From Cyanobacteria bacterium M_surface_10_m1_298 (GTDB taxonomy: Bacteria; Cyanobacteriota; Cyanobacteriia; PCC-6307; Cyanobiaceae): DNA of 64,000 nucleotides. Every line of letters starts with the position of its first letter. Positions within the stretch are counted from its first letter, which is position 1. A program made the translations under genes and the position numbers. The stretch is from contig VGPT01000002.1 in assembly GCA_016882485.1 (NCBI GenBank), positions 1 to 64,000 on the forward strand, given 5' to 3'. Below are positions 1 through 64,000 of the stretch, piece by piece. The notes beneath the pieces are model-generated. The model was given only the letters and a program-made list of their open reading frames with translations, ran no database searches and had not been told where the DNA came from.

Positions 1-377
1 TGCTGGTGCTGCTGCGTTACCGCCAATACGTGTATCTCGGCGTGGATCCGATGGGGGCCGCCAGCGCCGGGTTGCCGGTGCGGCGGCTGCGTTTACTGCT
101 CACCCTGATCACGGCCTTCACCGTGGTCAGCGCGATGACGGCCGTTGGTGTGGTCCTAGTGATTGGTCTGATGGCAGCACCAGCCCTGCTGGCGTTAGCG
201 GGCGCCAGGAGTTTGAGACAGGCGCTCTGGCGCTCGGCCCTGGCCGGCACCGCCCTCAGTGGAGCGGGCTTCTGGCTGGCGATTCAGCCCAGCATCAACC
301 TGCCGCCGGGCCCCTTGATCGGGGTGCTTTGCCTGGCGCTCTTGCCCCTACGGCCGCTTCTTCACGGCGATCGGTGA
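1..377 (+). CDS. Metal (Zn/Mn-type) ABC transporter permease, C-terminal part, truncated by window start
   Basis: ORF 6..377 open to window edge; hydrophobic helices (AVGVVLVIGLMAAPALLALAG) typical of ZnuB/MntB permeases. Confidence 0.7.
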   Translation, partial: LVLLRYRQYVYLGVDPMGAASAGLPVRRLRLLLTLITAFTVVSAMTAVGVVLVIGLMAAPALLALAGARSLRQALWRSALAGTALSGAGFWLAIQPSINLPPGPLIGVLCLALLPLRPLLHGDR

Positions 378-794
378 GCCGCCAATGGCAGCCACCGGCA
401 CGGCGGCGGGCACCTTGCTGGGGATGGCCGGGGAGGCCAGGTTGCTCAGCAGTTCCGGCCGGTTGCTCTCGAAATGCAGGTGGGGACCACTGCTCCAGAT
501 CCCTGTATTGCCGCAGGTGCCGATCAGATCGCCGCGGCTGTAGCGGCCGGCCGCCTGGGCGCTATGGAGGTGGCTGTAGCTGGTCTGCAGGCCGTCTTCA
601 CCCGCCAGCACAAACGTGATCCCGTGGGTGTAGCTGCGCTCCACCCGTCCGATGCCGTCGTGGGCGGCATGCACCGGGGTTCCCACCGTGCAGGCGATGT
701 CGATCGCTGGATGTCCCGTGCGCACGTCCTGGGTGACCACCCCTGGCATCGGATTGAGCAACTGGAGGGCTGGAACCAGGAGGGCGACTGGCAA
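348..794 (-). CDS. M23-family metallopeptidase (LytM-like)
   Basis: GHPAIDIACTVGTPVHAAHDG, SYSHLHSAQAAGRYSRGDLIGTCGNTGIWSSGPHLHFE motifs. Confidence 0.85.
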   Translation of the reverse strand: MPVALLVPALQLLNPMPGVVTQDVRTGHPAIDIACTVGTPVHAAHDGIGRVERSYTHGITFVLAGEDGLQTSYSHLHSAQAAGRYSRGDLIGTCGNTGIWSSGPHLHFESNRPELLSNLASPAIPSKVPAAVPVAAIGGSPIAVKKRP

Positions 795-1006
795 GACAGC
801 TTCCGCAAAGGAAATCGGAAGAGAATCTTAAGTCACGACCCTTGAGACCCATCTGTCGTCTATGCGACCGTTCTGGGACTCAGCGGCATGGATTGCCGTC
901 CGAGGTGCCGAATTCCTGATAAAAGGCTCCTTTAAGGCAGCCCTGCTGGAGGGATGGGGGATTATTTCCGAGTTGGCGCCTCTAGGGCGTCTGTCTGGTT
1001 GTCTTC

Positions 1007-2614
1007 ATGCCCTCCTTGCGTTCTGCTGTTGTCTCTGTCTGCGGGCTGGCGGTGTTGGCGGCACAGGATTCCGCTCCTGTGTTTGCGGGGGGTGAGCGCG
1101 GCATTTCTCGATACGGCAGCAAAGAGCAGGTGACTTCGGTCACCCAGTTCTCCGACGTGCAGCCCACCGACTGGGCTTATCAGGCTCTGAGCAACCTGAT
1201 CGAGCGCTACGGCTGCGTGGCCGGCTATCCCAACGGCACCTACCGCGGCAGCCGTGCGATGACCCGCTATGAAGCGGCCGCCCTGCTGAACGCTTGCCTC
1301 GACCGGATCACCGAAGTGACCGACGAGCTCAAGCGCCTGATGAAGGAGTTCGAGAAGGAACTCGCCGTTCTGCGTGGCCGCGTGGATGGCCTCGAGGCCC
1401 GCGTGGGCGAACTGGAAGCAACTCAGTTCTCCACCACCACCAAGCTTTCGGGATTGGCGACCTACGTCATCGGCGCCAATTCCTTCACGGGATCGGCGGT
1501 TAACACTGGCGCCAACACTGCAAGGAGAAATAGCACCTATTCGCCAACCTTTGCGCTGCCTAATGCGACAACATTTAACTACGATGTTCAGCTCACCTTC
1601 GATACCAGTTTTACCGGAAAAGATCTGCTACGCACCAATGTGAGGGCGGGTAACTTTCAGGGAAGCGTTTTTGGAGGCACGCCCCATGCGCTTGCTCTGT
1701 CTGAGCTGGAAATTGCCTTCCAGGAAGATGCAGGGCCTGATCTGGTGGATATCAACAAAATCTTTTACCGGTTTCCTTTGGGGCAGTTCACGTTCACCCT
1801 CGGGGGGCGTGTTGGCCAGGAAGACATGCTGGCGCTCTGGCCCAGCGTGTATCCGGCTGACACCATCCTCAACGTGATGACGGTCAATGGAGCTCCGGGG
1901 GCCTACAGCAAGAACCTTGGAGCCGGCGCTGGCGCCTGGTGGCAAACCGGTGGTTTGAGCGTCAGTGCGAATTACGTGGCCTCAAATGGTGAATCCGGTA
2001 ATCCTTCGGTTCCAGAACCGCAGGGAGGAGGAGGAATTGGTAATCAGTTCTCTGGTGCCACTGGAACCGTTCAGGTTGCCTATCAGAAAGAGCAGTGGGG
2101 CTTGGCCGCGATCTGGAACTATGTGCAACCTGATAGTCAGTTTGTTCCCGGAACTACGCCTTTTGTGCATGGCGCCATTGACCACAATCCAAGTGCCAAA
2201 ACCAACGCAATTGGTTTAAGTGCTTACTGGCAGCCCTTGCAGAGCGGCTGGTGGCCTTCCTTGAGTCTTGGTTGGGGTCTCAATAGCACGACTTACAGTG
2301 TTGCCCAGCCTGTAGGAAGTTTGAGCACCAGTCAATCCTGGATGGCGGGCTTGGAGTGGTGGGATGTCTTCCGAAAAGGCAATGACTTTGGCTTCGCTGT
2401 AGCCCAGCCTGTCTTCGCCACAGCCCTCACAGGCGGCGTTACGCCAAACGACGGTAATTACGTTTGGGAGTGGTGGTACAAGTTCCAGGTCACTGACAAC
2501 ATCACTGTGACGCCGGCTTTGATCTATCTGAGCCGTCCCCTTGGCCAGCAAACACCCGCAGGAGAAAGCTTCCGCCAGTTCGGAGGATTGGTGAAGACGA
2601 GCTTCCGCTTCTGA
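1007..2614 (+). CDS. SLH-domain OprB-like porin (cyanobacterial outer membrane porin)
   Basis: Signal peptide, SLH domain FSDVQPTDWAYQALSNLIERYGCVAGYPNGTYRGSRAMTRYEAAALLNACLD, coiled coil, beta-rich barrel ending in F. Confidence 0.9.
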   Translation: MPSLRSAVVSVCGLAVLAAQDSAPVFAGGERGISRYGSKEQVTSVTQFSDVQPTDWAYQALSNLIERYGCVAGYPNGTYRGSRAMTRYEAAALLNACLDRITEVTDELKRLMKEFEKELAVLRGRVDGLEARVGELEATQFSTTTKLSGLATYVIGANSFTGSAVNTGANTARRNSTYSPTFALPNATTFNYDVQLTFDTSFTGKDLLRTNVRAGNFQGSVFGGTPHALALSELEIAFQEDAGPDLVDINKIFYRFPLGQFTFTLGGRVGQEDMLALWPSVYPADTILNVMTVNGAPGAYSKNLGAGAGAWWQTGGLSVSANYVASNGESGNPSVPEPQGGGGIGNQFSGATGTVQVAYQKEQWGLAAIWNYVQPDSQFVPGTTPFVHGAIDHNPSAKTNAIGLSAYWQPLQSGWWPSLSLGWGLNSTTYSVAQPVGSLSTSQSWMAGLEWWDVFRKGNDFGFAVAQPVFATALTGGVTPNDGNYVWEWWYKFQVTDNITVTPALIYLSRPLGQQTPAGESFRQFGGLVKTSFRF

Positions 2615-2646
2615 GTAGAAGCACTTCTTCACCAGGCAGTGACCTG

Positions 2647-2670
2647 AAACGCTCCTACTGCGGAGCGTTT
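2647..2670 (+). terminator. Rho-independent-like terminator after porin gene
   Basis: AACGCTCC-TACTGC-GGAGCGTTTT hairpin just after stop at 2614. Confidence 0.6.
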
Positions 2671-2846
2671 TGCGGGGCGGTCGTTCCTCGCTCCGTGGCC
2701 GGGGCAGACGAGCTGTGTTGCTGTTGCTCGGGGCGGGCCGGTTTGCGATACCCGCCGGAACCGCCGCCGCCACAGGCAAGAGCGGACGACGTTGTGGCAA
2801 AGACGGTGGCCACCAGGGCCAGGCTGAGGCTGCGCAGGGCGTTCAT
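2655..2846 (-). CDS. Small secreted Gly/Gln-rich hypothetical protein
   Basis: MNALRSLSLALVATVFATTSSALACGGGGSGGYRK...: signal peptide; internal start of the 2655..3101 ORF. Confidence 0.5.
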   Translation of the reverse strand: MNALRSLSLALVATVFATTSSALACGGGGSGGYRKPARPEQQQHSSSAPATERGTTAPQNAPQ

Positions 2847-2850
2847 GGGA

Positions 2851-3255
2851 TCAGTGTTGGTGAGTGGACTGTTGCACTGGGTGCTCTGAGCAGGGCATCC
2901 AGAGGTCGCCCATGGCGTGCACGCCCTCGCAGCCGAGTGCGCGCGCCTTTTCGAGGGCGACCTGCTTGCTGGGATAGGCGAGCAGCTGCTCCTGGGCGGC
3001 GACGCTGCTGTGGTGTTGATGCCCATTGGCTGGGCTGAGGGTCCAGATCCCCATGGCGTTGAGGCCAGCCACCACAACGCCCATGCCCACCACGCAGGCA
3101 TTCACCACGCCCATGCCCACCACGCCGAGGCTGAGCACTCCCATCGGCACCACGCCAATGCTCACCACTCCCATCGGCACCACGCCGATGGAAATGATTC
3201 CCAGCGGAGCGATGCCGATGGCAATCAGCTTGGGCGGTTCGCCGCAGCTGCTCAT
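2851..3255 (-). CDS. DUF3721-like protein with hydrophobic ~10-aa repeat region
   Basis: Internal start MSSCGEPPK; repeats (I/V)(I/V)SIGVVPMG; C-terminal CEGVHAMGDLWMPCSEH. Confidence 0.65.
   Translation of the reverse strand: MSSCGEPPKLIAIGIAPLGIISIGVVPMGVVSIGVVPMGVLSLGVVGMGVVNACVVGMGVVVAGLNAMGIWTLSPANGHQHHSSVAAQEQLLAYPSKQVALEKARALGCEGVHAMGDLWMPCSEHPVQQSTHQH
3075..3225. repeat. Degenerate ~30-bp in-frame tandem repeat inside the DUF3721-like gene
   Basis: cactcccatcggcaccacgccaatgctcac / cactcccatcggcaccacgccgatggaaat / gattcccagcggagcgatgccgatggcaat. Confidence 0.7.
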
Positions 3256-3263
3256 GCTCGATC

Positions 3264-3497
3264 TCAGTGGGTGTGCTGGGAGTGACCGCTGGATTGCCCA
3301 TGCTTCGAACAAGGCATCCATTGGTTGCCCATCTGGTGGGCTCCGGTGCAGTTGAAGTGCTTCTTGGCGGCGACCTCGGCTTCCGCTTTGGTGGCGTAAA
3401 GGGCAGGCACTCCCTCGGTTTTGGCGTGGGCGGCTCCAAACAGCTGAATGCTGATGGCCATGCTGGCCAAGCCAATCAACTGGAGAAACCGTTTCAT
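3264..3497 (-). CDS. DUF3721-family small secreted protein
   Basis: MKRFLQLIGLASMAISIQLFGAAHA signal; CTGAHQMGNQWMPCSKHGQSSGHSQHTH. Confidence 0.75.
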   Translation of the reverse strand: MKRFLQLIGLASMAISIQLFGAAHAKTEGVPALYATKAEAEVAAKKHFNCTGAHQMGNQWMPCSKHGQSSGHSQHTH

Positions 3498-3632
3498 GTC
3501 CGGGTTTGACGCAGCGTAAATCTAGGTCAACTCTCCAGTTGGATGGGTCTGGCGGAGTCTTGATGTCCTCAGATCGTCACCGGTCTGATCTGTCTAGGGT
3601 TGTTCCAGATTCCTGCTTGTGGAGGGTTTGAG

Positions 3633-4013
3633 ATGGATGCTCCGGCCCTGCGAATCGGCCAGGTGGCGGAGGCATCGGGCTTGCCGGTGAAGACGGTGCG
3701 CTTCTACTGCGATGAAGGTCTGATCGAAACGGTGGGTCGATCGTCTGGTGGCTACCGCCTGTTCGATCCCGACGTCGTGAATGAGCTGGGTTTGATTCGT
3801 GCGCTCCGTGCCATGGACGTTCCCCTCCCCGAGCTCAAGCGCATCCTTGATGTTCGGCGATCCGGACACTGCAATTGCACTGCGTTGAAGACCAGCATTC
3901 AGACGCGGATCCAATCGATCGATCAGCGCTTAACGGAGTTGGTGGCGATGAAAGCGGAACTGGCCCAGTTGTTGAGTTCCTGGAAGGAGTGTGGGGGCGT
4001 CAAGTCAGCTTGA
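3633..4013 (+). CDS. MerR-family transcriptional regulator (heavy-metal-responsive type)
   Basis: LRIGQVAEASGLPVKTVRFYCDEGLIETVGRSSGGYRLF winged-helix; HCNCTALK and KECGG cysteines. Confidence 0.88.
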   Translation: MDAPALRIGQVAEASGLPVKTVRFYCDEGLIETVGRSSGGYRLFDPDVVNELGLIRALRAMDVPLPELKRILDVRRSGHCNCTALKTSIQTRIQSIDQRLTELVAMKAELAQLLSSWKECGGVKSA

Positions 4014-4464
4014 ACCACTCCGGCACCGCTTCGAAGCAGGCAGCGTTTTTCTCGTTTTCCCGGGCTTCCACCTTCCAGCAGCAGCTGCGGCCGCCGTCGC
4101 GGCTTTGAAGCAGGTCATTCGCCCAGCCCCACACCAGTTCGGCACTGGCTTCCATCCCCACATTGCCCATCACCCGCAGGTCCAGGGCACCCTGCTGATG
4201 CAGTCGCTGCCATTGCTCCAGCAGCGGGTCATCGGCATTCACCAGAAAGGTGTGGTCAAACTGCTCGGCAAGCCGCGCCTCCAGGGCAGACAGGCTGGAG
4301 AAATCCACCACAAAACCGTTGGCATCGAGGCTTTTGGACTGGAACCAAAAGCTGAAACTGCGGCTGTAGCCGTGCACGAAGCGGCAGTGTCCGGGATGCC
4401 TCCACTGCCGATGGCAGCAGGGGTAGCCGCTGAAGGTCTTGCTGCAGGTGTAAGCGGCGGTCAT
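4000..4464 (-). CDS. 6-pyruvoyl-tetrahydropterin synthase / 6-carboxytetrahydropterin synthase-like
   Basis: CRFVHGYSRSFSFWF, DANGFVVDFSSL, FDHTFLVN motifs. Confidence 0.85.
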   Translation of the reverse strand: MTAAYTCSKTFSGYPCCHRQWRHPGHCRFVHGYSRSFSFWFQSKSLDANGFVVDFSSLSALEARLAEQFDHTFLVNADDPLLEQWQRLHQQGALDLRVMGNVGMEASAELVWGWANDLLQSRDGGRSCCWKVEARENEKNAACFEAVPEWFKLT

Positions 4465-4510
4465 GCCTGGGGGAGGGTGCGGGAGAATCGGTGCAGATCG
4501 ATGAAGGCCC

Positions 4511-5191
4511 TTGCAGGCATCATTTCAGCCCCCCGATCCAGCCCTGATCCGTTCGCTTCGTTTTAACGAGGCCGGATTGATCCCCGCCGTGGCCCAGGAC
4601 TGGCTCGATGGAGCGGTGCTGATGGTGGCCTGGATGAACCAGGAAGCGATTCAGCGCACCCTGGCCAGCGGAGAGGTGCACTACTGGAGTCGCTCCCGTC
4701 AGGAGCTGTGGCACAAGGGTGCCACCAGTGGGCACATCCAGATCCTCAGGGGCCTGCGCTACGACTGCGACGCCGATGTGTTGCTGCTCACAATCGAGCA
4801 GACCGGCGATGTGGCTTGCCACACCGGGGCCCGCAGCTGCTTCTACGACGACGGCCCGTCCCCCAGTGCCGGCGGTGCAGAGGCAGCCCCGCCGCCGGCG
4901 GATGTCTGCACGGAGTTGATGCGGGTGATCGAGGGGAGGCGGGATCAGCCCGAACCGGGTAGCTACACCAACAAGCTGCTGGAGGGCGGAGACAACCGCA
5001 TCCTCAAAAAGATCGGAGAAGAAAGTGCCGAGTTCGTGATGGCCTGCAAGGACAACAACCCCGAGGAGATGGCGGGGGAGGCGGCCGACATTGTCTTCCA
5101 TCTGCAGGTGGCCCTGGCCCATCACGGCGTGAGCTGGAGGCAGGTGCAACAGGTGCTGGCCCAGCGGCGAGGGGCACCCCGCCGGAGCTGA
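4511..5191 (+). CDS. hisIE: Bifunctional phosphoribosyl-AMP cyclohydrolase/phosphoribosyl-ATP pyrophosphatase
   Basis: [46 protein letters not shown] and C-terminal HisE domain [11 protein letters not shown]. Confidence 0.95.
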
Positions 5192-5204
5192 TCAGAGCTG
5201 CTGC

Positions 5205-6326
5205 TCAGGGTTTGAGTCGAATCGGACTGCCGTGCCGCACCCCCATGCTGCCGCTGAGGATCACCCGTTCATTGCTGCTTAGGCCGGAGAGGACTGGATA
5301 AAGCCCCCCCTGGAGCGGACCGAGGGACACCGGCTTCTGCAAGGCCAACAGGGTGCCTTTGGGCAGGCGGCGCAGCGCCTTCAGATCGGCTTTGCCCGGA
5401 TCTCGTTCCAGATCCTCAAGGCTTCCCACCACGAAGATGAAGCTCTGACCGAAGCTTCGGGTCACGGCTGCAAACGGAACGGCCCATTGCCGTTCTGCTC
5501 CGAGCATCACCCGGGTGCGCAGACGTTGGCCGTTGCGCAGGAGGCCCTGGGGGTTGGCGATGGTCGCCTTGGCCAGCAGGGTCTGGCTGGCGTTGTTGAC
5601 GCCGGGGTCGATCAGGTTGATCCGACCTTCCGCCAGGGGGCGGGGGTTGAGGCCATCCAGCAGTTGGACCCGCTGGCCCTTGGTGATCGCATTGGCCTGG
5701 TTGGCTGGAATATCGATGCGGGCCTGCAGCTGTTCGTTGCGGATGATGCGGCTGAAAGGTGTGCCCGCCTGCACCACATCGCCGGGCTTGATCGTCACAT
5801 CGCCCATCACCCCGCTGATCGGGGCTCGGACATCCTTGTAGGCCAAATCGGCCTGTTTGGCGCGCAGGGCCTGCTGGGAGCCAATCGCCTTGGCCCGCAC
5901 CTCATCACGCTGTAGGGCGGTGGCCGCTCCCTGGCTCACCAACCCCTTGAAGCGTTGATAGGTGAGGGCATCGGTTTCGGCGGCGGCTCGCAGGGCGGCG
6001 ACATCAGCTCTGAGCTGCGTTTGATCAAGCACCACCAACAGTTGCCCGGCCTGCACGCTGTTGCCTCCTTGCACCAGCACCTGTTGCACTCGCCCGCCGG
6101 CTTGGGAGGCGAGTTCGATCTCCTTGGTGGCCTCCAGGGTGCTCACCGTGTCGAGGCTGCGCACAAAGGCTTCCTGCCGAGGCCGCTCAGCCTTCACGCC
6201 CATGGGAGGGCGACCTCCCGGTTGGCTGCAGCCAGACACCACGCTGGCCAGCACGGCTGCACGCATCGCCAGCTTCAGGCCGCTCGGCATCGCGAGGCTC
6301 AAGGATTTAGCCATGCTGACCTGCAT
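5205..6326 (-). CDS. RND efflux membrane fusion protein (HlyD-like periplasmic adaptor)
   Basis: [47 protein letters not shown]. Confidence 0.9.
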
Positions 6327-9300
6327 GCGCGCGGCGCTGGGGCCTCGAGAGCTCCCAGCCCTTGATCAGGCGGTAAACAGCGGGCACCACAAACAGGCTC
6401 AACACGGTGGCCACCAGCAAACCGGAGAACACCACCGTGCCGATGCTGATGCGGCTGCTGGCGCTGGCCCCGCTGGCCAGGAGCAGCGGCAGGAAGCCCG
6501 CCAGAGAGGAGATGGCGGTGAGCAGGATTGGCCGCAATCGGCTGATCGAGGCTTCGCGGATCGCCGCATCCAGGGTCAACCCTTCGCGCAGGCGTTGATT
6601 GGCGAATTCCACGATCAAGATTCCGTTCTTGGCGGCGAGGGCCACGAGCACCAGAAGGCCCATCTGGCCATAGACATCCAGGGGCAGGCCGCGCAGAGTC
6701 AGGCCTGCCAACGCCCCCAGGAGGGCCAGGGGCACCGTGATCAGGATGATCACCGGATCGAGCAGGTTGTCGTAGAGGGCACCCAGCAGCAGGCCCATCA
6801 CCAGAACCGCCAGGGCAAAAGCCCGGATGCTGCCGCCGCCGGCCTGGCGCTCCTCGCGGGCTAATCCGGCCCAGGCCAGTTCGACATTGCTGCCCTGCTG
6901 CCGTTGGATCTGCTCGAGGCTGGCCATCGCCTGGCCGCTGCTTACGCCAGGCCCCGGCAGGGCCTGAATCGTGATCGAGCGCACCAGGCGACTGTGGTTG
7001 ATCACGCTTGGCCCCGTGGAGGGCACCACCTGCACCACCTGTCCAATCGGGATCAGCTTTCCGCTGCGGTTACGCACCTGCAGGGCCAGAACGTCGTTCA
7101 CATCGCGGCGGCCCTGGCCGTCCAGTTGCACGATCACGCGGCGGACTTGATCGCCTTCAAAGCTGTCGTTCACATAGGTGCTGCCGAAGCTCGACTGCAG
7201 AGTGGCCACCAGCTCATCGAGATCCACGCCCAAGGAGGCCAGCTGCAGGCGATCGGGTTCCAGCCGCAACACCGGCGAATCGGCATTGAAGCGAGTGGAG
7301 ACCCGGGTGAACTGCCCGCTGGCATTGGCCGCCTGGATGAAGCGTTGGGCCTGCTGGGCGAACTGCTGAATGCTCAGTTGTCCATTGCTGATGTCGAGCA
7401 GTTCCAGCTCCAATCCCCCTTCGCTGCTGAAGCCGCGCACGGTCGGGGCTTCGCTCAGCATCACCACCGCCCCTTGCACCCTCTTCTGAAGCTGGCGATT
7501 GAGCCGTTGAACCACCTCGGCGGTGGAGGGCTGGCCTTCGCCGCGCTGGCCGATCGGGTGCAGCCGCACAAAGACCAGGCCCTTGTTGGGGCTGCTATCG
7601 CCAAAGGAGCGGCCGGCGTAGAAGTTGGCGCTGCGCAGAGCCGGCTCCGCCGCCAGGGTGCTGCGCACCTGCTCCATCACGGTCTGGGTGCGCTGCAGAG
7701 CCGAGCCTTCGGGCAGCACCACCACCCCGCGCAGTTGCCCGTTGTCCTCCTGGGGGATGAAGGCGCTGGGCCGCAGGCTGAGGCCCACGGCGGTGAGCAC
7801 CAGGCCCAGGGCCAGGGCAATCAGCAGGCGGCTCCTCTGCTGCAGGCTGCGTTCAAGCCAGCGGCCGTAGGGCTGCTCCAGCGATTCCAGCCAGCGCCGT
7901 GGCGGATCAATCCAGCGCAGCAGCCAGGCGGGTTCCCGCTGCTCTGCATGCAGGATGCGGCTGGCGGCCACCGGCGTGAAGCTGATGGCGTTGAAGGTCG
8001 ACACCACGATCGTGGCGCCAATGGTGATGGCAATCGGGGCGTAAAGACGGCCCACGCTGCCCTGCATGCCGAGCACCGGGATGAACACCACCAGCAGCAC
8101 CAGGGAGGTGGCCACTACGGCTCCACCCAGCTCGGCCATGGCCTCTCGGGCTGCCGCCAGCGGTGAGGCCCCCTGCTCGAGGCGGCGGCCGATGTCTTCG
8201 CTCACGACGATGGCGTCGTCCACGACCAGGCCCGAGGCCAGCACCATGCCAAACAGGCTGAGGGTGTTGATCGAGGTGCCACTCAAGTTGATCAGGGTGA
8301 TCGAACCCAGCAGAGACACCGGCACCGCCAGGGCGCTGATCAAGGCCAATCGGCTGTTGCCCAGCCCGAGCAACAGAGCCAGGAACACCAGCAGCACCGC
8401 ATCCCGCAGGCTGGCGGCGGCTTCACCGATGCTTTGTCGCACCGTGTCGGCCTCATTCACGATCAGCTGCAAATCCACCCCAGGAGGGAAGCGGGGCTCG
8501 AGATCCGCCAGGGCGCGCTCCACAGCCTCGCTCACCTGGAGGGCGTTGCTGCCATCGCGCTGGAACACCCCCAGGGCCACGGTGGGGTCCCCCTTGAGGT
8601 TGGTGGCCACGTTGCTGTAGCTCTCGCTGCCCAGGCTCACCCGGCCGATATCGCGCAGCAGCACCACCCCACCTTCGGGGCCGCGCCCCACCACCAGCTG
8701 CTCGAGTTCCTCAGGGCTACGCAGGCGCCCTTCCATCTGCAGTGGCAGCGCGGTGACCTGTCCTGGCGGGACCGGTTCCTCGCCCACCTGCCCGAGGGCG
8801 GCGAGCACGTTCTGGGCTTCTAGGGCCTGGCGTACATCACCGATGGTGAGCTGGCGCTCCAGCAGAGCCGCCGGATTCAGCCACAGGCGGAAGGCCAGAG
8901 GGCTGCCACCGAAGAGGGTCACGTTCCCCACCCCCTCCACCCGTTGCAGGCGTTCCTTCACCACCTGGTTCACCCAGCCGCTCAGGAACAGATCGCTGTA
9001 GCGACCGTTCTCAGCGCTGAAACTGAGCACCATCAACAGGTCGTCGGAGCTGCGGCGCACCTGCACCCCCAACCGGGCCACCTGGGCCGGGAGCTGGCGC
9101 AGCACCTGGCTCACCTCGTTCTGGGCGTTCACCTGGTTGAGCTCCGGGGCCCCGCCGCGGAAGCTGAGGTTGATGCTGCTGCTGCCTGAGGTGCTGGTGG
9201 AGCGGATGCTGTCCAGCCGCTCGAGCCCGTTGAGTTGGCGCTCCAGCAGGGCCGTGACCCCTTGTTCCACCACTTCGGGGCTGCCGCCGGGATAGGTGCT

Positions 9301-9459
9301 GCTCACGCTCACTCGCCCCGGTGCGATCGCAGGCAGGTTCTCCACCTGCAGCTGCAGCAGGCTCAGGGCCCCCAGCAGCAGAAGAAGGGCGGTGAGCACC
9401 AGGCTCAGCACCGGCCGCCGCAAAAACAGATCCGAGATCGTGCGCTTGGGAGGGCTCAT
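6307..9459 (-). CDS. RND-family efflux transporter (AcrB/HAE1)
   Basis: 1050 aa; [26 protein letters not shown], two-repeat RND architecture. Confidence 0.95.
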
Positions 9460-10097
9460 GGCGAGGGGGCTGGATTCAACCCGGGCTGCTGCTGCAGCCA
9501 GCGCAGGGTTCGCTGATCCCGAGCACTGAGCTTGAGGATCGGAGTGGGGCCGGGTTTGATTGCCATCGCGTCTCCGGCTTGATCACTGTGGCCCCAGAGC
9601 CCGAAGGCATGGCCGAGCTCGTGAAGGCTCGTGGCCTCAATCGCCCGTTGGGCCTGTCCCGGGCTGATCAGCACGCTGACTTTCGGCTCCAACTGCCAGC
9701 CCTGCCCGCGCTGCACCTGTTGCAGTTCCAAAATCGCCCGCCCGTTGCTGGCTCGTCTGTTCAGCAGAGGGGGGCGACGCCGCTCCACACGCACCTGGGC
9801 TTGTGCGGGGTCGCTCACCAGAGTGATCCGTAGATGCTGCTGCCAGGTGGCCAGGGCGGACTGCACCGCCTGATGCCAGCGTTCGGCCCAGAGCGCCGCA
9901 GGCCCCTGCTCCAGCACCGGTTGCACCCACACACACCAGTGATCGCGGCGAGGCCACCCCGCGCTCGTGGGTTTCAACTGATGCCGGTAGTCGTGCTCGC
10001 TTGGAGGAGCAGCAGGCTGGTCGCGGAGCAGGGGGCCAGGGCTCGACCAGGGACGCACCTCGGCTGCAGCGGGGCAGGCGGGCGGTGGCAGCTCCAT
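9456..10097 (-). CDS. Matrixin-like metzincin zinc metalloprotease
   Basis: [13 protein letters not shown] with downstream DAMAI Met-turn; ATGA overlap with the RND gene. Confidence 0.8.
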
Positions 10098-10101
10098 TGC
10101 G

Positions 10102-10602
10102 TTAGGCAGGCAGTCCCACACCTCGGGCCATCAGGGTGGCGAGCAGGGGGATCAGGGCGAAGCCCACCAGTTCAATGTTCAGGATCCAGGCCAGTCGCTT
10201 GGCGAGGGCTTCGCTCACCTGGGGAAGCTCACCTTTGCGCAGGGGGATCGCCCAAGTGATGTAGGTGATCGTTGGGTAGAGGGAGAGGCCACCCACGGAG
10301 AGGTAGATCCCCACCTTCCACCAGAACAGGGGGTTCTCGGTGTAGAAGGCGCCGCCCTGCCCGAAGTACATCACCCGCAGGATGCCGCTCACCAGCAGGG
10401 CCAGGGCGGCCATGCCATACACCACATCGGTGATCACCATCAAGGTGGCGTCCTTGCGGTTGGGGTTGGGCTGGATCAGGCGGCGCTCCAGCACCAGGGC
10501 GCCAAAACAGAGCATGAAGCTCAGGTAGTGCACGTAGGCCACACCCGCCCGGGGCAGCACTTCGGGGGAGAGATCGGCGAGCAGGGCCGAGAGGGCGGAC
10601 AT
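10102..10602 (-). CDS. DUF2214-type integral membrane protein
   Basis: MSALSALLADLSPEVLPRAGVAYVHYLSFMLCFGALVLERRL..., internal ATG at 10602. Confidence 0.7.
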   Translation of the reverse strand: MSALSALLADLSPEVLPRAGVAYVHYLSFMLCFGALVLERRLIQPNPNRKDATLMVITDVVYGMAALALLVSGILRVMYFGQGGAFYTENPLFWWKVGIYLSVGGLSLYPTITYITWAIPLRKGELPQVSEALAKRLAWILNIELVGFALIPLLATLMARGVGLPA

Positions 10603-10795
10603 GGTTGGTGCGTAGCTGGCCTCTGACCGTAGCGAGGGCTGGTCATGCACTGTTTGTTGTTCGGCATTGGTAGGCATCGTGAAGATGCAAAGCAAATCTG
10701 TATTTGCGAAGCAAGGCTGAAACTTGGAAGCTTTTTAGTTGCTTTCATCGGAGAGCGAAAAAGCTTCTAGGTTCAAAACAGCAGACCGCGCAATC

Positions 10796-11731
10796 ATGGC
10801 CAGCTCGCTGAGTGCATTCCTCGGGGAAATCGGACGTCATCAGTTGTTGACTCCCGAGCAAGAGTTGATGCTTGGCCGCAAGGTACAAGCGATGGTGCAG
10901 TTGCATGAGCGCTGCGCTATGGCTGGTGGTGTCGGGGAGGCATGCAGCTACAACGACATCGAGAAACGCACGATGCGTGTTGGCGAACGAGCCAAAGATC
11001 AGATGATCACCGCCAACCTCAGGCTGGTGGTCAACTTGGCCAAGCGCTACCAGGGCAAGGGTCTTGACCTGTTGGATCTGATTCAGGAGGGCACCCTTGG
11101 CCTCACCCGGGCTGTCGAGAAATACGACCCCACCCGTGGCCATCGCTTCAGCACCTATGCCTACTGGTGGATTCGTCAGGGTCTCAATCGTGCGCTCTCT
11201 ACCCAGAGCCGCACGATTCGAATTCCTGTAAATGTGAATGAAAAACTCACACGGCTGCGCGCGGCAAAAGCGCGCTTGATGCAGCGCAATGGCATGGCCC
11301 CCACGGCTCAACAGCTGGCCACGGCCCTGGCGTTGCCCCTTGATGAAATAGAGGATTTGCTCGGTTGTGAACTGCGCTCTGTGACCGTGAGTCTGCAGGG
11401 CATTGTGAAGTCGAAATCCGACCCCACCGAGCTGGTGGATGTGCTCCCCAGTGAGGAGCTCCCGCCCATGGAGCGCTGCGAATTGGCGGAGCGCAATGCC
11501 GCGGTCTGGACCCTGCTCGATCAGTCCAACCTCACCCCGAAGGAGCGCACCGTGGTGATGCTCCGCTTCGGGCTCGACGGCAGCCATGAATGGCGCACCC
11601 TGGCGGAGGTGGCCCGTCTGCTGGGATGCAGCAGGGAGTACTGCCGCCAGGTGGTGCAACGGGCGCTGCGCAAACTGCGCAAGGCCGGCATCCAGAGCGG
11701 ATTGGTGGAGGCCGGCAGCGCCGTTCAGTAA
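10796..11731 (+). CDS. RNA polymerase sigma factor, sigma-70 family (RpoD/SigA-like group 2)
   Basis: NLRLVVNLAKRYQGKGLDLLDLIQEGTLGLTRAVEKYDPTRGHRFSTYAYWWIRQ; regions 3-4 present. Confidence 0.95.
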   Translation: MASSLSAFLGEIGRHQLLTPEQELMLGRKVQAMVQLHERCAMAGGVGEACSYNDIEKRTMRVGERAKDQMITANLRLVVNLAKRYQGKGLDLLDLIQEGTLGLTRAVEKYDPTRGHRFSTYAYWWIRQGLNRALSTQSRTIRIPVNVNEKLTRLRAAKARLMQRNGMAPTAQQLATALALPLDEIEDLLGCELRSVTVSLQGIVKSKSDPTELVDVLPSEELPPMERCELAERNAAVWTLLDQSNLTPKERTVVMLRFGLDGSHEWRTLAEVARLLGCSREYCRQVVQRALRKLRKAGIQSGLVEAGSAVQ

Positions 11732-11772
11732 GGCCAGCAGAATGGGATCACTGCAGGGGCTGAGTTCAGCTG

Positions 11773-12150
11773 ATGTCTGTTGATCCCGCGGCAACGATGG
11801 GGACAGGGCCGATTGACACGCCGGTGCTGGAGAGCACGGAGGTGGATGAAGGGGCCTTGCGCCGTCTGCTCAGGCGGGCCGGCAGGGGACTGGCCAGGCC
11901 AGCCCTCGAGTGCCTCGAATTGCTGCTGGATCCCCAAACGCCCCCGCAGGTGCGCCTGACGATGCTGGCGGCGTTGACCTATCTGCTGATTCCCACGGAT
12001 CTGATTCCCGACTTCATTCCCGCCGCCGGCTTCAGTGATGACCTGGTGGCGTTGACCGCCCTGCTTGGTCTCTGCGCCCAGCACCGCACGGAGTCGATTC
12101 GCTTGCGGGCGCAGCGCAAACTGGATCGCTGGTTTCCTCCGGTTCGCTGA
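11773..12150 (+). CDS. DUF1232 (YkvA-like) protein
   Basis: MLAALTYLLIPTDLIPDFIPAAGFSDDLVALTALLG. Confidence 0.85.
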   Translation: MSVDPAATMGTGPIDTPVLESTEVDEGALRRLLRRAGRGLARPALECLELLLDPQTPPQVRLTMLAALTYLLIPTDLIPDFIPAAGFSDDLVALTALLGLCAQHRTESIRLRAQRKLDRWFPPVR

Positions 12151-12479
12151 TGGCGGCCCTCACCACCGAGCAGTTGGACGAACTGCAGTCGTTTCTCAAG
12201 GACTGGCTCCGGCACAGCGGAAGGACCCAGGCCGATCTGCGCCGCGCTCTGCGGGCCAGCTCGATCCGCATGCCCGTGCTGCTGGATGAACTCGATCGCA
12301 CCTACCGCAAGGACGGCCTCGTGGGTTTAGCGGAACGGCTCTGTGAGATTGAAGACCTCTGGCATCGCGAGGACAGTGGAGAGGTGGATGCTCTGCCGAC
12401 CATGAGTGGTCCTGAGGATGCCCTGGGGCAGCTGGATCTTCTGCTTGAGGAAATTCGGCTCGACATCGGCGACGCCTGA
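12150..12479 (+). CDS. Conserved hypothetical protein
   Basis: 109-aa ORF whose start overlaps the upstream stop. Confidence 0.6.
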   Translation: MAALTTEQLDELQSFLKDWLRHSGRTQADLRRALRASSIRMPVLLDELDRTYRKDGLVGLAERLCEIEDLWHREDSGEVDALPTMSGPEDALGQLDLLLEEIRLDIGDA

Positions 12480-12526
12480 CGCCTCTCGGCAAACACGCCA
12501 AAGTGGGGGCATTCCTGGGTGGAGCG

Positions 12527-12781
12527 ATGACCACGATTCGCGTGTTGGGCGGCGGCGCTGCGTCGTTGATGCTGGTGCTGGGGGCCGGGTTCGGCCATGG
12601 AGCGATGGCCCAGGCGGAGAGTTTTCTCTGGGGCCCCGGCAGCAACGTTGGGCCGTCCACCACGGTGGAGCCCAAAAACTGTGTGCGGGGTGCGGATGGA
12701 AGCATCAGCTGTGACACCAAGTTGGTGAATCCCCCGGGAGACACCCCGGCAAAGCCTCAATACGAACCCTTCAAGAATTGA
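12527..12781 (+). CDS. Small secreted hypothetical protein
   Basis: MTTIRVLGGGAASLMLVLGAGFGHGAMAQA signal peptide. Confidence 0.55.
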   Translation: MTTIRVLGGGAASLMLVLGAGFGHGAMAQAESFLWGPGSNVGPSTTVEPKNCVRGADGSISCDTKLVNPPGDTPAKPQYEPFKN

Positions 12782-13260
12782 TGAAGCTGCTTAGCGATCG
12801 GCTCTTTCTGCGGGGCATCACCAGCTTTGAGCGGGCTCTCGCCAAGGTGCTCTCCACCACGCTCACGCTGGTGCTGGTGGTCGCCACGCTGCAGCTGCTG
12901 ATCTTCCTTGGCAGTGATCTGCTGGATCTGCAGGTGAACTGGACCGGCGAAGGTTTGGTGCGGCTGCTGGATCAGGTGCTGGTGATCCTGATTGCCCTGG
13001 AGGTGCTGCAGAACCTCACCGCCTATCTGCGGGAGCACGTGGTGCAGATCGAGCTGGTGCTGGTCACTGCTCTCACCGCTGTGGCCCGAAAGGTGATCGT
13101 GATGCCGCCGGGTGTTCAGAAAAACCCCGCGGATCTGATTGGTCTTGGTTTTGCGATCGTGTCTCTTGCTGCCGCCTACTGGTTGGTGCGGCAATCGCAC
13201 CTCAAGCGTCTACCGACACGAATAGGGCCAGCCACAGGGTCCCCGGAGCAGGATCGGTAG
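12778..13260 (+). CDS. PsiE-like membrane protein (phosphate-starvation-inducible E family)
   Basis: LIALEVLQNLTAYLREHVVQIELVLVTALTAVARKVIV. Confidence 0.8.
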   Translation: MMKLLSDRLFLRGITSFERALAKVLSTTLTLVLVVATLQLLIFLGSDLLDLQVNWTGEGLVRLLDQVLVILIALEVLQNLTAYLREHVVQIELVLVTALTAVARKVIVMPPGVQKNPADLIGLGFAIVSLAAAYWLVRQSHLKRLPTRIGPATGSPEQDR

Positions 13261-13738
13261 AGACCACCCGATGGCGACGGTGGGGAGCGATTGAGAGAAG
13301 ATCGCCGACACAGAGATCGCGGTGATCGGGTTCGTCCTCAAATTGCAGGCAGGCACTCCCCCTTAACAGCAGCACCCATTCCTGGTCTTCCTGGTCATAC
13401 CAGTCGCTCGCCGTGTTGCAGGAATGAATCAGCTCCAGGCGCCAATGGCTCCCCTGGGCAAGGATGTCGATCCGTTCGCTGTCAGAGGCTGGGCATGGGC
13501 TGCTGAACAGATTGGTCTGGCCGTCGCGGCTGACTCGCGGTTCGGCAACCGGTGTGATGTTGTCACCCCAACGCCGGCCAATGTCAAAGCCAAATTGCGA
13601 GGCCAGCGACACCACGTCGTGGTGACTGTCGCAGTTCCGCAGGGCCTCCCGCAGCGCCGGTTGCGCTTCACTCAGCGCCACGAAGGCATTGAGCTGCTGA
13701 ATCTTTTTCAGGAATTGCTGGAGTTGAGCCTCGGCCAT
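13202..13738 (-). CDS. Nif11-like N-terminal domain fused to cupin domain
   Basis: N-term AQLQQFLKKIQQLNAFVALSEAQPALREALRNCDSHHDVVSLASQFGFDIG; C-term QEWVLLLRGSACLQFEDEPDHRDLCVGDLLSIAPHRRHRV. Confidence 0.75.
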   Translation of the reverse strand: MAEAQLQQFLKKIQQLNAFVALSEAQPALREALRNCDSHHDVVSLASQFGFDIGRRWGDNITPVAEPRVSRDGQTNLFSSPCPASDSERIDILAQGSHWRLELIHSCNTASDWYDQEDQEWVLLLRGSACLQFEDEPDHRDLCVGDLLSIAPHRRHRVVSTDPAPGTLWLALFVSVDA

Positions 13739-14202
13739 TCCTGCAGTATCGGCTTCCAGAGGTTGAAGCGCTCAAAGCGCACCCCGTTGATCAACAGCTC
13801 CTCGCGCCAGCGCACGCTCCAGTTCTGCCTCAGCAGAAGGGGCTTGGACACAAAGCTGGCCTCCGTGCGCAGGAACAGGCACTGATCCTCTCGTGCTTGA
13901 GCCTCAACGGCGGCCAGAAGCTGCTTGGCATGCCCCTGCCGTTGGGCCTGGGGATGGCAGTAGAGCAGGGCCAGTCGATCCTGTGGTTCTCGAAGGGCAA
14001 AGGCTTGCACGGATCCATCCGCGCTGCAGCTCACCAGACCCTTGCCCCGCCGCAGCGCTTCACCGAGCCCTGAAGATTGGGCGGCCCAAGCTTGTTTTTG
14101 TGCTCGGGTATACAGCGTTGGCTCGCAACTCAGGACGGCCGCTTCATAGATGGCCATCACGTGATGATGATCCTCCCCAGCCATGGCCCGGATTGAAGGC
14201 AT
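13708..14202 (-). CDS. GNAT-family acetyltransferase
   Basis: LALLYCHPQAQRQGHAKQLLAAVEAQA (acetyl-CoA loop). Confidence 0.85.
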   Translation of the reverse strand: MPSIRAMAGEDHHHVMAIYEAAVLSCEPTLYTRAQKQAWAAQSSGLGEALRRGKGLVSCSADGSVQAFALREPQDRLALLYCHPQAQRQGHAKQLLAAVEAQAREDQCLFLRTEASFVSKPLLLRQNWSVRWREELLINGVRFERFNLWKPILQEWPRLNSSNS

Positions 14203-14322
14203 CGGATCAGTTCTTTCGTGTCAATTCAACCGGATGATCTGAGCTTTTTCAGCTCAGGTCCTAGCAGCTTGATCAGTCGTGTTGTATGTTTCAGGCGCAG
14301 TTGGGGGCAACCCTTTAGATCA

Positions 14323-14688
14323 ATGCTCACCGGTTCTGAATTGCTGGCCAAGGTTAAAGAGCTGGGCGATGTAGGGAAGTCGGAGATCGTCCGCGCTTGT
14401 GGCTATGTCTCCACGAAGAAAGGTGGTGGTGATCGGCTGAACTTCACGGCCTTCTACGAAGCCCTTCTCGAAGCGAAGGGCGTTGAGCTTGGTGTGAGCA
14501 GCAACGTTGGCAAGGGTGGTCGCAAGCTCAGCTACGTGGCCACTGTTCAGGGCAACGGCAACCTGCTGATTGGCAAGGCTTATACCGCCATGCTCGATCT
14601 GCAACCCGGTGATGAATTTGAGATCAAGCTGGGCCGCAAGCAGATTCGTCTGATCCCTGTTGGCGGAACCGACGAAGACGAAGCTTGA
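14323..14688 (+). CDS. cyAbrB-family transcriptional regulator
   Basis: MLTGSELLAKVKELGDVGKSEIVRACGYVSTKKGGGDRLNFTAFYEALLEAKG. Confidence 0.92.
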   Translation: MLTGSELLAKVKELGDVGKSEIVRACGYVSTKKGGGDRLNFTAFYEALLEAKGVELGVSSNVGKGGRKLSYVATVQGNGNLLIGKAYTAMLDLQPGDEFEIKLGRKQIRLIPVGGTDEDEA

Positions 14689-14698
14689 GATCTGAGGA

Positions 14699-17461
14699 TT
14701 AACGGGTTAACCGCACTTCAATCCTCTCGATCCCCTCGAGCAACTCGGGGGGATTTTTTTGTGCCTTTAATTCAGGGGCACGGCTCGGCTCAAACCATGC
14801 GGGCCTGTAATCCTCGGGGTGACAGCTGAGCAGAACAACCTGCACGCCCTGGTCCATGCCGCGCTGCAGCATGCCCTGCAGCAAGCTGAGCCGATCACGG
14901 TCTGTGTTGGTGAAGGCGTCGTCGAACACCAGGGGCAGCACGCCGTCGTAAGCGCCCTGCAGCACCTCCGCCATCGCCAGGCGCAGGGCCCCGGCCATTT
15001 GTTCGCGCATCCCCCCGCTGAGGCGATCGAAGTCATAGGCCTCGCGCTGCTGGAGCAATTGCAGCTTGTTGAAGCCCTCTTGGGGGTCGAAGTTCAGGAG
15101 GGCCTGCTGCGGTTCTCCCACGAGCAGTGCCAGGTAGGGGTTCATGGCGGTGCGCAACGGTTCGCTATAGCGGTTCGACAGTTGCGTTTGGGCCTCATGG
15201 AAGCGTTCCTGGAGCAACAGCAGCGCCCGCCCCTCCAGCTCAAGGCGATCCCGTTCCGTGCTGGCTTGTTCGAGATCGGCCTGGGCCTGCTCCAGCTCCG
15301 CCGCGGGATTGCTGGAGCCCAGGCTGGTGCACAGCTGCTCGCATTGGCCCCGCTCGCTAAGCAGTTGATCTTTTCTCTTAATCGTCTGCTCCAGCAGGAT
15401 GTCGACAGCTGTCGGTTCCCCACCCTCGGCTGATCGGCGCTGCTGGAGCCGTTGCTCAAGCTCCTGCTCCACCAAGGCGAGCTGCTGCAACCGTTGCTGC
15501 AACTGGCTCTCCAGTTGCAGTTCCAGCTCCGCGTCCTGCCCTACGGGCTGCATGGGTTCCAGGCGCTCCTTGAGCAGGGCCAAGGCTCCGCTCAGTTGCT
15601 CCATCCGGTTGCGCTTGGTCTGCAGGCCGTCACGGTGCTGCTGCAGTTGGTGTTGGAGTTGCTGATGCTCCCGCTGGGCGAGCCCCAGCTCCCGCTCCAG
15701 TTCCAGAGCATCGCGACGCAGCGATTGTTGCCATTGCTCCAGGCCAGCACGCTCGAGTTGGAGCAGATCCCCCCGGGGATGCTCCTGGCTCCACTGCTCC
15801 AGGACCTCAGACTGCTCCTGGAGGCGCTGCCGTAATTGCTGGCGGCGCGGGGCGATGGCCTCCAGTCGCTCCTTCAGCCCCGACCAGGGGATCTCCTGGG
15901 CCGCCTGACGCAGATTGGCCAGATCCCTCTCATGGCTTCGGCGTTGCAGCTCGATTGTCTCCGCTGCCTCGCTGTCCGAGACGCCAAGGCTCTCCAACAG
16001 TGTTTGATAGGTGCGGCGGCACTCCTGCAGCTCCTGCTTGGCCTGGGGCAAAGCCTGGCCACCCCCGGGGCTTAAGCGCAGGCGCACTCCCTCTCCCACG
16101 CGGAGTTCCGTCGCTTCGGTCAGCTGTTGGCGATCGCCCACCTGCAGAAGGGCAGCGTCGGCTCGGATCGGTTGGTCAGCTTCCAGCACCTCCAGGCTGG
16201 CGGCCATGGCCTCGCAGCGGGCGTTGGCTTGGGCCAGGGCCTGTTCGGCCCGCCGCAGGCTTCGCACCTGATCAGCGGTGATCGGAGGCATTTGGGCCAG
16301 GGCATCCTTCAGGCCCTGAGCCTGCTGCTGCAGGAATTGCAGGCGTTGCTGGTGGGCTTCCAGCTGCTCCTGCTCCCCTTGGAGCTGCGCCAGATCCAGG
16401 AGCAGCTGTGCCAGATCCTGTCCGCTGCGCAGTTGTTTGAGGCGTTGCTGCTGGGCATCGATGTTCTTCTGTCTGGTGTTCTGCTGCTGCAGTTGCTCAC
16501 TCAGGCTGTGATCCAGGCGCTCCAGCTCTTGTTGAAGTTGCGCCTGTTCCTGACTCTGCTGCTGTTGTTTCTGCTCCAGCTCGAGGCGTTGCCGGTTGCG
16601 GTCACGCAGGTTGTTGATCTGCAGCTGCAGGGGCTCCAGCTCCGCCCTTTGCAGGCGCAGGTGTTGCTGTTGCTGGAGTTCTTGGCGTAGCCCGGGGAGC
16701 TGATCCTGCTCGATCCGCTCCAATTGCTCGCTAAGGCTGCGCCAGCGCTCCATCGCCTGCTCCAGATCCTGGAGTCGTTGCAGTGCCTGCTCGAGCTTGC
16801 GCTGGGCGTTACTCTCCAGCTCGATCGCCTGGGCTAGAGGAGAGCCCGCCTTGATGCGCCCTGTGGCCGTGAACAGCGGGGCAATCCGTTGTTGCAGTTG
16901 CTCCAGCACCTGACTGTCGCGGGTGGACTGCAGGGCTTCGCTGCTGCTTTGTCCCTGCAGGCGAGTGATCAGCCGTTCGTAGTCGTAGCTCTCGGGTTTG
17001 CCCGCCAGGGGATTGGCCCCCGATTCCCCTTGCCGCACCCACAGGTGGGCCCAGCGCTCCGGCAGTTGATTGATCCGGCGCCCCTCCACCGGCCCCTCCA
17101 TGCCCAACAGTTCGGCCAGGCGCTCCTCCGCGGCCGAACCCCTGAGGCTCTCGCCGGCGGGGGTGCTCAATTGGCAGGTGCCACCCGCACCCGCGAAGCG
17201 TTTGCGCAGGGTCCAGTGTTGCCCGCAGGCTGCAAAGCAGATCTCAATTTCAGGTAGTCCCCCGTAGAGCCGGGAGCGCAGTTCCTCTACCCCACGACCG
17301 GTGGCGGTGGATCGCAGAAACAGACCCTTATGCAGGGCCTCCACCACCGTGCTCTTCCCTGATTCATTCGGCCCCCCGATGAGGGTCAGTTGCCGCCCGA
17401 ACTGGAAGCTGAGGTCGTCGTGCAGACGCACGCGCTGTAGGCGGCAGGAGAGAAGCTGCAT
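14699..17461 (-). CDS. SbcC/YhaN-like SMC-family ATPase
   Basis: Walker A IGGPNESGKSTVVEAL, signature RLSGGMREQMAGALRLAMAEVL, Walker B VLPLVFDDAF; long Gln-rich coiled coil. Confidence 0.85.
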   Translation of the reverse strand: MQLLSCRLQRVRLHDDLSFQFGRQLTLIGGPNESGKSTVVEALHKGLFLRSTATGRGVEELRSRLYGGLPEIEICFAACGQHWTLRKRFAGAGGTCQLSTPAGESLRGSAAEERLAELLGMEGPVEGRRINQLPERWAHLWVRQGESGANPLAGKPESYDYERLITRLQGQSSSEALQSTRDSQVLEQLQQRIAPLFTATGRIKAGSPLAQAIELESNAQRKLEQALQRLQDLEQAMERWRSLSEQLERIEQDQLPGLRQELQQQQHLRLQRAELEPLQLQINNLRDRNRQRLELEQKQQQQSQEQAQLQQELERLDHSLSEQLQQQNTRQKNIDAQQQRLKQLRSGQDLAQLLLDLAQLQGEQEQLEAHQQRLQFLQQQAQGLKDALAQMPPITADQVRSLRRAEQALAQANARCEAMAASLEVLEADQPIRADAALLQVGDRQQLTEATELRVGEGVRLRLSPGGGQALPQAKQELQECRRTYQTLLESLGVSDSEAAETIELQRRSHERDLANLRQAAQEIPWSGLKERLEAIAPRRQQLRQRLQEQSEVLEQWSQEHPRGDLLQLERAGLEQWQQSLRRDALELERELGLAQREHQQLQHQLQQHRDGLQTKRNRMEQLSGALALLKERLEPMQPVGQDAELELQLESQLQQRLQQLALVEQELEQRLQQRRSAEGGEPTAVDILLEQTIKRKDQLLSERGQCEQLCTSLGSSNPAAELEQAQADLEQASTERDRLELEGRALLLLQERFHEAQTQLSNRYSEPLRTAMNPYLALLVGEPQQALLNFDPQEGFNKLQLLQQREAYDFDRLSGGMREQMAGALRLAMAEVLQGAYDGVLPLVFDDAFTNTDRDRLSLLQGMLQRGMDQGVQVVLLSCHPEDYRPAWFEPSRAPELKAQKNPPELLEGIERIEVRLTR
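14730..14760 (+). terminator. Intrinsic terminator for cyAbrB embedded in 3' coding end of the convergent gene
   Basis: TCCCCTCGAG-CAA-CTCGGGGGGA followed by TTTTTTT. Confidence 0.65.
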
Positions 17462-17465
17462 CGCC

Positions 17466-18644
17466 TCAGATCCCCACGCAGCGGTGCAGCTCCGCCAGAG
17501 CCTGATGCAACAGGGCTCGCTGTTGCGGCGGCATCTCGCGGTTGTCGAGGTCGGCCTGGAGGCCCCGGGCCACACTCGCGATCAGCGGGTCATCGGCTCT
17601 GCTGGTGAGCTGGTCGAGCTCGCCGACATCCGCTGCAAGCCCGCAGCGACCGCGACGTTTCAGGCGCAACAACTGCGCCTCCAGCCGCTCCAGCAGGGCC
17701 CCATAGCGCTGGTGGGCCTCGTAGCTGAGGCTGCCGCTTTCCTCGAGCAACAGCAGGTGCTGGCCTGGTTCATCGCCCAGGTGCTCCTGCAGCAGCAACT
17801 CCAGGCGCTTCAGATCCTCAGGCTGTTTGAACTCCACCCGTTGGTGGAGCCAGTGCAGGGCCCCGGTCGCCACCGGGTGCACCTGGGGCATGCCGCCCCG
17901 GCTGACCTGCACTGCCAACACCTGGGCGCCTTGGTAGTCCGCGTTGCGGGGGAAGCGATCGGGTTCGGGTGTGCCGCTGTACCAGCTTTTGGCATTGACC
18001 TGCTTCATCCCATGCCAATCGCCTAACGCCACGTAGTCGACTAAGTCGACCAAGCTTGGATCCAGGCGCAGGCGGTTGCGATCGCTGGCCGGATTCTCCT
18101 CATCCGCGTCGAGGTCATCGGCACCGAAGCCCTGAACCGAACCATGGGCCAGCAGCAGGCGCGGTCTGTCGCTGGGGAGCTCAGACCAGTCGAGATCGCG
18201 GATCCAGGCGGTGGGCTCATCACTCTCGTGGCGGCGCAGCAGCGGGCAGGGCAGCACGATCGCCTGCTGCAGCACCAGGGGCTTCCGTTCGAGCAGCACC
18301 TGCAGGTTGGGCGCCCGGCGCTGCTGTTCCGCCTGAAAGAACGCCTGGTGCCAGACACTGCCCGCAGCCCCATGGTCGTGGTTGCCAGGGATCACCAGCA
18401 CGGGGATTTGCAGACGTCCGATCGCCTGACAGACGGCGCTCACATCACTGCTGCTGGGGGTGGGCGAGTCGAACAGATCTCCGGCCACCAGCAGCAGCGA
18501 GGCGGCCTGTTCCTGGGCGCGATCACCGATGCGTGCGATGCAGTCGATGCGGGTTTGGCGCAGCCGGGCCCGTTTGTCAGGGTCTTGCACCCGGGCGAAG
18601 GGCTTGCCGATCTGCCAGTCGGCGCTGTGCAGGATCGACAGCAT
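17466..18644 (-). CDS. SbcD/YhaO-like DNA repair exonuclease (calcineurin-like phosphoesterase)
   Basis: ILHSADWQIGKPF, LLVAGDLFDSPTPS, VIPGNHDHG, LLAHGS motifs. Confidence 0.9.
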   Translation of the reverse strand: MLSILHSADWQIGKPFARVQDPDKRARLRQTRIDCIARIGDRAQEQAASLLLVAGDLFDSPTPSSSDVSAVCQAIGRLQIPVLVIPGNHDHGAAGSVWHQAFFQAEQQRRAPNLQVLLERKPLVLQQAIVLPCPLLRRHESDEPTAWIRDLDWSELPSDRPRLLLAHGSVQGFGADDLDADEENPASDRNRLRLDPSLVDLVDYVALGDWHGMKQVNAKSWYSGTPEPDRFPRNADYQGAQVLAVQVSRGGMPQVHPVATGALHWLHQRVEFKQPEDLKRLELLLQEHLGDEPGQHLLLLEESGSLSYEAHQRYGALLERLEAQLLRLKRRGRCGLAADVGELDQLTSRADDPLIASVARGLQADLDNREMPPQQRALLHQALAELHRCVGI

Positions 18645-18734
18645 GGAAGCCCCGAGGTTCAGGCTGTATTTCAGCGTGCTTGCATCGGGCTTGGGCAGTG
18701 CAGACTGACGCTTGGTGCTCTGAGCCCGCTGACC

Positions 18735-19067
18735 ATGCCCTTGTTGCTTCGCTGGTTCTGTGCGGCTCTGCTGCTGCTAGGGCTGCTCTGGCCGCAGGCC
18801 GCCTGGGCGTCAGACGGGGCCCAGTTGTTTGAGATGAACTGCGCCGGATGCCATGTCAACGGCGGCAACATCATTCGCCGCGGCAAGACCCTCAAGCTGG
18901 CGGCCCTGGAGCGGCAGGGCCTGGCCTCCGAAGAGGCGATCGCCGCCATCGCCGCCCAAGGTATTGGCCAGATGAGCGGCTACGGCGATGCTCTGGGGCC
19001 CGAAGGGGTGCAGTTGGTGGCCGCCTGGGTCTGGCAGCAAAGTCAGGCGGGCTGGCCGAAGGGCTGA
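18735..19067 (+). CDS. c-type cytochrome (cytochrome c6-like)
   Basis: Signal peptide then GAQLFEMNCAGCHVNGGNIIRRGKTLKL (CxxCH); distal GIGQMSGYGDAL Met ligand. Confidence 0.9.
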   Translation: MPLLLRWFCAALLLLGLLWPQAAWASDGAQLFEMNCAGCHVNGGNIIRRGKTLKLAALERQGLASEEAIAAIAAQGIGQMSGYGDALGPEGVQLVAAWVWQQSQAGWPKG

Positions 19068-19110
19068 ATCAGCACGCCTGAGTCAGAACGCCTGAATCAG
19101 AACGCCTGAA
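19065..19110. repeat. 14-bp tandem repeat (~3 copies) at converging gene ends
   Basis: tgaatcagcacgcc / tgagtcagaacgcc / tgaatcagaacgcc / tgaatcc. Confidence 0.85.
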
Positions 19111-19363
19111 TCCAGGGGTAGACCTGGATCTCGGTCCAGATGCCGTTGCGCCAGTAGACGTCGTTGTGGAGCAGATCCTCCACCTGTTGTTGGCTTTCGG
19201 CCTCGTAGATGCCGAACACGTGGGTGCTCCCCTCGGTGGGCCCCAGGGTGATTAGAACCCCCCGATCCTTCTGTTGCTGTAAGCCCGCCAGGTGCTCCTC
19301 GCGATAGGGGGTGCGCTTCTCGAGCGCGTTGTCGCAGTAGGTCCCCCAGAGAACAAAGCGCAC
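19097..19363 (-). CDS. YciI-family protein
   Basis: RFVLWGTYCDNALEKRTPYREEHLAGLQQQKDRGVLITLGP. Confidence 0.85.
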   Translation of the reverse strand: MRFVLWGTYCDNALEKRTPYREEHLAGLQQQKDRGVLITLGPTEGSTHVFGIYEAESQQQVEDLLHNDVYWRNGIWTEIQVYPWIQAF

Positions 19364-19390
19364 GTGGCTGCAGGCGTCAGTGCGGGAAAG

Positions 19391-19705
19391 TTACAGCCAC
19401 CCCCCGGCCAGAATCGGTTGCCGGATTTTGCTGGGCAGCAGGATTGGTTCGTAGGTCGGTTGCGCCTTGGCGCTGTCATCCCAGCGCACCTTGCAGCGGA
19501 ATGCAGTGCCATCGCTGGTGCGTTTGCGGCGCAGCACGAACTGCTGCACGACGGCCTTCTCGGGCATCAGGTATTGGGCCTGGTTGCAGGCATCCACTTC
19601 CGAGATGTTGGAGGTGTAGTCGCTCCAACCGGTCTGGGCGAAGGCGGGGGTCACGGTGAGACTGCCCAGCAGGAGCCCGGCGGTGATCAGGAGTCGGTGA
19701 GCCAT
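19391..19705 (-). CDS. Secreted hypothetical protein
   Basis: MAHRLLITAGLLLGSLTVTPAFAQTGW signal peptide. Confidence 0.65.
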   Translation of the reverse strand: MAHRLLITAGLLLGSLTVTPAFAQTGWSDYTSNISEVDACNQAQYLMPEKAVVQQFVLRRKRTSDGTAFRCKVRWDDSAKAQPTYEPILLPSKIRQPILAGGWL

Positions 19706-19757
19706 CGGGCCAGCCACAGCACGTCGTTGACCCCCATTGTGGCGACCCGGGGCAAGC

Positions 19758-20573
19758 TCAGGCGGCATCAAGGGCCGTTCGAAGCTCCCCGCAGAAGCGA
19801 CCAGCGGCGGCGGCCACATCCGCCTGCTGGGCGTGGGCTTCCGCCATCACCTTCACCAGGGCGCTGCCCACGATGGCGCCATCGGCCCCCCAGTCACGCA
19901 CCTGACGGGCCTGCTCCGGGCCGGAGATACCAAAGCCCACGGCCACCGGTGTGGGGCCCATGCCCTTGAGTTGCTGCACCAGACCAGCCACCCTGTTTTC
20001 GATGGTGGTCCGCACACCGGTCACGCCGGTCACGCTCACCAGATAGGTGAAGCCGCGGCTGGCGGCAGCAATGCGACCCATACGATCGGAGGGCGTGGTG
20101 GGTGCCACCAGCAGCACCAGATCCAACCCCTCTGCAGCGGCGATGGCTGAGAGCTTCTCGGCTTCTTCCAGAGGGAGATCGGGCACCACCAGGCCGGCTG
20201 CTCCGGCAGCCGCGGCATCGCGGCAGAAACTCTCCATGCCGCGGTTCAGCAGGGGATTGCTGTAGGTGAAGAGGATCACCGGAATGGTCAGTTGCCCTTT
20301 CAGGCTGCTGAGCATCTCCAGCACGCGGCCGGGGGTGGTGGCAGAACCCAGGGCCCGGCTGGCGGCCGCCTGAATCACCGGGCCATCGGCGAGGGGATCG
20401 CTGTAGGGGATGCCCAGCTCGATCATGTCGGCGCCTGCGGCCTCAAGAGCCAGCAGGGCGGATCGGGTGGTGGCGAGGTCGGGATCGCCCGCCATCAGGA
20501 AAGGCATCAGGGCGCAGCGACCTTCGCCGCGGAGCTGGTTGAAACGCTGCTGAATGGGGGTGCTGGTGGTCAC
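19758..20573 (-). CDS. trpA: Tryptophan synthase alpha chain
   Basis: [51 protein letters not shown]. Confidence 0.97.
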
Positions 20574-20624
20574 GGCAGCGGATCTGCTGCCCGTGAGCCT
20601 ATGGGGTCGCAGGAACTGGGAGCC

Positions 20625-20984
20625 TCAGCCCTCGCTGGTCCCTTTTTCGGTTTCGGTGATCTGGCCCAGTTCCCGCAGCAGTGCCTCCTGCTCATCAGGC
20701 GAGAGAGCCTCAAAACGTTGCTGCAGCTCCTCGTCGGTGGCGGCGTCATAGGACGCCCGGAAGCGACGGCGCTGCTCCATGTAGGTCATGTTTCCGGTCA
20801 CGACCCGGAACAGATACGAGCCTGTCCAGATCAGAACGATCGCCACCAGGACGGCCTGAGTGGCGATCCCGGCGCTGAATCCCTCAAACCCAGCCGCCTG
20901 AAAGCCCACATAGCCCAGACCGCCCACGCCAAAGATGGCCAGCCCTGCCAGCAGGGCTTTGCCCCGGGTGATCCCTTGCGCCAT
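20625..20984 (-). CDS. DUF3007-like membrane protein
   Basis: Two TMs plus NMTYMEQRRRFRASYDAATDEELQQRFEALSPDEQEALL; sits next to ndhL. Confidence 0.7.
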   Translation of the reverse strand: MAQGITRGKALLAGLAIFGVGGLGYVGFQAAGFEGFSAGIATQAVLVAIVLIWTGSYLFRVVTGNMTYMEQRRRFRASYDAATDEELQQRFEALSPDEQEALLRELGQITETEKGTSEG

Positions 20985-21259
20985 CAGACCTGACCCTGTC
21001 CCTGCAGGCGCAGATTCACAAAGGGAGCGAAGACGATCAAACCGGGGAAGAAGAGGAACACCAGGCCATAAATGGCTGTGCGCTCAAGTTTGCCCATCAC
21101 GGTCCAGCGCTTGGCCATCCAGGCCATCAGAGCCAGGGGCACCACCACCAGGTAGGCCCCGCCCAGGGCGATATAGGCCGCGATCACCAGCAGGGTCTCG
21201 CCGGAAAGAGAGCTGAGAAACCCAGGCAGGGGCACGGCAGGCGAACCAACTTCAGGCAA
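20984..21259 (-). CDS. ndhL: NAD(P)H-quinone oxidoreductase subunit L
   Basis: [58 protein letters not shown]. Confidence 0.85.
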
Positions 21260-21304
21260 ATCTAGGATGGGCAGGCGGATGCGCGGGTATGCGCGTTCAA
21301 CGCC

Positions 21305-21388
21305 GGGACCATGGCGGAATTGGTAGACGCAGCGGACTTAAAATCCGCAGACGGCAACGTTGTGAGGGTTCAAGTCCCTCTGGTCCCA
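21305..21388 (+). tRNA. tRNA-Leu (anticodon TAA), no intron
   Basis: GGGACCA ... TGGTCCC acceptor; GCGGA-CTTAAAA-TCCGC anticodon arm; GGTTCAAGTCC T arm; long variable arm. Confidence 0.95.
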
Positions 21389-21449
21389 TCGAAACGTTGA
21401 CCACAACTTCGTGACAGCGGAGCTGACAGCGCGCTGAGTCGTCGCCAGG

Positions 21450-21977
21450 GTGATGACTGTTGAGGTCAGCGCCCACCCCATGCTTGAGCTGCTGCCGCCG
21501 CTCAACGATCACAACCTGCCGTGGATGGACACCATCCATCCGATCGTTGTGCACTTCGTGATCGCGATGGCACTGATTGCCTTCGTCTTCGACGTGATCG
21601 GCGTGGTCTGGCGCAAGCCACCGTTGTTTGAGGTGAGCTTCTGGAATCTGCTGTTTGCCACGGGGGCGATCTTCGTGGCGATCATTTTTGGCCAGGTGGA
21701 GGCAGGTCTAGCCGCGCCCTACGGAGCGGCGCGCAACATCCTCGATATCCACACCACGATCGGCTGGTCGTTGGCAGGGGTGTTGTCGCTCCTCTCGGGT
21801 TGGCGCTACGTGATTCGATCACGGGACCCTGAAACGTTGCCCTTGACGTTCCTGGGGGCTGGATCGCTGGTCAGCGCCCTGATCTGCGTGCAGATCGTTC
21901 TTGGAGACAAGTTGATCTGGACCTACGGCCTGCACACCGTGAAGGTGGTGGCGGCGATGCGGGAGGGGCTGATCTGA
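21450..21977 (+). CDS. DUF2231-like membrane protein
   Basis: IHPIVVHFVIAMALIAFVFDVIG; four TM-like segments; precedes cox operon. Confidence 0.8.
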   Translation: MMTVEVSAHPMLELLPPLNDHNLPWMDTIHPIVVHFVIAMALIAFVFDVIGVVWRKPPLFEVSFWNLLFATGAIFVAIIFGQVEAGLAAPYGAARNILDIHTTIGWSLAGVLSLLSGWRYVIRSRDPETLPLTFLGAGSLVSALICVQIVLGDKLIWTYGLHTVKVVAAMREGLI

Positions 21978-22606
21978 TGCTCTTCGCTCTCGCCTACTCC
22001 CCCGAGCAGTCGCCGATCGATCAGATCGCCTCCGAACTCGGAGCCAACGGGCTGCCTTACAGCCTGCCGATCCACCCGAATCTGGTGCACCTCACCATCG
22101 GCTTGTTTGTGATTGCCATCGCCTTCGATCTGGTGGGTGCTTTCTATCCTTTGGAGAAGCGGGTGTTTCGCTTTCTCGCTCTGCCGATCACCCGTGGTGG
22201 TTTCCACGATGTGGGTTGGTACAACCTGTTGGCGTGCTGCCTGGTGACCTTCTTCACGGTCGCTGCTGGCTTCTACGAAATGCTCACGGCTGTGCCATTG
22301 CCCGGCGTGAAGAGCACCTTCGGCTTAGGCGGCATGACCACGATGCTCTGGCATGGCGTGGGCGGGGTGCTGGTGCTGGCGGTGATCGTGGGAATGACCG
22401 TTTGGCGCGGGTTCCAGCGCTATGCCTGGCGCCGTGACATGGGCCGTCAGGTGCAGTGGCTCTACCTCGCCGTTGGCGTTGTGATGTACGCCGTGATCGG
22501 CCTGCACGGCACCCTCGGCGCTCAGATGGCCGCTGAATTCGGTATTCACATCGCCGCCGATCAGCTTCTGCAGGCCGGCGCTGATCTCCACACCGCGTTG
22601 CCATGA
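21977..22606 (+). CDS. DUF2231-like membrane protein (paralogue)
   Basis: LPIHPNLVHLTIGLFVIAIAFDLVGAFYPL. Confidence 0.8.
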   Translation: MLFALAYSPEQSPIDQIASELGANGLPYSLPIHPNLVHLTIGLFVIAIAFDLVGAFYPLEKRVFRFLALPITRGGFHDVGWYNLLACCLVTFFTVAAGFYEMLTAVPLPGVKSTFGLGGMTTMLWHGVGGVLVLAVIVGMTVWRGFQRYAWRRDMGRQVQWLYLAVGVVMYAVIGLHGTLGAQMAAEFGIHIAADQLLQAGADLHTALP

Positions 22607-22619
22607 GGACGGTGTTGCC

Positions 22620-23558
22620 ATGACCAGCTCCTCAACGCGATCGATCAACACCACCGCCGTGGTTGGCCTCAGCTTCTGGGTCGGGTTGATGGTGCTGATC
22701 AGTCATTGGATGGGACAGCAAGCCCATCGCTGGCTGCCGGTTCAGGCCTCCACCGCTGCACCCCTGGTGGATGACCTGTTCAGCTTTGAAACCGCCATCG
22801 GCACGTTTGTGTTTCTGGGGGTGGTGTCGGTGATGGTGTGGGTGATGTTGTTCAACCGAGCCGAGAAATACGACGAAACCGATGCGATTCCGATCGAGGG
22901 CAACACCCGGCTGGAGGTGATCTGGACGGCGATTCCCTTCGTGCTGGTGATGGGGATTGCTTTCTGGACCATTCGCGCCTCCGATCAGCTCGGAACCCTC
23001 GGGCCGATGGAGCACATCCATCCCCGAAACCCGGTTGAAGAGGCGGGCGGCTATCTCGGTGACCGTTTGCCGGCGGAGCAGGTGGAGGTGATTGCCCGGC
23101 AGTGGTCGTGGGAGTTTCGCTATCCCGGCACGACCGTCTCCTCCACGGAGTTACACCTTGCAGTTGATCAGCCGGTCACCTTCCGTTTGGTCTCTGAAGA
23201 CGTTCTTCACGGCTTCTACATCCCCGCGTTTCGCGTTAAGCAGGATGTGGTTCCGGGCCGGGCGATCGATTTCAACGTGACCCCGACACGCGAAGGGGTG
23301 TATCGCCTGCGTGACTCGCAATTCAGTGGCACCTGGTTTGCCGCCAATCAAGCCGACGTGGTGGTGGAAAGCGCTGAGGAGCATCAGGAGTGGCTGCAGA
23401 AGGCCGCTCGAGCCCCTCTGCAGCCGGGCTTGAGCCTCGCGGTCTCGGAGTACGCCACCCGCCAGGCCCGTTCCAATCCCGGTTGGGCGACCGTGCCCCC
23501 GGCGCCTCCCCCTCAGGTGAACGTTCCCGGATCACCCGCTCAGCCCCACCAAGCCTGA
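22620..23558 (+). CDS. ctaC: Cytochrome c oxidase subunit II-like, lacking CuA ligands (ARTO type)
   Basis: ARQWSWEFRYPG, DVLHGFYIPAFRVKQDVVPGR; CuA region reads YRLRDSQFSGTWFAANQAD. Confidence 0.9.
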   Translation: MTSSSTRSINTTAVVGLSFWVGLMVLISHWMGQQAHRWLPVQASTAAPLVDDLFSFETAIGTFVFLGVVSVMVWVMLFNRAEKYDETDAIPIEGNTRLEVIWTAIPFVLVMGIAFWTIRASDQLGTLGPMEHIHPRNPVEEAGGYLGDRLPAEQVEVIARQWSWEFRYPGTTVSSTELHLAVDQPVTFRLVSEDVLHGFYIPAFRVKQDVVPGRAIDFNVTPTREGVYRLRDSQFSGTWFAANQADVVVESAEEHQEWLQKAARAPLQPGLSLAVSEYATRQARSNPGWATVPPAPPPQVNVPGSPAQPHQA

Positions 23559-25234
23559 TGACCATCGCCACCTTTCCGCCAGAGCCAACACCCGAACAGG
23601 GGTGGGGCCGTTACTTCGGCTTCTGCACCGATGCCAAGGTGATCGGCATTCAATACATCGTGACCGCCTTTTTCTTTTTCCTGATCGGCGGCCTGCTGGC
23701 CATGGTGATCCGCGGGGAGCTGATTACACCGGCGAGTGATCTGGTGGACCGAGCTGTTTACAACGGCATCTACACGATGCACGGAACAATTATGTTGTTC
23801 CTGTTCATTTTCCCGGTGCTCAATGGTCTCAACAATCTGTTGATTCCCACCATGATTGGAGCGCCTGATATGGCGTTCCCGCGGCTCAACGCTGTCGCGT
23901 TCTGGCTGGTGCCGATCTTCGGCTTTCTGCTGATGGCCAGCTTCTTTGTCCCGGGTGGGCCGGCCTATTCCGGTTGGTGGAGTTACCCGCCGGTGAGTAT
24001 TCAGAATCCAGTCGGCCATCTGATCAATGGCCAGGGAATGTGGATCACAGCAGTGGCTCTCTCCGGTGTTTCATCGATCATGGGGGCGATCAATTTCGTA
24101 ACCACCATCCTGCGGATGCGCGCTCCGGGGATGACCCTGTTTCGCATGCCCGTGTTCTGCTGGACGGCTCTCGCAGCCCAGAGCCTGCAGTTGATCGGCC
24201 TGCCTGCTCTCACCGGCGGGGCAATCATGCTGCTGATGGATCTCACCTTTGGCACCAGCTTTTATCGCCCGGAAGGTGGCGGTGATCCGGTCCTCTATCA
24301 ACACTTCTTCTGGTTCTACTCGCACCCGGCGGTTTACGTGATCATCCTGCCGGTGTTTGGGATTTTTTCTGAACTGTTCCCGGTTTATTCGCGTAAGCCG
24401 CTGTTTGGTTATGTCTATGTCGCTCTGGCCTCCTTCATCATTGTTGGGCTCGGCTTGATTGTCTGGGTGCACCACATGTTCCCCAGTGGTGTGGCCCAGT
24501 GGATGCGCAACCTGTTTATGGTTACCACCATGCTGATTGCAGTGCCCACCGGCGTGAAGGTGTTTGCCTGGCTGGGCACGCTTTGGGGCGGCAAGTTGCG
24601 GCTCACAACGCCGATGCTCTTTTGTCTTGGCGGCTTGTTCAACTTTGTGTTCGCCGGCATCACCGGGATCATGTTGGCCACCGTTCCGGTGGACATTCAT
24701 GTGTCCAATACCTATTTCGTGGTGGGTCACTTCCACTACGTGATCTATGGCGCTGCGGTGATGGGCATCTTTGCCGCCATCTACCACTGGTTCCCCAAAT
24801 TCATCGGCCGTATGCCCTACGAAGGGCTCGGCAAGCTGCACTTTCTGCTCACCTTTATCGGGGCGAACCTCAACTTCCTGCCGATGCACCCCCTGGGTCT
24901 GACGGGGATGCCCAGGCGCGTGTCCAGCTATGACCCCGAATTCACCTTCTGGAACGTGGTGGCCAGCCTCGGTGCCTTCCTGCTGGGGGTGTCGATCATT
25001 CCGTTTCTACTCAACATGTTGAGCGCCTGGATTCGAGGCCCGAAGGCCACCCACAACCCTTGGAATGCCATCGGCCTGGAATGGCTGTTGCCTTCCCCTC
25101 CTCCGGAGGACAACTTTGGTGAGGAGGTGCCCACGGTGATCAGTCGCCCCTACGGCTACGGATCAGGCCAGCCCCTGGTGGAACACCAGGACGAGATCGA
25201 ACGCAGGCTTGCACTGCAGGAGGCCGCCGCATGA
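23558..25234 (+). CDS. ctaD: Heme-copper oxidase subunit I (A2-like)
   Basis: FFWFYSHPAVYVIILPVFGI, TYFVVGHFHYV, MHGTIMLFLFIFPVLNG; start ATG overlaps upstream stop. Confidence 0.95.
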   Translation: MTIATFPPEPTPEQGWGRYFGFCTDAKVIGIQYIVTAFFFFLIGGLLAMVIRGELITPASDLVDRAVYNGIYTMHGTIMLFLFIFPVLNGLNNLLIPTMIGAPDMAFPRLNAVAFWLVPIFGFLLMASFFVPGGPAYSGWWSYPPVSIQNPVGHLINGQGMWITAVALSGVSSIMGAINFVTTILRMRAPGMTLFRMPVFCWTALAAQSLQLIGLPALTGGAIMLLMDLTFGTSFYRPEGGGDPVLYQHFFWFYSHPAVYVIILPVFGIFSELFPVYSRKPLFGYVYVALASFIIVGLGLIVWVHHMFPSGVAQWMRNLFMVTTMLIAVPTGVKVFAWLGTLWGGKLRLTTPMLFCLGGLFNFVFAGITGIMLATVPVDIHVSNTYFVVGHFHYVIYGAAVMGIFAAIYHWFPKFIGRMPYEGLGKLHFLLTFIGANLNFLPMHPLGLTGMPRRVSSYDPEFTFWNVVASLGAFLLGVSIIPFLLNMLSAWIRGPKATHNPWNAIGLEWLLPSPPPEDNFGEEVPTVISRPYGYGSGQPLVEHQDEIERRLALQEAAA

Positions 25235-25824
25235 CCACCACCACACTGCAACAACCTGGGGCTCCCGCTGAGCACGAGGAGCATCCGAAGCACAACCTCA
25301 CCGGGTTCATCATCTTTCTGTGCTCGGAAAGCGTGATTTTCCTGGCCTTCTTCAGTGGCTATGCCCTGTTGAAGACCTCTGCTCTCAATTGGCTCCCCAA
25401 TGGCGTTGAGGGGTTGGAGTGGCGGATGCCGTTGATCAACACCATCGTGCTGGTCTCCAGCTCCGGCACCATCGCTTTGGCGGAGCACTTCAAGAACCGC
25501 GAGAACATGGCGCTGTTCCGAGGGTTCTGGCTGATGAGCATGGCCATGGGGGCCTACTTCCTCTATGGCCAGGCGGTGGAGTGGAGCGGTTTGCAGTTCG
25601 GTTTCACCTCGGGAACCTTTGGCGGCACCTTCTATCTGCTCACCGGTTTCCATGGCTTGCATGTGGCCACCGGCATCCTGTTGATGGGGCTGATGCTGAT
25701 CAAATCCTTCATCCCCGGCAATTACAAAGGCGGCGAACAGGGTGTGCAGGCCACCTCACTGTTCTGGCATTTTGTGGATGTGATCTGGATCATCCTCTTT
25801 CTGCTGATCTACGTGTGGCAATAG
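25231..25824 (+). CDS. ctaE: Heme-copper oxidase subunit III
   Basis: GFIIFLCSESVIFLAFFSGYALL, LLTGFHGLHVATGILLM, ALFWHFVDVIWIILF-like C-terminus. Confidence 0.95.
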   Translation: MTTTTLQQPGAPAEHEEHPKHNLTGFIIFLCSESVIFLAFFSGYALLKTSALNWLPNGVEGLEWRMPLINTIVLVSSSGTIALAEHFKNRENMALFRGFWLMSMAMGAYFLYGQAVEWSGLQFGFTSGTFGGTFYLLTGFHGLHVATGILLMGLMLIKSFIPGNYKGGEQGVQATSLFWHFVDVIWIILFLLIYVWQ

Positions 25825-25834
25825 GAGGTTCACC

Positions 25835-27349
25835 ATGATCATTGATGACATCCATTACGACGTGATTGTGATCGGTAGCGGTGCCGCGGGGGGCACGCTT
25901 GCCGGTCAGCTCTCACGCTCCGGCAAGCGTGTGCTGCTGCTCGAGCGCGGTGGCGCGATGCCGTTGGCTGATCAGAACGTGGCCGATGTGGATCTGTTCC
26001 GAAAGGATCGCTACCACCCCGGAGAGCAATGGTTCGGCACGGATGGCGATCCCTTCTCTCCGCAAACCATCTATGCGCTCGGAGGCAACACCAAGATCTG
26101 GGGTGGCGTGCTCGAGCGGATGCGCGAGAAGGAGTTTGCAGGTGTTCAGCTTCAGCAAGGGGCCGCCCCGTCGTGGGAGCTGAGTTACGACCAGTTCGCT
26201 CCCTTCTACGACCGCGCTGAGCAGCTCTACCGGGTGCACGGTGAACAGGGTGTCGATCCCACTGAGCCCGCGCGTCAGTCCGGCTTTCCCTATGGGCCGA
26301 AGCCGATTGAACCCTTCCTGCAGGAACTGCGCTTGTCGCTGCAGCGGCAGGGCGTTCATCCTTACCACTTGCCTCAGAGCTGGTCGGAGTCAGCCCTCGA
26401 TCCCACGGGCGATGCCGAACTGTTTGGTGTCGATCCGGCCCGCGCCCAGGCCACGGTGCAGGTGCGTGAACGGGCCCGCGTCTGCCGACTGCACGTCAAC
26501 CCGTCGGGCACCGAAGTGCGTGGGGTTGAGGCGGAGATCGACGGGCAATCCTGGTTGTTCGCCGGCCATGTGGTGGTCTTGGCCGCTGGGGCGATCAATA
26601 GCGCCGAGATCCTGTTGCGATCAGCCACCGAGCATCACAGCCGCGGCTTGGCCAATGGATCCGATCAGGTGGGCCGCAACCTGATGAAGCCGCAGCTCAC
26701 CTCAATCATTCAACTGGCTGCTGAACCCAGCTCCGGGCGCTATGGACGCAGTCTCGGCGTCAACGACTACTACTGGGGTGATCAGAACGTGAGCTTCCCG
26801 CTGGGTTCGATTGCGACGGGTGGTGGCGTGCTGCAGGACGCCTTGTTTGCGGAATCACCACCGGTGCTGTCGCTTGTGACCAAGTTGATGCCGAATTTCG
26901 GTCTCGAGCAACTGGCGGCGCGTTCGGTGGTCTGGTGGGCGATGAGCGCTGTTCTCCCCGATCCCCACAACCGGGTGACCCTGCGGGGCAATCATCTTCA
27001 GATCCACTACCTCCCCAACAACCGGGAGGCCCATGACCGCCTTGTGTATCGCTGGATCGACACGCTCAAGTTGGTGGAAAGTGATCCCGAGTGCCATGTG
27101 GTCAAGCCGGCGCCCACCCATCCCCGCGGTGAAGCTCCGCTCACCGTGATGGGAAGTGTCTGCGGCACTTGCCGCATGGGATCGAACCCCGCCACCTCTG
27201 TGGTGGATCTCAACGGCCGCTCCCACGAGCTCACCAACCTCTACATCGCCGATGCCAGCGTGTTCCCCAGCTGCCCGGGCATTGGCATTGGCCTCACGGT
27301 GATCGCCAATGCGTTGCGCGTGGGCGATCATGTGCTGCAAGCCCTATGA
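25835..27349 (+). CDS. GMC-family FAD oxidoreductase, without the Cys cluster
   Basis: [42 protein letters not shown] and C-terminal GMC signature SVFPSCPGIGIGLTVIANALRVGDHV. Confidence 0.9.
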   Translation: MIIDDIHYDVIVIGSGAAGGTLAGQLSRSGKRVLLLERGGAMPLADQNVADVDLFRKDRYHPGEQWFGTDGDPFSPQTIYALGGNTKIWGGVLERMREKEFAGVQLQQGAAPSWELSYDQFAPFYDRAEQLYRVHGEQGVDPTEPARQSGFPYGPKPIEPFLQELRLSLQRQGVHPYHLPQSWSESALDPTGDAELFGVDPARAQATVQVRERARVCRLHVNPSGTEVRGVEAEIDGQSWLFAGHVVVLAAGAINSAEILLRSATEHHSRGLANGSDQVGRNLMKPQLTSIIQLAAEPSSGRYGRSLGVNDYYWGDQNVSFPLGSIATGGGVLQDALFAESPPVLSLVTKLMPNFGLEQLAARSVVWWAMSAVLPDPHNRVTLRGNHLQIHYLPNNREAHDRLVYRWIDTLKLVESDPECHVVKPAPTHPRGEAPLTVMGSVCGTCRMGSNPATSVVDLNGRSHELTNLYIADASVFPSCPGIGIGLTVIANALRVGDHVLQAL

Positions 27350-30036
27350 GCACTCCCCGCGGCTCATCCCCAGAAGGATCCGAACTGCGCCGGATGGCCG
27401 AGCGTGATCGCGAAGGCATTCGTTGGGATCTTTGGGGTAGCTATTTGCCGGAGCGTCAGTGGGGCACGGTCCGTGAGGACTATTCCGCTGATGGCAATGC
27501 CTGGAACTCCTTTCCCCACGACCATGCCCGCTCGCGGGTCTATCGCTGGGGTGAGGACGGTCTGCTGGGCATTTGCGATAACCAGTGCCGGCTCTGTTTC
27601 TCCGTGGCGCTCTGGAACGGTGAAGACCCGATCCTGAAGGAGCGCCCCTTCGGCCTTGCCAACGAAGAGGGCAACCACGGCGAAGACATCAAGGATTACT
27701 ACTTCCACATCGCCAATACCCCCACCCACAGCTTCATGCGTGGGCTTTACAAGTATCCGCAGCAGCGTTTTCCCTACGAGCAACTGCTGGAGGAGAACCG
27801 GCGCCGGGGCCGTGATGAGCCCGAATATGAGTTGGTTGACACCGGCATCTTTGATCAGAGCCGCTACTTCGACGTGTTCATCGAATACGCCAAAGCTGGC
27901 CCCGATGACATCGCCATTCGCATCCGCGCCATCAACCGCGGCCCTGATCCGGCACCCCTCACCCTGCTGCCCACCCTCTGGTTACGCAACACCTGGAGCT
28001 GGGGCTATCCCGATGAGCAGGAACATCCGATGCAGCTCGATGGGGATGTCGTGCAGGCCAGTGTCGGTGGCGGGGTTGGCCGCTACCAGTTGATCTGTCA
28101 GGAGCAGGGCGATTGGCTGTTCACCGACAACGAGACCAACACGCAGCGTCTCTTCCAGGAGCCCAATCAGCGTTCCTTCCAAAAGGATGGATTTCACCGT
28201 TACCTGATCAACGGCGAGCAGTCGGCGATTAATCCCGACAAGCGCGGCACCAAGGTTGCCCGACATCTGCAGCGCACGCTGCAACCCGGTGAGGAGTGGC
28301 AGGTGGATCTGCGTCTCAGCGGCCCTGCCAGTTCCTCTGAGGCCCTGGCCTCAAGCGATGCCGTGGATCTGCTGTTCCGCATGCGTGAACAGGAATGGCG
28401 TGAGTTTTTTGAGAGTCGTGTTCCCAACCTCAATGAAGAAGATCGTCTGATTCACAGCAGCGCTGCTGCGGGCCTGCTGTGGTGCAAGAAGTACTACGGC
28501 TGGAGTGTTTTGCGTTGGCTTGATGGTGATCCCACCTCTCCGATCCCGCCCGCTCAGCGTTGGAAGACCCAGAACACCTCCTGGCAGCGGCTGCATGCCC
28601 ACGATGTGATCTCGATGCCGGATGCATGGGAATACCCCTACTTCTGCCAGTGGGATCTGATGTTCCACGCGGTGGCCTTCGCTGTGTTTGATCCCGCCAT
28701 GGCGAAACAGCAGTGCATGTTGTTGCGCTCGCCGCATTACACAGCCCCCAATGCCCAGACCCCGGCTTATGAATGGGCGCTCTCGGATCCCAACCCGCCG
28801 ATCGGAGCCTGGGCGGCGATGCGCGTTTTCCAGATTGAGCGCAAGAGCACCGAAGAGCCCGATCTTGGCTTCCTTCGGGCTGCCTTACGCAAGCTGATCC
28901 TGGAATACGGCTGGTGGGCGAACCGCAACGACCGCTCCGGCGATAATGTGTTTGAGGGTGGTTTCCTCGGCCTCGACAACATTGCGGTGTTTGATCGTCG
29001 CTATCCCCTCGCCGATGGCAGTCGCATCCAGCAGTGTGATGGCACCGCCTGGATGGCGTCTCTCAGTTTGAATTTGCTCAACATCAGCGTGGAGCTCAGT
29101 CGCGAAGAGCCTGAATATGCCGATATCTGCGAGCGATTTGTTTATGACTTCGTCCAGCTTGCTCTCACCATCAACCGCTCCGGTAGTCGCGGTTATTTAA
29201 ACTGGGATAAGGAGGATGGCTTCTATTATGATGTAATTAAGCGTGTTGATGGCAGCACTGATTATCTCCGCACTCGCTCGGTCTCGGGTTTGGTGCCATT
29301 GCTGGCGGTGGCAAGCTTTGACGTGGATACGGTGAAGCGTCTTCCCGTGTTGGACGTCACCAGAAGCCTCCAATGGTTCCTTCACGAACGCTCCAATCCC
29401 AGCTGGATGCTCGAGAATCTTGGCCAGTGGCGCAACGACAGGCTGCTGTTTGCTTTGGTGCCGGAGGATCGCCTGCGCCGCATCTGTGAGCGGCTGTTCG
29501 ATGAGGAGGAGTTTCTCTCCCCCTACGGCATCCGAGCCCTATCCAAGGTGTATGCCGATCACCCTTACACCTTCACCGAAGGCAGCGACTCTCAGACCCT
29601 GACCTACAGCCCCGCGGATAGTCCGGTGGCGATGTTTGGTGGTAACTCCAACTGGCGCGGGCCTGTTTGGATGCCGATCAACTTCCTGTTGATTGAGGCC
29701 TTGCAGAAATTTGGCGACTATTACGGCGATGCGTTCAAGGTGGAGTTCCCCACCCGTTCCGGCAACTGGATCAATCTTTGGGAGGCCTCACTCCTGTTGG
29801 AACATCGCCTGGTGAATCTGTTCCGACGCGGCTCCGATGGCAGGCGGCCCTTCAATGGTGCGGTCGATTTATTCCAGAACGACCCCCACTGGCGGGATCT
29901 GATCCTGTTCAACGAGTATTTCCACGGCGATCACGGCAGCGGTGTTGGTGCCAGCCATCAAACGGGATGGACGGCGATGGTCTGCAAATTGATCAATCAG
30001 CTCAGCCGTTATCCGAGCTCCGCCACAGGCTCGTGA
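27346..30036 (+). CDS. GH63-like glucosidase (mannosyl-oligosaccharide glucosidase / glucosylglycerate hydrolase-like)
   Basis: ERQWGTVREDYSADGNAWNSFPHDHARSRVYRWGEDGLLGI..., ALSDPNPPIGAWA, NSNWRGPVWMPINFLLIEAL. Confidence 0.8.
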   Translation: MSTPRGSSPEGSELRRMAERDREGIRWDLWGSYLPERQWGTVREDYSADGNAWNSFPHDHARSRVYRWGEDGLLGICDNQCRLCFSVALWNGEDPILKERPFGLANEEGNHGEDIKDYYFHIANTPTHSFMRGLYKYPQQRFPYEQLLEENRRRGRDEPEYELVDTGIFDQSRYFDVFIEYAKAGPDDIAIRIRAINRGPDPAPLTLLPTLWLRNTWSWGYPDEQEHPMQLDGDVVQASVGGGVGRYQLICQEQGDWLFTDNETNTQRLFQEPNQRSFQKDGFHRYLINGEQSAINPDKRGTKVARHLQRTLQPGEEWQVDLRLSGPASSSEALASSDAVDLLFRMREQEWREFFESRVPNLNEEDRLIHSSAAAGLLWCKKYYGWSVLRWLDGDPTSPIPPAQRWKTQNTSWQRLHAHDVISMPDAWEYPYFCQWDLMFHAVAFAVFDPAMAKQQCMLLRSPHYTAPNAQTPAYEWALSDPNPPIGAWAAMRVFQIERKSTEEPDLGFLRAALRKLILEYGWWANRNDRSGDNVFEGGFLGLDNIAVFDRRYPLADGSRIQQCDGTAWMASLSLNLLNISVELSREEPEYADICERFVYDFVQLALTINRSGSRGYLNWDKEDGFYYDVIKRVDGSTDYLRTRSVSGLVPLLAVASFDVDTVKRLPVLDVTRSLQWFLHERSNPSWMLENLGQWRNDRLLFALVPEDRLRRICERLFDEEEFLSPYGIRALSKVYADHPYTFTEGSDSQTLTYSPADSPVAMFGGNSNWRGPVWMPINFLLIEALQKFGDYYGDAFKVEFPTRSGNWINLWEASLLLEHRLVNLFRRGSDGRRPFNGAVDLFQNDPHWRDLILFNEYFHGDHGSGVGASHQTGWTAMVCKLINQLSRYPSSATGS

Positions 30037-30093
30037 CAAAGCAAAGCCAGAGTCAGCATGCGTTTCTAGCTTGCGGGTAGTGATCACGATGCT

Positions 30094-31692
30094 GTGGATC
30101 TGCTCCAGTCGCTCGGTCAACTGCAGAAGCCGGAGACCAGTCACTTTGATCTGATCATCATTGGCAGCGGTGCCGGTGGTGGCACCCTGGCCAGGGTGTT
30201 GGCGCCCACTGGTCTGCGGATCCTGATCCTTGAGCGCGGTGACTGGTTGCCCCAAGAACCGCAGAACTGGGATGCCGATGAGGTGTTTCAGAAAGGCCGC
30301 TACCTCAGCAAAGACATCTGGTACGACGGCAAGGGCAATCCTTTCCAGCCGGGAACCCACTACTTCGTGGGAGGGGCCACGAAGATGTATGGCGCCCATC
30401 ACTTCCGGCTGCGTCAGCGCGATTTTGAGGCGCTTGAGCACCACGACGGCATCTCACCGGCCTGGCCCCTGCGTTACAGCGATTTCGAGCCCTGGTATCA
30501 GCAGGCCGAGGCGATGTACCACGTGCACGGATTGCGCGGTGAGGATCCCACTGATCCCCCCAGCTCCGCTGCATATCCCCATCCGCCGATCTCCCACGAG
30601 CCGCGCATTCAGAAGTTGGCGGATGATCTGCGCAGTGCCGGTTTGCATCCCTTCCATGCCCCCAGTGGAGTGATGCTCGATGAGACCAACATGCCCTACA
30701 GCCGTTGCCGGCGTTGCAACAACTGTGATGGCTTCCCCTGTCTGGTGCACGCCAAAGGGGATGCGGAAGTGTGCGGGGTGCGGCCTGCGCTGGCGGCCAG
30801 CGCCAATGTGTCGTTGCTGACCCGCGCTGAGGTGAAGCGCTTAGTCACGGATGCGGCTGGCACCACGGTCACCGGTGTGGAGCTGGTGCGCGATGGCGAA
30901 GAGCTGCGCTATTCAGCCGATCTCGTGGTGGTGAGCTGTGGCGCCGCCAACACCGCCCGCCTGCTGTTGATGTCAGCCAACGACAAGCATCCCCGCGGCT
31001 TGGCCAATGGCTCCGATCAGGTGGGCCGCAACTACATGTTCCACAACAGCAAGGCGGCGGTGGCGCTCTCCCACGAGCCCAACCCCACCATCTTCCAGAA
31101 AACGATCTCGATCAACGATTGGTATTTCGGCGATTCCGATTACGACTACCCCATGGGCAACATCCAGATGACGGGCAAAACCCGTGGGGCGATCCTGAAG
31201 GGCTATGCGCCGCTGGAAACCTTCCTGATGCCCAACTGGGGCATGGATGAGATCGCCGCCCATGCGCTTGATTTCTGGCTCACCACCGAAGATCTGCCCG
31301 ACCCCAACAACCGCGTCACCATCGATGCGGCCGGTCATGTTCATCTCAACTACACGGTGAACAACCAAACCTCCGCCAACCGGCTCTGGGGTCGACTGCA
31401 GGGGATGCTCGACAAGCTCTATCTGAAGAAGCACCTGGTGGAGCGCCAGATCTATGTGAAAAACCCGATGGGTCTTTCAGCCGTTGGCCACCAGGCGGGC
31501 ACCTGCCGCTTCGGCACCGACCCCGCCACCTCGGTGCTCGATGTGAACTGCAAAGCTCACGAGCTCGACAACCTCTATGTGGTGGATACGAGCTTCTTCC
31601 CCAGCATCGGCGCGGTGAATCCTTCGCTGACCGCCATCGCCAATGCGATTCGCGTGGGCCATCACCTCAAAGAGCGGCTGGCCGTCTCCTGA
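30094..31692 (+). CDS. GMC-family FAD oxidoreductase with CxxCxxCxxxxC cluster
   Basis: DLIIIGSGAGGGTLARVLAPTGLRILILERGD; YSRCRRCNNCDGFPCLVHAKGDAE; GTCRFGTDPATSVLD. Confidence 0.9.
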   Translation: MDLLQSLGQLQKPETSHFDLIIIGSGAGGGTLARVLAPTGLRILILERGDWLPQEPQNWDADEVFQKGRYLSKDIWYDGKGNPFQPGTHYFVGGATKMYGAHHFRLRQRDFEALEHHDGISPAWPLRYSDFEPWYQQAEAMYHVHGLRGEDPTDPPSSAAYPHPPISHEPRIQKLADDLRSAGLHPFHAPSGVMLDETNMPYSRCRRCNNCDGFPCLVHAKGDAEVCGVRPALAASANVSLLTRAEVKRLVTDAAGTTVTGVELVRDGEELRYSADLVVVSCGAANTARLLLMSANDKHPRGLANGSDQVGRNYMFHNSKAAVALSHEPNPTIFQKTISINDWYFGDSDYDYPMGNIQMTGKTRGAILKGYAPLETFLMPNWGMDEIAAHALDFWLTTEDLPDPNNRVTIDAAGHVHLNYTVNNQTSANRLWGRLQGMLDKLYLKKHLVERQIYVKNPMGLSAVGHQAGTCRFGTDPATSVLDVNCKAHELDNLYVVDTSFFPSIGAVNPSLTAIANAIRVGHHLKERLAVS

Positions 31693-31717
31693 TGGAGTGG
31701 GCCCTGCTGGGGATCCC

Positions 31718-32227
31718 TCAGACCCCCAGCCAGATGCGCAGCAGATCCTCAATCAGCAGCGTGTCGAGGGAGAGCATTCCACCGCCGCAGAAGATCAGCA
31801 CCAAGCACATCACCACATACATCGCCGCTTTTTCCCAGCTGGGGGGTTCACCAACGCCCATCGGGCCGGCGTAGTCGCCCTCAGGGATCAGATAGGGGTC
31901 CGCGGCGATAAAGGGGAAACCACCCTTGATTTCCAGCACCATCGCGTAGGCCATCGACACGAGGATCGCGAACGACGCCAGGGGGGTGAGGAAGCCCACG
32001 ATCAGGGCAATGCCACCGGCCCACATCGAGCCGGCCGAGAGGAAACACAGCCAGGCGGGCGTCTTCAGCATCTGCGCCCAGGTCTGCAGGTTGCGCAGCT
32101 TCGGCCAGCCGTGGCGGATGAAGCAGATGCCCATGAACACCCGCAGGCTGAAGAGGGCCGCTTGGGCCAGGGGCGATGGTGCCGTCGGCACCACCAGCTC
32201 CACCAGGGCGATGTCCATGGAAATCAA
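31718..32227 (-). CDS. DoxX-family membrane protein
   Basis: SLRVFMGICFIRHGWPKLRNLQ, GIALIVGFLTPLASFAILVSMAYAM. Confidence 0.85.
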   Translation of the reverse strand: MISMDIALVELVVPTAPSPLAQAALFSLRVFMGICFIRHGWPKLRNLQTWAQMLKTPAWLCFLSAGSMWAGGIALIVGFLTPLASFAILVSMAYAMVLEIKGGFPFIAADPYLIPEGDYAGPMGVGEPPSWEKAAMYVVMCLVLIFCGGGMLSLDTLLIEDLLRIWLGV

Positions 32228-32274
32228 CCGTCTGCTCGCAAACTAGACAGTGCGGGCGCTGCTGGCTGTGTTGC

Positions 32275-33252
32275 TTAACGCGTGATCAGCTGGAGCTGAT
32301 GTCCGTCGGGATCACGCACCTGCAGAGCGCGCCGGAAGCCGAGGCGCGTCGCCTGGTTGGGTTCCAGATCCAGCACACCATCGCTGACGCAGGAGCCGCC
32401 CGCCGCGTCGACGTTTGCAGCGATCGCCTCAAGATCGGAGAGCTCCAGGCGCACCTGCCAATGGGCCAGGTCTGCTGCGCTCTGGTCGGCCGGCAGGAGC
32501 CTGCCGCCTGAAGGGCTCTGGTAGTTGAGACATTCAATCCCAGGGCCCTCCGGGCAGCGGTGAGACGTGATCCGCACGCGGGTCTCCTCAAGCCCATCGA
32601 GTCCGTCTTGCTCCGGCCCACTGTTGACCCCATCGCCACCGAGCCGTAATCCGAGCAAACCCTCATAGAAGCGAGCGCTGCGCTCGGTGTCGGCGTTGCC
32701 GATGGCGCTGTGGTCGATGCCGAGACAGGGGCTGTCGCTGCCTGTTTGATGCCAGCGGGGCTCCCCTTTGTCCGCTGGGAATTGCAGGAGCTCCAGGCAA
32801 TGCCCTTCTGGGTCGTGACACTTGAACGCCTGAATGCCTGCAGCGGCAGTGTTCCAGCTCGGCAGAGTCTGCGGGGCCGAGGAGATCGTTGTGATCTCTC
32901 CTCGAGCGATCAGGGTCTGGATCGGTGCGGCGGCCTGCTTCAGGTCGGAGACGACGATGCAGATGTGTTGAAACCAGAGGTCGGTGCTTCTTGAATCCGT
33001 CGGGATGCTGCGGCCTGGGCGGATGCCCGGTCCGAGGTTGACCACCTGCAACAGCTCCAGCTGCTCGGAGCCCAACGCCAATCGGATCAGCTTGAGCTGG
33101 CTGCCGTTGAGACGGAGCAGGGCGGCATAGGCACCGCCATCAATCTCGATGCACTCGCGCCGTTCAAAGCCCAGATGGCTCTCCAAGAAGTTGGCGATGG
33201 CTTCGGCATTGCAGCAGGTAAAGCCAAAGCTATGGATGTGAGGAAGGCTCAT
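32275..33252 (-). CDS. Tandem VOC-superfamily (glyoxalase/dioxygenase-like) protein
   Basis: Two HxxxxxxNxxxxxxFY-type domains; HDPEGHCLELLQF and RDPDGHQLQLITR. Confidence 0.85.
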   Translation of the reverse strand: MSLPHIHSFGFTCCNAEAIANFLESHLGFERRECIEIDGGAYAALLRLNGSQLKLIRLALGSEQLELLQVVNLGPGIRPGRSIPTDSRSTDLWFQHICIVVSDLKQAAAPIQTLIARGEITTISSAPQTLPSWNTAAAGIQAFKCHDPEGHCLELLQFPADKGEPRWHQTGSDSPCLGIDHSAIGNADTERSARFYEGLLGLRLGGDGVNSGPEQDGLDGLEETRVRITSHRCPEGPGIECLNYQSPSGGRLLPADQSAADLAHWQVRLELSDLEAIAANVDAAGGSCVSDGVLDLEPNQATRLGFRRALQVRDPDGHQLQLITR

Positions 33253-33255
33253 GGG

Positions 33256-34167
33256 TTAGGCCGCTCCGCGGGTATTGGTGAAGAGGGAGTAAAGGGAGGT
33301 GGAGGCGCAGATGAACAGGCGACTGTTGAAGCGGTCCCCGAAACAGAGGTTCGAGACCCGCTGGGGCACGCGGACTTTCCCCAGCAGGGTTCCATCGGCC
33401 GCGATGACGTGCACACCGTCATCGGCGCTGCACCAGAGGTTTCCTTGTTCATCCACCCGAAAGCCATCGGCCCAGCCCGCACTGATCTTGTGGAAGATCT
33501 CCCCACCGCTGAGGGCTCTCCCATCGGCGGTGACGCTGAAGCGGCGGATGTATTGGCGCGGTTCGCCGCTGCCGGCAGATCCCGTCTCCGACACATAGAG
33601 GAGTTGTTCATCAGGGGAGAAGGCGAGTCCGTTGGGGCCATCGAAATCCCTGACCACCGCCGTGATCGCTGCCGTGTCTGGATCCAATCGATACACGGCG
33701 GGCGACTGTTCGGAGACTTGGCGCCCCCCCTCGTAGTCGCTCAATAATCCATAGAGGGGATCGCTGAACCAGATCGATCCGTCTCGTTTCACCACCACAT
33801 CGTTGGGGGCATTGAGACGCTTCCCGTCTGCTTGATCCACCAGGGTGGTGACGCTGCCGTCGTGATTCAGTCGCGTCAGGCAGCGGCTGCTGTGGTGGCA
33901 CTGAATCAGCCGGCCTTGGCGATCGCGGGCCTGCCCATTGGCATAGGCCGATGGCTCCAGAAAGGTGCTGACCCCGTGTTGTTCGCTCCAGCGCAGGGTG
34001 CGGTTGTTGGGGATGTCGTTGAACAGCAGGCAACGCTGATCGCCAAACCACACCGGACCCTCGAGCCAGCGGAAGCCAGTGGCGAGCAATTCCAGTCCAG
34101 CGTTGAAGAGCACCAGCGCGTCAAAGCGCGGATCGTGGCTTTCGGTGCAGGCCGAGGGATGGTGCAT
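33256..34167 (-). CDS. SMP-30/gluconolactonase-like protein
   Basis: WLEGPVWFGDQRCLLFNDIPNNRTLRW, RLNAPNDVVVKRDGSIWFSDP, GPNGLAFSPDEQLLYVS, WADGFRVDEQGNLWCS. Confidence 0.93.
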   Translation of the reverse strand: MHHPSACTESHDPRFDALVLFNAGLELLATGFRWLEGPVWFGDQRCLLFNDIPNNRTLRWSEQHGVSTFLEPSAYANGQARDRQGRLIQCHHSSRCLTRLNHDGSVTTLVDQADGKRLNAPNDVVVKRDGSIWFSDPLYGLLSDYEGGRQVSEQSPAVYRLDPDTAAITAVVRDFDGPNGLAFSPDEQLLYVSETGSAGSGEPRQYIRRFSVTADGRALSGGEIFHKISAGWADGFRVDEQGNLWCSADDGVHVIAADGTLLGKVRVPQRVSNLCFGDRFNSRLFICASTSLYSLFTNTRGAA

Positions 34168-34174
34168 CGATGAC

Positions 34175-34639
34175 TCAACCGGCTTGACTGAACCAACCGG
34201 GTTTGAGATTCAGCCAGCGCCCATCCCGGGGTTGGATCGCCAGCTGGATGCAGGGTTCATCCCCCAATTGTTCCGAGAGATGGCCGCTTCGGCCCTCGGC
34301 ATCGGTGCTGCAGTTCTGGTCGCCTCCAAAGGAGAACTCCCCAGGGCCCACCTCGATCCGCTGCCCGTCCATGCTCGTGATCGACCAGCGTCCCTTGAGC
34401 ACGTAAATCAATTTCGGTGCTGGATTTTCGTGCCAGCTCGCCTTCCAACCCACCGGCAGCACCACGGCTGTGGCGGTGAGGTCGTCGTCGATGACGCGAT
34501 TGAACAGCGGGGTGTTGCGCGGCCCGAGATTGACGAACTCAAAGCCGCTCAGCTCGCAGTAGGTCTGCCGGCTAATCCCCTCTTCATCACACCAGAGATG
34601 CCAGTAGCCAAGGGCTACGGATGGATCACTGTTCCCCAC
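34175..34639 (-). CDS. Cupin-domain protein
   Basis: SWHENPAPKLIYVLKGRWSITSMDGQRIEVGPGEFSFGGD. Confidence 0.8.
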   Translation of the reverse strand: MGNSDPSVALGYWHLWCDEEGISRQTYCELSGFEFVNLGPRNTPLFNRVIDDDLTATAVVLPVGWKASWHENPAPKLIYVLKGRWSITSMDGQRIEVGPGEFSFGGDQNCSTDAEGRSGHLSEQLGDEPCIQLAIQPRDGRWLNLKPGWFSQAG

Positions 34640-34748
34640 GATGGGCTTGGAACATCAGTCTCACTCAGCTTGGCCAGAGGGGCGCTTGTTGTCAGTGATG
34701 GCGGCTTGAGCGCACCATGCATACCCTGCGGTGATGTGATCAGATCCC

Positions 34749-35552
34749 ATGACCAGCAACCCCTACGCCCTGGAGACCCTCTCCAATCTGCTCAAGGGCA
34801 AGGTGATCATCGTGACCGGCGGTAACAGCGGTATCGGCAAATCAATCGTGGAGGTGGTAGCCCGCCTTGGTGCCCGCGTGGTGATCGACTATCGCTCCCA
34901 TCCGGAAGCCACCGAAGCGATCGAGCAGGAAATCGGTGACCTGGGCGGCACCTGTTTCGGTGTTCAAGCTGATGTGGGCAAGCTTGATGATCTGCAGCGC
35001 CTGGTGCAGGAAGCCGTCAATCGCTACGGACGGCTCGATGTGATGGTGAACAACGCCGGCATCGAAACCCGCACCTCGATTCTTGACACCACGCCGGATG
35101 ACTTCGACAAGGTTCTGAACGTGAACCTGCGTGGTGTGTTCTTCGCCACCCAGTACGCCGCCAAGCAGATGATCGCCCAGGGCAGCGGGGGGCGCATCAT
35201 CAACATCTCCTCGGTGCACGAGGACTGGCCCATGCCCAACAACACGCCCTACTGCGTGGCCAAAGGAGGGGTTCGGATGCTGACCCGCACCGCCGGTGTC
35301 GAACTGGCCTCGAAGGGCGTGTCGATTGTGAATGTGGGTCCCGGAGCGGTGGCCACACCGATCAACGACTCCACGATGAACAACCCGGAGCTGCTGGCCA
35401 AGCTCAATGCGGCGATCCCGATGGGGCGGATGGCTCAGCCCGACGAGATCGCCAAGGTGGTGGCCTTCCTCGCCAGCGACGCCGCCAGCTACATCACCGC
35501 CACCAGCATCTTTGCCGATGGCGGGATTATGCAAAGCAGCCCTGGCTTGTGA
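34749..35552 (+). CDS. SDR-family oxidoreductase (glucose 1-dehydrogenase-like)
   Basis: KVIIVTGGNSGIGKSIVEV, NNAGIE, INISSVHEDWPMPNNTPYCVAKGGVRMLTRT. Confidence 0.92.
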   Translation: MTSNPYALETLSNLLKGKVIIVTGGNSGIGKSIVEVVARLGARVVIDYRSHPEATEAIEQEIGDLGGTCFGVQADVGKLDDLQRLVQEAVNRYGRLDVMVNNAGIETRTSILDTTPDDFDKVLNVNLRGVFFATQYAAKQMIAQGSGGRIINISSVHEDWPMPNNTPYCVAKGGVRMLTRTAGVELASKGVSIVNVGPGAVATPINDSTMNNPELLAKLNAAIPMGRMAQPDEIAKVVAFLASDAASYITATSIFADGGIMQSSPGL

Positions 35553-36259
35553 AAATCACCCGCGCGCAGCTGGCGCGGCTGCGGAAGCGCCACTTCGGCT
35601 ACCGCCTCACCCTGGGAGTGGAGTTGGCAGTGCTCCTGCTGCTGCCTCTGGCTCAATCCGTGACCTGGTTGTTATCCGTGCTCTGGGTGGTGTTAGCGAT
35701 CGAGATGCTCGTGTTTCTCAGTCGCTATTCCGCCCTGGGCCGTCGCTCCTTGATGTACGGACTCGGGGGGCTAGCGGTGGTCTTGGAGATCATCTGGCAT
35801 CTCGCTCTGGTCTGGACACCGGCCTTGGGTAAAGCCCTCACCCTGCCCCATGTGATGGTTTGGGTTGCCTTTCTGTTGGTCACGGCGATTCGCAAGGTGA
35901 AATCCCTCGTGCGCGAGCCCTTTGTCACCTTCTCGGTGGTGTTGGGGGCAGCCTCGGGCTATCTCAGCATCGGCCTGGCCGGTGGTGTTCTCCTCACCGC
36001 TCTTTGGGTGCTACAGCCATCCGCCTATGTAGCTGCTGCGCTCCCGCCGGTTTCGCCGATGGGGGACATCACCGTTGCCGTTGCGCCTGCCCTGATGGCA
36101 GCCGCTTTTTCCTTGCTCACCACCGTTGGCACTGACGTGATGAACTCAGCCAATGTCACCGCTCAGGTGGTGTCCAACCTGATCACGATCTCCGGGCAGC
36201 TGTATGTGGCGATCCTGATCGGATTAATCCTGGGTCGCTTTCACCAACGGGTGAACTGA
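35549..36259 (+). CDS. Multi-TM membrane protein (ion-channel-like, low certainty)
   Basis: About six hydrophobic segments; late segment SLLTTVGTDVMNSANVTAQVVSNLITISGQLYVAILIGLILGR resembles a 2TM pore/S6 region. Confidence 0.5.
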   Translation: MKITRAQLARLRKRHFGYRLTLGVELAVLLLLPLAQSVTWLLSVLWVVLAIEMLVFLSRYSALGRRSLMYGLGGLAVVLEIIWHLALVWTPALGKALTLPHVMVWVAFLLVTAIRKVKSLVREPFVTFSVVLGAASGYLSIGLAGGVLLTALWVLQPSAYVAAALPPVSPMGDITVAVAPALMAAAFSLLTTVGTDVMNSANVTAQVVSNLITISGQLYVAILIGLILGRFHQRVN

Positions 36260-36279
36260 TTGGCAGATCGGCAGGCATC

Positions 36280-37617
36280 ATGAGCCGATCTGTTGATGTT
36301 GCCTTGTCTCTTCGCGCCCGCGATCTCCTGCGCAATCTTCTGCAGCTGTCCCTGCTCGGTCTGCTGGTGGGGGTGGCCTGCTGGCCGTTGAACCTGATCG
36401 ATCGTTGGCAAGACCGGCTGCTCTCCCTGCTGCCCGCCTTCAGTGGCCAGGCCTGGAGCCCGGCTTCTTTGGCGCTGGCCTGTTCTCCGCTGGTGGTGGT
36501 GCCGTTGTTGCTTGTGCTTCAGCGGGGAATCCTGTCCCGCGGGGTTGGATCCGGGATCCCGCAGACCATGACCAGCATCGAGCACCCGGGGCAGGCTGCG
36601 GCACTGCTGGGTTGGGTGCCCACCGTGCAGCGGGCCGTGCTCTGGAGCATGGCGAGTCTGAGTCTTCTGCCACTGGGCCGGGAGGGTCCGGTGGTGCAGT
36701 TCGGGGCCTCGGTGGCCCATGCCCTGCGCCGCCGTTTCCCCAGTTGGTTTTCTGGGTTGGGGCAGGCGGATCTGCTGGCGGTGTCAGCCGGTGCGGGATT
36801 GGCCGGCGGTTTTGACACCCCCTTGCTGGGGGTGGTGTTTGTGGCTGAGGAATTTCTCAGCAACTTTTCCGCCAGCATGCTCTGGCCCGCGATGGTGATC
36901 TGCGGGATGGCAGCCAGCTTCAGCAACCTCACAGGGCAGCCGATGTTTGCTCTGGGCACGGTTGGTGTGGAGCCGATGCAACTCATGCAGGTGTTGTGGG
37001 CACTGCCTCTGGGGCTGCTTGGCGGAGTGCTCGGTGGTGCGTTCGCCAAGATGCTGCTGGCGGGAACGAAGCGGTGTCTATGTCTGGTGCGTCGTTACCC
37101 CCTACGCCTCGGGCTGGCGATCGGAGCTCTGCTGAGTCTCTTCGCGCTGGTGAGCGGTGGGGCCAGCGGAGGTGATGGGGAACTGTTGATGGGGCACATG
37201 CTGTTCGCCTCCCCCGATGGAGCGGAGTTGCCCAGGGGGCTTGGCGTGGATCTGCTCAGACTGCTGCTGCGTGTGATGGGCCCTGTGCTCGCTCTCGCCA
37301 CGGGGATCCCAGGAGGTTTGATTGATCCCTCGTTTGCCTTTGGCGCGACGCTGGGACAGGTGGTTGCTGATCAGGTGGGGTCCACGCAGCTTTGCATCGC
37401 CCTGGGGATGGTGGCCGGCCTGGCGGGAGCCACTCAACTACCGGTGATGAGTGTGCTGTTTGGCGTGCGCGTGGCGGGCGATCAGCAATTGCTCTGCGGC
37501 CTGTTGGTGGCGAGTGTGATCGCGGCCTACGTGAGTCGCCAGATCGTGGCCAAGCCGATCTATCACGCGCTGCACGCGATCACCAGTGAGGCCGCGCCTA
37601 CGACGGAGCCTCGGTGA
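36280..37617 (+). CDS. ClC-family chloride channel/transporter
   Basis: LPLGREGPVVQFGASVAHAL (GREGP), GSGIPQ, GIPGGLIDPSFAFGATLG. Confidence 0.92.
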   Translation: MSRSVDVALSLRARDLLRNLLQLSLLGLLVGVACWPLNLIDRWQDRLLSLLPAFSGQAWSPASLALACSPLVVVPLLLVLQRGILSRGVGSGIPQTMTSIEHPGQAAALLGWVPTVQRAVLWSMASLSLLPLGREGPVVQFGASVAHALRRRFPSWFSGLGQADLLAVSAGAGLAGGFDTPLLGVVFVAEEFLSNFSASMLWPAMVICGMAASFSNLTGQPMFALGTVGVEPMQLMQVLWALPLGLLGGVLGGAFAKMLLAGTKRCLCLVRRYPLRLGLAIGALLSLFALVSGGASGGDGELLMGHMLFASPDGAELPRGLGVDLLRLLLRVMGPVLALATGIPGGLIDPSFAFGATLGQVVADQVGSTQLCIALGMVAGLAGATQLPVMSVLFGVRVAGDQQLLCGLLVASVIAAYVSRQIVAKPIYHALHAITSEAAPTTEPR

Positions 37618-38962
37618 TCACCAGTGCCGAGCGCTCGCGGGTGACGATCATCCACAGCCACTTGGTGAGCAGGGTGATCCGGTTTTCGTTGTCGGGAATG
37701 AACGCCAGGTGAGCCAATCCCCAGAGAATCCAGCCCAGGGGCCCGCTCACCTTCAGACCCCGTAGATCGGCAACCGCGAACAGAGGACCCACCACCGCCA
37801 TGCTGCCGAAGTCGGTGAACACAAAGGGCGGGTGGCTCTGGTTCTGCAGCTTGGCCAGGATGTCCTTGGCGACCCAGCCGCCCATCTGCACCGCCGGGCC
37901 AGCCATACCCGGTAGGGGCTTGCCGTTTTTGGTGTGGCTGTAGCTGCAGAGATCACCCACCACGCGGATCTCAGGGTGCCCAGCGATCGAGAAATCCGCT
38001 TCCACGGGCACGCGTCCGCCGCGATCGACTTCGCAACGCGTGCGCTCAGCCAGCAGCTTGCCCAGGGGTGAGGCCGCCACGCCGGCGGTCCAGCAGATTG
38101 TGCTGGCCTCCAGGGTGACCTCTCCGCTGCTGGTGGTGACCACCAGCTTGCTCTCTTCGATCGTTTTGACGCGCCCCCCGAGCAGCAGTTCCACGCCGGC
38201 CCGGATGAGGTGGTCGCCGGCGGCCTTGGAGAGCTGCGGATCCATCGCCCGCAGGACGCGGTCGCCTGGATCCACCAGGGTCACCTTGCAGAGGCTGGGA
38301 TCGATCTGTTTGAAATCGCGCTCGAGGGTGTGGCGCATCAGGTCATTGAGGGAGGCCGCCAGTTCGCAACCCGTGGGGCCGCCTCCCACCACCACCACGG
38401 ATTGCAGCAGGCGGCGTTTGTCGGGATCCGGTGTTTGCTCAGCCTCCTCCAGCGCATTCAGCACCCGCTTACGAATGCCGTAGGCATCTTCCAGCGACTT
38501 CATCGGCGTGGCGAACTGTGCCCATTCGTCGTGGCCGAAGTAGCTGCTGGTGGCGCCGGCTGCCACGATCAGGTGGTCGTAGCGCAGTCGACGATCGTTA
38601 AAGATCACCTCCTGGGCAGAGGGGTCAATGTCCTTCACCTCTCCCATCAGGATCTGCACATTGGGGGCCTGCCCGAGCATGATCCGCAGCGGTGAGGCCA
38701 CATCGGTCTGCGAGACCAATCCCGATGCCACCTGATACAGGAGCGGTTGGAACAGGTTGAAGTTGCGCTTGTCGATCAGGGTGACCCGAACGGTCTTGCC
38801 AGCTAGGGCATGGGCTGCCTTGAGACCGGCGAAGCCGCCACCCACGATCACCACATGGGGGGCGTCGCGGAGCAGTTCTGAGGGTGGGGTGAGCTCAAGA
38901 AAGAAGTGCTCTGGAGCCATGGACCGACCGATGCTTGCCCACAAGCTATCGGTGGTTTCCAA
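37598..38962 (-). CDS. Type 2 NAD(P)H dehydrogenase (NDH-2)
   Basis: HVVIVGGGFAGLKAAHALAGKTVRVTLIDKRNFNLFQPLLYQVA; VVVGGGPTGCELAASL. Confidence 0.95.
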   Translation of the reverse strand: METTDSLWASIGRSMAPEHFFLELTPPSELLRDAPHVVIVGGGFAGLKAAHALAGKTVRVTLIDKRNFNLFQPLLYQVASGLVSQTDVASPLRIMLGQAPNVQILMGEVKDIDPSAQEVIFNDRRLRYDHLIVAAGATSSYFGHDEWAQFATPMKSLEDAYGIRKRVLNALEEAEQTPDPDKRRLLQSVVVVGGGPTGCELAASLNDLMRHTLERDFKQIDPSLCKVTLVDPGDRVLRAMDPQLSKAAGDHLIRAGVELLLGGRVKTIEESKLVVTTSSGEVTLEASTICWTAGVAASPLGKLLAERTRCEVDRGGRVPVEADFSIAGHPEIRVVGDLCSYSHTKNGKPLPGMAGPAVQMGGWVAKDILAKLQNQSHPPFVFTDFGSMAVVGPLFAVADLRGLKVSGPLGWILWGLAHLAFIPDNENRITLLTKWLWMIVTRERSALVITEAPS

Positions 38963-38977
38963 AGCTGGCTTTCTGGA

Positions 38978-39355
38978 TCAGAGGCCCAACCTGACCTTCA
39001 TCGACCCCTTGGGCTCGACGTCGACCTCCATCGGTTTCTGTTCACTCACCTGCACTTGAATCGGCTTGGTGTTGCTCATCTGCACCTGCACCGGCTCGGC
39101 ATTTTTGGCGATCACACGAATCGGTTCGGCGTGAACCATGTCAAGTCGCAGCTCCCGTGGGGCGTTCACTTGCACAGGCTCGCTCATGCTGACCTTGTGA
39201 GTCATCTGCCCGCTGAGGCGGAGCGGTTCTTGAAAGCTCACCTGCAAACGCAGCTGAATCGGATGGGTGCTGCTGCGCATCAGCAGCCATCCGGCCAGAC
39301 CACCCAAGAGCAGCACGGTGAGCGGCCAGCGAAGTTTCAACCAATGGGGTTCCAT
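38978..39355 (-). CDS. Membrane-anchored protein with degenerate ~10-aa (E/K)P(I/V)xV repeats
   Basis: N-terminal TM; SEPVQVNAP, AEPIRVIAK, AEPVQVQMS, TKPIQVQVS, QKPMEVDVE. Confidence 0.65.
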   Translation of the reverse strand: MEPHWLKLRWPLTVLLLGGLAGWLLMRSSTHPIQLRLQVSFQEPLRLSGQMTHKVSMSEPVQVNAPRELRLDMVHAEPIRVIAKNAEPVQVQMSNTKPIQVQVSEQKPMEVDVEPKGSMKVRLGL

Positions 39356-39922
39356 GGGCTGAATTCAAGCGAATGCTCTGCTTTTTGGCAGAACTGCAGC
39401 GCCGAGCAGTCCTTAGCGTTCGCCCAAGAGCTCCTTCCACGTGGGGTGATTGCCGCTGGTCGCTTGGGATTTCCCTTGGGTTGTGGCTACGACGGCGCTG
39501 GCTGAGGTGCCCGGCCGGCGTGGGCTCTGATGGTGCTCCTTGCGGTTGGAGTGTGCTGCTGTGGGGTGATGGGTCTTTGGTTTGGTCATAACGAAGCGTC
39601 GTCCCGGTGGACGTTGTGAAGACAGTGGAGGCATCGATCCGTGCTGGAGCGCGATGAACCCCTGATCGGTTGTCGGTTCAGTTCTCGTTGTCGTCTTCTG
39701 ACCAGTGGGTCAGCGTCTGATGGAGATATGAATCACGTCGGCTGGCCAATGTGTGGCCTGCTCAGCATCTGCTGTGCATTCACCATACAGCCTGTCGCTG
39801 GATTCACTGGAAATCCTGAAAGGGTTGCGCTGGGCAGGAGGGTGACTGCTCCGTAGCCGCTGTTGATCTGCCCATTCGGCAGGAGTGCGCCAATCTTGGA
39901 CAGCTCATCTGATGACGCACCG

Positions 39923-40798
39923 ATGCTGCGCCGCCGGTTTCTCCTGTCCGTCGCGGCTGGGGCCCTTCTCTCCCTGGCTTTTGCCAATGACGGCAGTTGG
40001 GCACAGCCTCAACCCCCAGCGGCGTCAGCCTCCGGAACGACCCGCTTTCTGGCGGTGGCGGATGTCGGGAGCGGTGATGCCAATCAACGGGCCGTCGGAG
40101 CACAGATGGCAGCCGTGCATCGCCGTCAACCCGTGGATCTGGTGGTGCTCGGCGGAGACAACATCTACCCCTCAGGAGACATCCGCCTGATCGGCAAGAC
40201 CTTTGAGCAGCCCTATGCCGAGTTGCTCTCGGCCAAGGTGCCCTTCCATGCCGTGCTGGGAAACCATGACATCCGCACCGATAACGGCAACCCCCAACTC
40301 GCTTACCGCCCCTATGGGATGAAGGGGCGCTTCTACAGCGTGCGCCAAGGCGATGTGGAGTTCTTCATGCTCGATACCAACGGGAACGCGCCGTGGAAAG
40401 AGCAGCTCAGCTGGTTCCGCTCAGCCCTGGCCAAAAGCAAGGCTCCCTGGAAGGTGGTGGTGGGCCATCACCCCGTCTATTCCTCAGGGTTTTATGGCAA
40501 CAATTCAGCCCTACGCGAAAGGCTCAGTTCTCTGATGCAGCGCCATGGGGTGCAGCTCTACATCAATGGCCATGAGCACAACTACGAGCGCAGCAAGCCG
40601 ATCGATGGGGTCACCTACCTGGTGGTTGGTGGTGGGGGTGCCTCCCTGCGCCCGGTGCTGCCCACGGTTCAATCGGCCAAGGCCCTGAGCGTGTTCAGCT
40701 TCGCCGAGATCGAAGCGGGACCGAAGACCCTCACGGTGACGGCCTGGGATCGCAACGGCAAACAGATCGACCGTGCCGTGATCGCTACCCAGCCCTAG
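39923..40798 (+). CDS. Secreted metallophosphoesterase (purple acid phosphatase-like)
   Basis: RRRFLLSVAAGALLSLAF signal; ADVGSGD, VLGGDNIYPSG, AVLGNHDIR, GHHPVYSSG, GHEHNYER. Confidence 0.9.
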   Translation: MLRRRFLLSVAAGALLSLAFANDGSWAQPQPPAASASGTTRFLAVADVGSGDANQRAVGAQMAAVHRRQPVDLVVLGGDNIYPSGDIRLIGKTFEQPYAELLSAKVPFHAVLGNHDIRTDNGNPQLAYRPYGMKGRFYSVRQGDVEFFMLDTNGNAPWKEQLSWFRSALAKSKAPWKVVVGHHPVYSSGFYGNNSALRERLSSLMQRHGVQLYINGHEHNYERSKPIDGVTYLVVGGGGASLRPVLPTVQSAKALSVFSFAEIEAGPKTLTVTAWDRNGKQIDRAVIATQP

Positions 40799-42312
40799 CT
40801 CGAGCGACCCTCCAGTCGCTCCAGGCTGGGGATCAGGGCTGCTGCCGCCAGTAGCCCCAGCATCAGGATCAGCAGGGCAGGCACCAAGGCGGCACCGACC
40901 CGTTCATCGCTGGCGTATTGATAGACCCGCACCGCCAGGGTGTCGAAATCAAAGGGTCGCAGCGCGAAGGTGAGGGGGAGTTCTTTGACGGTGTCGACAA
41001 AGACCAGCAGGGCTCCCATCAGCAAGGGACCCCGCAGCAGCGGAAGGTGAACGCGCCGGAGCACCGCAATCCAGCTGTGCCCGAGGGAGGTGGCGGCTTC
41101 ATCAACGCTGGGGGGAATGCGTTCGAGGGCTGCATCTAACCCACCTTTTGACACGGCGAGGAAGCGGTCGGCATAGCCCCACACCAGGAGCAGCAGTGGG
41201 GCCAGCGCGAGGGGGCCGCCAATCAGCATCAGGGCCAGGGCCAGCACCGTGCCCGGTATCGCATAGCCGAGGCCGGAGATGAAGGTGAGCCGGCGCAGCA
41301 GTGGGTTGGCTAACCAGCGCTTCGCGATCGCCAGTGCGATCGCCGCCACGGCGGTGAGCAGGGCTGCCCCCAGAGCCAGGCTGAAGCTGCGCGTGCCAAG
41401 GGTCAGCAGTTCCTGGCTGTCCTCACTGCTGAGTTGATCCCAGCTCAGGGCGGCCCAGATCGCGGGCAGACCAAGGCTGATCAGCGGAGGGAGCAGGCAG
41501 AACAGTTGGCTCGCTAGTTCGCGGCCCCCCTGCAGCCTCCAGCGTTGATCGAGATCCCCGGTGCCGGAGAGGTTCCAGCAGCGGCTGCGCCGGCGCAGGT
41601 TTCTCTCGGCCCCCACCAGCAGGGTCACGATCAGCAGGGCCATCAAGGCCAGGCTCACGGCTGACTGGGGGTCGCCGTCTTGCTGCCAACGCATCAAGAT
41701 CCCCGACGACAGGGTGGGAACGCCGAGGAGCTGCACCGCTCCGAGCTCATTCACCACTTCCATGCCGGAGAGGGCCACCCCGGCTCCGATCGAGGGCAAG
41801 GCGATGGGTAGGGCGACGCGCCAGAAGCTGCCCCAGGGGCCCACCCCCAGGCTGCGGCAGGCCTCCAATTGACGCTTTCCGCTCACCGAAAAGCTCTCGG
41901 TGGCCAGCAGAAACACATAGCTGTAGGTGCTCAGCACCAGGACCAACAGGGTGGGGGTGAAGCCGTGAACTCGCATCCCATAACGGCTTCCCAGATCAAT
42001 CCAGGTGGCGGCCAGCAGGTAGCTGGGGGTCGCCAGGGGGAGCAGCTGGGCAATGCGCAGCCAGCGCCTCCCTCGGAAGTTGCAGCGGGCCGTCAGCCAG
42101 CCCGTTCCGGTGCCCAGACCGCCCCCGAGGAGGCCCACCATCAGCACCAGAGAGAGGGTGTTGCGCAGCTGCTCGGGGGCATCAGGCCCCAGTTGCAGTG
42201 CGGTGATTCCGTCGGTGCCGCTGAATCCGAATAAGCCAAGGCCGACCACCGGTGCAAGAGCCAGTAGGCACACCAGCAGCACGGCCATCGCCAGAACTCC
42301 CCGCTGGGGCAT
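40795..42312 (-). CDS. futB: Iron(III) ABC transporter permease (FutB/FbpB-like)
   Basis: Tandem permease halves; SYVFLLATESFSVSGKRQLEACRSLGVGPWGSFWRVALPIALPSI and DEAATSLGHSWIAVLRRVHLPLLRG EAA loops. Confidence 0.88.
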   Translation of the reverse strand: MPQRGVLAMAVLLVCLLALAPVVGLGLFGFSGTDGITALQLGPDAPEQLRNTLSLVLMVGLLGGGLGTGTGWLTARCNFRGRRWLRIAQLLPLATPSYLLAATWIDLGSRYGMRVHGFTPTLLVLVLSTYSYVFLLATESFSVSGKRQLEACRSLGVGPWGSFWRVALPIALPSIGAGVALSGMEVVNELGAVQLLGVPTLSSGILMRWQQDGDPQSAVSLALMALLIVTLLVGAERNLRRRSRCWNLSGTGDLDQRWRLQGGRELASQLFCLLPPLISLGLPAIWAALSWDQLSSEDSQELLTLGTRSFSLALGAALLTAVAAIALAIAKRWLANPLLRRLTFISGLGYAIPGTVLALALMLIGGPLALAPLLLLVWGYADRFLAVSKGGLDAALERIPPSVDEAATSLGHSWIAVLRRVHLPLLRGPLLMGALLVFVDTVKELPLTFALRPFDFDTLAVRVYQYASDERVGAALVPALLILMLGLLAAAALIPSLERLEGRSS

Positions 42313-42438
42313 GCCGCTTGCTACTCCCGTGCTGGCCAGTGAAAAAGCCTACGGGGCTGGGCTCTGGACGCCCCGATGTAATCAATGTCACAGCCCGGGG
42401 TTGCCAATGATCGAGTGCTGGTCGCTCCCCCTGTCTGG

Positions 42439-43536
42439 ATGGTCATCATTTCTGCACTGCGTGAACGCCCTGTGAACCGGATCTCCCTGCGTGCTCTGCT
42501 GAGGCCTGAGGCCCTCGCGACCAGTGCTCTGTTGGCGGTCTCAGCTGGTGCCGCTCTCTTAACGGCATGCATGGCTGGCGGCGCCCAGGCCCAGAGCCAG
42601 GAGATCGGTGTGTATTCCGGCCGGCACTACAACACCGACAAGGAGCTTTACCGGCAATTCACCGCCCGCACCGGCATCAAGGTGAAGCTGCTGGAGGCCA
42701 AGGACGACGCCCTGATTGAGCGGGTGCGCACCGAGGGCAAGAACAGCCCGGCCGATGTGCTGGTGCTGGTGGATGCCGCGCGTTTGGATAAGGCCGCCGA
42801 CATGGGTCTGTTCCGTGCCAGCCCCTCGGCGACTCTGCTGCGGGATGTGCCCCTGAATCTTCGCGACAGCAAAGGGCGCTGGTATGGCCTCACCCGCCGG
42901 GTGCGCGTGCCGATCGTGAACCCCAAGCTGGTGAACCCCGCCAGCATCCGCACCTACGCCGATCTCGCCAATCCGGCTCTGAAGGGGAAGCTCTGCCTGC
43001 GCGACAGCAAGAGCGTGTACAACCAGTCGCTGGTGGCGGATCAGATGATCCTGCGGGGCGATGCCGCTGCGGCGAAATGGGTGAAGGGGATGACGTCGAA
43101 CGTGACCAAGCCCTACTTCAGCTCAGACACGCCGTTGATCCGTGCAGTTGCCAACGGAGAGTGCGGCGTTGGATTGGTGAACACCTACTACCTGGCGCGG
43201 ATGCTGTCCGGAGACAACGGGGCAGCCGACAAGGCGATGGCGGGCAAGGTGAAGCTGGTGTTTCCCACTCCGGCTCACGTGAACATCTCCGGGGCCGGGG
43301 TGGTGAAAACCTCCAAGAACCCCCAGGCCGCCTTGAAGTTGATCGAATTCCTCGCCTCGCCCAGCGGCGGCCGCGGCTACGCCGAAGCCAACAACGAATA
43401 CCCGCTCAAGGGCTATGGCAACAACCCGATCCTCAAGCGCTTCGGCAGCTTCAAGGCCGATGGGGTGTCCGCCGAGCAGATGGGGGCCAAGAACACGGCC
43501 GCTGTGCGTCTGATGCAGGCTTCAGGCTGGAAGTAA
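42439..43536 (+). CDS. futA: Iron(III)-binding ABC transporter protein (FutA/IdiA-like)
   Basis: QEIGVYSGRHYNTDKELYRQFTARTGIKVKLLEAKDDALIERVRTEGKNSPADVLVLVDAARL; lipobox-like LLTAC. Confidence 0.92.
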   Translation: MVIISALRERPVNRISLRALLRPEALATSALLAVSAGAALLTACMAGGAQAQSQEIGVYSGRHYNTDKELYRQFTARTGIKVKLLEAKDDALIERVRTEGKNSPADVLVLVDAARLDKAADMGLFRASPSATLLRDVPLNLRDSKGRWYGLTRRVRVPIVNPKLVNPASIRTYADLANPALKGKLCLRDSKSVYNQSLVADQMILRGDAAAAKWVKGMTSNVTKPYFSSDTPLIRAVANGECGVGLVNTYYLARMLSGDNGAADKAMAGKVKLVFPTPAHVNISGAGVVKTSKNPQAALKLIEFLASPSGGRGYAEANNEYPLKGYGNNPILKRFGSFKADGVSAEQMGAKNTAAVRLMQASGWK

Positions 43537-43626
43537 CACCACCGCGATCGGAGCACCGAGGAGCCAGTTGCCAAGCGCGGCTGGCTTTTTTGCTGGCGGA
43601 TCGGTTTGCAGTTGCTTGTTGTTCTT

Positions 43627-43641
43627 GAGAATCGCTTGCAA
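43627..43641. promoter_or_regulatory. Fur-like box candidate (site 1) upstream of Crp-like regulator
   Basis: GAGAATCGCTTGCAA. Confidence 0.6.
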
Positions 43642-43665
43642 AAGTGCGGGGGTCTTGTTTAGTTT

Positions 43666-43680
43666 GAGACGCATTCGCAA
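43666..43680. promoter_or_regulatory. Fur-like box candidate (site 2, weaker) upstream of Crp-like regulator
   Basis: GAGACGCATTCGCAA. Confidence 0.4.
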
Positions 43681-43701
43681 TTAGCCCGGCCGCCGGGAGC
43701 C

Positions 43702-44298
43702 ATGTCGTTTCGCTTTCTGCCTGATGCCCCTGTGAATGCCGTGCGGATGCCGGTGGGGCAGACCGTGCTGCTCGATCCTGCCTTGCGTCCGGAGGGGGCC
43801 TGCATCGAGGTGCTCGAGGGGATGGCCCGGGTGTATTGCCCCTGCGAGGAAACCGAGGGAATGACCCTGGCCTTCCTGCAGCCCGGTGATCAGCTCCGCA
43901 CCGATCGTCTCTGCAGCGAAGGGGTCTGCGTCGAAGCCCTGACTCCTCTGCTGTTCAGCACCGACGGAGAAGCCTCTGCTGTTTCCGGTTTTGATCCGGT
44001 GAATGAGTGGACGCTCCAGTTGCTGCGCATCCGCCATCTCGGCAATGCGGAGCAGCGCTTGCACGCCCTGCTGGCTTTGTTGGTGCGTCGCTTGGGGCGT
44101 CGCTGCGGCGACTGGTGTGATCTTCCCTTCCGCCTCACCCATGAGCGCATTGGAGAGTTGATCGGTGCCACCCGGGTGACCACCACACGGATGATCTCCA
44201 AGATTCGTCAGGCGGATTTGTTGGAGGTTCCCTCCGGGGAGGAGGGCCTGCGGGTGGCTCCGGCCCTGGTGGAGTCCGCACCCTTGGCGGCTGCGTGA
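43702..44298 (+). CDS. Crp/Fnr-family transcriptional regulator
   Basis: LPFRLTHERIGELIGATRVTTTRMISKIRQADLLEVPSGEEGLRV helix-turn-helix. Confidence 0.85.
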   Translation: MSFRFLPDAPVNAVRMPVGQTVLLDPALRPEGACIEVLEGMARVYCPCEETEGMTLAFLQPGDQLRTDRLCSEGVCVEALTPLLFSTDGEASAVSGFDPVNEWTLQLLRIRHLGNAEQRLHALLALLVRRLGRRCGDWCDLPFRLTHERIGELIGATRVTTTRMISKIRQADLLEVPSGEEGLRVAPALVESAPLAAA

Positions 44299-44567
44299 TG
44301 GTGGCGATCGAACAGGGTTCAGTGCTCGAGAGCCTTTGCCGCGAGGCAGAGCGCGTTCGGGTTCGGGCTGCTCAGCTGATTGAGCAGCAGGGGCGCTGCC
44401 AAGGGGCGGCCCTGAAACGCCGGCTGCAGGAGGAGCTCGATCAGCTCCTCCTGCGGCGGGAGGAGCTCTCGCGGATCGCGGCGCTGCTGCGTCCCTGCAC
44501 CGATCCGCTGCTGTGGTCTCTCTTTCGGGAGATCCTCCGCAGGCCCTTGCGGCCTGCCGTTCTCTGA
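44295..44567 (+). CDS. Small conserved hypothetical protein in iron island
   Basis: 90-aa ORF, start overlaps upstream stop, helical charged sequence. Confidence 0.6.
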   Translation: MMVAIEQGSVLESLCREAERVRVRAAQLIEQQGRCQGAALKRRLQEELDQLLLRREELSRIAALLRPCTDPLLWSLFREILRRPLRPAVL

Positions 44568-45152
44568 TCAGGCCACCGAGCTGGGTTGGTTGTTGTCGGC
44601 GCTGAGTTCTCCGTCGATCACCAGCAGGGCGGCGCGATCGCCCTGGGCGAAGCGAATCCTGCCCAGCAGATGGGCGACCTGGTTCTCGGCATCGATCTGG
44701 CTTTGCACCAGAGGATCCAGGAACACTGTGGTGCGCACATCGCCGCTGCGCTCAGCCAGGGCATAGAGCTGATGCAGGGAGGTGGTCACCTCTGATTCCA
44801 TCTGGAAAATCCCGCAGAAGATCTCCTCGATGTCGCTCCAGCTCTGGCGCGGCCCCTCGACGGTGTCGAGGGTCACGGTTTGTCCGCGGGCAATCAAATA
44901 GTCGGCAAACAGGCCGGCGTGCTGCTGCTCAGATCCGGCTTCCTGCTTACAGAAATGGGAGAAACCGCGCAGTTCCCGTTCGGCAAACCAGATCGCCAGG
45001 GCCCAGTAGGCGGCGCTGGCCTGCCGCTCCATCGTCAGGTGCTCCTGCAGGCAGCGCAGCAGATCGCTGGCCATCGGCTGGGCCATGGCGCGTCCGGCTG
45101 GTCCCTGGGGGATGGCGTTGCGTTGCTCCTGCTGAAGGCCTGCTGGATTCAT
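44568..45152 (-). CDS. Ferritin
   Basis: EHLTMERQASAAYWALAIWFAERELRGFSHFCKQEAGSEQQHAGLFADYLIARGQ, QSQIDAENQVAHLLGRI; start MNPAGLQQEQ. Confidence 0.92.
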   Translation of the reverse strand: MNPAGLQQEQRNAIPQGPAGRAMAQPMASDLLRCLQEHLTMERQASAAYWALAIWFAERELRGFSHFCKQEAGSEQQHAGLFADYLIARGQTVTLDTVEGPRQSWSDIEEIFCGIFQMESEVTTSLHQLYALAERSGDVRTTVFLDPLVQSQIDAENQVAHLLGRIRFAQGDRAALLVIDGELSADNNQPSSVA

Positions 45153-45250
45153 CGAACTGCCGCAACACAGCGAAAAGGTAGGGCTGGTGACCGGTTGAGG
45201 CAATTCGGCCCTGACAGAAGGCTGGATTGCGCGGATTTTTCCTCGCAAAA

Positions 45251-45265
45251 GAGAATCGTTTGCAA
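45251..45265. promoter_or_regulatory. Fur-like box candidate (site 3) between ferritin and the Cys-rich micro-ORF
   Basis: GAGAATCGTTTGCAA, one mismatch to the site at 43627; flanking GCAAAAGAGAATCGTTTGC is partly palindromic. Confidence 0.6.
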
Positions 45266-45309
45266 TAAGATCAAAAGAGCTTCGGGCCGCGTCGCGGCTC
45301 CCCTCGCCC

Positions 45310-45450
45310 ATGGCTTCTGCCGCTGGATCCAGTGCTGATCTGCCGCTGCCCGTCCGTCAGGCGGCTCTTGCCACCGCTAAGAAAAAGGGCTGCAAACAGA
45401 AGAAATGCTCGAAGTGGAAGGGCGGCAAGTGCCGCTGCGGCCGCGACTAG
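45310..45450 (+). CDS. 46-aa Lys/Cys-rich small protein (not in supplied ORF track)
   Basis: MASAAGSSADLPLPVRQAALATAKKKGCKQKKCSKWKGGKCRCGRD*. Confidence 0.6.
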   Translation: MASAAGSSADLPLPVRQAALATAKKKGCKQKKCSKWKGGKCRCGRD

Positions 45451-45843
45451 TGAGGCGTGCTGGGGCGGCTGATGGGGGCGACGGCGAAGCACCTGTGCTC
45501 GCAGGCTTGGCTCCAGGTGCATCCAGATCGCTACCACCAGATCGAAGCTGTTGGCCTGGGGATCAAAGCTTTGGAGGTCGTAGCACTCGCAGCGGATGGC
45601 GACCCCTCTGGAGGCGGCGAGCTGCTGGGCTTTGCGCAGGCCAACCGGGCTGAGATCTTGCGCCACAACGCGATGGCCGAGGCGGGCCAGATGCACCGCA
45701 TTGCGGCCTTCTCCTTCTGCCAGGCAAAGGGCATCCCCTGGGTGTAGGGCGCCGGCCTGGAGGCGAAGGAAGTCGTTTGGCTCTGATCCGTAGGCGTAGC
45801 TCTCTGATCCAAAGCGCTCATCCCAGAACTGGCGTGGATTCAC
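45451..45843 (-). pseudogene. Class I SAM methyltransferase (TehB-like) N-terminal fragment
   Basis: FWDERFGSESYAYGSEPNDFL, GDALCLAEGEGRNAVHLARLGHRVVAQDLS, FDLVVAIWMHLEPSLRAQV; then homology appears to end, reading into sequence antisense to the micro-ORF. Confidence 0.6.
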
Positions 45844-45887
45844 CTGGATCGCCGGTGCATAATGCGCGTATTGTCATACAGGGATTT

Positions 45888-46226
45888 ATGGGTGCTGCAG
45901 GCTCCATGCCCTCGCCGCAATTGCTGGGGGAATACAGCCAGTTTTTCCGGTTGTTGAGCGAGCCGGCCCGGCTTCAATTGCTGTGCCACCTCAAGCAGGG
46001 GCCTCTCGATGTGGCCGCCTTGATCGAAGCCACTGGCTTTTCCCAGTCCCACATCAGTCGACAGCTGGGTCAACTGCAGCGGGCTGGTCTGGTTCGCTGT
46101 GAGCGTGAGGGCACGCGCACGATCTGGCAGGCCGATGGCGCGTTGGTGGATGACCTCTGCGACCTGGTGCAGACGCGCCTCAAGCAGAGGCTGCAGGCCC
46201 AGTTGGAACAGCTCCAGGTCGGCTAG
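45888..46226 (+). CDS. ArsR-family transcriptional regulator
   Basis: FFRLLSEPARLQLLCHLKQGPLDVAALIEATGFSQSHISRQLGQLQRAGLVRCEREGTRTIWQ. Confidence 0.92.
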   Translation: MGAAGSMPSPQLLGEYSQFFRLLSEPARLQLLCHLKQGPLDVAALIEATGFSQSHISRQLGQLQRAGLVRCEREGTRTIWQADGALVDDLCDLVQTRLKQRLQAQLEQLQVG

Positions 46227-46330
46227 GGGTGTGACAGATCAAGATCTGCTCCGGAATGCTTAAGGGGCCCTTGATTTCCGCTTCGCGCGCGGTAGATCAC
46301 TTAGCCTGATTGTCTTCGGTCATTCCGACG

Positions 46331-46588
46331 ATGCAGATCACGCACCGGTCTGAGGACGACGTGCAGATCACGATGAGCCGTGAAGAGGCGGCTCTTCTGG
46401 TGGATCTCTGTCACGCGGCAGCGTTTTCCGATCTTCTGCCCCGACGCCGCGAGGCCCAGCTGCGCATCCAGCGCTTCGTCTGGGATGTACAGACCAACCT
46501 GTTCGATGCCGCCCAGTCGGTCTGGAAAGCCAAGCGTCACATCAACATGCCCGTGTCCAAGGCGCGTCGCCGCACCCTGGTCGCCTAG
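46331..46588 (+). CDS. Conserved hypothetical protein
   Basis: MQITHRSEDDVQITMSREEAALLVDLCHAAAFSDLLP... Confidence 0.6.
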   Translation: MQITHRSEDDVQITMSREEAALLVDLCHAAAFSDLLPRRREAQLRIQRFVWDVQTNLFDAAQSVWKAKRHINMPVSKARRRTLVA

Positions 46589-47811
46589 AGCAGTGCGCTG
46601 AGTTGGCTCGCCAAGGTTTCGGCACTGCGCAGGGCCCCCTCAACGCGTCCGAAGCCATCGCCAGCAATGGCATCGCCGCAGAACCCGATGGCGCTCTCGC
46701 TGCAGAGCATCAGGTTCTGGGGTAAGCCAGGGGCCTCTGGAAACGCGGCTCCCCAGCGCATCAACTGACGCTCGGCCCCCTCGGTTGGTAGCTGCAGTGC
46801 ACCCTGAAGGGCCTGCTCTAAGGCGTCGAGCACGGCCGCTTCGGCCTGGGCAGGAGGCTTCGCTCCGAGCAACAGGGCTGCTGAGGAGCGCGATCCGTAG
46901 ACGTCTTGATGCTGCCGCGCGAAAGCGGGAGAGGATTCCACTACGACCGCTGCACGGCCGGAGGGGAGGGCCTGCAGGCTGATCCGCCGCAGTCCCCAGC
47001 GCTGCTGCGCGGAGTCATCACACTGCAGGATCCGCCACGGTTGCTTGAGCCAGTGCTGCGCGGTGGCGGTCGGCAGGGTGAGCAGCAGGTTGGAGCTTGC
47101 CTGGGCCTTCATGCCAGCGAGATGACGCTGGGCCATCTGGAGCTTGGGATCACCCCGGAGCTGCGCGGCAACCTCCAGGGGAATAGCATCCCAGTCGAAC
47201 ACCATCTGGCAGCGGGGGTGAGCCAGCAGGGTGCCACTGAGCACCACCCAGCGGGCTTCGCCAATCACCGCACCGGTGCTGTCGCGAAGAGTCCAGCGCA
47301 GGGCGCTGCCCTGACCATTGGGCTCAAGGTGTCGCACTAAGGTGCTGTAGTGGAGCTCGGTGGGGGCCTGATCGGCCGTGGCTATCGCCAGCAAGCCTTG
47401 GCACAGCGCATCCATGGAGCCGTTGCCAGACCACAAGGCTCCCTCGCTGAAGCCATCCACGATGGGATCGTCGATCCGCCCATCGCCATTGAGGCTGCGG
47501 ATCACCTCGGTGTAGCGCGCAATGGAGCCCGACTCCGCCAGGGGGTCGATCAGGCGCGGGGGCGTTGACGCGCGGAGGTTGAAGAAGGGGGCGCCATGGT
47601 TGACCTGGAGCTCCGGATCCAGGCGGGAGCGGCGCGTGGCGCAACGCCCTCCAGACCCACGACCGATCTCCAGCAGGCTGATGGATCCGCTCCAGCCATC
47701 CAGCCGCAGGGCCGCCGCGACGGTACAACCCGCTACGCCTGCTCCGATGACAGCGAGATCTACGGATCGGGGTGGCGGGAGCAAAGGGCACCTCGGGGCA
47801 GCCACCATGCT
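46585..47811 (-). CDS. FAD-dependent oxidoreductase (renalase-like)
   Basis: DLAVIGAGVAGCTVAAALRLDGWSGSISLLEIGRGSGGRCATRRSR; C-term IGFCGDAIAGDGFGRVEGALRSAETLA. Confidence 0.9.
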   Translation of the reverse strand, partial: SMVAAPRCPLLPPPRSVDLAVIGAGVAGCTVAAALRLDGWSGSISLLEIGRGSGGRCATRRSRLDPELQVNHGAPFFNLRASTPPRLIDPLAESGSIARYTEVIRSLNGDGRIDDPIVDGFSEGALWSGNGSMDALCQGLLAIATADQAPTELHYSTLVRHLEPNGQGSALRWTLRDSTGAVIGEARWVVLSGTLLAHPRCQMVFDWDAIPLEVAAQLRGDPKLQMAQRHLAGMKAQASSNLLLTLPTATAQHWLKQPWRILQCDDSAQQRWGLRRISLQALPSGRAAVVVESSPAFARQHQDVYGSRSSAALLLGAKPPAQAEAAVLDALEQALQGALQLPTEGAERQLMRWGAAFPEAPGLPQNLMLCSESAIGFCGDAIAGDGFGRVEGALRSAETLASQLSALL

Positions 47812-48302
47812 GGAGCTTTCGCGATCGCGACGTGGTGAACCCCAGTGGAGAGGCCCTCTTGCAGGAGGAGCAACGGGTGCGCCGGCAGGGCACGGGAATC
47901 GAGGCAACGGAGCTGATCGGCACCTGGCAGCTCGATCAGATCTGGCCGAAGGGCCAGCAACGCCCCGCCCAGTTCTCCGCTCAGGTGTTGCGCTGGCTCG
48001 GAGCCCAGCTGCAGATCAGCACAGCCGCGAACCAACTTCAGCTGCGCAACGCAGTGCGCCTGGGTTTGGTTGAGCTCCGCTTTGAAGGCCCAGGATCGCT
48101 TCAGGGACGGCGGCCTCTACTGCAGTTTCACTTTGATCAGATGCAGCTCTGGCTGGCCGGTCGCTGTGTGTTCTCCAAGCCTCTCCCGGAGCCCTCCCCC
48201 CAGAAACTCTCGTTCTTCGCCTTGATTCAGCGGGACCCTTCCGGTTGGTTGGCGGCCCGGGGCCGCGGCGGCGGACTGGCCTGTTGGCGTTTGGTGGCCT
48301 GA
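47772..48302 (+). CDS. Conserved hypothetical (plastid-lipid-associated/fibrillin-like?)
   Basis: IEATELIGTWQLDQIWPKG...; start uncertain, probably downstream of 47772. Confidence 0.5.
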   Translation: MAGAKGTSGQPPCWSFRDRDVVNPSGEALLQEEQRVRRQGTGIEATELIGTWQLDQIWPKGQQRPAQFSAQVLRWLGAQLQISTAANQLQLRNAVRLGLVELRFEGPGSLQGRRPLLQFHFDQMQLWLAGRCVFSKPLPEPSPQKLSFFALIQRDPSGWLAARGRGGGLACWRLVA

Positions 48303-48318
48303 GCACCTTGACCGACCT

Positions 48319-48615
48319 GTGAAGTCGCCAACATGGGCTGATCTGCTCACGAAGCCAGCGATGGGGTGTCCGCGGTGTGGCAGCTGGTCGGTGAAAGCGG
48401 ATCGAAGCCTCGGTGGACGCATGGTCTGCGGTCGCTGCGGGGTTCCGCTGGAGGGGGTGCGGGCCTCCGGTGGGCCACGGGCGCTTAGGCCCCTACGCGC
48501 GCGCTGGGGCTGGTGGCTGTTGGGACTTCTGCTGTTGTCGGGGGCTTTGGCGGCCTTGACTCCGAGGGATCCTCAAAACCAACGGGAGGCGCCCACGGTC
48601 ATGCAGGGTCTCTGA
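48319..48615 (+). CDS. Zinc-ribbon small membrane protein
   Basis: CPRCGSWSVKADRSLGGRMVCGRCG plus one TM. Confidence 0.65.
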   Translation: MKSPTWADLLTKPAMGCPRCGSWSVKADRSLGGRMVCGRCGVPLEGVRASGGPRALRPLRARWGWWLLGLLLLSGALAALTPRDPQNQREAPTVMQGL

Positions 48616-48649
48616 TCGGTCAAAGTGATGCGCCGCTGCCTCGAGATCC

Positions 48650-49039
48650 ATGGCCGACGCTCCTTATCTGATTGCCTTGGCTCTGCTGGATCAGGGCGGG
48701 CAGCGGGCGATGCCCCTGCAGGGCAAGTCATTGCGTGAGCCCCTGCCGGCCGATGGCGATCCCGGCGAGGTAGGCCGCTTGCAGGCTTTGGATCTGCTGG
48801 TGCGGGTTTGGCAGCGCAGCGATCAGGGCCCGCTCTCTCGAGCCTCCGGGGATCAAAGCCTGCTGGTGGTGGCTGTTCCGATCGAAGCGCTCCAGGAGGA
48901 GCTGCCCGCCCTTAAGGCGGCCTGGCTCAACAGTGGAGATACGGCGGCGCTGGTGCAGGGGCTGGCGGAGCTGGGATCCGGTGTTTGGAGCCTCACTCTC
49001 GAGTCGCGCCAGCCGCTGAGCTACCGCCGCCTGGCCTAG
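48650..49039 (+). CDS. Conserved hypothetical protein
   Basis: 129-aa ORF in consistent strand context. Confidence 0.55.
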   Translation: MADAPYLIALALLDQGGQRAMPLQGKSLREPLPADGDPGEVGRLQALDLLVRVWQRSDQGPLSRASGDQSLLVVAVPIEALQEELPALKAAWLNSGDTAALVQGLAELGSGVWSLTLESRQPLSYRRLA

Positions 49040-49051
49040 AGCATTGAGCGC

Positions 49052-49267
49052 TCAGTTGTATTCGCCCGGGATGTCGTTCTTGCGAACGGTGACCCGGTCG
49101 AACTTTTTTCCCGACACCCGCAGGAGTTCATCACCGGAGAACTCAAAGCCCCGCTTCAAGGCGATCTGAGCCACATCGTCGGCGGTGGCCGCTGCCAGCA
49201 CCTCGCTTTTAAGGGCAGCATCGTCTTGCATGCGGGCCAGGAAGGCTTTCAGCTGATCAAGCGACAT
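49052..49267 (-). CDS. Nif11-domain small protein
   Basis: MSLDQLKAFLARMQDDAALKSEVLAAATADDVAQIALKRGFEFSGDEL. Confidence 0.85.
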   Translation of the reverse strand: MSLDQLKAFLARMQDDAALKSEVLAAATADDVAQIALKRGFEFSGDELLRVSGKKFDRVTVRKNDIPGEYN

Positions 49268-49293
49268 GGCACCGATGCGGGTGGCCCAGTTTC

Positions 49294-49995
49294 TCAGTTT
49301 CTTGTTCCGCTGGCGGGCGTGAGGTAAGGATCGAGGAAACTCAGCGGCTGGTTCATCGTGGCCGAGAAACCGAGGATGCCCTGATCGCGATGGCTGTACA
49401 GCAGGCTGTCGTCGCGATCGATCAGATAGGTGCCGCCCCGCTGATTGATGAAGTCGTCGCGCGGTACGTAGGTGCGCCAGTTGCTGAGCACTTCGCTCAT
49501 GTTGCGCAAACGCACCGTGGCGAGCTCAAACGGCCGTTGAAAGCCCTCGCCGCCCGCCAGGCGAAATAGAGGGCTATCGATCCGCTGGGGCGCAGTGCGA
49601 TCACCCCGATAGCCGCGGAACACTTCCGCCAGGGTGCCGGGCGAGCCGATGCCGGCGCACATCAATAGCAGCCCTGGCCAGGGTCCGCCTGGCGTCTGAA
49701 GGCCCCCATAGAGGCCCAGCTCTCGGTGCAGCTGCGGCTCGGAGTCCACCTCCAGGGCCTCGCGCGGAAAACCGGTGTAACGGCAGAAGCGATCGGCACC
49801 CGCGGTGTCGCCGATGGCGATCGCCCGCACCCGGATGCCCGCTGCATCCAGTTGCGGGAGCACAGGCACCAGGGCCTGGGCGTATTCCATCGAATCAAAA
49901 TCCCCAAGCTGGGTGAGCAGCAGCACCAAGCGGCGGCCCTGATCCATGCCCGGGGTGGCTTGGAGGCGCTGAAGGAGAGGCTCAGGGGCTTGCAT
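49294..49995 (-). CDS. Peroxiredoxin-like (AhpC/TSA) family protein
   Basis: GRRLVLLLTQLGDFDSMEYAQALVPVLPQLDAAGIRVRAIAIGDTAGADRFCRYTGFP. Confidence 0.7.
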   Translation of the reverse strand: MQAPEPLLQRLQATPGMDQGRRLVLLLTQLGDFDSMEYAQALVPVLPQLDAAGIRVRAIAIGDTAGADRFCRYTGFPREALEVDSEPQLHRELGLYGGLQTPGGPWPGLLLMCAGIGSPGTLAEVFRGYRGDRTAPQRIDSPLFRLAGGEGFQRPFELATVRLRNMSEVLSNWRTYVPRDDFINQRGGTYLIDRDDSLLYSHRDQGILGFSATMNQPLSFLDPYLTPASGTRN

Positions 49996-50933
49996 CAGCG
50001 CACGTTCAGGTCCTGGCGCACATCCTCCAGGGGCCGGTCGATCCATGTCCAGAAATCCCAGTGCAGGTCGCGGATTGGACCGATCACCTCCGAGCCACGC
50101 TGCAGGGCTGACGCAAAGGCCGGGGCCTGCAATTGATCCTTCAGCTTGGGGGCCACGCTGCCAGCAAGCGGGTCGGCAATTCCCATCTGGAACTGCAACA
50201 GCGCTGGGATCGCGATCAACAGGGCGTGATCTGGGAACAGACCCATGCTGAAGGCCAGCACCTGAAGCTCCCCATCGGGATCGGTGGCGTAACCCCCGAT
50301 CACGTGATGCACGTCATGGGTGGCCACGTAGTCGTAGGGGAGCCCTTGGCGACTGCCTGGGTAGGGGAAGCCGTTCTGTTCGTAGTAGTGATGGAGCGAT
50401 TGCCCCAGGCTTCCTGGCGCTGAGAACTCCAGAGCCGCGTAGCGCTCCTGATGGCGCTGGTCGATACCCAGCCCCAGCATGGGCAGGATGAAGCGGGCGT
50501 AGCCCTGCAGCGTGCTGTCGTGGTTGAGCTCGCGAAAGGTGCGGCGATAGAGATCGCCGAAGGCCTTGAGCACATGGCCGCGGCACACCTCCTCCAGGTC
50601 GGCCATCACCGCCGGCTCGATCTCAAGCTCCTCGGCCAGCTGCTTGAGCAGGGCCACTTTCTGGGTTTCGAGTTCGGGTTCCAGAAAGGCCAGAAGAGTG
50701 AAAAGCTGCATCGTTTCCTGCCGCTGCCGCTGGTCTCTGATCAGATCTGACAAGCCCAGAGGAAGCTGGGGCGGCAGAGAACCAGGCCAGGGTGAGCCCA
50801 CCAAAGCTGGGAACAGCTCGCGTAACTGGAGTGCCTCGCGGGCGCTGGGCGTTGCACTGACCAGGGCGCTGCAGGCCTGGGCCAGCCCTTGCACAGCGGC
50901 GGGGGAGAGGGAGTCGAGGGCGTGAAACGCCAT
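49995..50933 (-). CDS. Coq4-like protein
   Basis: GLPYDYVATHDVHHVIGGYATDPDGELQVLAFSMG. Confidence 0.65.
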   Translation of the reverse strand: MAFHALDSLSPAAVQGLAQACSALVSATPSAREALQLRELFPALVGSPWPGSLPPQLPLGLSDLIRDQRQRQETMQLFTLLAFLEPELETQKVALLKQLAEELEIEPAVMADLEEVCRGHVLKAFGDLYRRTFRELNHDSTLQGYARFILPMLGLGIDQRHQERYAALEFSAPGSLGQSLHHYYEQNGFPYPGSRQGLPYDYVATHDVHHVIGGYATDPDGELQVLAFSMGLFPDHALLIAIPALLQFQMGIADPLAGSVAPKLKDQLQAPAFASALQRGSEVIGPIRDLHWDFWTWIDRPLEDVRQDLNVR

Positions 50934-51010
50934 GACGGTGCAGGTGGTCGCCTCAGCACAGGTTGGCCAGCGCAGCGCTGAAGCGCAGCCAGGCTGTGCA
51001 GAATCGACGG

Positions 51011-51157
51011 ATGGATCGCCGCCACTGGATGCTGTTCGTCGTCGCCTTGGCCTGCATCGCTGGGCTGGTGCTTTGGATCGGAGAGATCGATCTCGGCATG
51101 GAGGAGTCGATCCCTCCAGCTCCCGCCTCCTCTCCTACTGCCCCCGCTCAGCCATGA
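51011..51157 (+). CDS. Small single-TM protein
   Basis: MDRRHWMLFVVALACIAGLVLWIGEIDLGMEESIPPAPASSPTAPAQP; stop overlaps next start. Confidence 0.5.
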   Translation: MDRRHWMLFVVALACIAGLVLWIGEIDLGMEESIPPAPASSPTAPAQP

Positions 51158-51549
51158 CCCACCTGTTGCTCACCCTCACCCTGGCGTTGTTCCACCTGGT
51201 GGGACCGGTGCCCTCCGACCTGGGTGTGCACAACGGGACCCTGGCTCCTTGCCCCAGCCCGGCCCACTGCGCCCGCGCCGATTGGACGGTGGCTGACCCT
51301 GGAGCGAGCTTGGCTGCCCTGGTGCCGGTGGTGTCCGCCACGCCCCGCACCGAGGTGGTGGAGCAGAGCTCTGACTATCTGCACGCCACAGCGAGCAGTG
51401 CCCTGTTTGGCTTTGTGGATGATCTTGAGCTCTACGCCGACACCTCACGAGGTGTGCTGCAGGCGCGCTCAGTGTCACGGCTGGGGGATTCCGATCTGGG
51501 GGTGAATGGTCAACGCTTGGCAGCCCTGCAGGCAGCGCTTAGGGGTTAA
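51154..51549 (+). CDS. DUF1499 family protein
   Basis: SSDYLHATASSALFGFVDDLELYADTSRGVLQARSVSRLGDSDLGVNGQRL. Confidence 0.88.
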   Translation: MTHLLLTLTLALFHLVGPVPSDLGVHNGTLAPCPSPAHCARADWTVADPGASLAALVPVVSATPRTEVVEQSSDYLHATASSALFGFVDDLELYADTSRGVLQARSVSRLGDSDLGVNGQRLAALQAALRG

Positions 51550-52105
51550 GCCGCTCCTCGCTCCAGTGCTGATCGGCGCGCCAGCGGCGGCGCTGATGGG
51601 GGTGTCCCGTGAGCTCCAGCAGCTCCACCTGGCTCACGGCGATGCGCAGCAGGGTGAAGCACGCCGGTAAGGGTGTGCCGTCCGGCAGCTCGGCCGGGAA
51701 GGCGGCGGTGGCATCGAACGGCGCACCGGGCTCCGGCCAGCCCCAGAGCGCGCGGGCCCCGGGGTTGAGCTGTTGCCAGTGCTGCTCGCGGGCGGCCTGC
51801 TCGTCCGGCGGTGGCAGCTCCAGCCGCTGGCCCCGCAGCCGAAATTGCGAGCGCGCTTTGGGCAGTAGCCAACACAGCTCCAGGCGGGGTTCGGCGATCA
51901 GCTCGCTGGCTTTGCTGCTGCGGCTGTCGGTGAGCAGATCCAGCACAGCTGGCCCGGCCCAGCCGCGAAACACCAGCGTGCGCACCCGCGGTGCTCCATC
52001 GGCGCCGATGCTGGCCAGCTGTAGCCAGCGCGCTTGGGGTGATCGCCCCTCCCGCTGGCGGGCGCCGCGTAGCAACGGCCTCCAGGGGGGAAGCTGCTCA
52101 CTCAT
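51539..52105 (-). CDS. Pyridoxamine 5'-phosphate oxidase-related FMN-binding protein
   Basis: RWLQLASIGADGAPRVRTLVFRGW, LTDSRSSKASELIAEPRLELCWLLP, FRLRGQ. Confidence 0.85.
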   Translation of the reverse strand: MSEQLPPWRPLLRGARQREGRSPQARWLQLASIGADGAPRVRTLVFRGWAGPAVLDLLTDSRSSKASELIAEPRLELCWLLPKARSQFRLRGQRLELPPPDEQAAREQHWQQLNPGARALWGWPEPGAPFDATAAFPAELPDGTPLPACFTLLRIAVSQVELLELTGHPHQRRRWRADQHWSEERLNP

Positions 52106-52509
52106 GCCGCTCTGTCACAGCTGTAGTGCTCCCAGTCGCCCCGCCGCTGGGCAAACTCCGGGTGGTCGGGATCGATCGCTTGCCACCACCAGCGCCCATC
52201 GCTGTAGCTGGGGGTGCCGGCGTTGTTGGTGCGCGGCAGCTGCAGGCTCACCCCGCGCCACTGCAGCACGATGAAGGCGCCGGGCACCGTGCCGCTGGCG
52301 CTGTTGGGGATCTCGGTGGCATCCACGGCGCCGATGTGCACGGCAGCCACCAGAGGATCGGCATCACAGAGAAAGTGTTCGGGGGCTGGATCCACCAGGG
52401 CCAAGCCAACCGGCGCCACGATCAGATTCCAGAGCGGCAGCAGCAGGGCCAGAAGTAGCGCCAGGAGCTGGGTCACGGCAGGGGGGCGGGCCTGATCAGG
52501 ATGGCGCAA
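52102..52509 (-). CDS. Secreted hypothetical protein
   Basis: N-terminal signal-like hydrophobic stretch; ATGA overlap with downstream gene. Confidence 0.6.
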   Translation of the reverse strand: MRHPDQARPPAVTQLLALLLALLLPLWNLIVAPVGLALVDPAPEHFLCDADPLVAAVHIGAVDATEIPNSASGTVPGAFIVLQWRGVSLQLPRTNNAGTPSYSDGRWWWQAIDPDHPEFAQRRGDWEHYSCDRAA

Positions 52510-52880
52510 TGCCCCTCACCCTCGTGTACGACGGCGGTTGTCCGTTCTGCCAGTTCTTCGCCCTGCGCAGTGAACTGGTGGGGGGACTGCCTGGGCTGGA
52601 GATCCGCGATGGCCGCGCCGATCACGACCTGCGGGCGGCGTTAAAAGAGCGAGGCCTGGATCTAGCCCGCGGTGCTGTGCTGCTGCAGGGCGAGCAGGCC
52701 TGGCATGGGGCCGAGGCGATCGCTGAACTGTGCGGGCGATTGCAGCCCAGTGATCCCCTGCTGGCCTTGTTGCACCAAGTGTTTGCCGCCCCGCCCCGGG
52801 CCCGGCGCCTCTATCCGTTGCTGCTCTGGGCCCGGCGGATGGCCTTGCAATGGAAAGGCCTGCCGGAAGACCCCGATTAA
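52509..52880 (+). CDS. DCC-family (DUF393) thiol-disulfide oxidoreductase-like
   Basis: LTLVYDGGCPFCQFFALRSE. Confidence 0.9.
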   Translation: MPLTLVYDGGCPFCQFFALRSELVGGLPGLEIRDGRADHDLRAALKERGLDLARGAVLLQGEQAWHGAEAIAELCGRLQPSDPLLALLHQVFAAPPRARRLYPLLLWARRMALQWKGLPEDPD

Positions 52881-52899
52881 GTGGAACTCCGGCAGGCCT
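52856..52899. repeat. 12-bp perfect inverted repeat at end of DUF393 gene
   Basis: AGGCCTGCCGGA - 20 nt - TCCGGCAGGCCT. Confidence 0.85.
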
Positions 52900-52922
52900 A
52901 AGGGATCAGCGTTCAGCTGCGA

Positions 52923-53464
52923 TCAGGCAACAGCAGCAGCAGCGCGATCGAAGTAGGTGCCGATCTCGCTCATCAGAGCGGAGCAGTCGCCGGGGGTGAT
53001 GCCGTTGCGATCGTTGGCGATGAGATGGCAGCGTCCTTCATCTTGCGGATGCCTTCAGCCACGGAAGCGCCAGGAACGCCCAGGGCCAGGTAGGTCTCAC
53101 GCAGGCCATTCAGGCAGCGGTCTTCCAGCACGGAAGCGTCGCCGGTGAACACGGCATAGGTCACGTAGCGCAGCACGATCTCCATGTCGCGCAGGCAAGC
53201 AGCCATGCGGCGGTGGGTGTAGGCGTTGCCACCGGGGGCGATCAGAGCAGGCTGCTGGTCGAACAGTTCGCGAGCAGCGTTGGTGACGATGGCGGAAGCG
53301 TTGGAGGTGATGCGGTTCACCGAATCCATACGCTTGTTGCTCTCGCTCACCATGGCGGCGAAGGCATCAATTTGGCCAGCGTTCAGGAATTCGCCGCGGG
53401 CATCGGCCTGGGCAACAACCTTGGTGAAAGCGTCGAACACGAAGAACTGTGTTCTTGTGCTCAT
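52923..53464 (-). pseudogene. cpcB: Phycocyanin beta subunit with apparent 1-nt frameshift near 53022
   Basis: [18 protein letters not shown]...[15 protein letters not shown]...[72 protein letters not shown] then, in another frame, [32 protein letters not shown]. Confidence 0.9.
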
Positions 53465-53540
53465 AACCTAGGGATCGGCACGGCCCCGCCGCGAGTGATC
53501 CCCTCGGTGTCTACGGTCAGAGCTCCGGTTGCGCGCAGAC

Positions 53541-54587
53541 ATGCAAGAGGTTGTGCAGGCCTATTACGGCCAGGAACTGCAGGGCACAGCTGACCTCAAG
53601 ACTTCTGCCTGCTGCGATGCCGATGCGGTTCCGGGCTGGTTGAAGCCGCTGCTGGCTCGGGTGCATCCGGAGGTGAGCAGTCGCTACTACGGCTGCGGCT
53701 TGGTCTGCCCTCCGCTGCTGGAGGGGTGCCGGGTATTGGACCTTGGCAGTGGCAGCGGCCGCGACGTGTATCTGCTGTCCCAGCTGGTGGGTGAGCGGGG
53801 CGAGGTGGTGGGGGTCGACATGACCCCCGAGCAGTTGGCGGTGGCCAAGGCGCACCTGTCCTTCCACTCCGATCAGTTCGGTTTCGCCAATGTCCGCTTT
53901 CTTGAAGGGCAGATCGAACAGCTGGAGCAGCTGGATCTGAAGCCGGGGAGCTTCGATGTGATCGTGAGCAACTGTGTGCTCAACCTCTCCACTGACAAGC
54001 CAGCGGTGCTTCGGGGTGTGCAGCGGCTGCTCAAGCCTGGCGGGGAGTTCTATTTCTCCGATGTCTATGCCGACCGCAGGCTGCCGGAGTCGGTGCAGAC
54101 CCATCCAGTGCTCTACGGGGAATGCCTGGGCGGAGCTCTCTATTGGAACGATTTTCTGCGCATCGCTCGGGCTGCCGGCTTCTGTGATCCCCGCTTGGTG
54201 AGCGATCGGCCCCTGGAGATCACCCAGCCGGAGCTCGCTTCCCTGGTGGGTGAGGCCCGCTTCTTCTCAGCCACCTATCGACTGTTCAACATTTCTGAGC
54301 TGGAGGATGCCTGCGAAGACCATGGCCAGGCTGTGATCTACCGGGGCTCCATCCCGCAGGCTCCCACGCGCCTGGTCTTCGACAAGCACCACAGCATCGA
54401 AGCCGGCCGGGTCTTCCCGGTTTGCGGCAACACCTATCGGATGCTGCAGCAAACCCGCTTTGCCCCTCACTTCGAGTTCATCGGCGGCTTTGATCGCCAC
54501 TACGGTCTGTTTGAAGGTTGCGGCAGTGCGCTTCCCTTCGATCAGACGGTCTCTAGCGAGGGAACGGCAGGAGCGCCCTGCTGCTGA
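53541..54587 (+). CDS. arsM: ArsM-like arsenite S-adenosylmethyltransferase
   Basis: YYGQELQGTADLKTSACC, YYGCGLVCPPLLEGCRVLDLGSGSGRDVYLLSQLVGERGEVVGVDMT, SNCVLNLSTDK, C-terminal CC; ORF start 53529, Met in track frame nearby, exact start uncertain. Confidence 0.9.
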   Translation: MQEVVQAYYGQELQGTADLKTSACCDADAVPGWLKPLLARVHPEVSSRYYGCGLVCPPLLEGCRVLDLGSGSGRDVYLLSQLVGERGEVVGVDMTPEQLAVAKAHLSFHSDQFGFANVRFLEGQIEQLEQLDLKPGSFDVIVSNCVLNLSTDKPAVLRGVQRLLKPGGEFYFSDVYADRRLPESVQTHPVLYGECLGGALYWNDFLRIARAAGFCDPRLVSDRPLEITQPELASLVGEARFFSATYRLFNISELEDACEDHGQAVIYRGSIPQAPTRLVFDKHHSIEAGRVFPVCGNTYRMLQQTRFAPHFEFIGGFDRHYGLFEGCGSALPFDQTVSSEGTAGAPCC

Positions 54588-54589
54588 GC

Positions 54590-54712
54590 TCAGTTGAAGA
54601 AGCCCTTGCTGTTGAGCCAAAGCCCCAGGGCCAGCATCGGCACGAACACAGCCCCTGCGATCTGCAGCTTGATCGTGCGGGATGAGGGGGTCGTCGCTTT
54701 GGGTTTCGCCAT
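54590..54712 (-). CDS. 40-aa single-TM micro-protein (not in ORF track)
   Basis: MAKPKATTPSSRTIKLQIAGAVFVPMLALGLWLNSKGFFN*. Confidence 0.6.
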   Translation of the reverse strand: MAKPKATTPSSRTIKLQIAGAVFVPMLALGLWLNSKGFFN

Positions 54713-54722
54713 GGGTTGGTGA

Positions 54723-55373
54723 TCAGCGGTGTTCGATCAGGTCGGCGGCGCTGTAGCGCACCTTGCTGAGGCTGGCGTATTTGTCGTCGCTGCTGCGATA
54801 GCCGCAGGCGCAGACCACGCAGCTTTGGTAGTCGCTGCTCTCTAGCCCAAGGATCCGGTCGTAGTCGGGAGGGCTGAAACCTTCGATCGCGCAGGTGTCG
54901 ACCCCCAGCAGGGCGGCGCTGGTCAGCAGGTTGCCAAGGGCGATGTACACCTGATTGGCGGACCATTGACCGATGGTTTGGCTGCGGGGGCCATCGATCA
55001 GATCCACCTGGATCATTTGGCGGTAGCCATCGAGCACGCTCGCCTCGATGCCGCGGGTTAAGGCAGTGGCTTCGATCAGTCGATCCGCGTCAGCGGCGGT
55101 GATCACCCGCTTCTTCAGCATCACCACCAGGTGAGAGCAGTCGGTGATCTGGTTTTGGTTCCAGGAGTGGGGCCTCAGCTCGCTGCGGATCGCGGCATCG
55201 GTGATCACCAGGAATCTCCAGGGCTGTAGGCCATAGGAGGAGGCGGTGAGCACCAACGCTTGCTCGAGGGTGCTCCAGGTGGCCGCATCGATCTGCCGCC
55301 CTGGATCAAACACCCTGGTGGCGTAGCGCCACTGCAGGGCCTCGATCACGGGTTGAGACGCCTGGGGCATCAC
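54723..55373 (-). CDS. Nitroreductase-family protein
   Basis: LQWRYATRVFDPGRQ, SSYGLQPWRFLVITD, SAALLGVDTCAIEGF. Confidence 0.9.
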   Translation of the reverse strand: MMPQASQPVIEALQWRYATRVFDPGRQIDAATWSTLEQALVLTASSYGLQPWRFLVITDAAIRSELRPHSWNQNQITDCSHLVVMLKKRVITAADADRLIEATALTRGIEASVLDGYRQMIQVDLIDGPRSQTIGQWSANQVYIALGNLLTSAALLGVDTCAIEGFSPPDYDRILGLESSDYQSCVVCACGYRSSDDKYASLSKVRYSAADLIEHR

Positions 55374-55495
55374 GATTCCATCGCCAAGCTCGTCAGCTTC
55401 TCATTGCGCCGCAACCCCAGCCCGATCCCAGCCCAGGGGTAGTGGCAGCTACGGCAGAACCCCTTGACCTGCGGCCTGAGGATTGCCTCTTGCGT

Positions 55496-55711
55496 TCAGG
55501 GCATCGCCAGGAGCTGTAACCAGCACCCTCCTGGAGCGAGCTTTTCAACGATCACACTCTGGTGATTGCTCTGAACCAGGGCCATGGCATGAAGCTGCGC
55601 CGCCTCCAGCGTGCAGAAGCAGGGGCCTGAAGGGTCTTCTTTGATCCTCTGCTCGCGTTCCATCAGCATTCGAACGCGGTAGTTCTGTGTTGGCTGTTCC
55701 GATCGGGTCAT
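55496..55711 (-). CDS. Small hypothetical protein
   Basis: MTRSEQPTQNYRVRMLMEREQRIKEDPSGPCFCTLEAAQLHAMALVQSNHQSVIVEKLAPGG... Confidence 0.45.
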   Translation of the reverse strand: MTRSEQPTQNYRVRMLMEREQRIKEDPSGPCFCTLEAAQLHAMALVQSNHQSVIVEKLAPGGCWLQLLAMP

Positions 55712-55812
55712 GCTTCCAGGCTGACCAGCTCCGCTGGGGACAGTGGGAAACAGCAGAGTGTCTGCTGCAAGCTGAAGCAAAGAGCGCGAGCAGCAGGCGC
55801 CTCACAACCCAC

Positions 55813-55837
55813 AAAAAACCCCGCGATGAAGCGGGGT
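55813..55837 (-). terminator. Intrinsic terminator downstream of L,D-transpeptidase gene
   Basis: AAAAAACCCCGCGATGAAGCGGGG (reads CCCCGC-TTCATC-GCGGGGTTTTTT on minus strand). Confidence 0.7.
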
Positions 55838-55980
55838 CGGGGGGTGTGAGGAGTGGTGCAACCCATGCAGGTGACCACTGCCGCCGGCTGAATCCAGTGG
55901 AGCGCTGGTGGCCGCTGTTCCACCTCGGCGGTACTTCAGCTCTAGCAACGTTGGCTCGTCTTGGCCACGCTGATCCGGTC

Positions 55981-56538
55981 TCAGTTGTTGACCACCAGGG
56001 TCTGGGCGTGGCTGCGCTGCACCAGCTCCGCCAGGCTCAACATGTCGGCCCGGCGGATCAGGCCGATGCACCCCCCTGTTCCGCTGTTCCAATTGATCCC
56101 GGCGCTGGGGTCGAGGTGAATGCCCAGCACACGGCGCCCGGTGGGGAAGAGCGGTTCGATGCCGATCCAGATCGGCCCCAGCTCTTTGGGGTCTTGCCGG
56201 CCCAGGGGCTCAATCTTGCCGATGGTGTAAGTGCCCTGGGGCAGAGGCGCTTCGCTGCCCAGCTGATGACGATTGGCGCTCTGTCGGTCGGCCCGCCCGC
56301 TCACGGCCTCGAAATGACGCACGGGTTCTCCAGGGATTTCCACCCGCAGGTCCCAGATCGGGTCACCGGTGCGCTGCAACTGCCGGTTGGTGCGCTCAAA
56401 CGTGAGGCGCACCTCACTGGAGAGGGCCAGCTCCTGGGCTTTGGCCCCGGACCCGACGCAGGCTGCAGCCGCGGTGAGACCCGAGAGCAACAGCGACAGG
56501 CATCGGGCCATGGGTTGTGACGGCAAAGCTGTCGACAA
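55981..56538 (-). CDS. L,D-transpeptidase (YkuD-like) family protein
   Basis: LGIHLDPSAGINWNSGTGGCIGLIRRADMLSL (catalytic G-C region). Confidence 0.75.
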   Translation of the reverse strand: MSTALPSQPMARCLSLLLSGLTAAAACVGSGAKAQELALSSEVRLTFERTNRQLQRTGDPIWDLRVEIPGEPVRHFEAVSGRADRQSANRHQLGSEAPLPQGTYTIGKIEPLGRQDPKELGPIWIGIEPLFPTGRRVLGIHLDPSAGINWNSGTGGCIGLIRRADMLSLAELVQRSHAQTLVVNN

Positions 56539-56615
56539 CTAGGCGTGATTTTTTTCCTCCTGAGAACCGAAATCCAGTTCGGCAGTTGACCGCGTTTGCC
56601 GTTGGGGGTGCCTGT

Positions 56616-56912
56616 TCAGAGCCGGAAGGGGCTGCAGGCCTGTTGCACGTCCCAGCCGGAGGCGATCAGCTCAGTCGGCACGGCATCCTGCTCTTTAAAC
56701 AGGGTGAGCAGAGCTTGCAGTTCCGCGATCTCCTCCTTGCAGAGGTGAGAGGCGCTGGGGTAGCCGGGCTGTTGCTTGATCTGTGCGGCAATCGTGCGCA
56801 CCTGTTGGCAGGCGCTTGTGCTGCTGAGGTTGCCGCAGGCTTCCACAGCGATCTGGAGTTTTCCCAGCAGGGGCTCACTCGCCTGGACCGACGATCCGCC
56901 TGAGCATGGGAT
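56616..56912 (-). CDS. Hypothetical protein
   Basis: ORF 56616..57092; probable internal Met (MPCSGGSS); start uncertain. Confidence 0.4.
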   Translation of the reverse strand: MPCSGGSSVQASEPLLGKLQIAVEACGNLSSTSACQQVRTIAAQIKQQPGYPSASHLCKEEIAELQALLTLFKEQDAVPTELIASGWDVQQACSPFRL

Positions 56913-57008
56913 CGCTGCACTCCTCACGATTGTGCTGCGCAGCGGCTGATTTGGCAGTGCTGACAGCGCGGATCTCCACCGACAGGTTGTGGGCAGTGCA
57001 ATCAGCGC

Positions 57009-57929
57009 ATGCCCGCCATGGCCGAAGAGCGGATGACCTCCGAGATCCTTGAGCACTGTGAGGCGATCAGTGCTCCGTTTCGGATCACTCACGGAGCCTC
57101 GTTTCAGCTCAAGGATGTGGATCCGGCCTGCACCCTTGATCTCGCCGGTGGCAAGGGAGAAGCCAAAACGGCTCTCGAGCAGGGGGTGCGGATGCTCTCA
57201 GAGCTGCAGCAGAAGCTCTACGCCCAAAACCGCTGGGGTGTGCTGTTGCTGTTCCAGGCCATGGATGCGGCCGGCAAGGACGGCACGATCAAGCACGTGA
57301 TGAGTGGGGTGAACCCCCAGGGCTGTCAGGTGAGTTCCTTCAAGGCGCCCTCAACCCAGGAGCTCGCTCATGACTATCTCTGGCGGGCCAATCAGTGTTT
57401 GCCGGAACGGGGCCGGATCGGCATCTTCAACCGCAGCTATTACGAGGAAACCCTGGTTGTTCGGGTGCATCCCGAGTTGCTCGAGCGCCAATCGCTACCT
57501 CCATCGCTGCACTCCCCAGACCTCTGGCAGGAGCGCTTTAGGGAGATTCGTCACTACGAGGCCTACCTCTCACGGAATGGGTTTTTGGTTCGGAAGTTCT
57601 TCCTGCACCTTTCCAAGAAGGAGCAGAAACGTCGCTTTCTGGAACGTCTCAACAATCCGGAGAAGCACTGGAAGTTTTCAGCTGCCGATATCCGCGAACG
57701 GGCCCACTGGGATCACTACATGCAGGCCTACGAGGAGATGATTCGTGCCACGGCCTCCGACCAGGCGCCCTGGTATGTGGTGCCGGCCGATCACAAGTGG
57801 TTCACCCGCCTGGTGGTGGCGGCCGCGGTGATCGACAGCCTGCAGGGTCTCGATCTGCACTATCCCCAGATCAGCGAGGAGGAGCGGCGGGCCCTGGAGC
57901 TGGCCCGTCAGCAGCTCCAGGCCGAGTGA
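57009..57929 (+). CDS. ppk2: Polyphosphate kinase 2 family protein
   Basis: LLLFQAMDAAGKDGTIKHVMSGVNPQGCQVSSFKAPS, GRIGIFNRSYYEETLVVRVHP, APWYVVPADHKWFTRL. Confidence 0.93.
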   Translation: MPAMAEERMTSEILEHCEAISAPFRITHGASFQLKDVDPACTLDLAGGKGEAKTALEQGVRMLSELQQKLYAQNRWGVLLLFQAMDAAGKDGTIKHVMSGVNPQGCQVSSFKAPSTQELAHDYLWRANQCLPERGRIGIFNRSYYEETLVVRVHPELLERQSLPPSLHSPDLWQERFREIRHYEAYLSRNGFLVRKFFLHLSKKEQKRRFLERLNNPEKHWKFSAADIRERAHWDHYMQAYEEMIRATASDQAPWYVVPADHKWFTRLVVAAAVIDSLQGLDLHYPQISEEERRALELARQQLQAE

Positions 57930-58028
57930 GCCTTGATCCCCAGCGGTAGGGATCCCCTGACAGAGCCGCTTTGCAGCAGGGCAGTTCAGTGACGATGGTC
58001 CGACATCGATCGTGGGCTTGGCAGAGCT

Positions 58029-59045
58029 ATGGGCGACACCAACTCAAACAGCAAGCCTGAGTCCAAGGGCGCCCTGGGCTGGATTCGTGACCTGATCCCC
58101 GGAAGGCTCAAAGACAGCATCAAGGAGCGCATTCCGGCCCTGGAACCATCAGCACCCAAGCTGGAGTGGGTTGAGCCCTCCGCCGAATCCGCCAACACCC
58201 ATGTGGTGTTCCTGCCTCGCGATCCCCAGTGGGCCTATTGCTTCTGGACCATCAGTGCCGCTGATCTGAAGCTGGCGCAGCAAGCCGGTGGCACCCAGCT
58301 CTGCATCCGCCTTGCCGATGTGACCGGCCTGTCCGGCAACCAGGTGCATCCCCACACCCTCCAGGAAATCGTGGTGGATGCCAAAACCAGCGAGTGGTTC
58401 ATGCCCGTGCCGCTGGACAACCGGGATTACCGGGTGGAGTTGGGCTACCGGCTTCGCAGCGGCGGTTGGTATTCCCTGGCCTTCTCAGCAGTTGCCCACG
58501 TGCCAGGCCTGGAGCCCTCCGCCCGCATCGCCGATTGCTTCGTTCCCTTCTCCCTCGATCAGCCCCCCAGCACCAGTTGGCCCGAGCCGGAGGTGAGTTC
58601 CGGGGTGCCCCACGAGCAGCACTACCAGCGCGCTGCAGTCCGCAGCCGCAGCCGCCGGGTGGGCTCCGAGATGCTCCATGAATACGACTACGACCAGGCT
58701 GGATTGAATGCCTCAGGCGCCGGTGCCTGGGCGAGTGGGCGCAACGAGTCTGGAGCTGGCCTCAGCCGTGAGCGCTCCTTCTGGCTGGTGGCTGATGCTG
58801 AGCTGATTGTTTACGGCGCCACTGATCCTTCTGCCTCCCTCTACGTGGGTGATCAACAGATCCCCCTCGAGAGTGATGGCACCTTCCGGATGCACGTTCC
58901 CTTCCGGGATGGTGAGCAGATCTATCCGATCCGGGCCGTGGCCGCCGATGGAGAGCAGGAGCGCTCCATTCGTCTGGACTTTGAACGCCGCACTCCCTCA
59001 GCCCACGTGAACACACGGGAGGAAGCCCGCTCGGAATGGTTCTGA
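58029..59045 (+). CDS. DUF4912 domain-containing protein
   Basis: LPRDPQWAYCFWTISAADLKLAQQAGGTQLCIRLADVT; second DUF4912-like segment RSFWLVADAELIVYGATDPSASLYVG. Confidence 0.8.
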   Translation: MGDTNSNSKPESKGALGWIRDLIPGRLKDSIKERIPALEPSAPKLEWVEPSAESANTHVVFLPRDPQWAYCFWTISAADLKLAQQAGGTQLCIRLADVTGLSGNQVHPHTLQEIVVDAKTSEWFMPVPLDNRDYRVELGYRLRSGGWYSLAFSAVAHVPGLEPSARIADCFVPFSLDQPPSTSWPEPEVSSGVPHEQHYQRAAVRSRSRRVGSEMLHEYDYDQAGLNASGAGAWASGRNESGAGLSRERSFWLVADAELIVYGATDPSASLYVGDQQIPLESDGTFRMHVPFRDGEQIYPIRAVAADGEQERSIRLDFERRTPSAHVNTREEARSEWF

Positions 59046-59140
59046 AGCCGCTCCTGAAGCCTTCTCTATCGACAGATTGCGGCCGCGGCGACAGCCCACA
59101 AGAGTGGTGCTAAACATTCACCGATCCTGCTGAATTCCGA

Positions 59141-59260
59141 ATGGATTACCTGGTGCTGGCCTCTGCCGTTGCTCCCCGTGGTGTGTCTGTCGTATTGCCT
59201 GCTCTGGCCGGTGCCGGGATTCTGATCTTCCTCTCCCAGCTGTTCGTTCCCAAGTCCTGA
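59141..59260 (+). CDS. 39-aa single-TM micro-protein (possibly photosynthetic small subunit; not in ORF track)
   Basis: MDYLVLASAVAPRGVSVVLPALAGAGILIFLSQLFVPKS*. Confidence 0.6.
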   Translation: MDYLVLASAVAPRGVSVVLPALAGAGILIFLSQLFVPKS

Positions 59261-59268
59261 GGTCGACC

Positions 59269-59517
59269 TCAGACCTGGTTGATCCAGCGCCTCCCCATGG
59301 GGATCAAGGAGCGTTCCACCTCAGTCCAGGGGAACCCTCCTTGCTGGCAGTCAATGTCTTCCGCCATGCCGTAGCCGAGGCCGTCGTGCACGTCTTCCAG
59401 GGCCTGGGGATAGCTCAGTTGCTTGAGCTCTGAGTAGACCCGGGCAATCGCATTCACTTCCCCTGGACTGCTCTTGCCGGTGGCATAGCGCTCTCGAAGG
59501 GCCTGGGCGGAGTGCAT
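59269..59517 (-). CDS. Small hypothetical protein
   Basis: 82-aa ORF MHSAQALRERYATGKSSPGEVNAIARVYSELKQLSYPQAL... Confidence 0.5.
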   Translation of the reverse strand: MHSAQALRERYATGKSSPGEVNAIARVYSELKQLSYPQALEDVHDGLGYGMAEDIDCQQGGFPWTEVERSLIPMGRRWINQV

Positions 59518-59583
59518 CAGAGACCTACGCGCAGATGCCCTCAGGCTGGCAGCGGAATCGGGAGTTGGCCAGGTCCTGGGGGA

Positions 59584-59943
59584 TCAGATCTGCAGCGCTT
59601 GGCACTCCTGGGCCGATTGCAGTAGCAGCCGATCCTTGCGTTCTTGATCAGGGTCGCCGAGCAGGCTCAGATTGAGCATGGCTTCCACTGCGAGTAGGGC
59701 CGTGTAGCAGCGCAGGGCATTCTTGGCATCCGCCCGCTCGCGCAGCTGATGGGAGATCCCCATGGCGGTGCGACAGCTGGGGCGATTGCCCTCGAAACAG
59801 CGCCGCGCTGACTGCTGTAGAGATGCGAAGGCTTGGGCGTGAGCAGCAGAGCCGCTGGCGAGCATCCCACTCACCAGGAGCACCCGCAGCAGAGGCTTCA
59901 GCCAGCGGGTCTTGCCAATGAGGGGCGGCCGGAGCACAGGCAT
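59584..59943 (-). CDS. Secreted hypothetical protein
   Basis: Signal-like LLRVLLVSGMLASGSAAHAQAF. Confidence 0.6.
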   Translation of the reverse strand: MPVLRPPLIGKTRWLKPLLRVLLVSGMLASGSAAHAQAFASLQQSARRCFEGNRPSCRTAMGISHQLRERADAKNALRCYTALLAVEAMLNLSLLGDPDQERKDRLLLQSAQECQALQI

Positions 59944-59971
59944 CCGGCCACCCTAGGGAAGCCGGTAGGCA

Positions 59972-60154
59972 CTAGTGATCGCTGGGGTGGTCGTGTTGCC
60001 AGCGGGTGAGGGTGGCTGGGGAGAATTTGTGACCGTGCTTGCGAGCCACAGCGGCGACGCAGCTGTTGTTGGTGCCACAGCGATCCAGTTCACGCTGCAT
60101 CGTGGAGTTGCCCTTGGCTTTGGCCATGAACAGTTCCAGCTGATGTTTTGACAT
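59972..60154 (-). CDS. Nif11-like small protein
   Basis: MSKHQLELFMAKAKGNSTMQRELDRCGTNNSCVAAVARKHGHKFSPATLTRWQHDHPSDH. Confidence 0.7.
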   Translation of the reverse strand: MSKHQLELFMAKAKGNSTMQRELDRCGTNNSCVAAVARKHGHKFSPATLTRWQHDHPSDH

Positions 60155-60282
60155 GGCTGACTCTTACATTCAGAGCTACCAACAATTAGCTCTTTCCTTG
60201 AATTGGTTTAGCCAATATTCAGGTTCTTTCCTGAAAACTTTCCCGCTTATCTTTTGATTTGCTTATCAGATAAAGCTGTTGT

Positions 60283-60489
60283 TTAATCGTCGCCCAGGAA
60301 GCGCGGTGCATAGCGCCACGCCAGCACCACCGTGGCCAAGCCGTAACCCACAAAGGTGAGCGCCTGCCCGGCGCTCGCCGTTGCGTAGATCTCCCGTTCC
60401 AGCAGAACGAAGTCAATCAGGGAGGCCACGGTTCCCCAGATCAGCACCCACACCGACACATAGGCCACACCCTTCAGGGTTCGTTCCAC
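60283..60489 (-). CDS. Small two-TM membrane protein
   Basis: VAYVSVWVLIWGTVASLIDFVLL...ALTFVGYGLATVVLAW. Confidence 0.6.
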   Translation of the reverse strand: MERTLKGVAYVSVWVLIWGTVASLIDFVLLEREIYATASAGQALTFVGYGLATVVLAWRYAPRFLGDD

Positions 60490-60546
60490 CGGTTTGCTGT
60501 GCTGCGTTGTTGGCAGTCTGCAGCACTCAGGCCCTGAGGGGCTGAG

Positions 60547-60741
60547 CTACCACATCCATTCATCGGGGGAGGGGATGCCGCTATCGCGGCGAACCCTGGC
60601 AATCCGTTCAAGACGTTTCTGCTCCTCCTCGCTGCGGCTCAGCCAAGGCCGGATGCGGTTCGCCGCCTTCGAGGCATCCAAGGCCGATGGCAGCTTGGTC
60701 AGCTTGTAGCTGACCCCGTTGTGGGTGGTGGTTTGCGACAT
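60547..60741 (-). CDS. Small conserved hypothetical protein
   Basis: MSQTTTHNGVSYKLTKLPSALDASKAANRIRPWLSRSEEEQKRLERIARVRRDSGIPSPDEWMW. Confidence 0.55.
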   Translation of the reverse strand: MSQTTTHNGVSYKLTKLPSALDASKAANRIRPWLSRSEEEQKRLERIARVRRDSGIPSPDEWMW

Positions 60742-60745
60742 GCCC

Positions 60746-60880
60746 TCAGGGGTTCAGCCAGAGCTTGAGCACCACGGCCAAGAGGGCGACTCCCAGGATC
60801 CAGAACAACCAGGTGAGCTGCAGCACAACGGCCAGCACCAGGCCAATCACAAAGAAAACAAGGAAACGCCCGAGAGTCAT
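60746..60880 (-). CDS. 44-aa hydrophobic micro-protein (not in ORF track)
   Basis: MTLGRFLVFFVIGLVLAVVLQLTWLFWILGVALLAVVLKLWLNP*. Confidence 0.5.
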   Translation of the reverse strand: MTLGRFLVFFVIGLVLAVVLQLTWLFWILGVALLAVVLKLWLNP

Positions 60881-61168
60881 GGGATTCGATGAACCCTCCC
60901 GGGCCGATCGCAGTGCTTGTTCAGTCTCCTGTCGGGCTGTACGCCGCCGCGCAGGAGCATCTCGAGCCTACCCCACAGCTGTGTTTCCACCACCTGTGGA
61001 GCACCTGTGATCACTAGCACTGCCTGTGGAGTCTGTCGTTGTCTTGCGCCTCCAGCGCTGCCTTTCGCTCAATCAATACGAGATCAATCGAAGGAGTGGA
61101 AGAATTTATTAACAACGACGGAGGGATAAACGCCGCTGGCCAGTTTTGGGTTGATCAGCAAAAAAACC

Positions 61169-62194
61169 ATGTTCTGGCCTTTCCGGAATCATTCCTCCAT
61201 CGGTGTCGATCTGGGTACGGCTAACACCCTGATGTATGTCTCAGGGAAAGGCATTGTGCTCGACGAGCCCTCGGTTGTTGCTCTGGATATCGAGCGCGGT
61301 GTTCCCATCGAAGTGGGAGCAGGTGCCAAGCGAATGATCGGTAAAACACCGAAATCCATCCAGGCCATCCGCCCCCTGCGTGACGGTGTGATTGCGGATT
61401 ACGCAGCGGCCGAATTGATGATGCAGACCTTCATGCGCCGCGGCAATGGTGGCAAGACCACAGCGCCTCGGATGGTGGTGGGGATCCCCAGCAGCATCAC
61501 GGATGTGGAGCGCCGCGCCGTGCGCGAAGCCGGCATCATCGGCTCTAAAGAGGTGTATCTGATCGATGAGACCGTGGCCGCTGCCATCGGTGCAGGTCTG
61601 CCGATCACCGAACCCGTTGGCAGCATGATTGTTGATATCGGTGGAGGAACCACGGATGTTGCCGTGCTGAGCCTGGGCTCTCCTGTGGCCAGCGAATCGG
61701 TTCGGATCGCAGGTGATGAAATCACCGAAAGCATCGCCTCCTATCTCAAGAAGACCTATGGCCTGGTGATCGGTGAATCCACCGCTGAAAAGGTCAAGAT
61801 GCAGATTGGCTCGGCCCATGCCAATGCCAAAAACGATGACCGCCATATGGAGGTGAGTGGCTTCAACAACCGCACCGGATTGCCTGAGAGCATCACGGTG
61901 ACCGCCCTCGAAATCCGTGGCGCGATTGAAGAGCCCCTCAGCGCGATCGTTGAATCGATCAAGCGTGTTCTGGAGCAAACTCCGCCCGAACTGGCCGCTG
62001 ACGTTCACGCCCGTGGCATTGTTCTGGCCGGTGGTGGTGCCTTGATTCCGGGAATCAGTGATCTGATCACCGAATCCACCGGCATCTTCACGGTGGTGGC
62101 CGAAGATCCTCTGCACTGCGTGGTGAATGGCTGCGGCCAAGTGCTGGAGGATTGGGACAACCTCAAGCGCTGCACCTGCGGCGAGATGTCCTGA
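61169..62194 (+). CDS. mreB: Rod shape-determining protein MreB
   Basis: SIGVDLGTANTLMYVSGKGIVLDEPSVVALD, MIVDIGGGTTDVAVLSLG, GIVLAGGGALIPGISDLITEST. Confidence 0.97.
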   Translation: MFWPFRNHSSIGVDLGTANTLMYVSGKGIVLDEPSVVALDIERGVPIEVGAGAKRMIGKTPKSIQAIRPLRDGVIADYAAAELMMQTFMRRGNGGKTTAPRMVVGIPSSITDVERRAVREAGIIGSKEVYLIDETVAAAIGAGLPITEPVGSMIVDIGGGTTDVAVLSLGSPVASESVRIAGDEITESIASYLKKTYGLVIGESTAEKVKMQIGSAHANAKNDDRHMEVSGFNNRTGLPESITVTALEIRGAIEEPLSAIVESIKRVLEQTPPELAADVHARGIVLAGGGALIPGISDLITESTGIFTVVAEDPLHCVVNGCGQVLEDWDNLKRCTCGEMS

Positions 62195-62226
62195 GAGCCA
62201 CGGCGAATTTCCGCGGCTTGATCCCC

Positions 62227-62256
62227 GCCCCGGAGGCTTTGCCCCGGGGTTTTTTC
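62227..62256 (+). terminator. Intrinsic terminator downstream of mreB
   Basis: GCCCCGGAGGCTTTGCCCCGGGGTTTTTT. Confidence 0.65.
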
Positions 62257-62265
62257 ATGGCTGCC

Positions 62266-62484
62266 TTAGCCCTCCACCAGCGTTTTGTGGGCCCTGGTCT
62301 GTTCGCTCCAATAGAGAAGGTCATTGGCCCGATGCAACCCCATGACCGTTTGGCAGGGACCTTGGGGCAGGCACACCCGGTAGTGACCATCCTCCAGCGC
62401 TTCGATGGTCGATCCCGTTGGGGTCATGGCCACCAGGCGCTTGCGTCCCGGCGGGTTGTGCGGCATGGATTCAGTCGCGCTCAT
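62266..62484 (-). CDS. Small hypothetical protein
   Basis: MSATESMPHNPPGRKRLVAMTPTGSTIEALEDGHYRVCLPQG...; internal ATG at 62484. Confidence 0.5.
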   Translation of the reverse strand: MSATESMPHNPPGRKRLVAMTPTGSTIEALEDGHYRVCLPQGPCQTVMGLHRANDLLYWSEQTRAHKTLVEG

Positions 62485-62680
62485 CAGAGTCCACAGGAGC
62501 TGGAATGCAAAAGCCCCCGGGGGGTCCGAGGGCCATTGCTGGCGGGGTTTCGGGTTCTGCCCCTGCCATCCCATCGGTCATGGCTCAGGTGCCTGCTGCT
62601 TGGCAAGGCCTTGGTGGTGTGGCTGGCGCTGGCCTGAATTTTCTCTGCAGAGGAGATTTAAACAGTGTTAGGGATGGGCC

Positions 62681-63007
62681 ATGGATGAACTCCATCGCTC
62701 AGACTTTCAACCCGTGCTCCGCACCCTGCAGCAGAGCTTTGCCGGGGATCGAGGCGTGGGCCGTGCCTTTTGGCAGCTGGGGCTCTTAGAGAAGGTCATG
62801 GCGCACAACTTGACGCCCGATCGCCTGAAGGAAGCCTGCGATCTTGTGCGCTCCTACGAGCTGGCTGTGGATTACGTGATGGAGGCTTCTGATCTCCACG
62901 AGGCCTGGAGTCGATCGTTGGAGGTGTTGACGGCCACCAACGATCTGCTCGCCTGGGCGGCTGAGCTGAACCTGATCGTGTCTCGCTCAGCGAAGTCTGA
63001 GTTTTAG
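62681..63007 (+). CDS. Conserved hypothetical protein
   Basis: 108-aa ORF MDELHRSDFQPVLRTLQQSFAGDRGVGRAFWQLGLLEKVM... Confidence 0.55.
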   Translation: MDELHRSDFQPVLRTLQQSFAGDRGVGRAFWQLGLLEKVMAHNLTPDRLKEACDLVRSYELAVDYVMEASDLHEAWSRSLEVLTATNDLLAWAAELNLIVSRSAKSEF

Positions 63008-63201
63008 AGGGTGCTCTGCCACTCCATCAGCAGGTCGTAGCGCCACTCGGGCCGAATCAGCTCGCTGGGAAACACGGCGAAGCGATGCTCCGGGTAGCTG
63101 GTAGCCGCCAGTTGCTTCGCTTCCTGACGGTTGTGGGCCACCACATGGAAACGGCCGTAATCGAGATGCCCCGAATGAAAGACCTCGTAGATCCGTTTCA
63201 T
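63004..63201 (-). CDS. Small hypothetical protein
   Basis: MKRIYEVFHSGHLDYGRFHVVAHNRQEAKQLAATSYPEHRFAVFPSELI... Confidence 0.55.
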   Translation of the reverse strand: MKRIYEVFHSGHLDYGRFHVVAHNRQEAKQLAATSYPEHRFAVFPSELIRPEWRYDLLMEWQSTL

Positions 63202-63260
63202 CAGCCAATGCCTCTGCTGCTTTCCCCTGGCCTAGCAAGCGATGGAGGGTTGTGTCAGCT

Positions 63261-63476
63261 TCAGCTGAGATACCAGCGCACCAGGGCGATCACCTGGCCA
63301 GCCGGACCGTGACCGCTGATCCATTCGCCAACCAGGGCCGCCGCGAATCCAACCATGGCCACGCGGCCGTTCAGGCGCTCCACGGCCTCGAGGGCTGCAG
63401 TGTTCCAGGGCCGCGCGCTGGTCATGCTGCGGCCGAAGGCTTCAACCGGCTCGTAATGGAAGTCCTGAGGGGCCAT
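63261..63476 (-). CDS. hli: High light-inducible protein (HLIP)
   Basis: ERLNGRVAMVGFAAALVGEWISGHG (ExxNGRxAMxGF). Confidence 0.92.
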   Translation of the reverse strand: MAPQDFHYEPVEAFGRSMTSARPWNTAALEAVERLNGRVAMVGFAAALVGEWISGHGPAGQVIALVRWYLS

Positions 63477-63491
63477 GGAGGGAGCGAAGGA

Positions 63492-63728
63492 TCAGAAACA
63501 GAACGGCAGGTATTGGGTGTGGCACGCCGCATAGCCATCCACCAGGGCGCCGAGGCCGATCTGGTGAACGATGCCCTGGCCGGTCAGCCCCTCGGTGATC
63601 ACGCCGATCACAATGCCCAGCATCGCCATGCGTCCGTTGAAGCGCTCCACCTGCTGCAGCTGCTGCTGGTGAATCGACTGCTCAGCGCGGTTGCGGCACC
63701 AGGTGTCGCTGACTTGGTTGGTCTGCAT
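63492..63728 (-). CDS. hli: High light-inducible protein (HLIP)
   Basis: ERFNGRMAMLGIVIGVITEGLTGQG. Confidence 0.92.
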   Translation of the reverse strand: MQTNQVSDTWCRNRAEQSIHQQQLQQVERFNGRMAMLGIVIGVITEGLTGQGIVHQIGLGALVDGYAACHTQYLPFCF

Positions 63729-63741
63729 CGTGCTCTCCAGT

Positions 63742-63858
63742 TCAGGGGCGAGTGGAGCCGAGGTCGCTGGGCCGGGACAGCACGTAAACCACACCTGCGG
63801 TGAGCAGAGCGCCGATCACAACCATCGCCGTGATGGCGATCCCGTAGTCCGCTTCCAT
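63742..63858 (-). CDS. 38-aa single-TM micro-protein upstream of HLIPs (not in ORF track)
   Basis: MEADYGIAITAMVVIGALLTAGVVYVLSRPSDLGSTRP*. Confidence 0.55.
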   Translation of the reverse strand: MEADYGIAITAMVVIGALLTAGVVYVLSRPSDLGSTRP

Positions 63859-64000
63859 GGCCTCGTTGCGTTTGATGAAGCCACTGTAACAGGATGTAAC
63901 GGCTTAAGGGTGACGGGTTTTCTCTGTTTGGTTTCGATCGGCCTGTTCAGGCCGGGGAGTGGCCGGGTCGAGCAGCACGGCTTTCATCAGGCCTGCCATG

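Follow-up and report, generated by a model that had tools for sequence, protein, structure and literature searches.

The alternative respiratory terminal oxidase (ARTO), which occurs widely among cyanobacteria, has been tied to iron reduction and to heterocyst respiration, and its complete set of subunits has yet to be settled (PMC6616624, PMC10119275). It has been described as a three-subunit enzyme, and whether more subunits exist was left unclear (PMC6616624). In Anabaena the corresponding operon (ARTO, Qox or Cox3, type 1) runs alr2729-alr2730-coxB3-coxA3-coxC3, with two membrane proteins followed by a CuA-less subunit II, subunit I and subunit III (PMC6616624), and the picocyanobacterial ctaC2-D2-E2 genes keep the same order of subunits II, I and III (PMC10119275). 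For the two GMC-fold flavoproteins described below, the closest solved sequences are the catalytic subunits of FAD-glucose dehydrogenase (FAD-GDH) from Burkholderia and fructose dehydrogenase from Gluconobacter, and the glycoside hydrolase between them shares its fold and C-terminal motifs with the GH63 alpha-glucosidases glucosidase I and YgjK.

The stretch of DNA analysed here (64,000 nucleotides, hereafter the window) comes from a draft genome of the genus Vulcanococcus (2.0 Mb, 93% complete). The genes considered are the following:

21450..21977, +, DUF2231 membrane protein a, counterpart of alr2729 or alr2730 in the Anabaena ARTO operon (PF09990, E 1.5e-34; invariant H30, H35, H101, H162)
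21977..22606, +, DUF2231 membrane protein b (PF09990, E 1.6e-36; invariant H33, H38, H126, H191)
22620..23558, +, coxB/ctaCII, ARTO-type subunit II without CuA (PF00116, PF02790)
23558..25234, +, coxA/ctaDII, heme-copper oxidase subunit I (PF00115, E 2.8e-152)
25231..25824, +, coxC/ctaEII, subunit III (PF00510, E 1.3e-30)
25835..27349, +, GMC1, GMC-fold FAD protein of the ARTO-linked clade (PF05199/PF00732)
27346..30036, +, GH63-type alpha-glucosidase-like glycoside hydrolase, predicted cytosolic, 896 aa (PF22422, PF03200)
30094..31692, +, GMC2, GMC dehydrogenase with His/Asn pair and CxxCxxCxxxxC cluster (PF00732/PF05199)
31718..32227, -, DoxX-family membrane protein (PF07681), syntenic in relatives
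32275..33252, -, two-domain VOC (glyoxalase-fold) protein (PF00903), syntenic in relatives
33256..34167, -, SMP-30/gluconolactonase-like lactonase with SGL domain (PF08450, E 5.3e-44), syntenic in relatives
34175..34639, -, cupin (PF07883)
34749..35552, +, SDR dehydrogenase, glucose-1-dehydrogenase-like (PF13561; NF006493, E 1.2e-74, below its cut-off)
37598..38962, -, NDH-2-type FAD oxidoreductase (PF07992, PF22366)

Every gene named in the preliminary description of this DNA was found at the place and on the strand it gave, and Pfam domains back each of them (DUF2231 twice, COX2/COX2_TM, COX1, COX3, GMC_oxred_N/C twice, and MGH1-like_GH with Glyco_hydro_63, followed by DoxX, Glyoxalase for the VOC protein, SGL for SMP-30, Cupin_2 and adh_short). 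Its account of four ATGA-type overlaps stood in part: CoxA/CoxC and GMC1/GH63 do overlap by 4 bases in this way, while the DUF2231/DUF2231 and CoxB/CoxA junctions are 1-base TGATG overlaps, the latter being the reason that the coxA start is corrected to 23558. CoxC and GMC1 are separated by 10 bp with a GGAGG ribosome site, and GH63 and GMC2 by 57 bp. The stretch is made up of two units and not of one pathway, namely an ARTO operon that ends in GMC1 and, behind it, a sugar-oxidation unit.

The genes DUF2231-DUF2231-coxBAC-GMC1 are the operon of the cyanobacterial ARTO, and the first five stand in the same order as in Anabaena (PMC6616624). The CuA cysteines are missing from the CoxB of the locus, where RDSQFSGTWFAAN stands in the CxxxC region, and from every ARTO-type CoxB compared; the same genome provides an internal CuA-positive control, since its other CoxB (contig C9) retains CAELCGPYHGGM. 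One of the two COX1 genes in the genome is the coxA of this locus. Because its CoxB is without the CuA cysteines, the earlier label of quinol oxidase appears right by sequence, a CuA-less heme-copper oxidase being predicted to be of the quinol oxidase type. The four histidines of each DUF2231 protein, kept in all 75 homologues compared, form a possible heme b site. The locus differs from the five-gene operon of the review (PMC6616624) in having a sixth gene, GMC1, after coxC, as do most of the sampled cyanobacteria that bear the operon. An NDH-2-type gene adjoins DUF2231a or coxC in other ARTO operons (loci L147, L259, L273, L242 and L244), and in two type-2 operons an NDH-2-like gene takes the position after coxC; here the NDH-2-type gene at 37598..38962 is tied to ARTO by distance only.

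To describe how regularly GMC1 accompanies the oxidase, we counted full-length homologues of at least 47% identity in 242 genomes of Cyanobacteriia. Of the 97 genes found, 88 lie 2.3-5.7 kb downstream of an ARTO coxB on the same strand; among the 9 exceptions, several are located at the edge of a contig or on a short one. The synteny persists to about 47% identity and across many families. In a blind test, 386 genomes of the phylum were scanned for DNA that codes for NNxEAHDR; the motif turned up in 47 of them, with one copy each, and in none of the phylum's lineages outside the class. We retrieved 20 of these loci, almost none of which lay in a genome already inspected for its GMC1 locus, and in all 20 GMC1 is located behind DUF2231x2-(coxB)-coxA-coxC (in L263 the contig ends before coxB). 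GMC1 is the regular last gene of the cyanobacterial ARTO operon, and our literature searches of open-licence papers found no report of a link between a GMC protein and ARTO. The preliminary description had named absence of synteny in relatives as a sign of chance adjacency; the gene order is syntenic in relatives across Cyanobacteriia, far beyond chance, and chance adjacency is rejected. There are also ARTO operons without GMC1 in several lineages, many of them in one family (coded f32), where a conserved replacement after coxC was looked for and none was seen.

The features of GMC1 itself seem at odds with the role of sugar oxidiser that had been assigned to it. The protein has the GMC fold (PF05199, E 1.4e-17; fold matches 9jqa and 8grj), with fructose dehydrogenase and FAD-GDH as closest folds, and an FAD-binding motif in which G14, G16, G19 and E37 are invariant. 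Unlike FAD-GDH and fructose dehydrogenase, however, it is without the Cys cluster and has S441 and G484 where the catalytic His and Asn align (His476 and Asn519 of FAD-GDH; the fructose dehydrogenase entries are mutated at two residues, H1147A and N1190A, with the same spacing of 43). In counts that include near relatives, and so are not of independent events, the catalytic Asn is found in 0/88 ARTO-linked GMCs and the His in 17/88 (lost in 71/88), as against His in 76/76 and Asn in all 75 readable proteins of the GMC2 type. The Cys cluster is missing from 81/81 GMC1 and retained in the 7/7 Cys-bearing ARTO-linked GMCs, which come from Nostocales and relatives. In the tree, a single clade (SH-aLRT 100) holds all ARTO-linked GMCs; it branches from within the catalytic Cys-bearing dehydrogenases, and its own Cys-bearing members sit at the base, which fits loss of the Asn first and of the Cys cluster second. 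With Asn, mostly His, and the Cys cluster lost, GMC1 is probably not a sugar dehydrogenase but a flavoprotein dedicated to ARTO. Nor is it a decaying gene, as 40 diverse sequences, when aligned, show a mean column identity of 71%.

Two named families were also considered for GMC1. MftG, the mycofactocin GMC dehydrogenase, belongs to the GMC flavoproteins and connects oxidation with respiration, and its model is the best NCBIfam match of both GMC1 and GMC2 by E-value; the score is far below the cut-off (about 70 vs. 387) and the assignment was rejected. Choline dehydrogenase was likewise rejected on a score far below its cut-off.

The alternative that survives best is that GMC1 is still a dehydrogenase, acting through other residues (H400 and Y405) on a non-sugar substrate, with ARTO coupled to that oxidation. 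The ARTO-linked clade has a signature of its own, an N-terminal MIIDD and then NNxEAHDRL; H400, within the latter motif, is invariant in 88/88 ARTO-linked GMCs compared with 5/76 of the GMC2 type, Y405 occurs in 83/88, and the strong conservation noted above is in keeping with such an activity. H400 could also be a structural residue or a contact site, and we regard this reading as unlikely.

It is less likely still that GMC1 is a mere passenger, retained through operon inertia and functionally unconnected with ARTO. In the genus, four genomes do carry five oxidase genes of the marine Synechococcus type together with a GMC1 and sugar unit of the genus type, and this, along with the lineages that have ARTO and no GMC1, speaks for such a passenger. 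In L036, the one measured in detail, CoxA, CoxC and both DUF2231 proteins are 81-90% identical to the marine Synechococcus version, and GMC1 is 84% identical to that of the window vs. 67-69% to the marine type. As the oxidase block was swapped with GMC1 unchanged, GMC1 is not strictly bound to a particular version of the oxidase; it is exchangeable between them, and this speaks against a complex that is very tight. The passenger reading, however, does not sit well with synteny over so many families, with the 20/20 loci of the blind scan, with the fact that no ARTO-linked member has kept the catalytic Asn, or with the home family, where the 9 sampled genomes with GMC1 are the same 9 that have an ARTO-type coxB.

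The sugar-oxidation unit has a different distribution. GMC2 keeps the His/Asn pair and, at the same place as in FAD-GDH and fructose dehydrogenase, the Cys cluster (HQ.GTCR, VNPSLT and CRRCNNCDGFPC), and it matches FAD-GDH with E 2.5e-32 (phmmer); we predict it to be a flavo-iron-sulfur dehydrogenase of the FAD-GDH/fructose dehydrogenase kind. Unlike in those enzymes, no gene for a small subunit (Tat-type) or a multiheme cytochrome c partner was present among the Pfam-annotated neighbours of GMC1 or GMC2, and both proteins are without a signal peptide. The GH63 protein, also without a signal peptide, matches PF03200 and PF22422 above cut-off, and its best PDB folds are processing alpha-glucosidase I and E. 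coli YgjK, from which it differs in its low identity (12-15%) and its cytosolic form. The inferred GH63 acid/base residues are D544 and E857, neither of which varies among 34 homologues. Taken together, GH63, GMC2, the DoxX-VOC-SMP30-cupin block and the SDR would fit a cytosolic sequence in which a glycoside is hydrolysed, the sugar oxidised and the lactone opened.

Vulcanococcus and its relatives among Synechococcus and Cyanobium strains have GH63-GMC2 directly behind GMC1; this pair was added later and in one family, while GMC1 accompanies the oxidase operon across Cyanobacteriia, and the single unit proposed earlier does not hold. Outside the family, 8/18 loci have a GH63 homologue and a GMC2-type gene no more than 10 kb apart, in most cases accompanied by SDR or VOC genes, and without ARTO. 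In Nostocales and Leptolyngbyaceae (Nostoc, Scytolyngbya and others) DoxX, VOC, SMP-30, cupin, SDR and GMC2 occur together in a different order, some sets adding a debranching-type or amylase-type hydrolase, and in L185/L236, L194 and L238 the set adjoins a second coxBAC of ARTO-like type. This recurrence, rearranged, of the set that the preliminary description had placed with the oxidase is good evidence that sugar oxidation and oxidases of the ARTO type are functionally linked, since two arrangements of the same parts are seen around the same kind of oxidase.

A single pathway, with GH63 releasing sugars (from glucosylglycerate, for example) that both GMC1 and GMC2 oxidise to feed ARTO, would account for the conserved gene order, the two GMC proteins and the lactonase, and is nevertheless improbable given the residues lost from GMC1, the many genomes (marine Synechococcus-type loci included) that have GMC1 with ARTO and neither GH63 nor GMC2 nearby, and the lack of GpgS above cut-off and of any detected GgpS in this 93%-complete genome. 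The suggestion of glucosylglycerate as the substrate, or of GH63 as a GgH, has no support: the top-50 PDB folds of the GH63 model include glucosidase I, YgjK, GH94, GH116 and similar folds and no GgH/MgH (MhGgH). Sucrose-phosphatase-type genes are present in the genome.

The scheme that we favor, and consider reasonably probable as a whole, combines an ARTO operon whose GMC1 is no sugar dehydrogenase with a GH63-GMC2 sugar unit. GH63 would release an alpha-glucosyl sugar in the cytosol, which GMC2 would oxidise with transfer of electrons to plastoquinone, SMP-30 would open the resulting lactone, and ARTO would re-oxidise the plastoquinol with O2, perhaps helped by the His-rich DUF2231 pair as carriers of heme b; the substrates and the flow of electrons from GMC2 to ARTO are what we infer from the genes. 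GMC1 would be a dehydrogenase-derived flavoprotein without its catalytic pair, acting as an ARTO accessory, a sensor or an alternative electron-input protein. Against the scheme stand the published Anabaena operon, which lists no GMC, the 17 ARTO-linked GMCs that retain the His, the four genomes in which GMC1 was kept while the oxidase version was swapped, and the lineages with ARTO and no GMC1. More tentatively, GMC1 may be a sixth, flavin-bearing component of ARTO. In this view a sugar dehydrogenase would have lost its catalysis and been converted to a subunit for regulation or electron input, through which electrons enter the oxidase directly from the cytosol, possibly via heme-binding DUF2231 proteins.

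With its fold kept and its catalytic residues lost, GMC1 is a testable candidate for the missing piece of ARTO and would be an example of a metabolic dehydrogenase recruited to a terminal oxidase. If it is indeed the sixth subunit, this would help to explain why the electron donor of ARTO has been difficult to settle.

The five oxidase genes of the ARTO operon, DUF2231a to coxC, look in sequence as if they had been swapped as a block for the marine Synechococcus-type version in four loci of the window's genus (L036, L038, L039, and L041), with greater identity to the marine type measured in L036 and judged in the other three from their lower identity to the window. In all four, GMC1 and the genes that follow it belong to the genus type. 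A complete six-gene ARTO-GMC1 block is also present in one Prochlorococcus-sized genome of 1.7 Mb (G499:C14, locus L255, genome group g37), and no GMC1 or ARTO match was found in the rest of this group in the sample.

An NDH-2-type flavoprotein gene lies repeatedly in the neighbourhood of ARTO operons (window 37598-38962; L147, L259, L260, L273, L274, L242, and L244). In several families it stands upstream of DUF2231a and divergent from it; type-2 ARTO operons without GMC1 have it behind coxC.

Within the sugar unit, relatives carry approximately 0.7 kb between VOC and SMP-30 with two small minus-strand ORFs (L219 17434-18127). By eye, one resembles a protein of the GlcG/HbpS type and the other a Nif11-type peptide; both are absent from the window. 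L065-L069, of the window's genus, hold an additional, diverged GH63 paralogue (approximately 45% identity), with neither ARTO nor GMC among its neighbours. Behind the SDR, the following gene precedes that of a ClC channel:

35549-36259: eight-TM protein, GTG start just ahead of the SDR stop codon (4-base overlap)

The catalytic-type dehydrogenase GMC2 (30094-31692) of the window's family forms a group separate from other cyanobacterial GMC2-type proteins. Since its best identities outside the family fall in Actinobacteria (61-62%; loci L215, L222, and L225), sequence comparison suggests horizontal transfer of GMC2.
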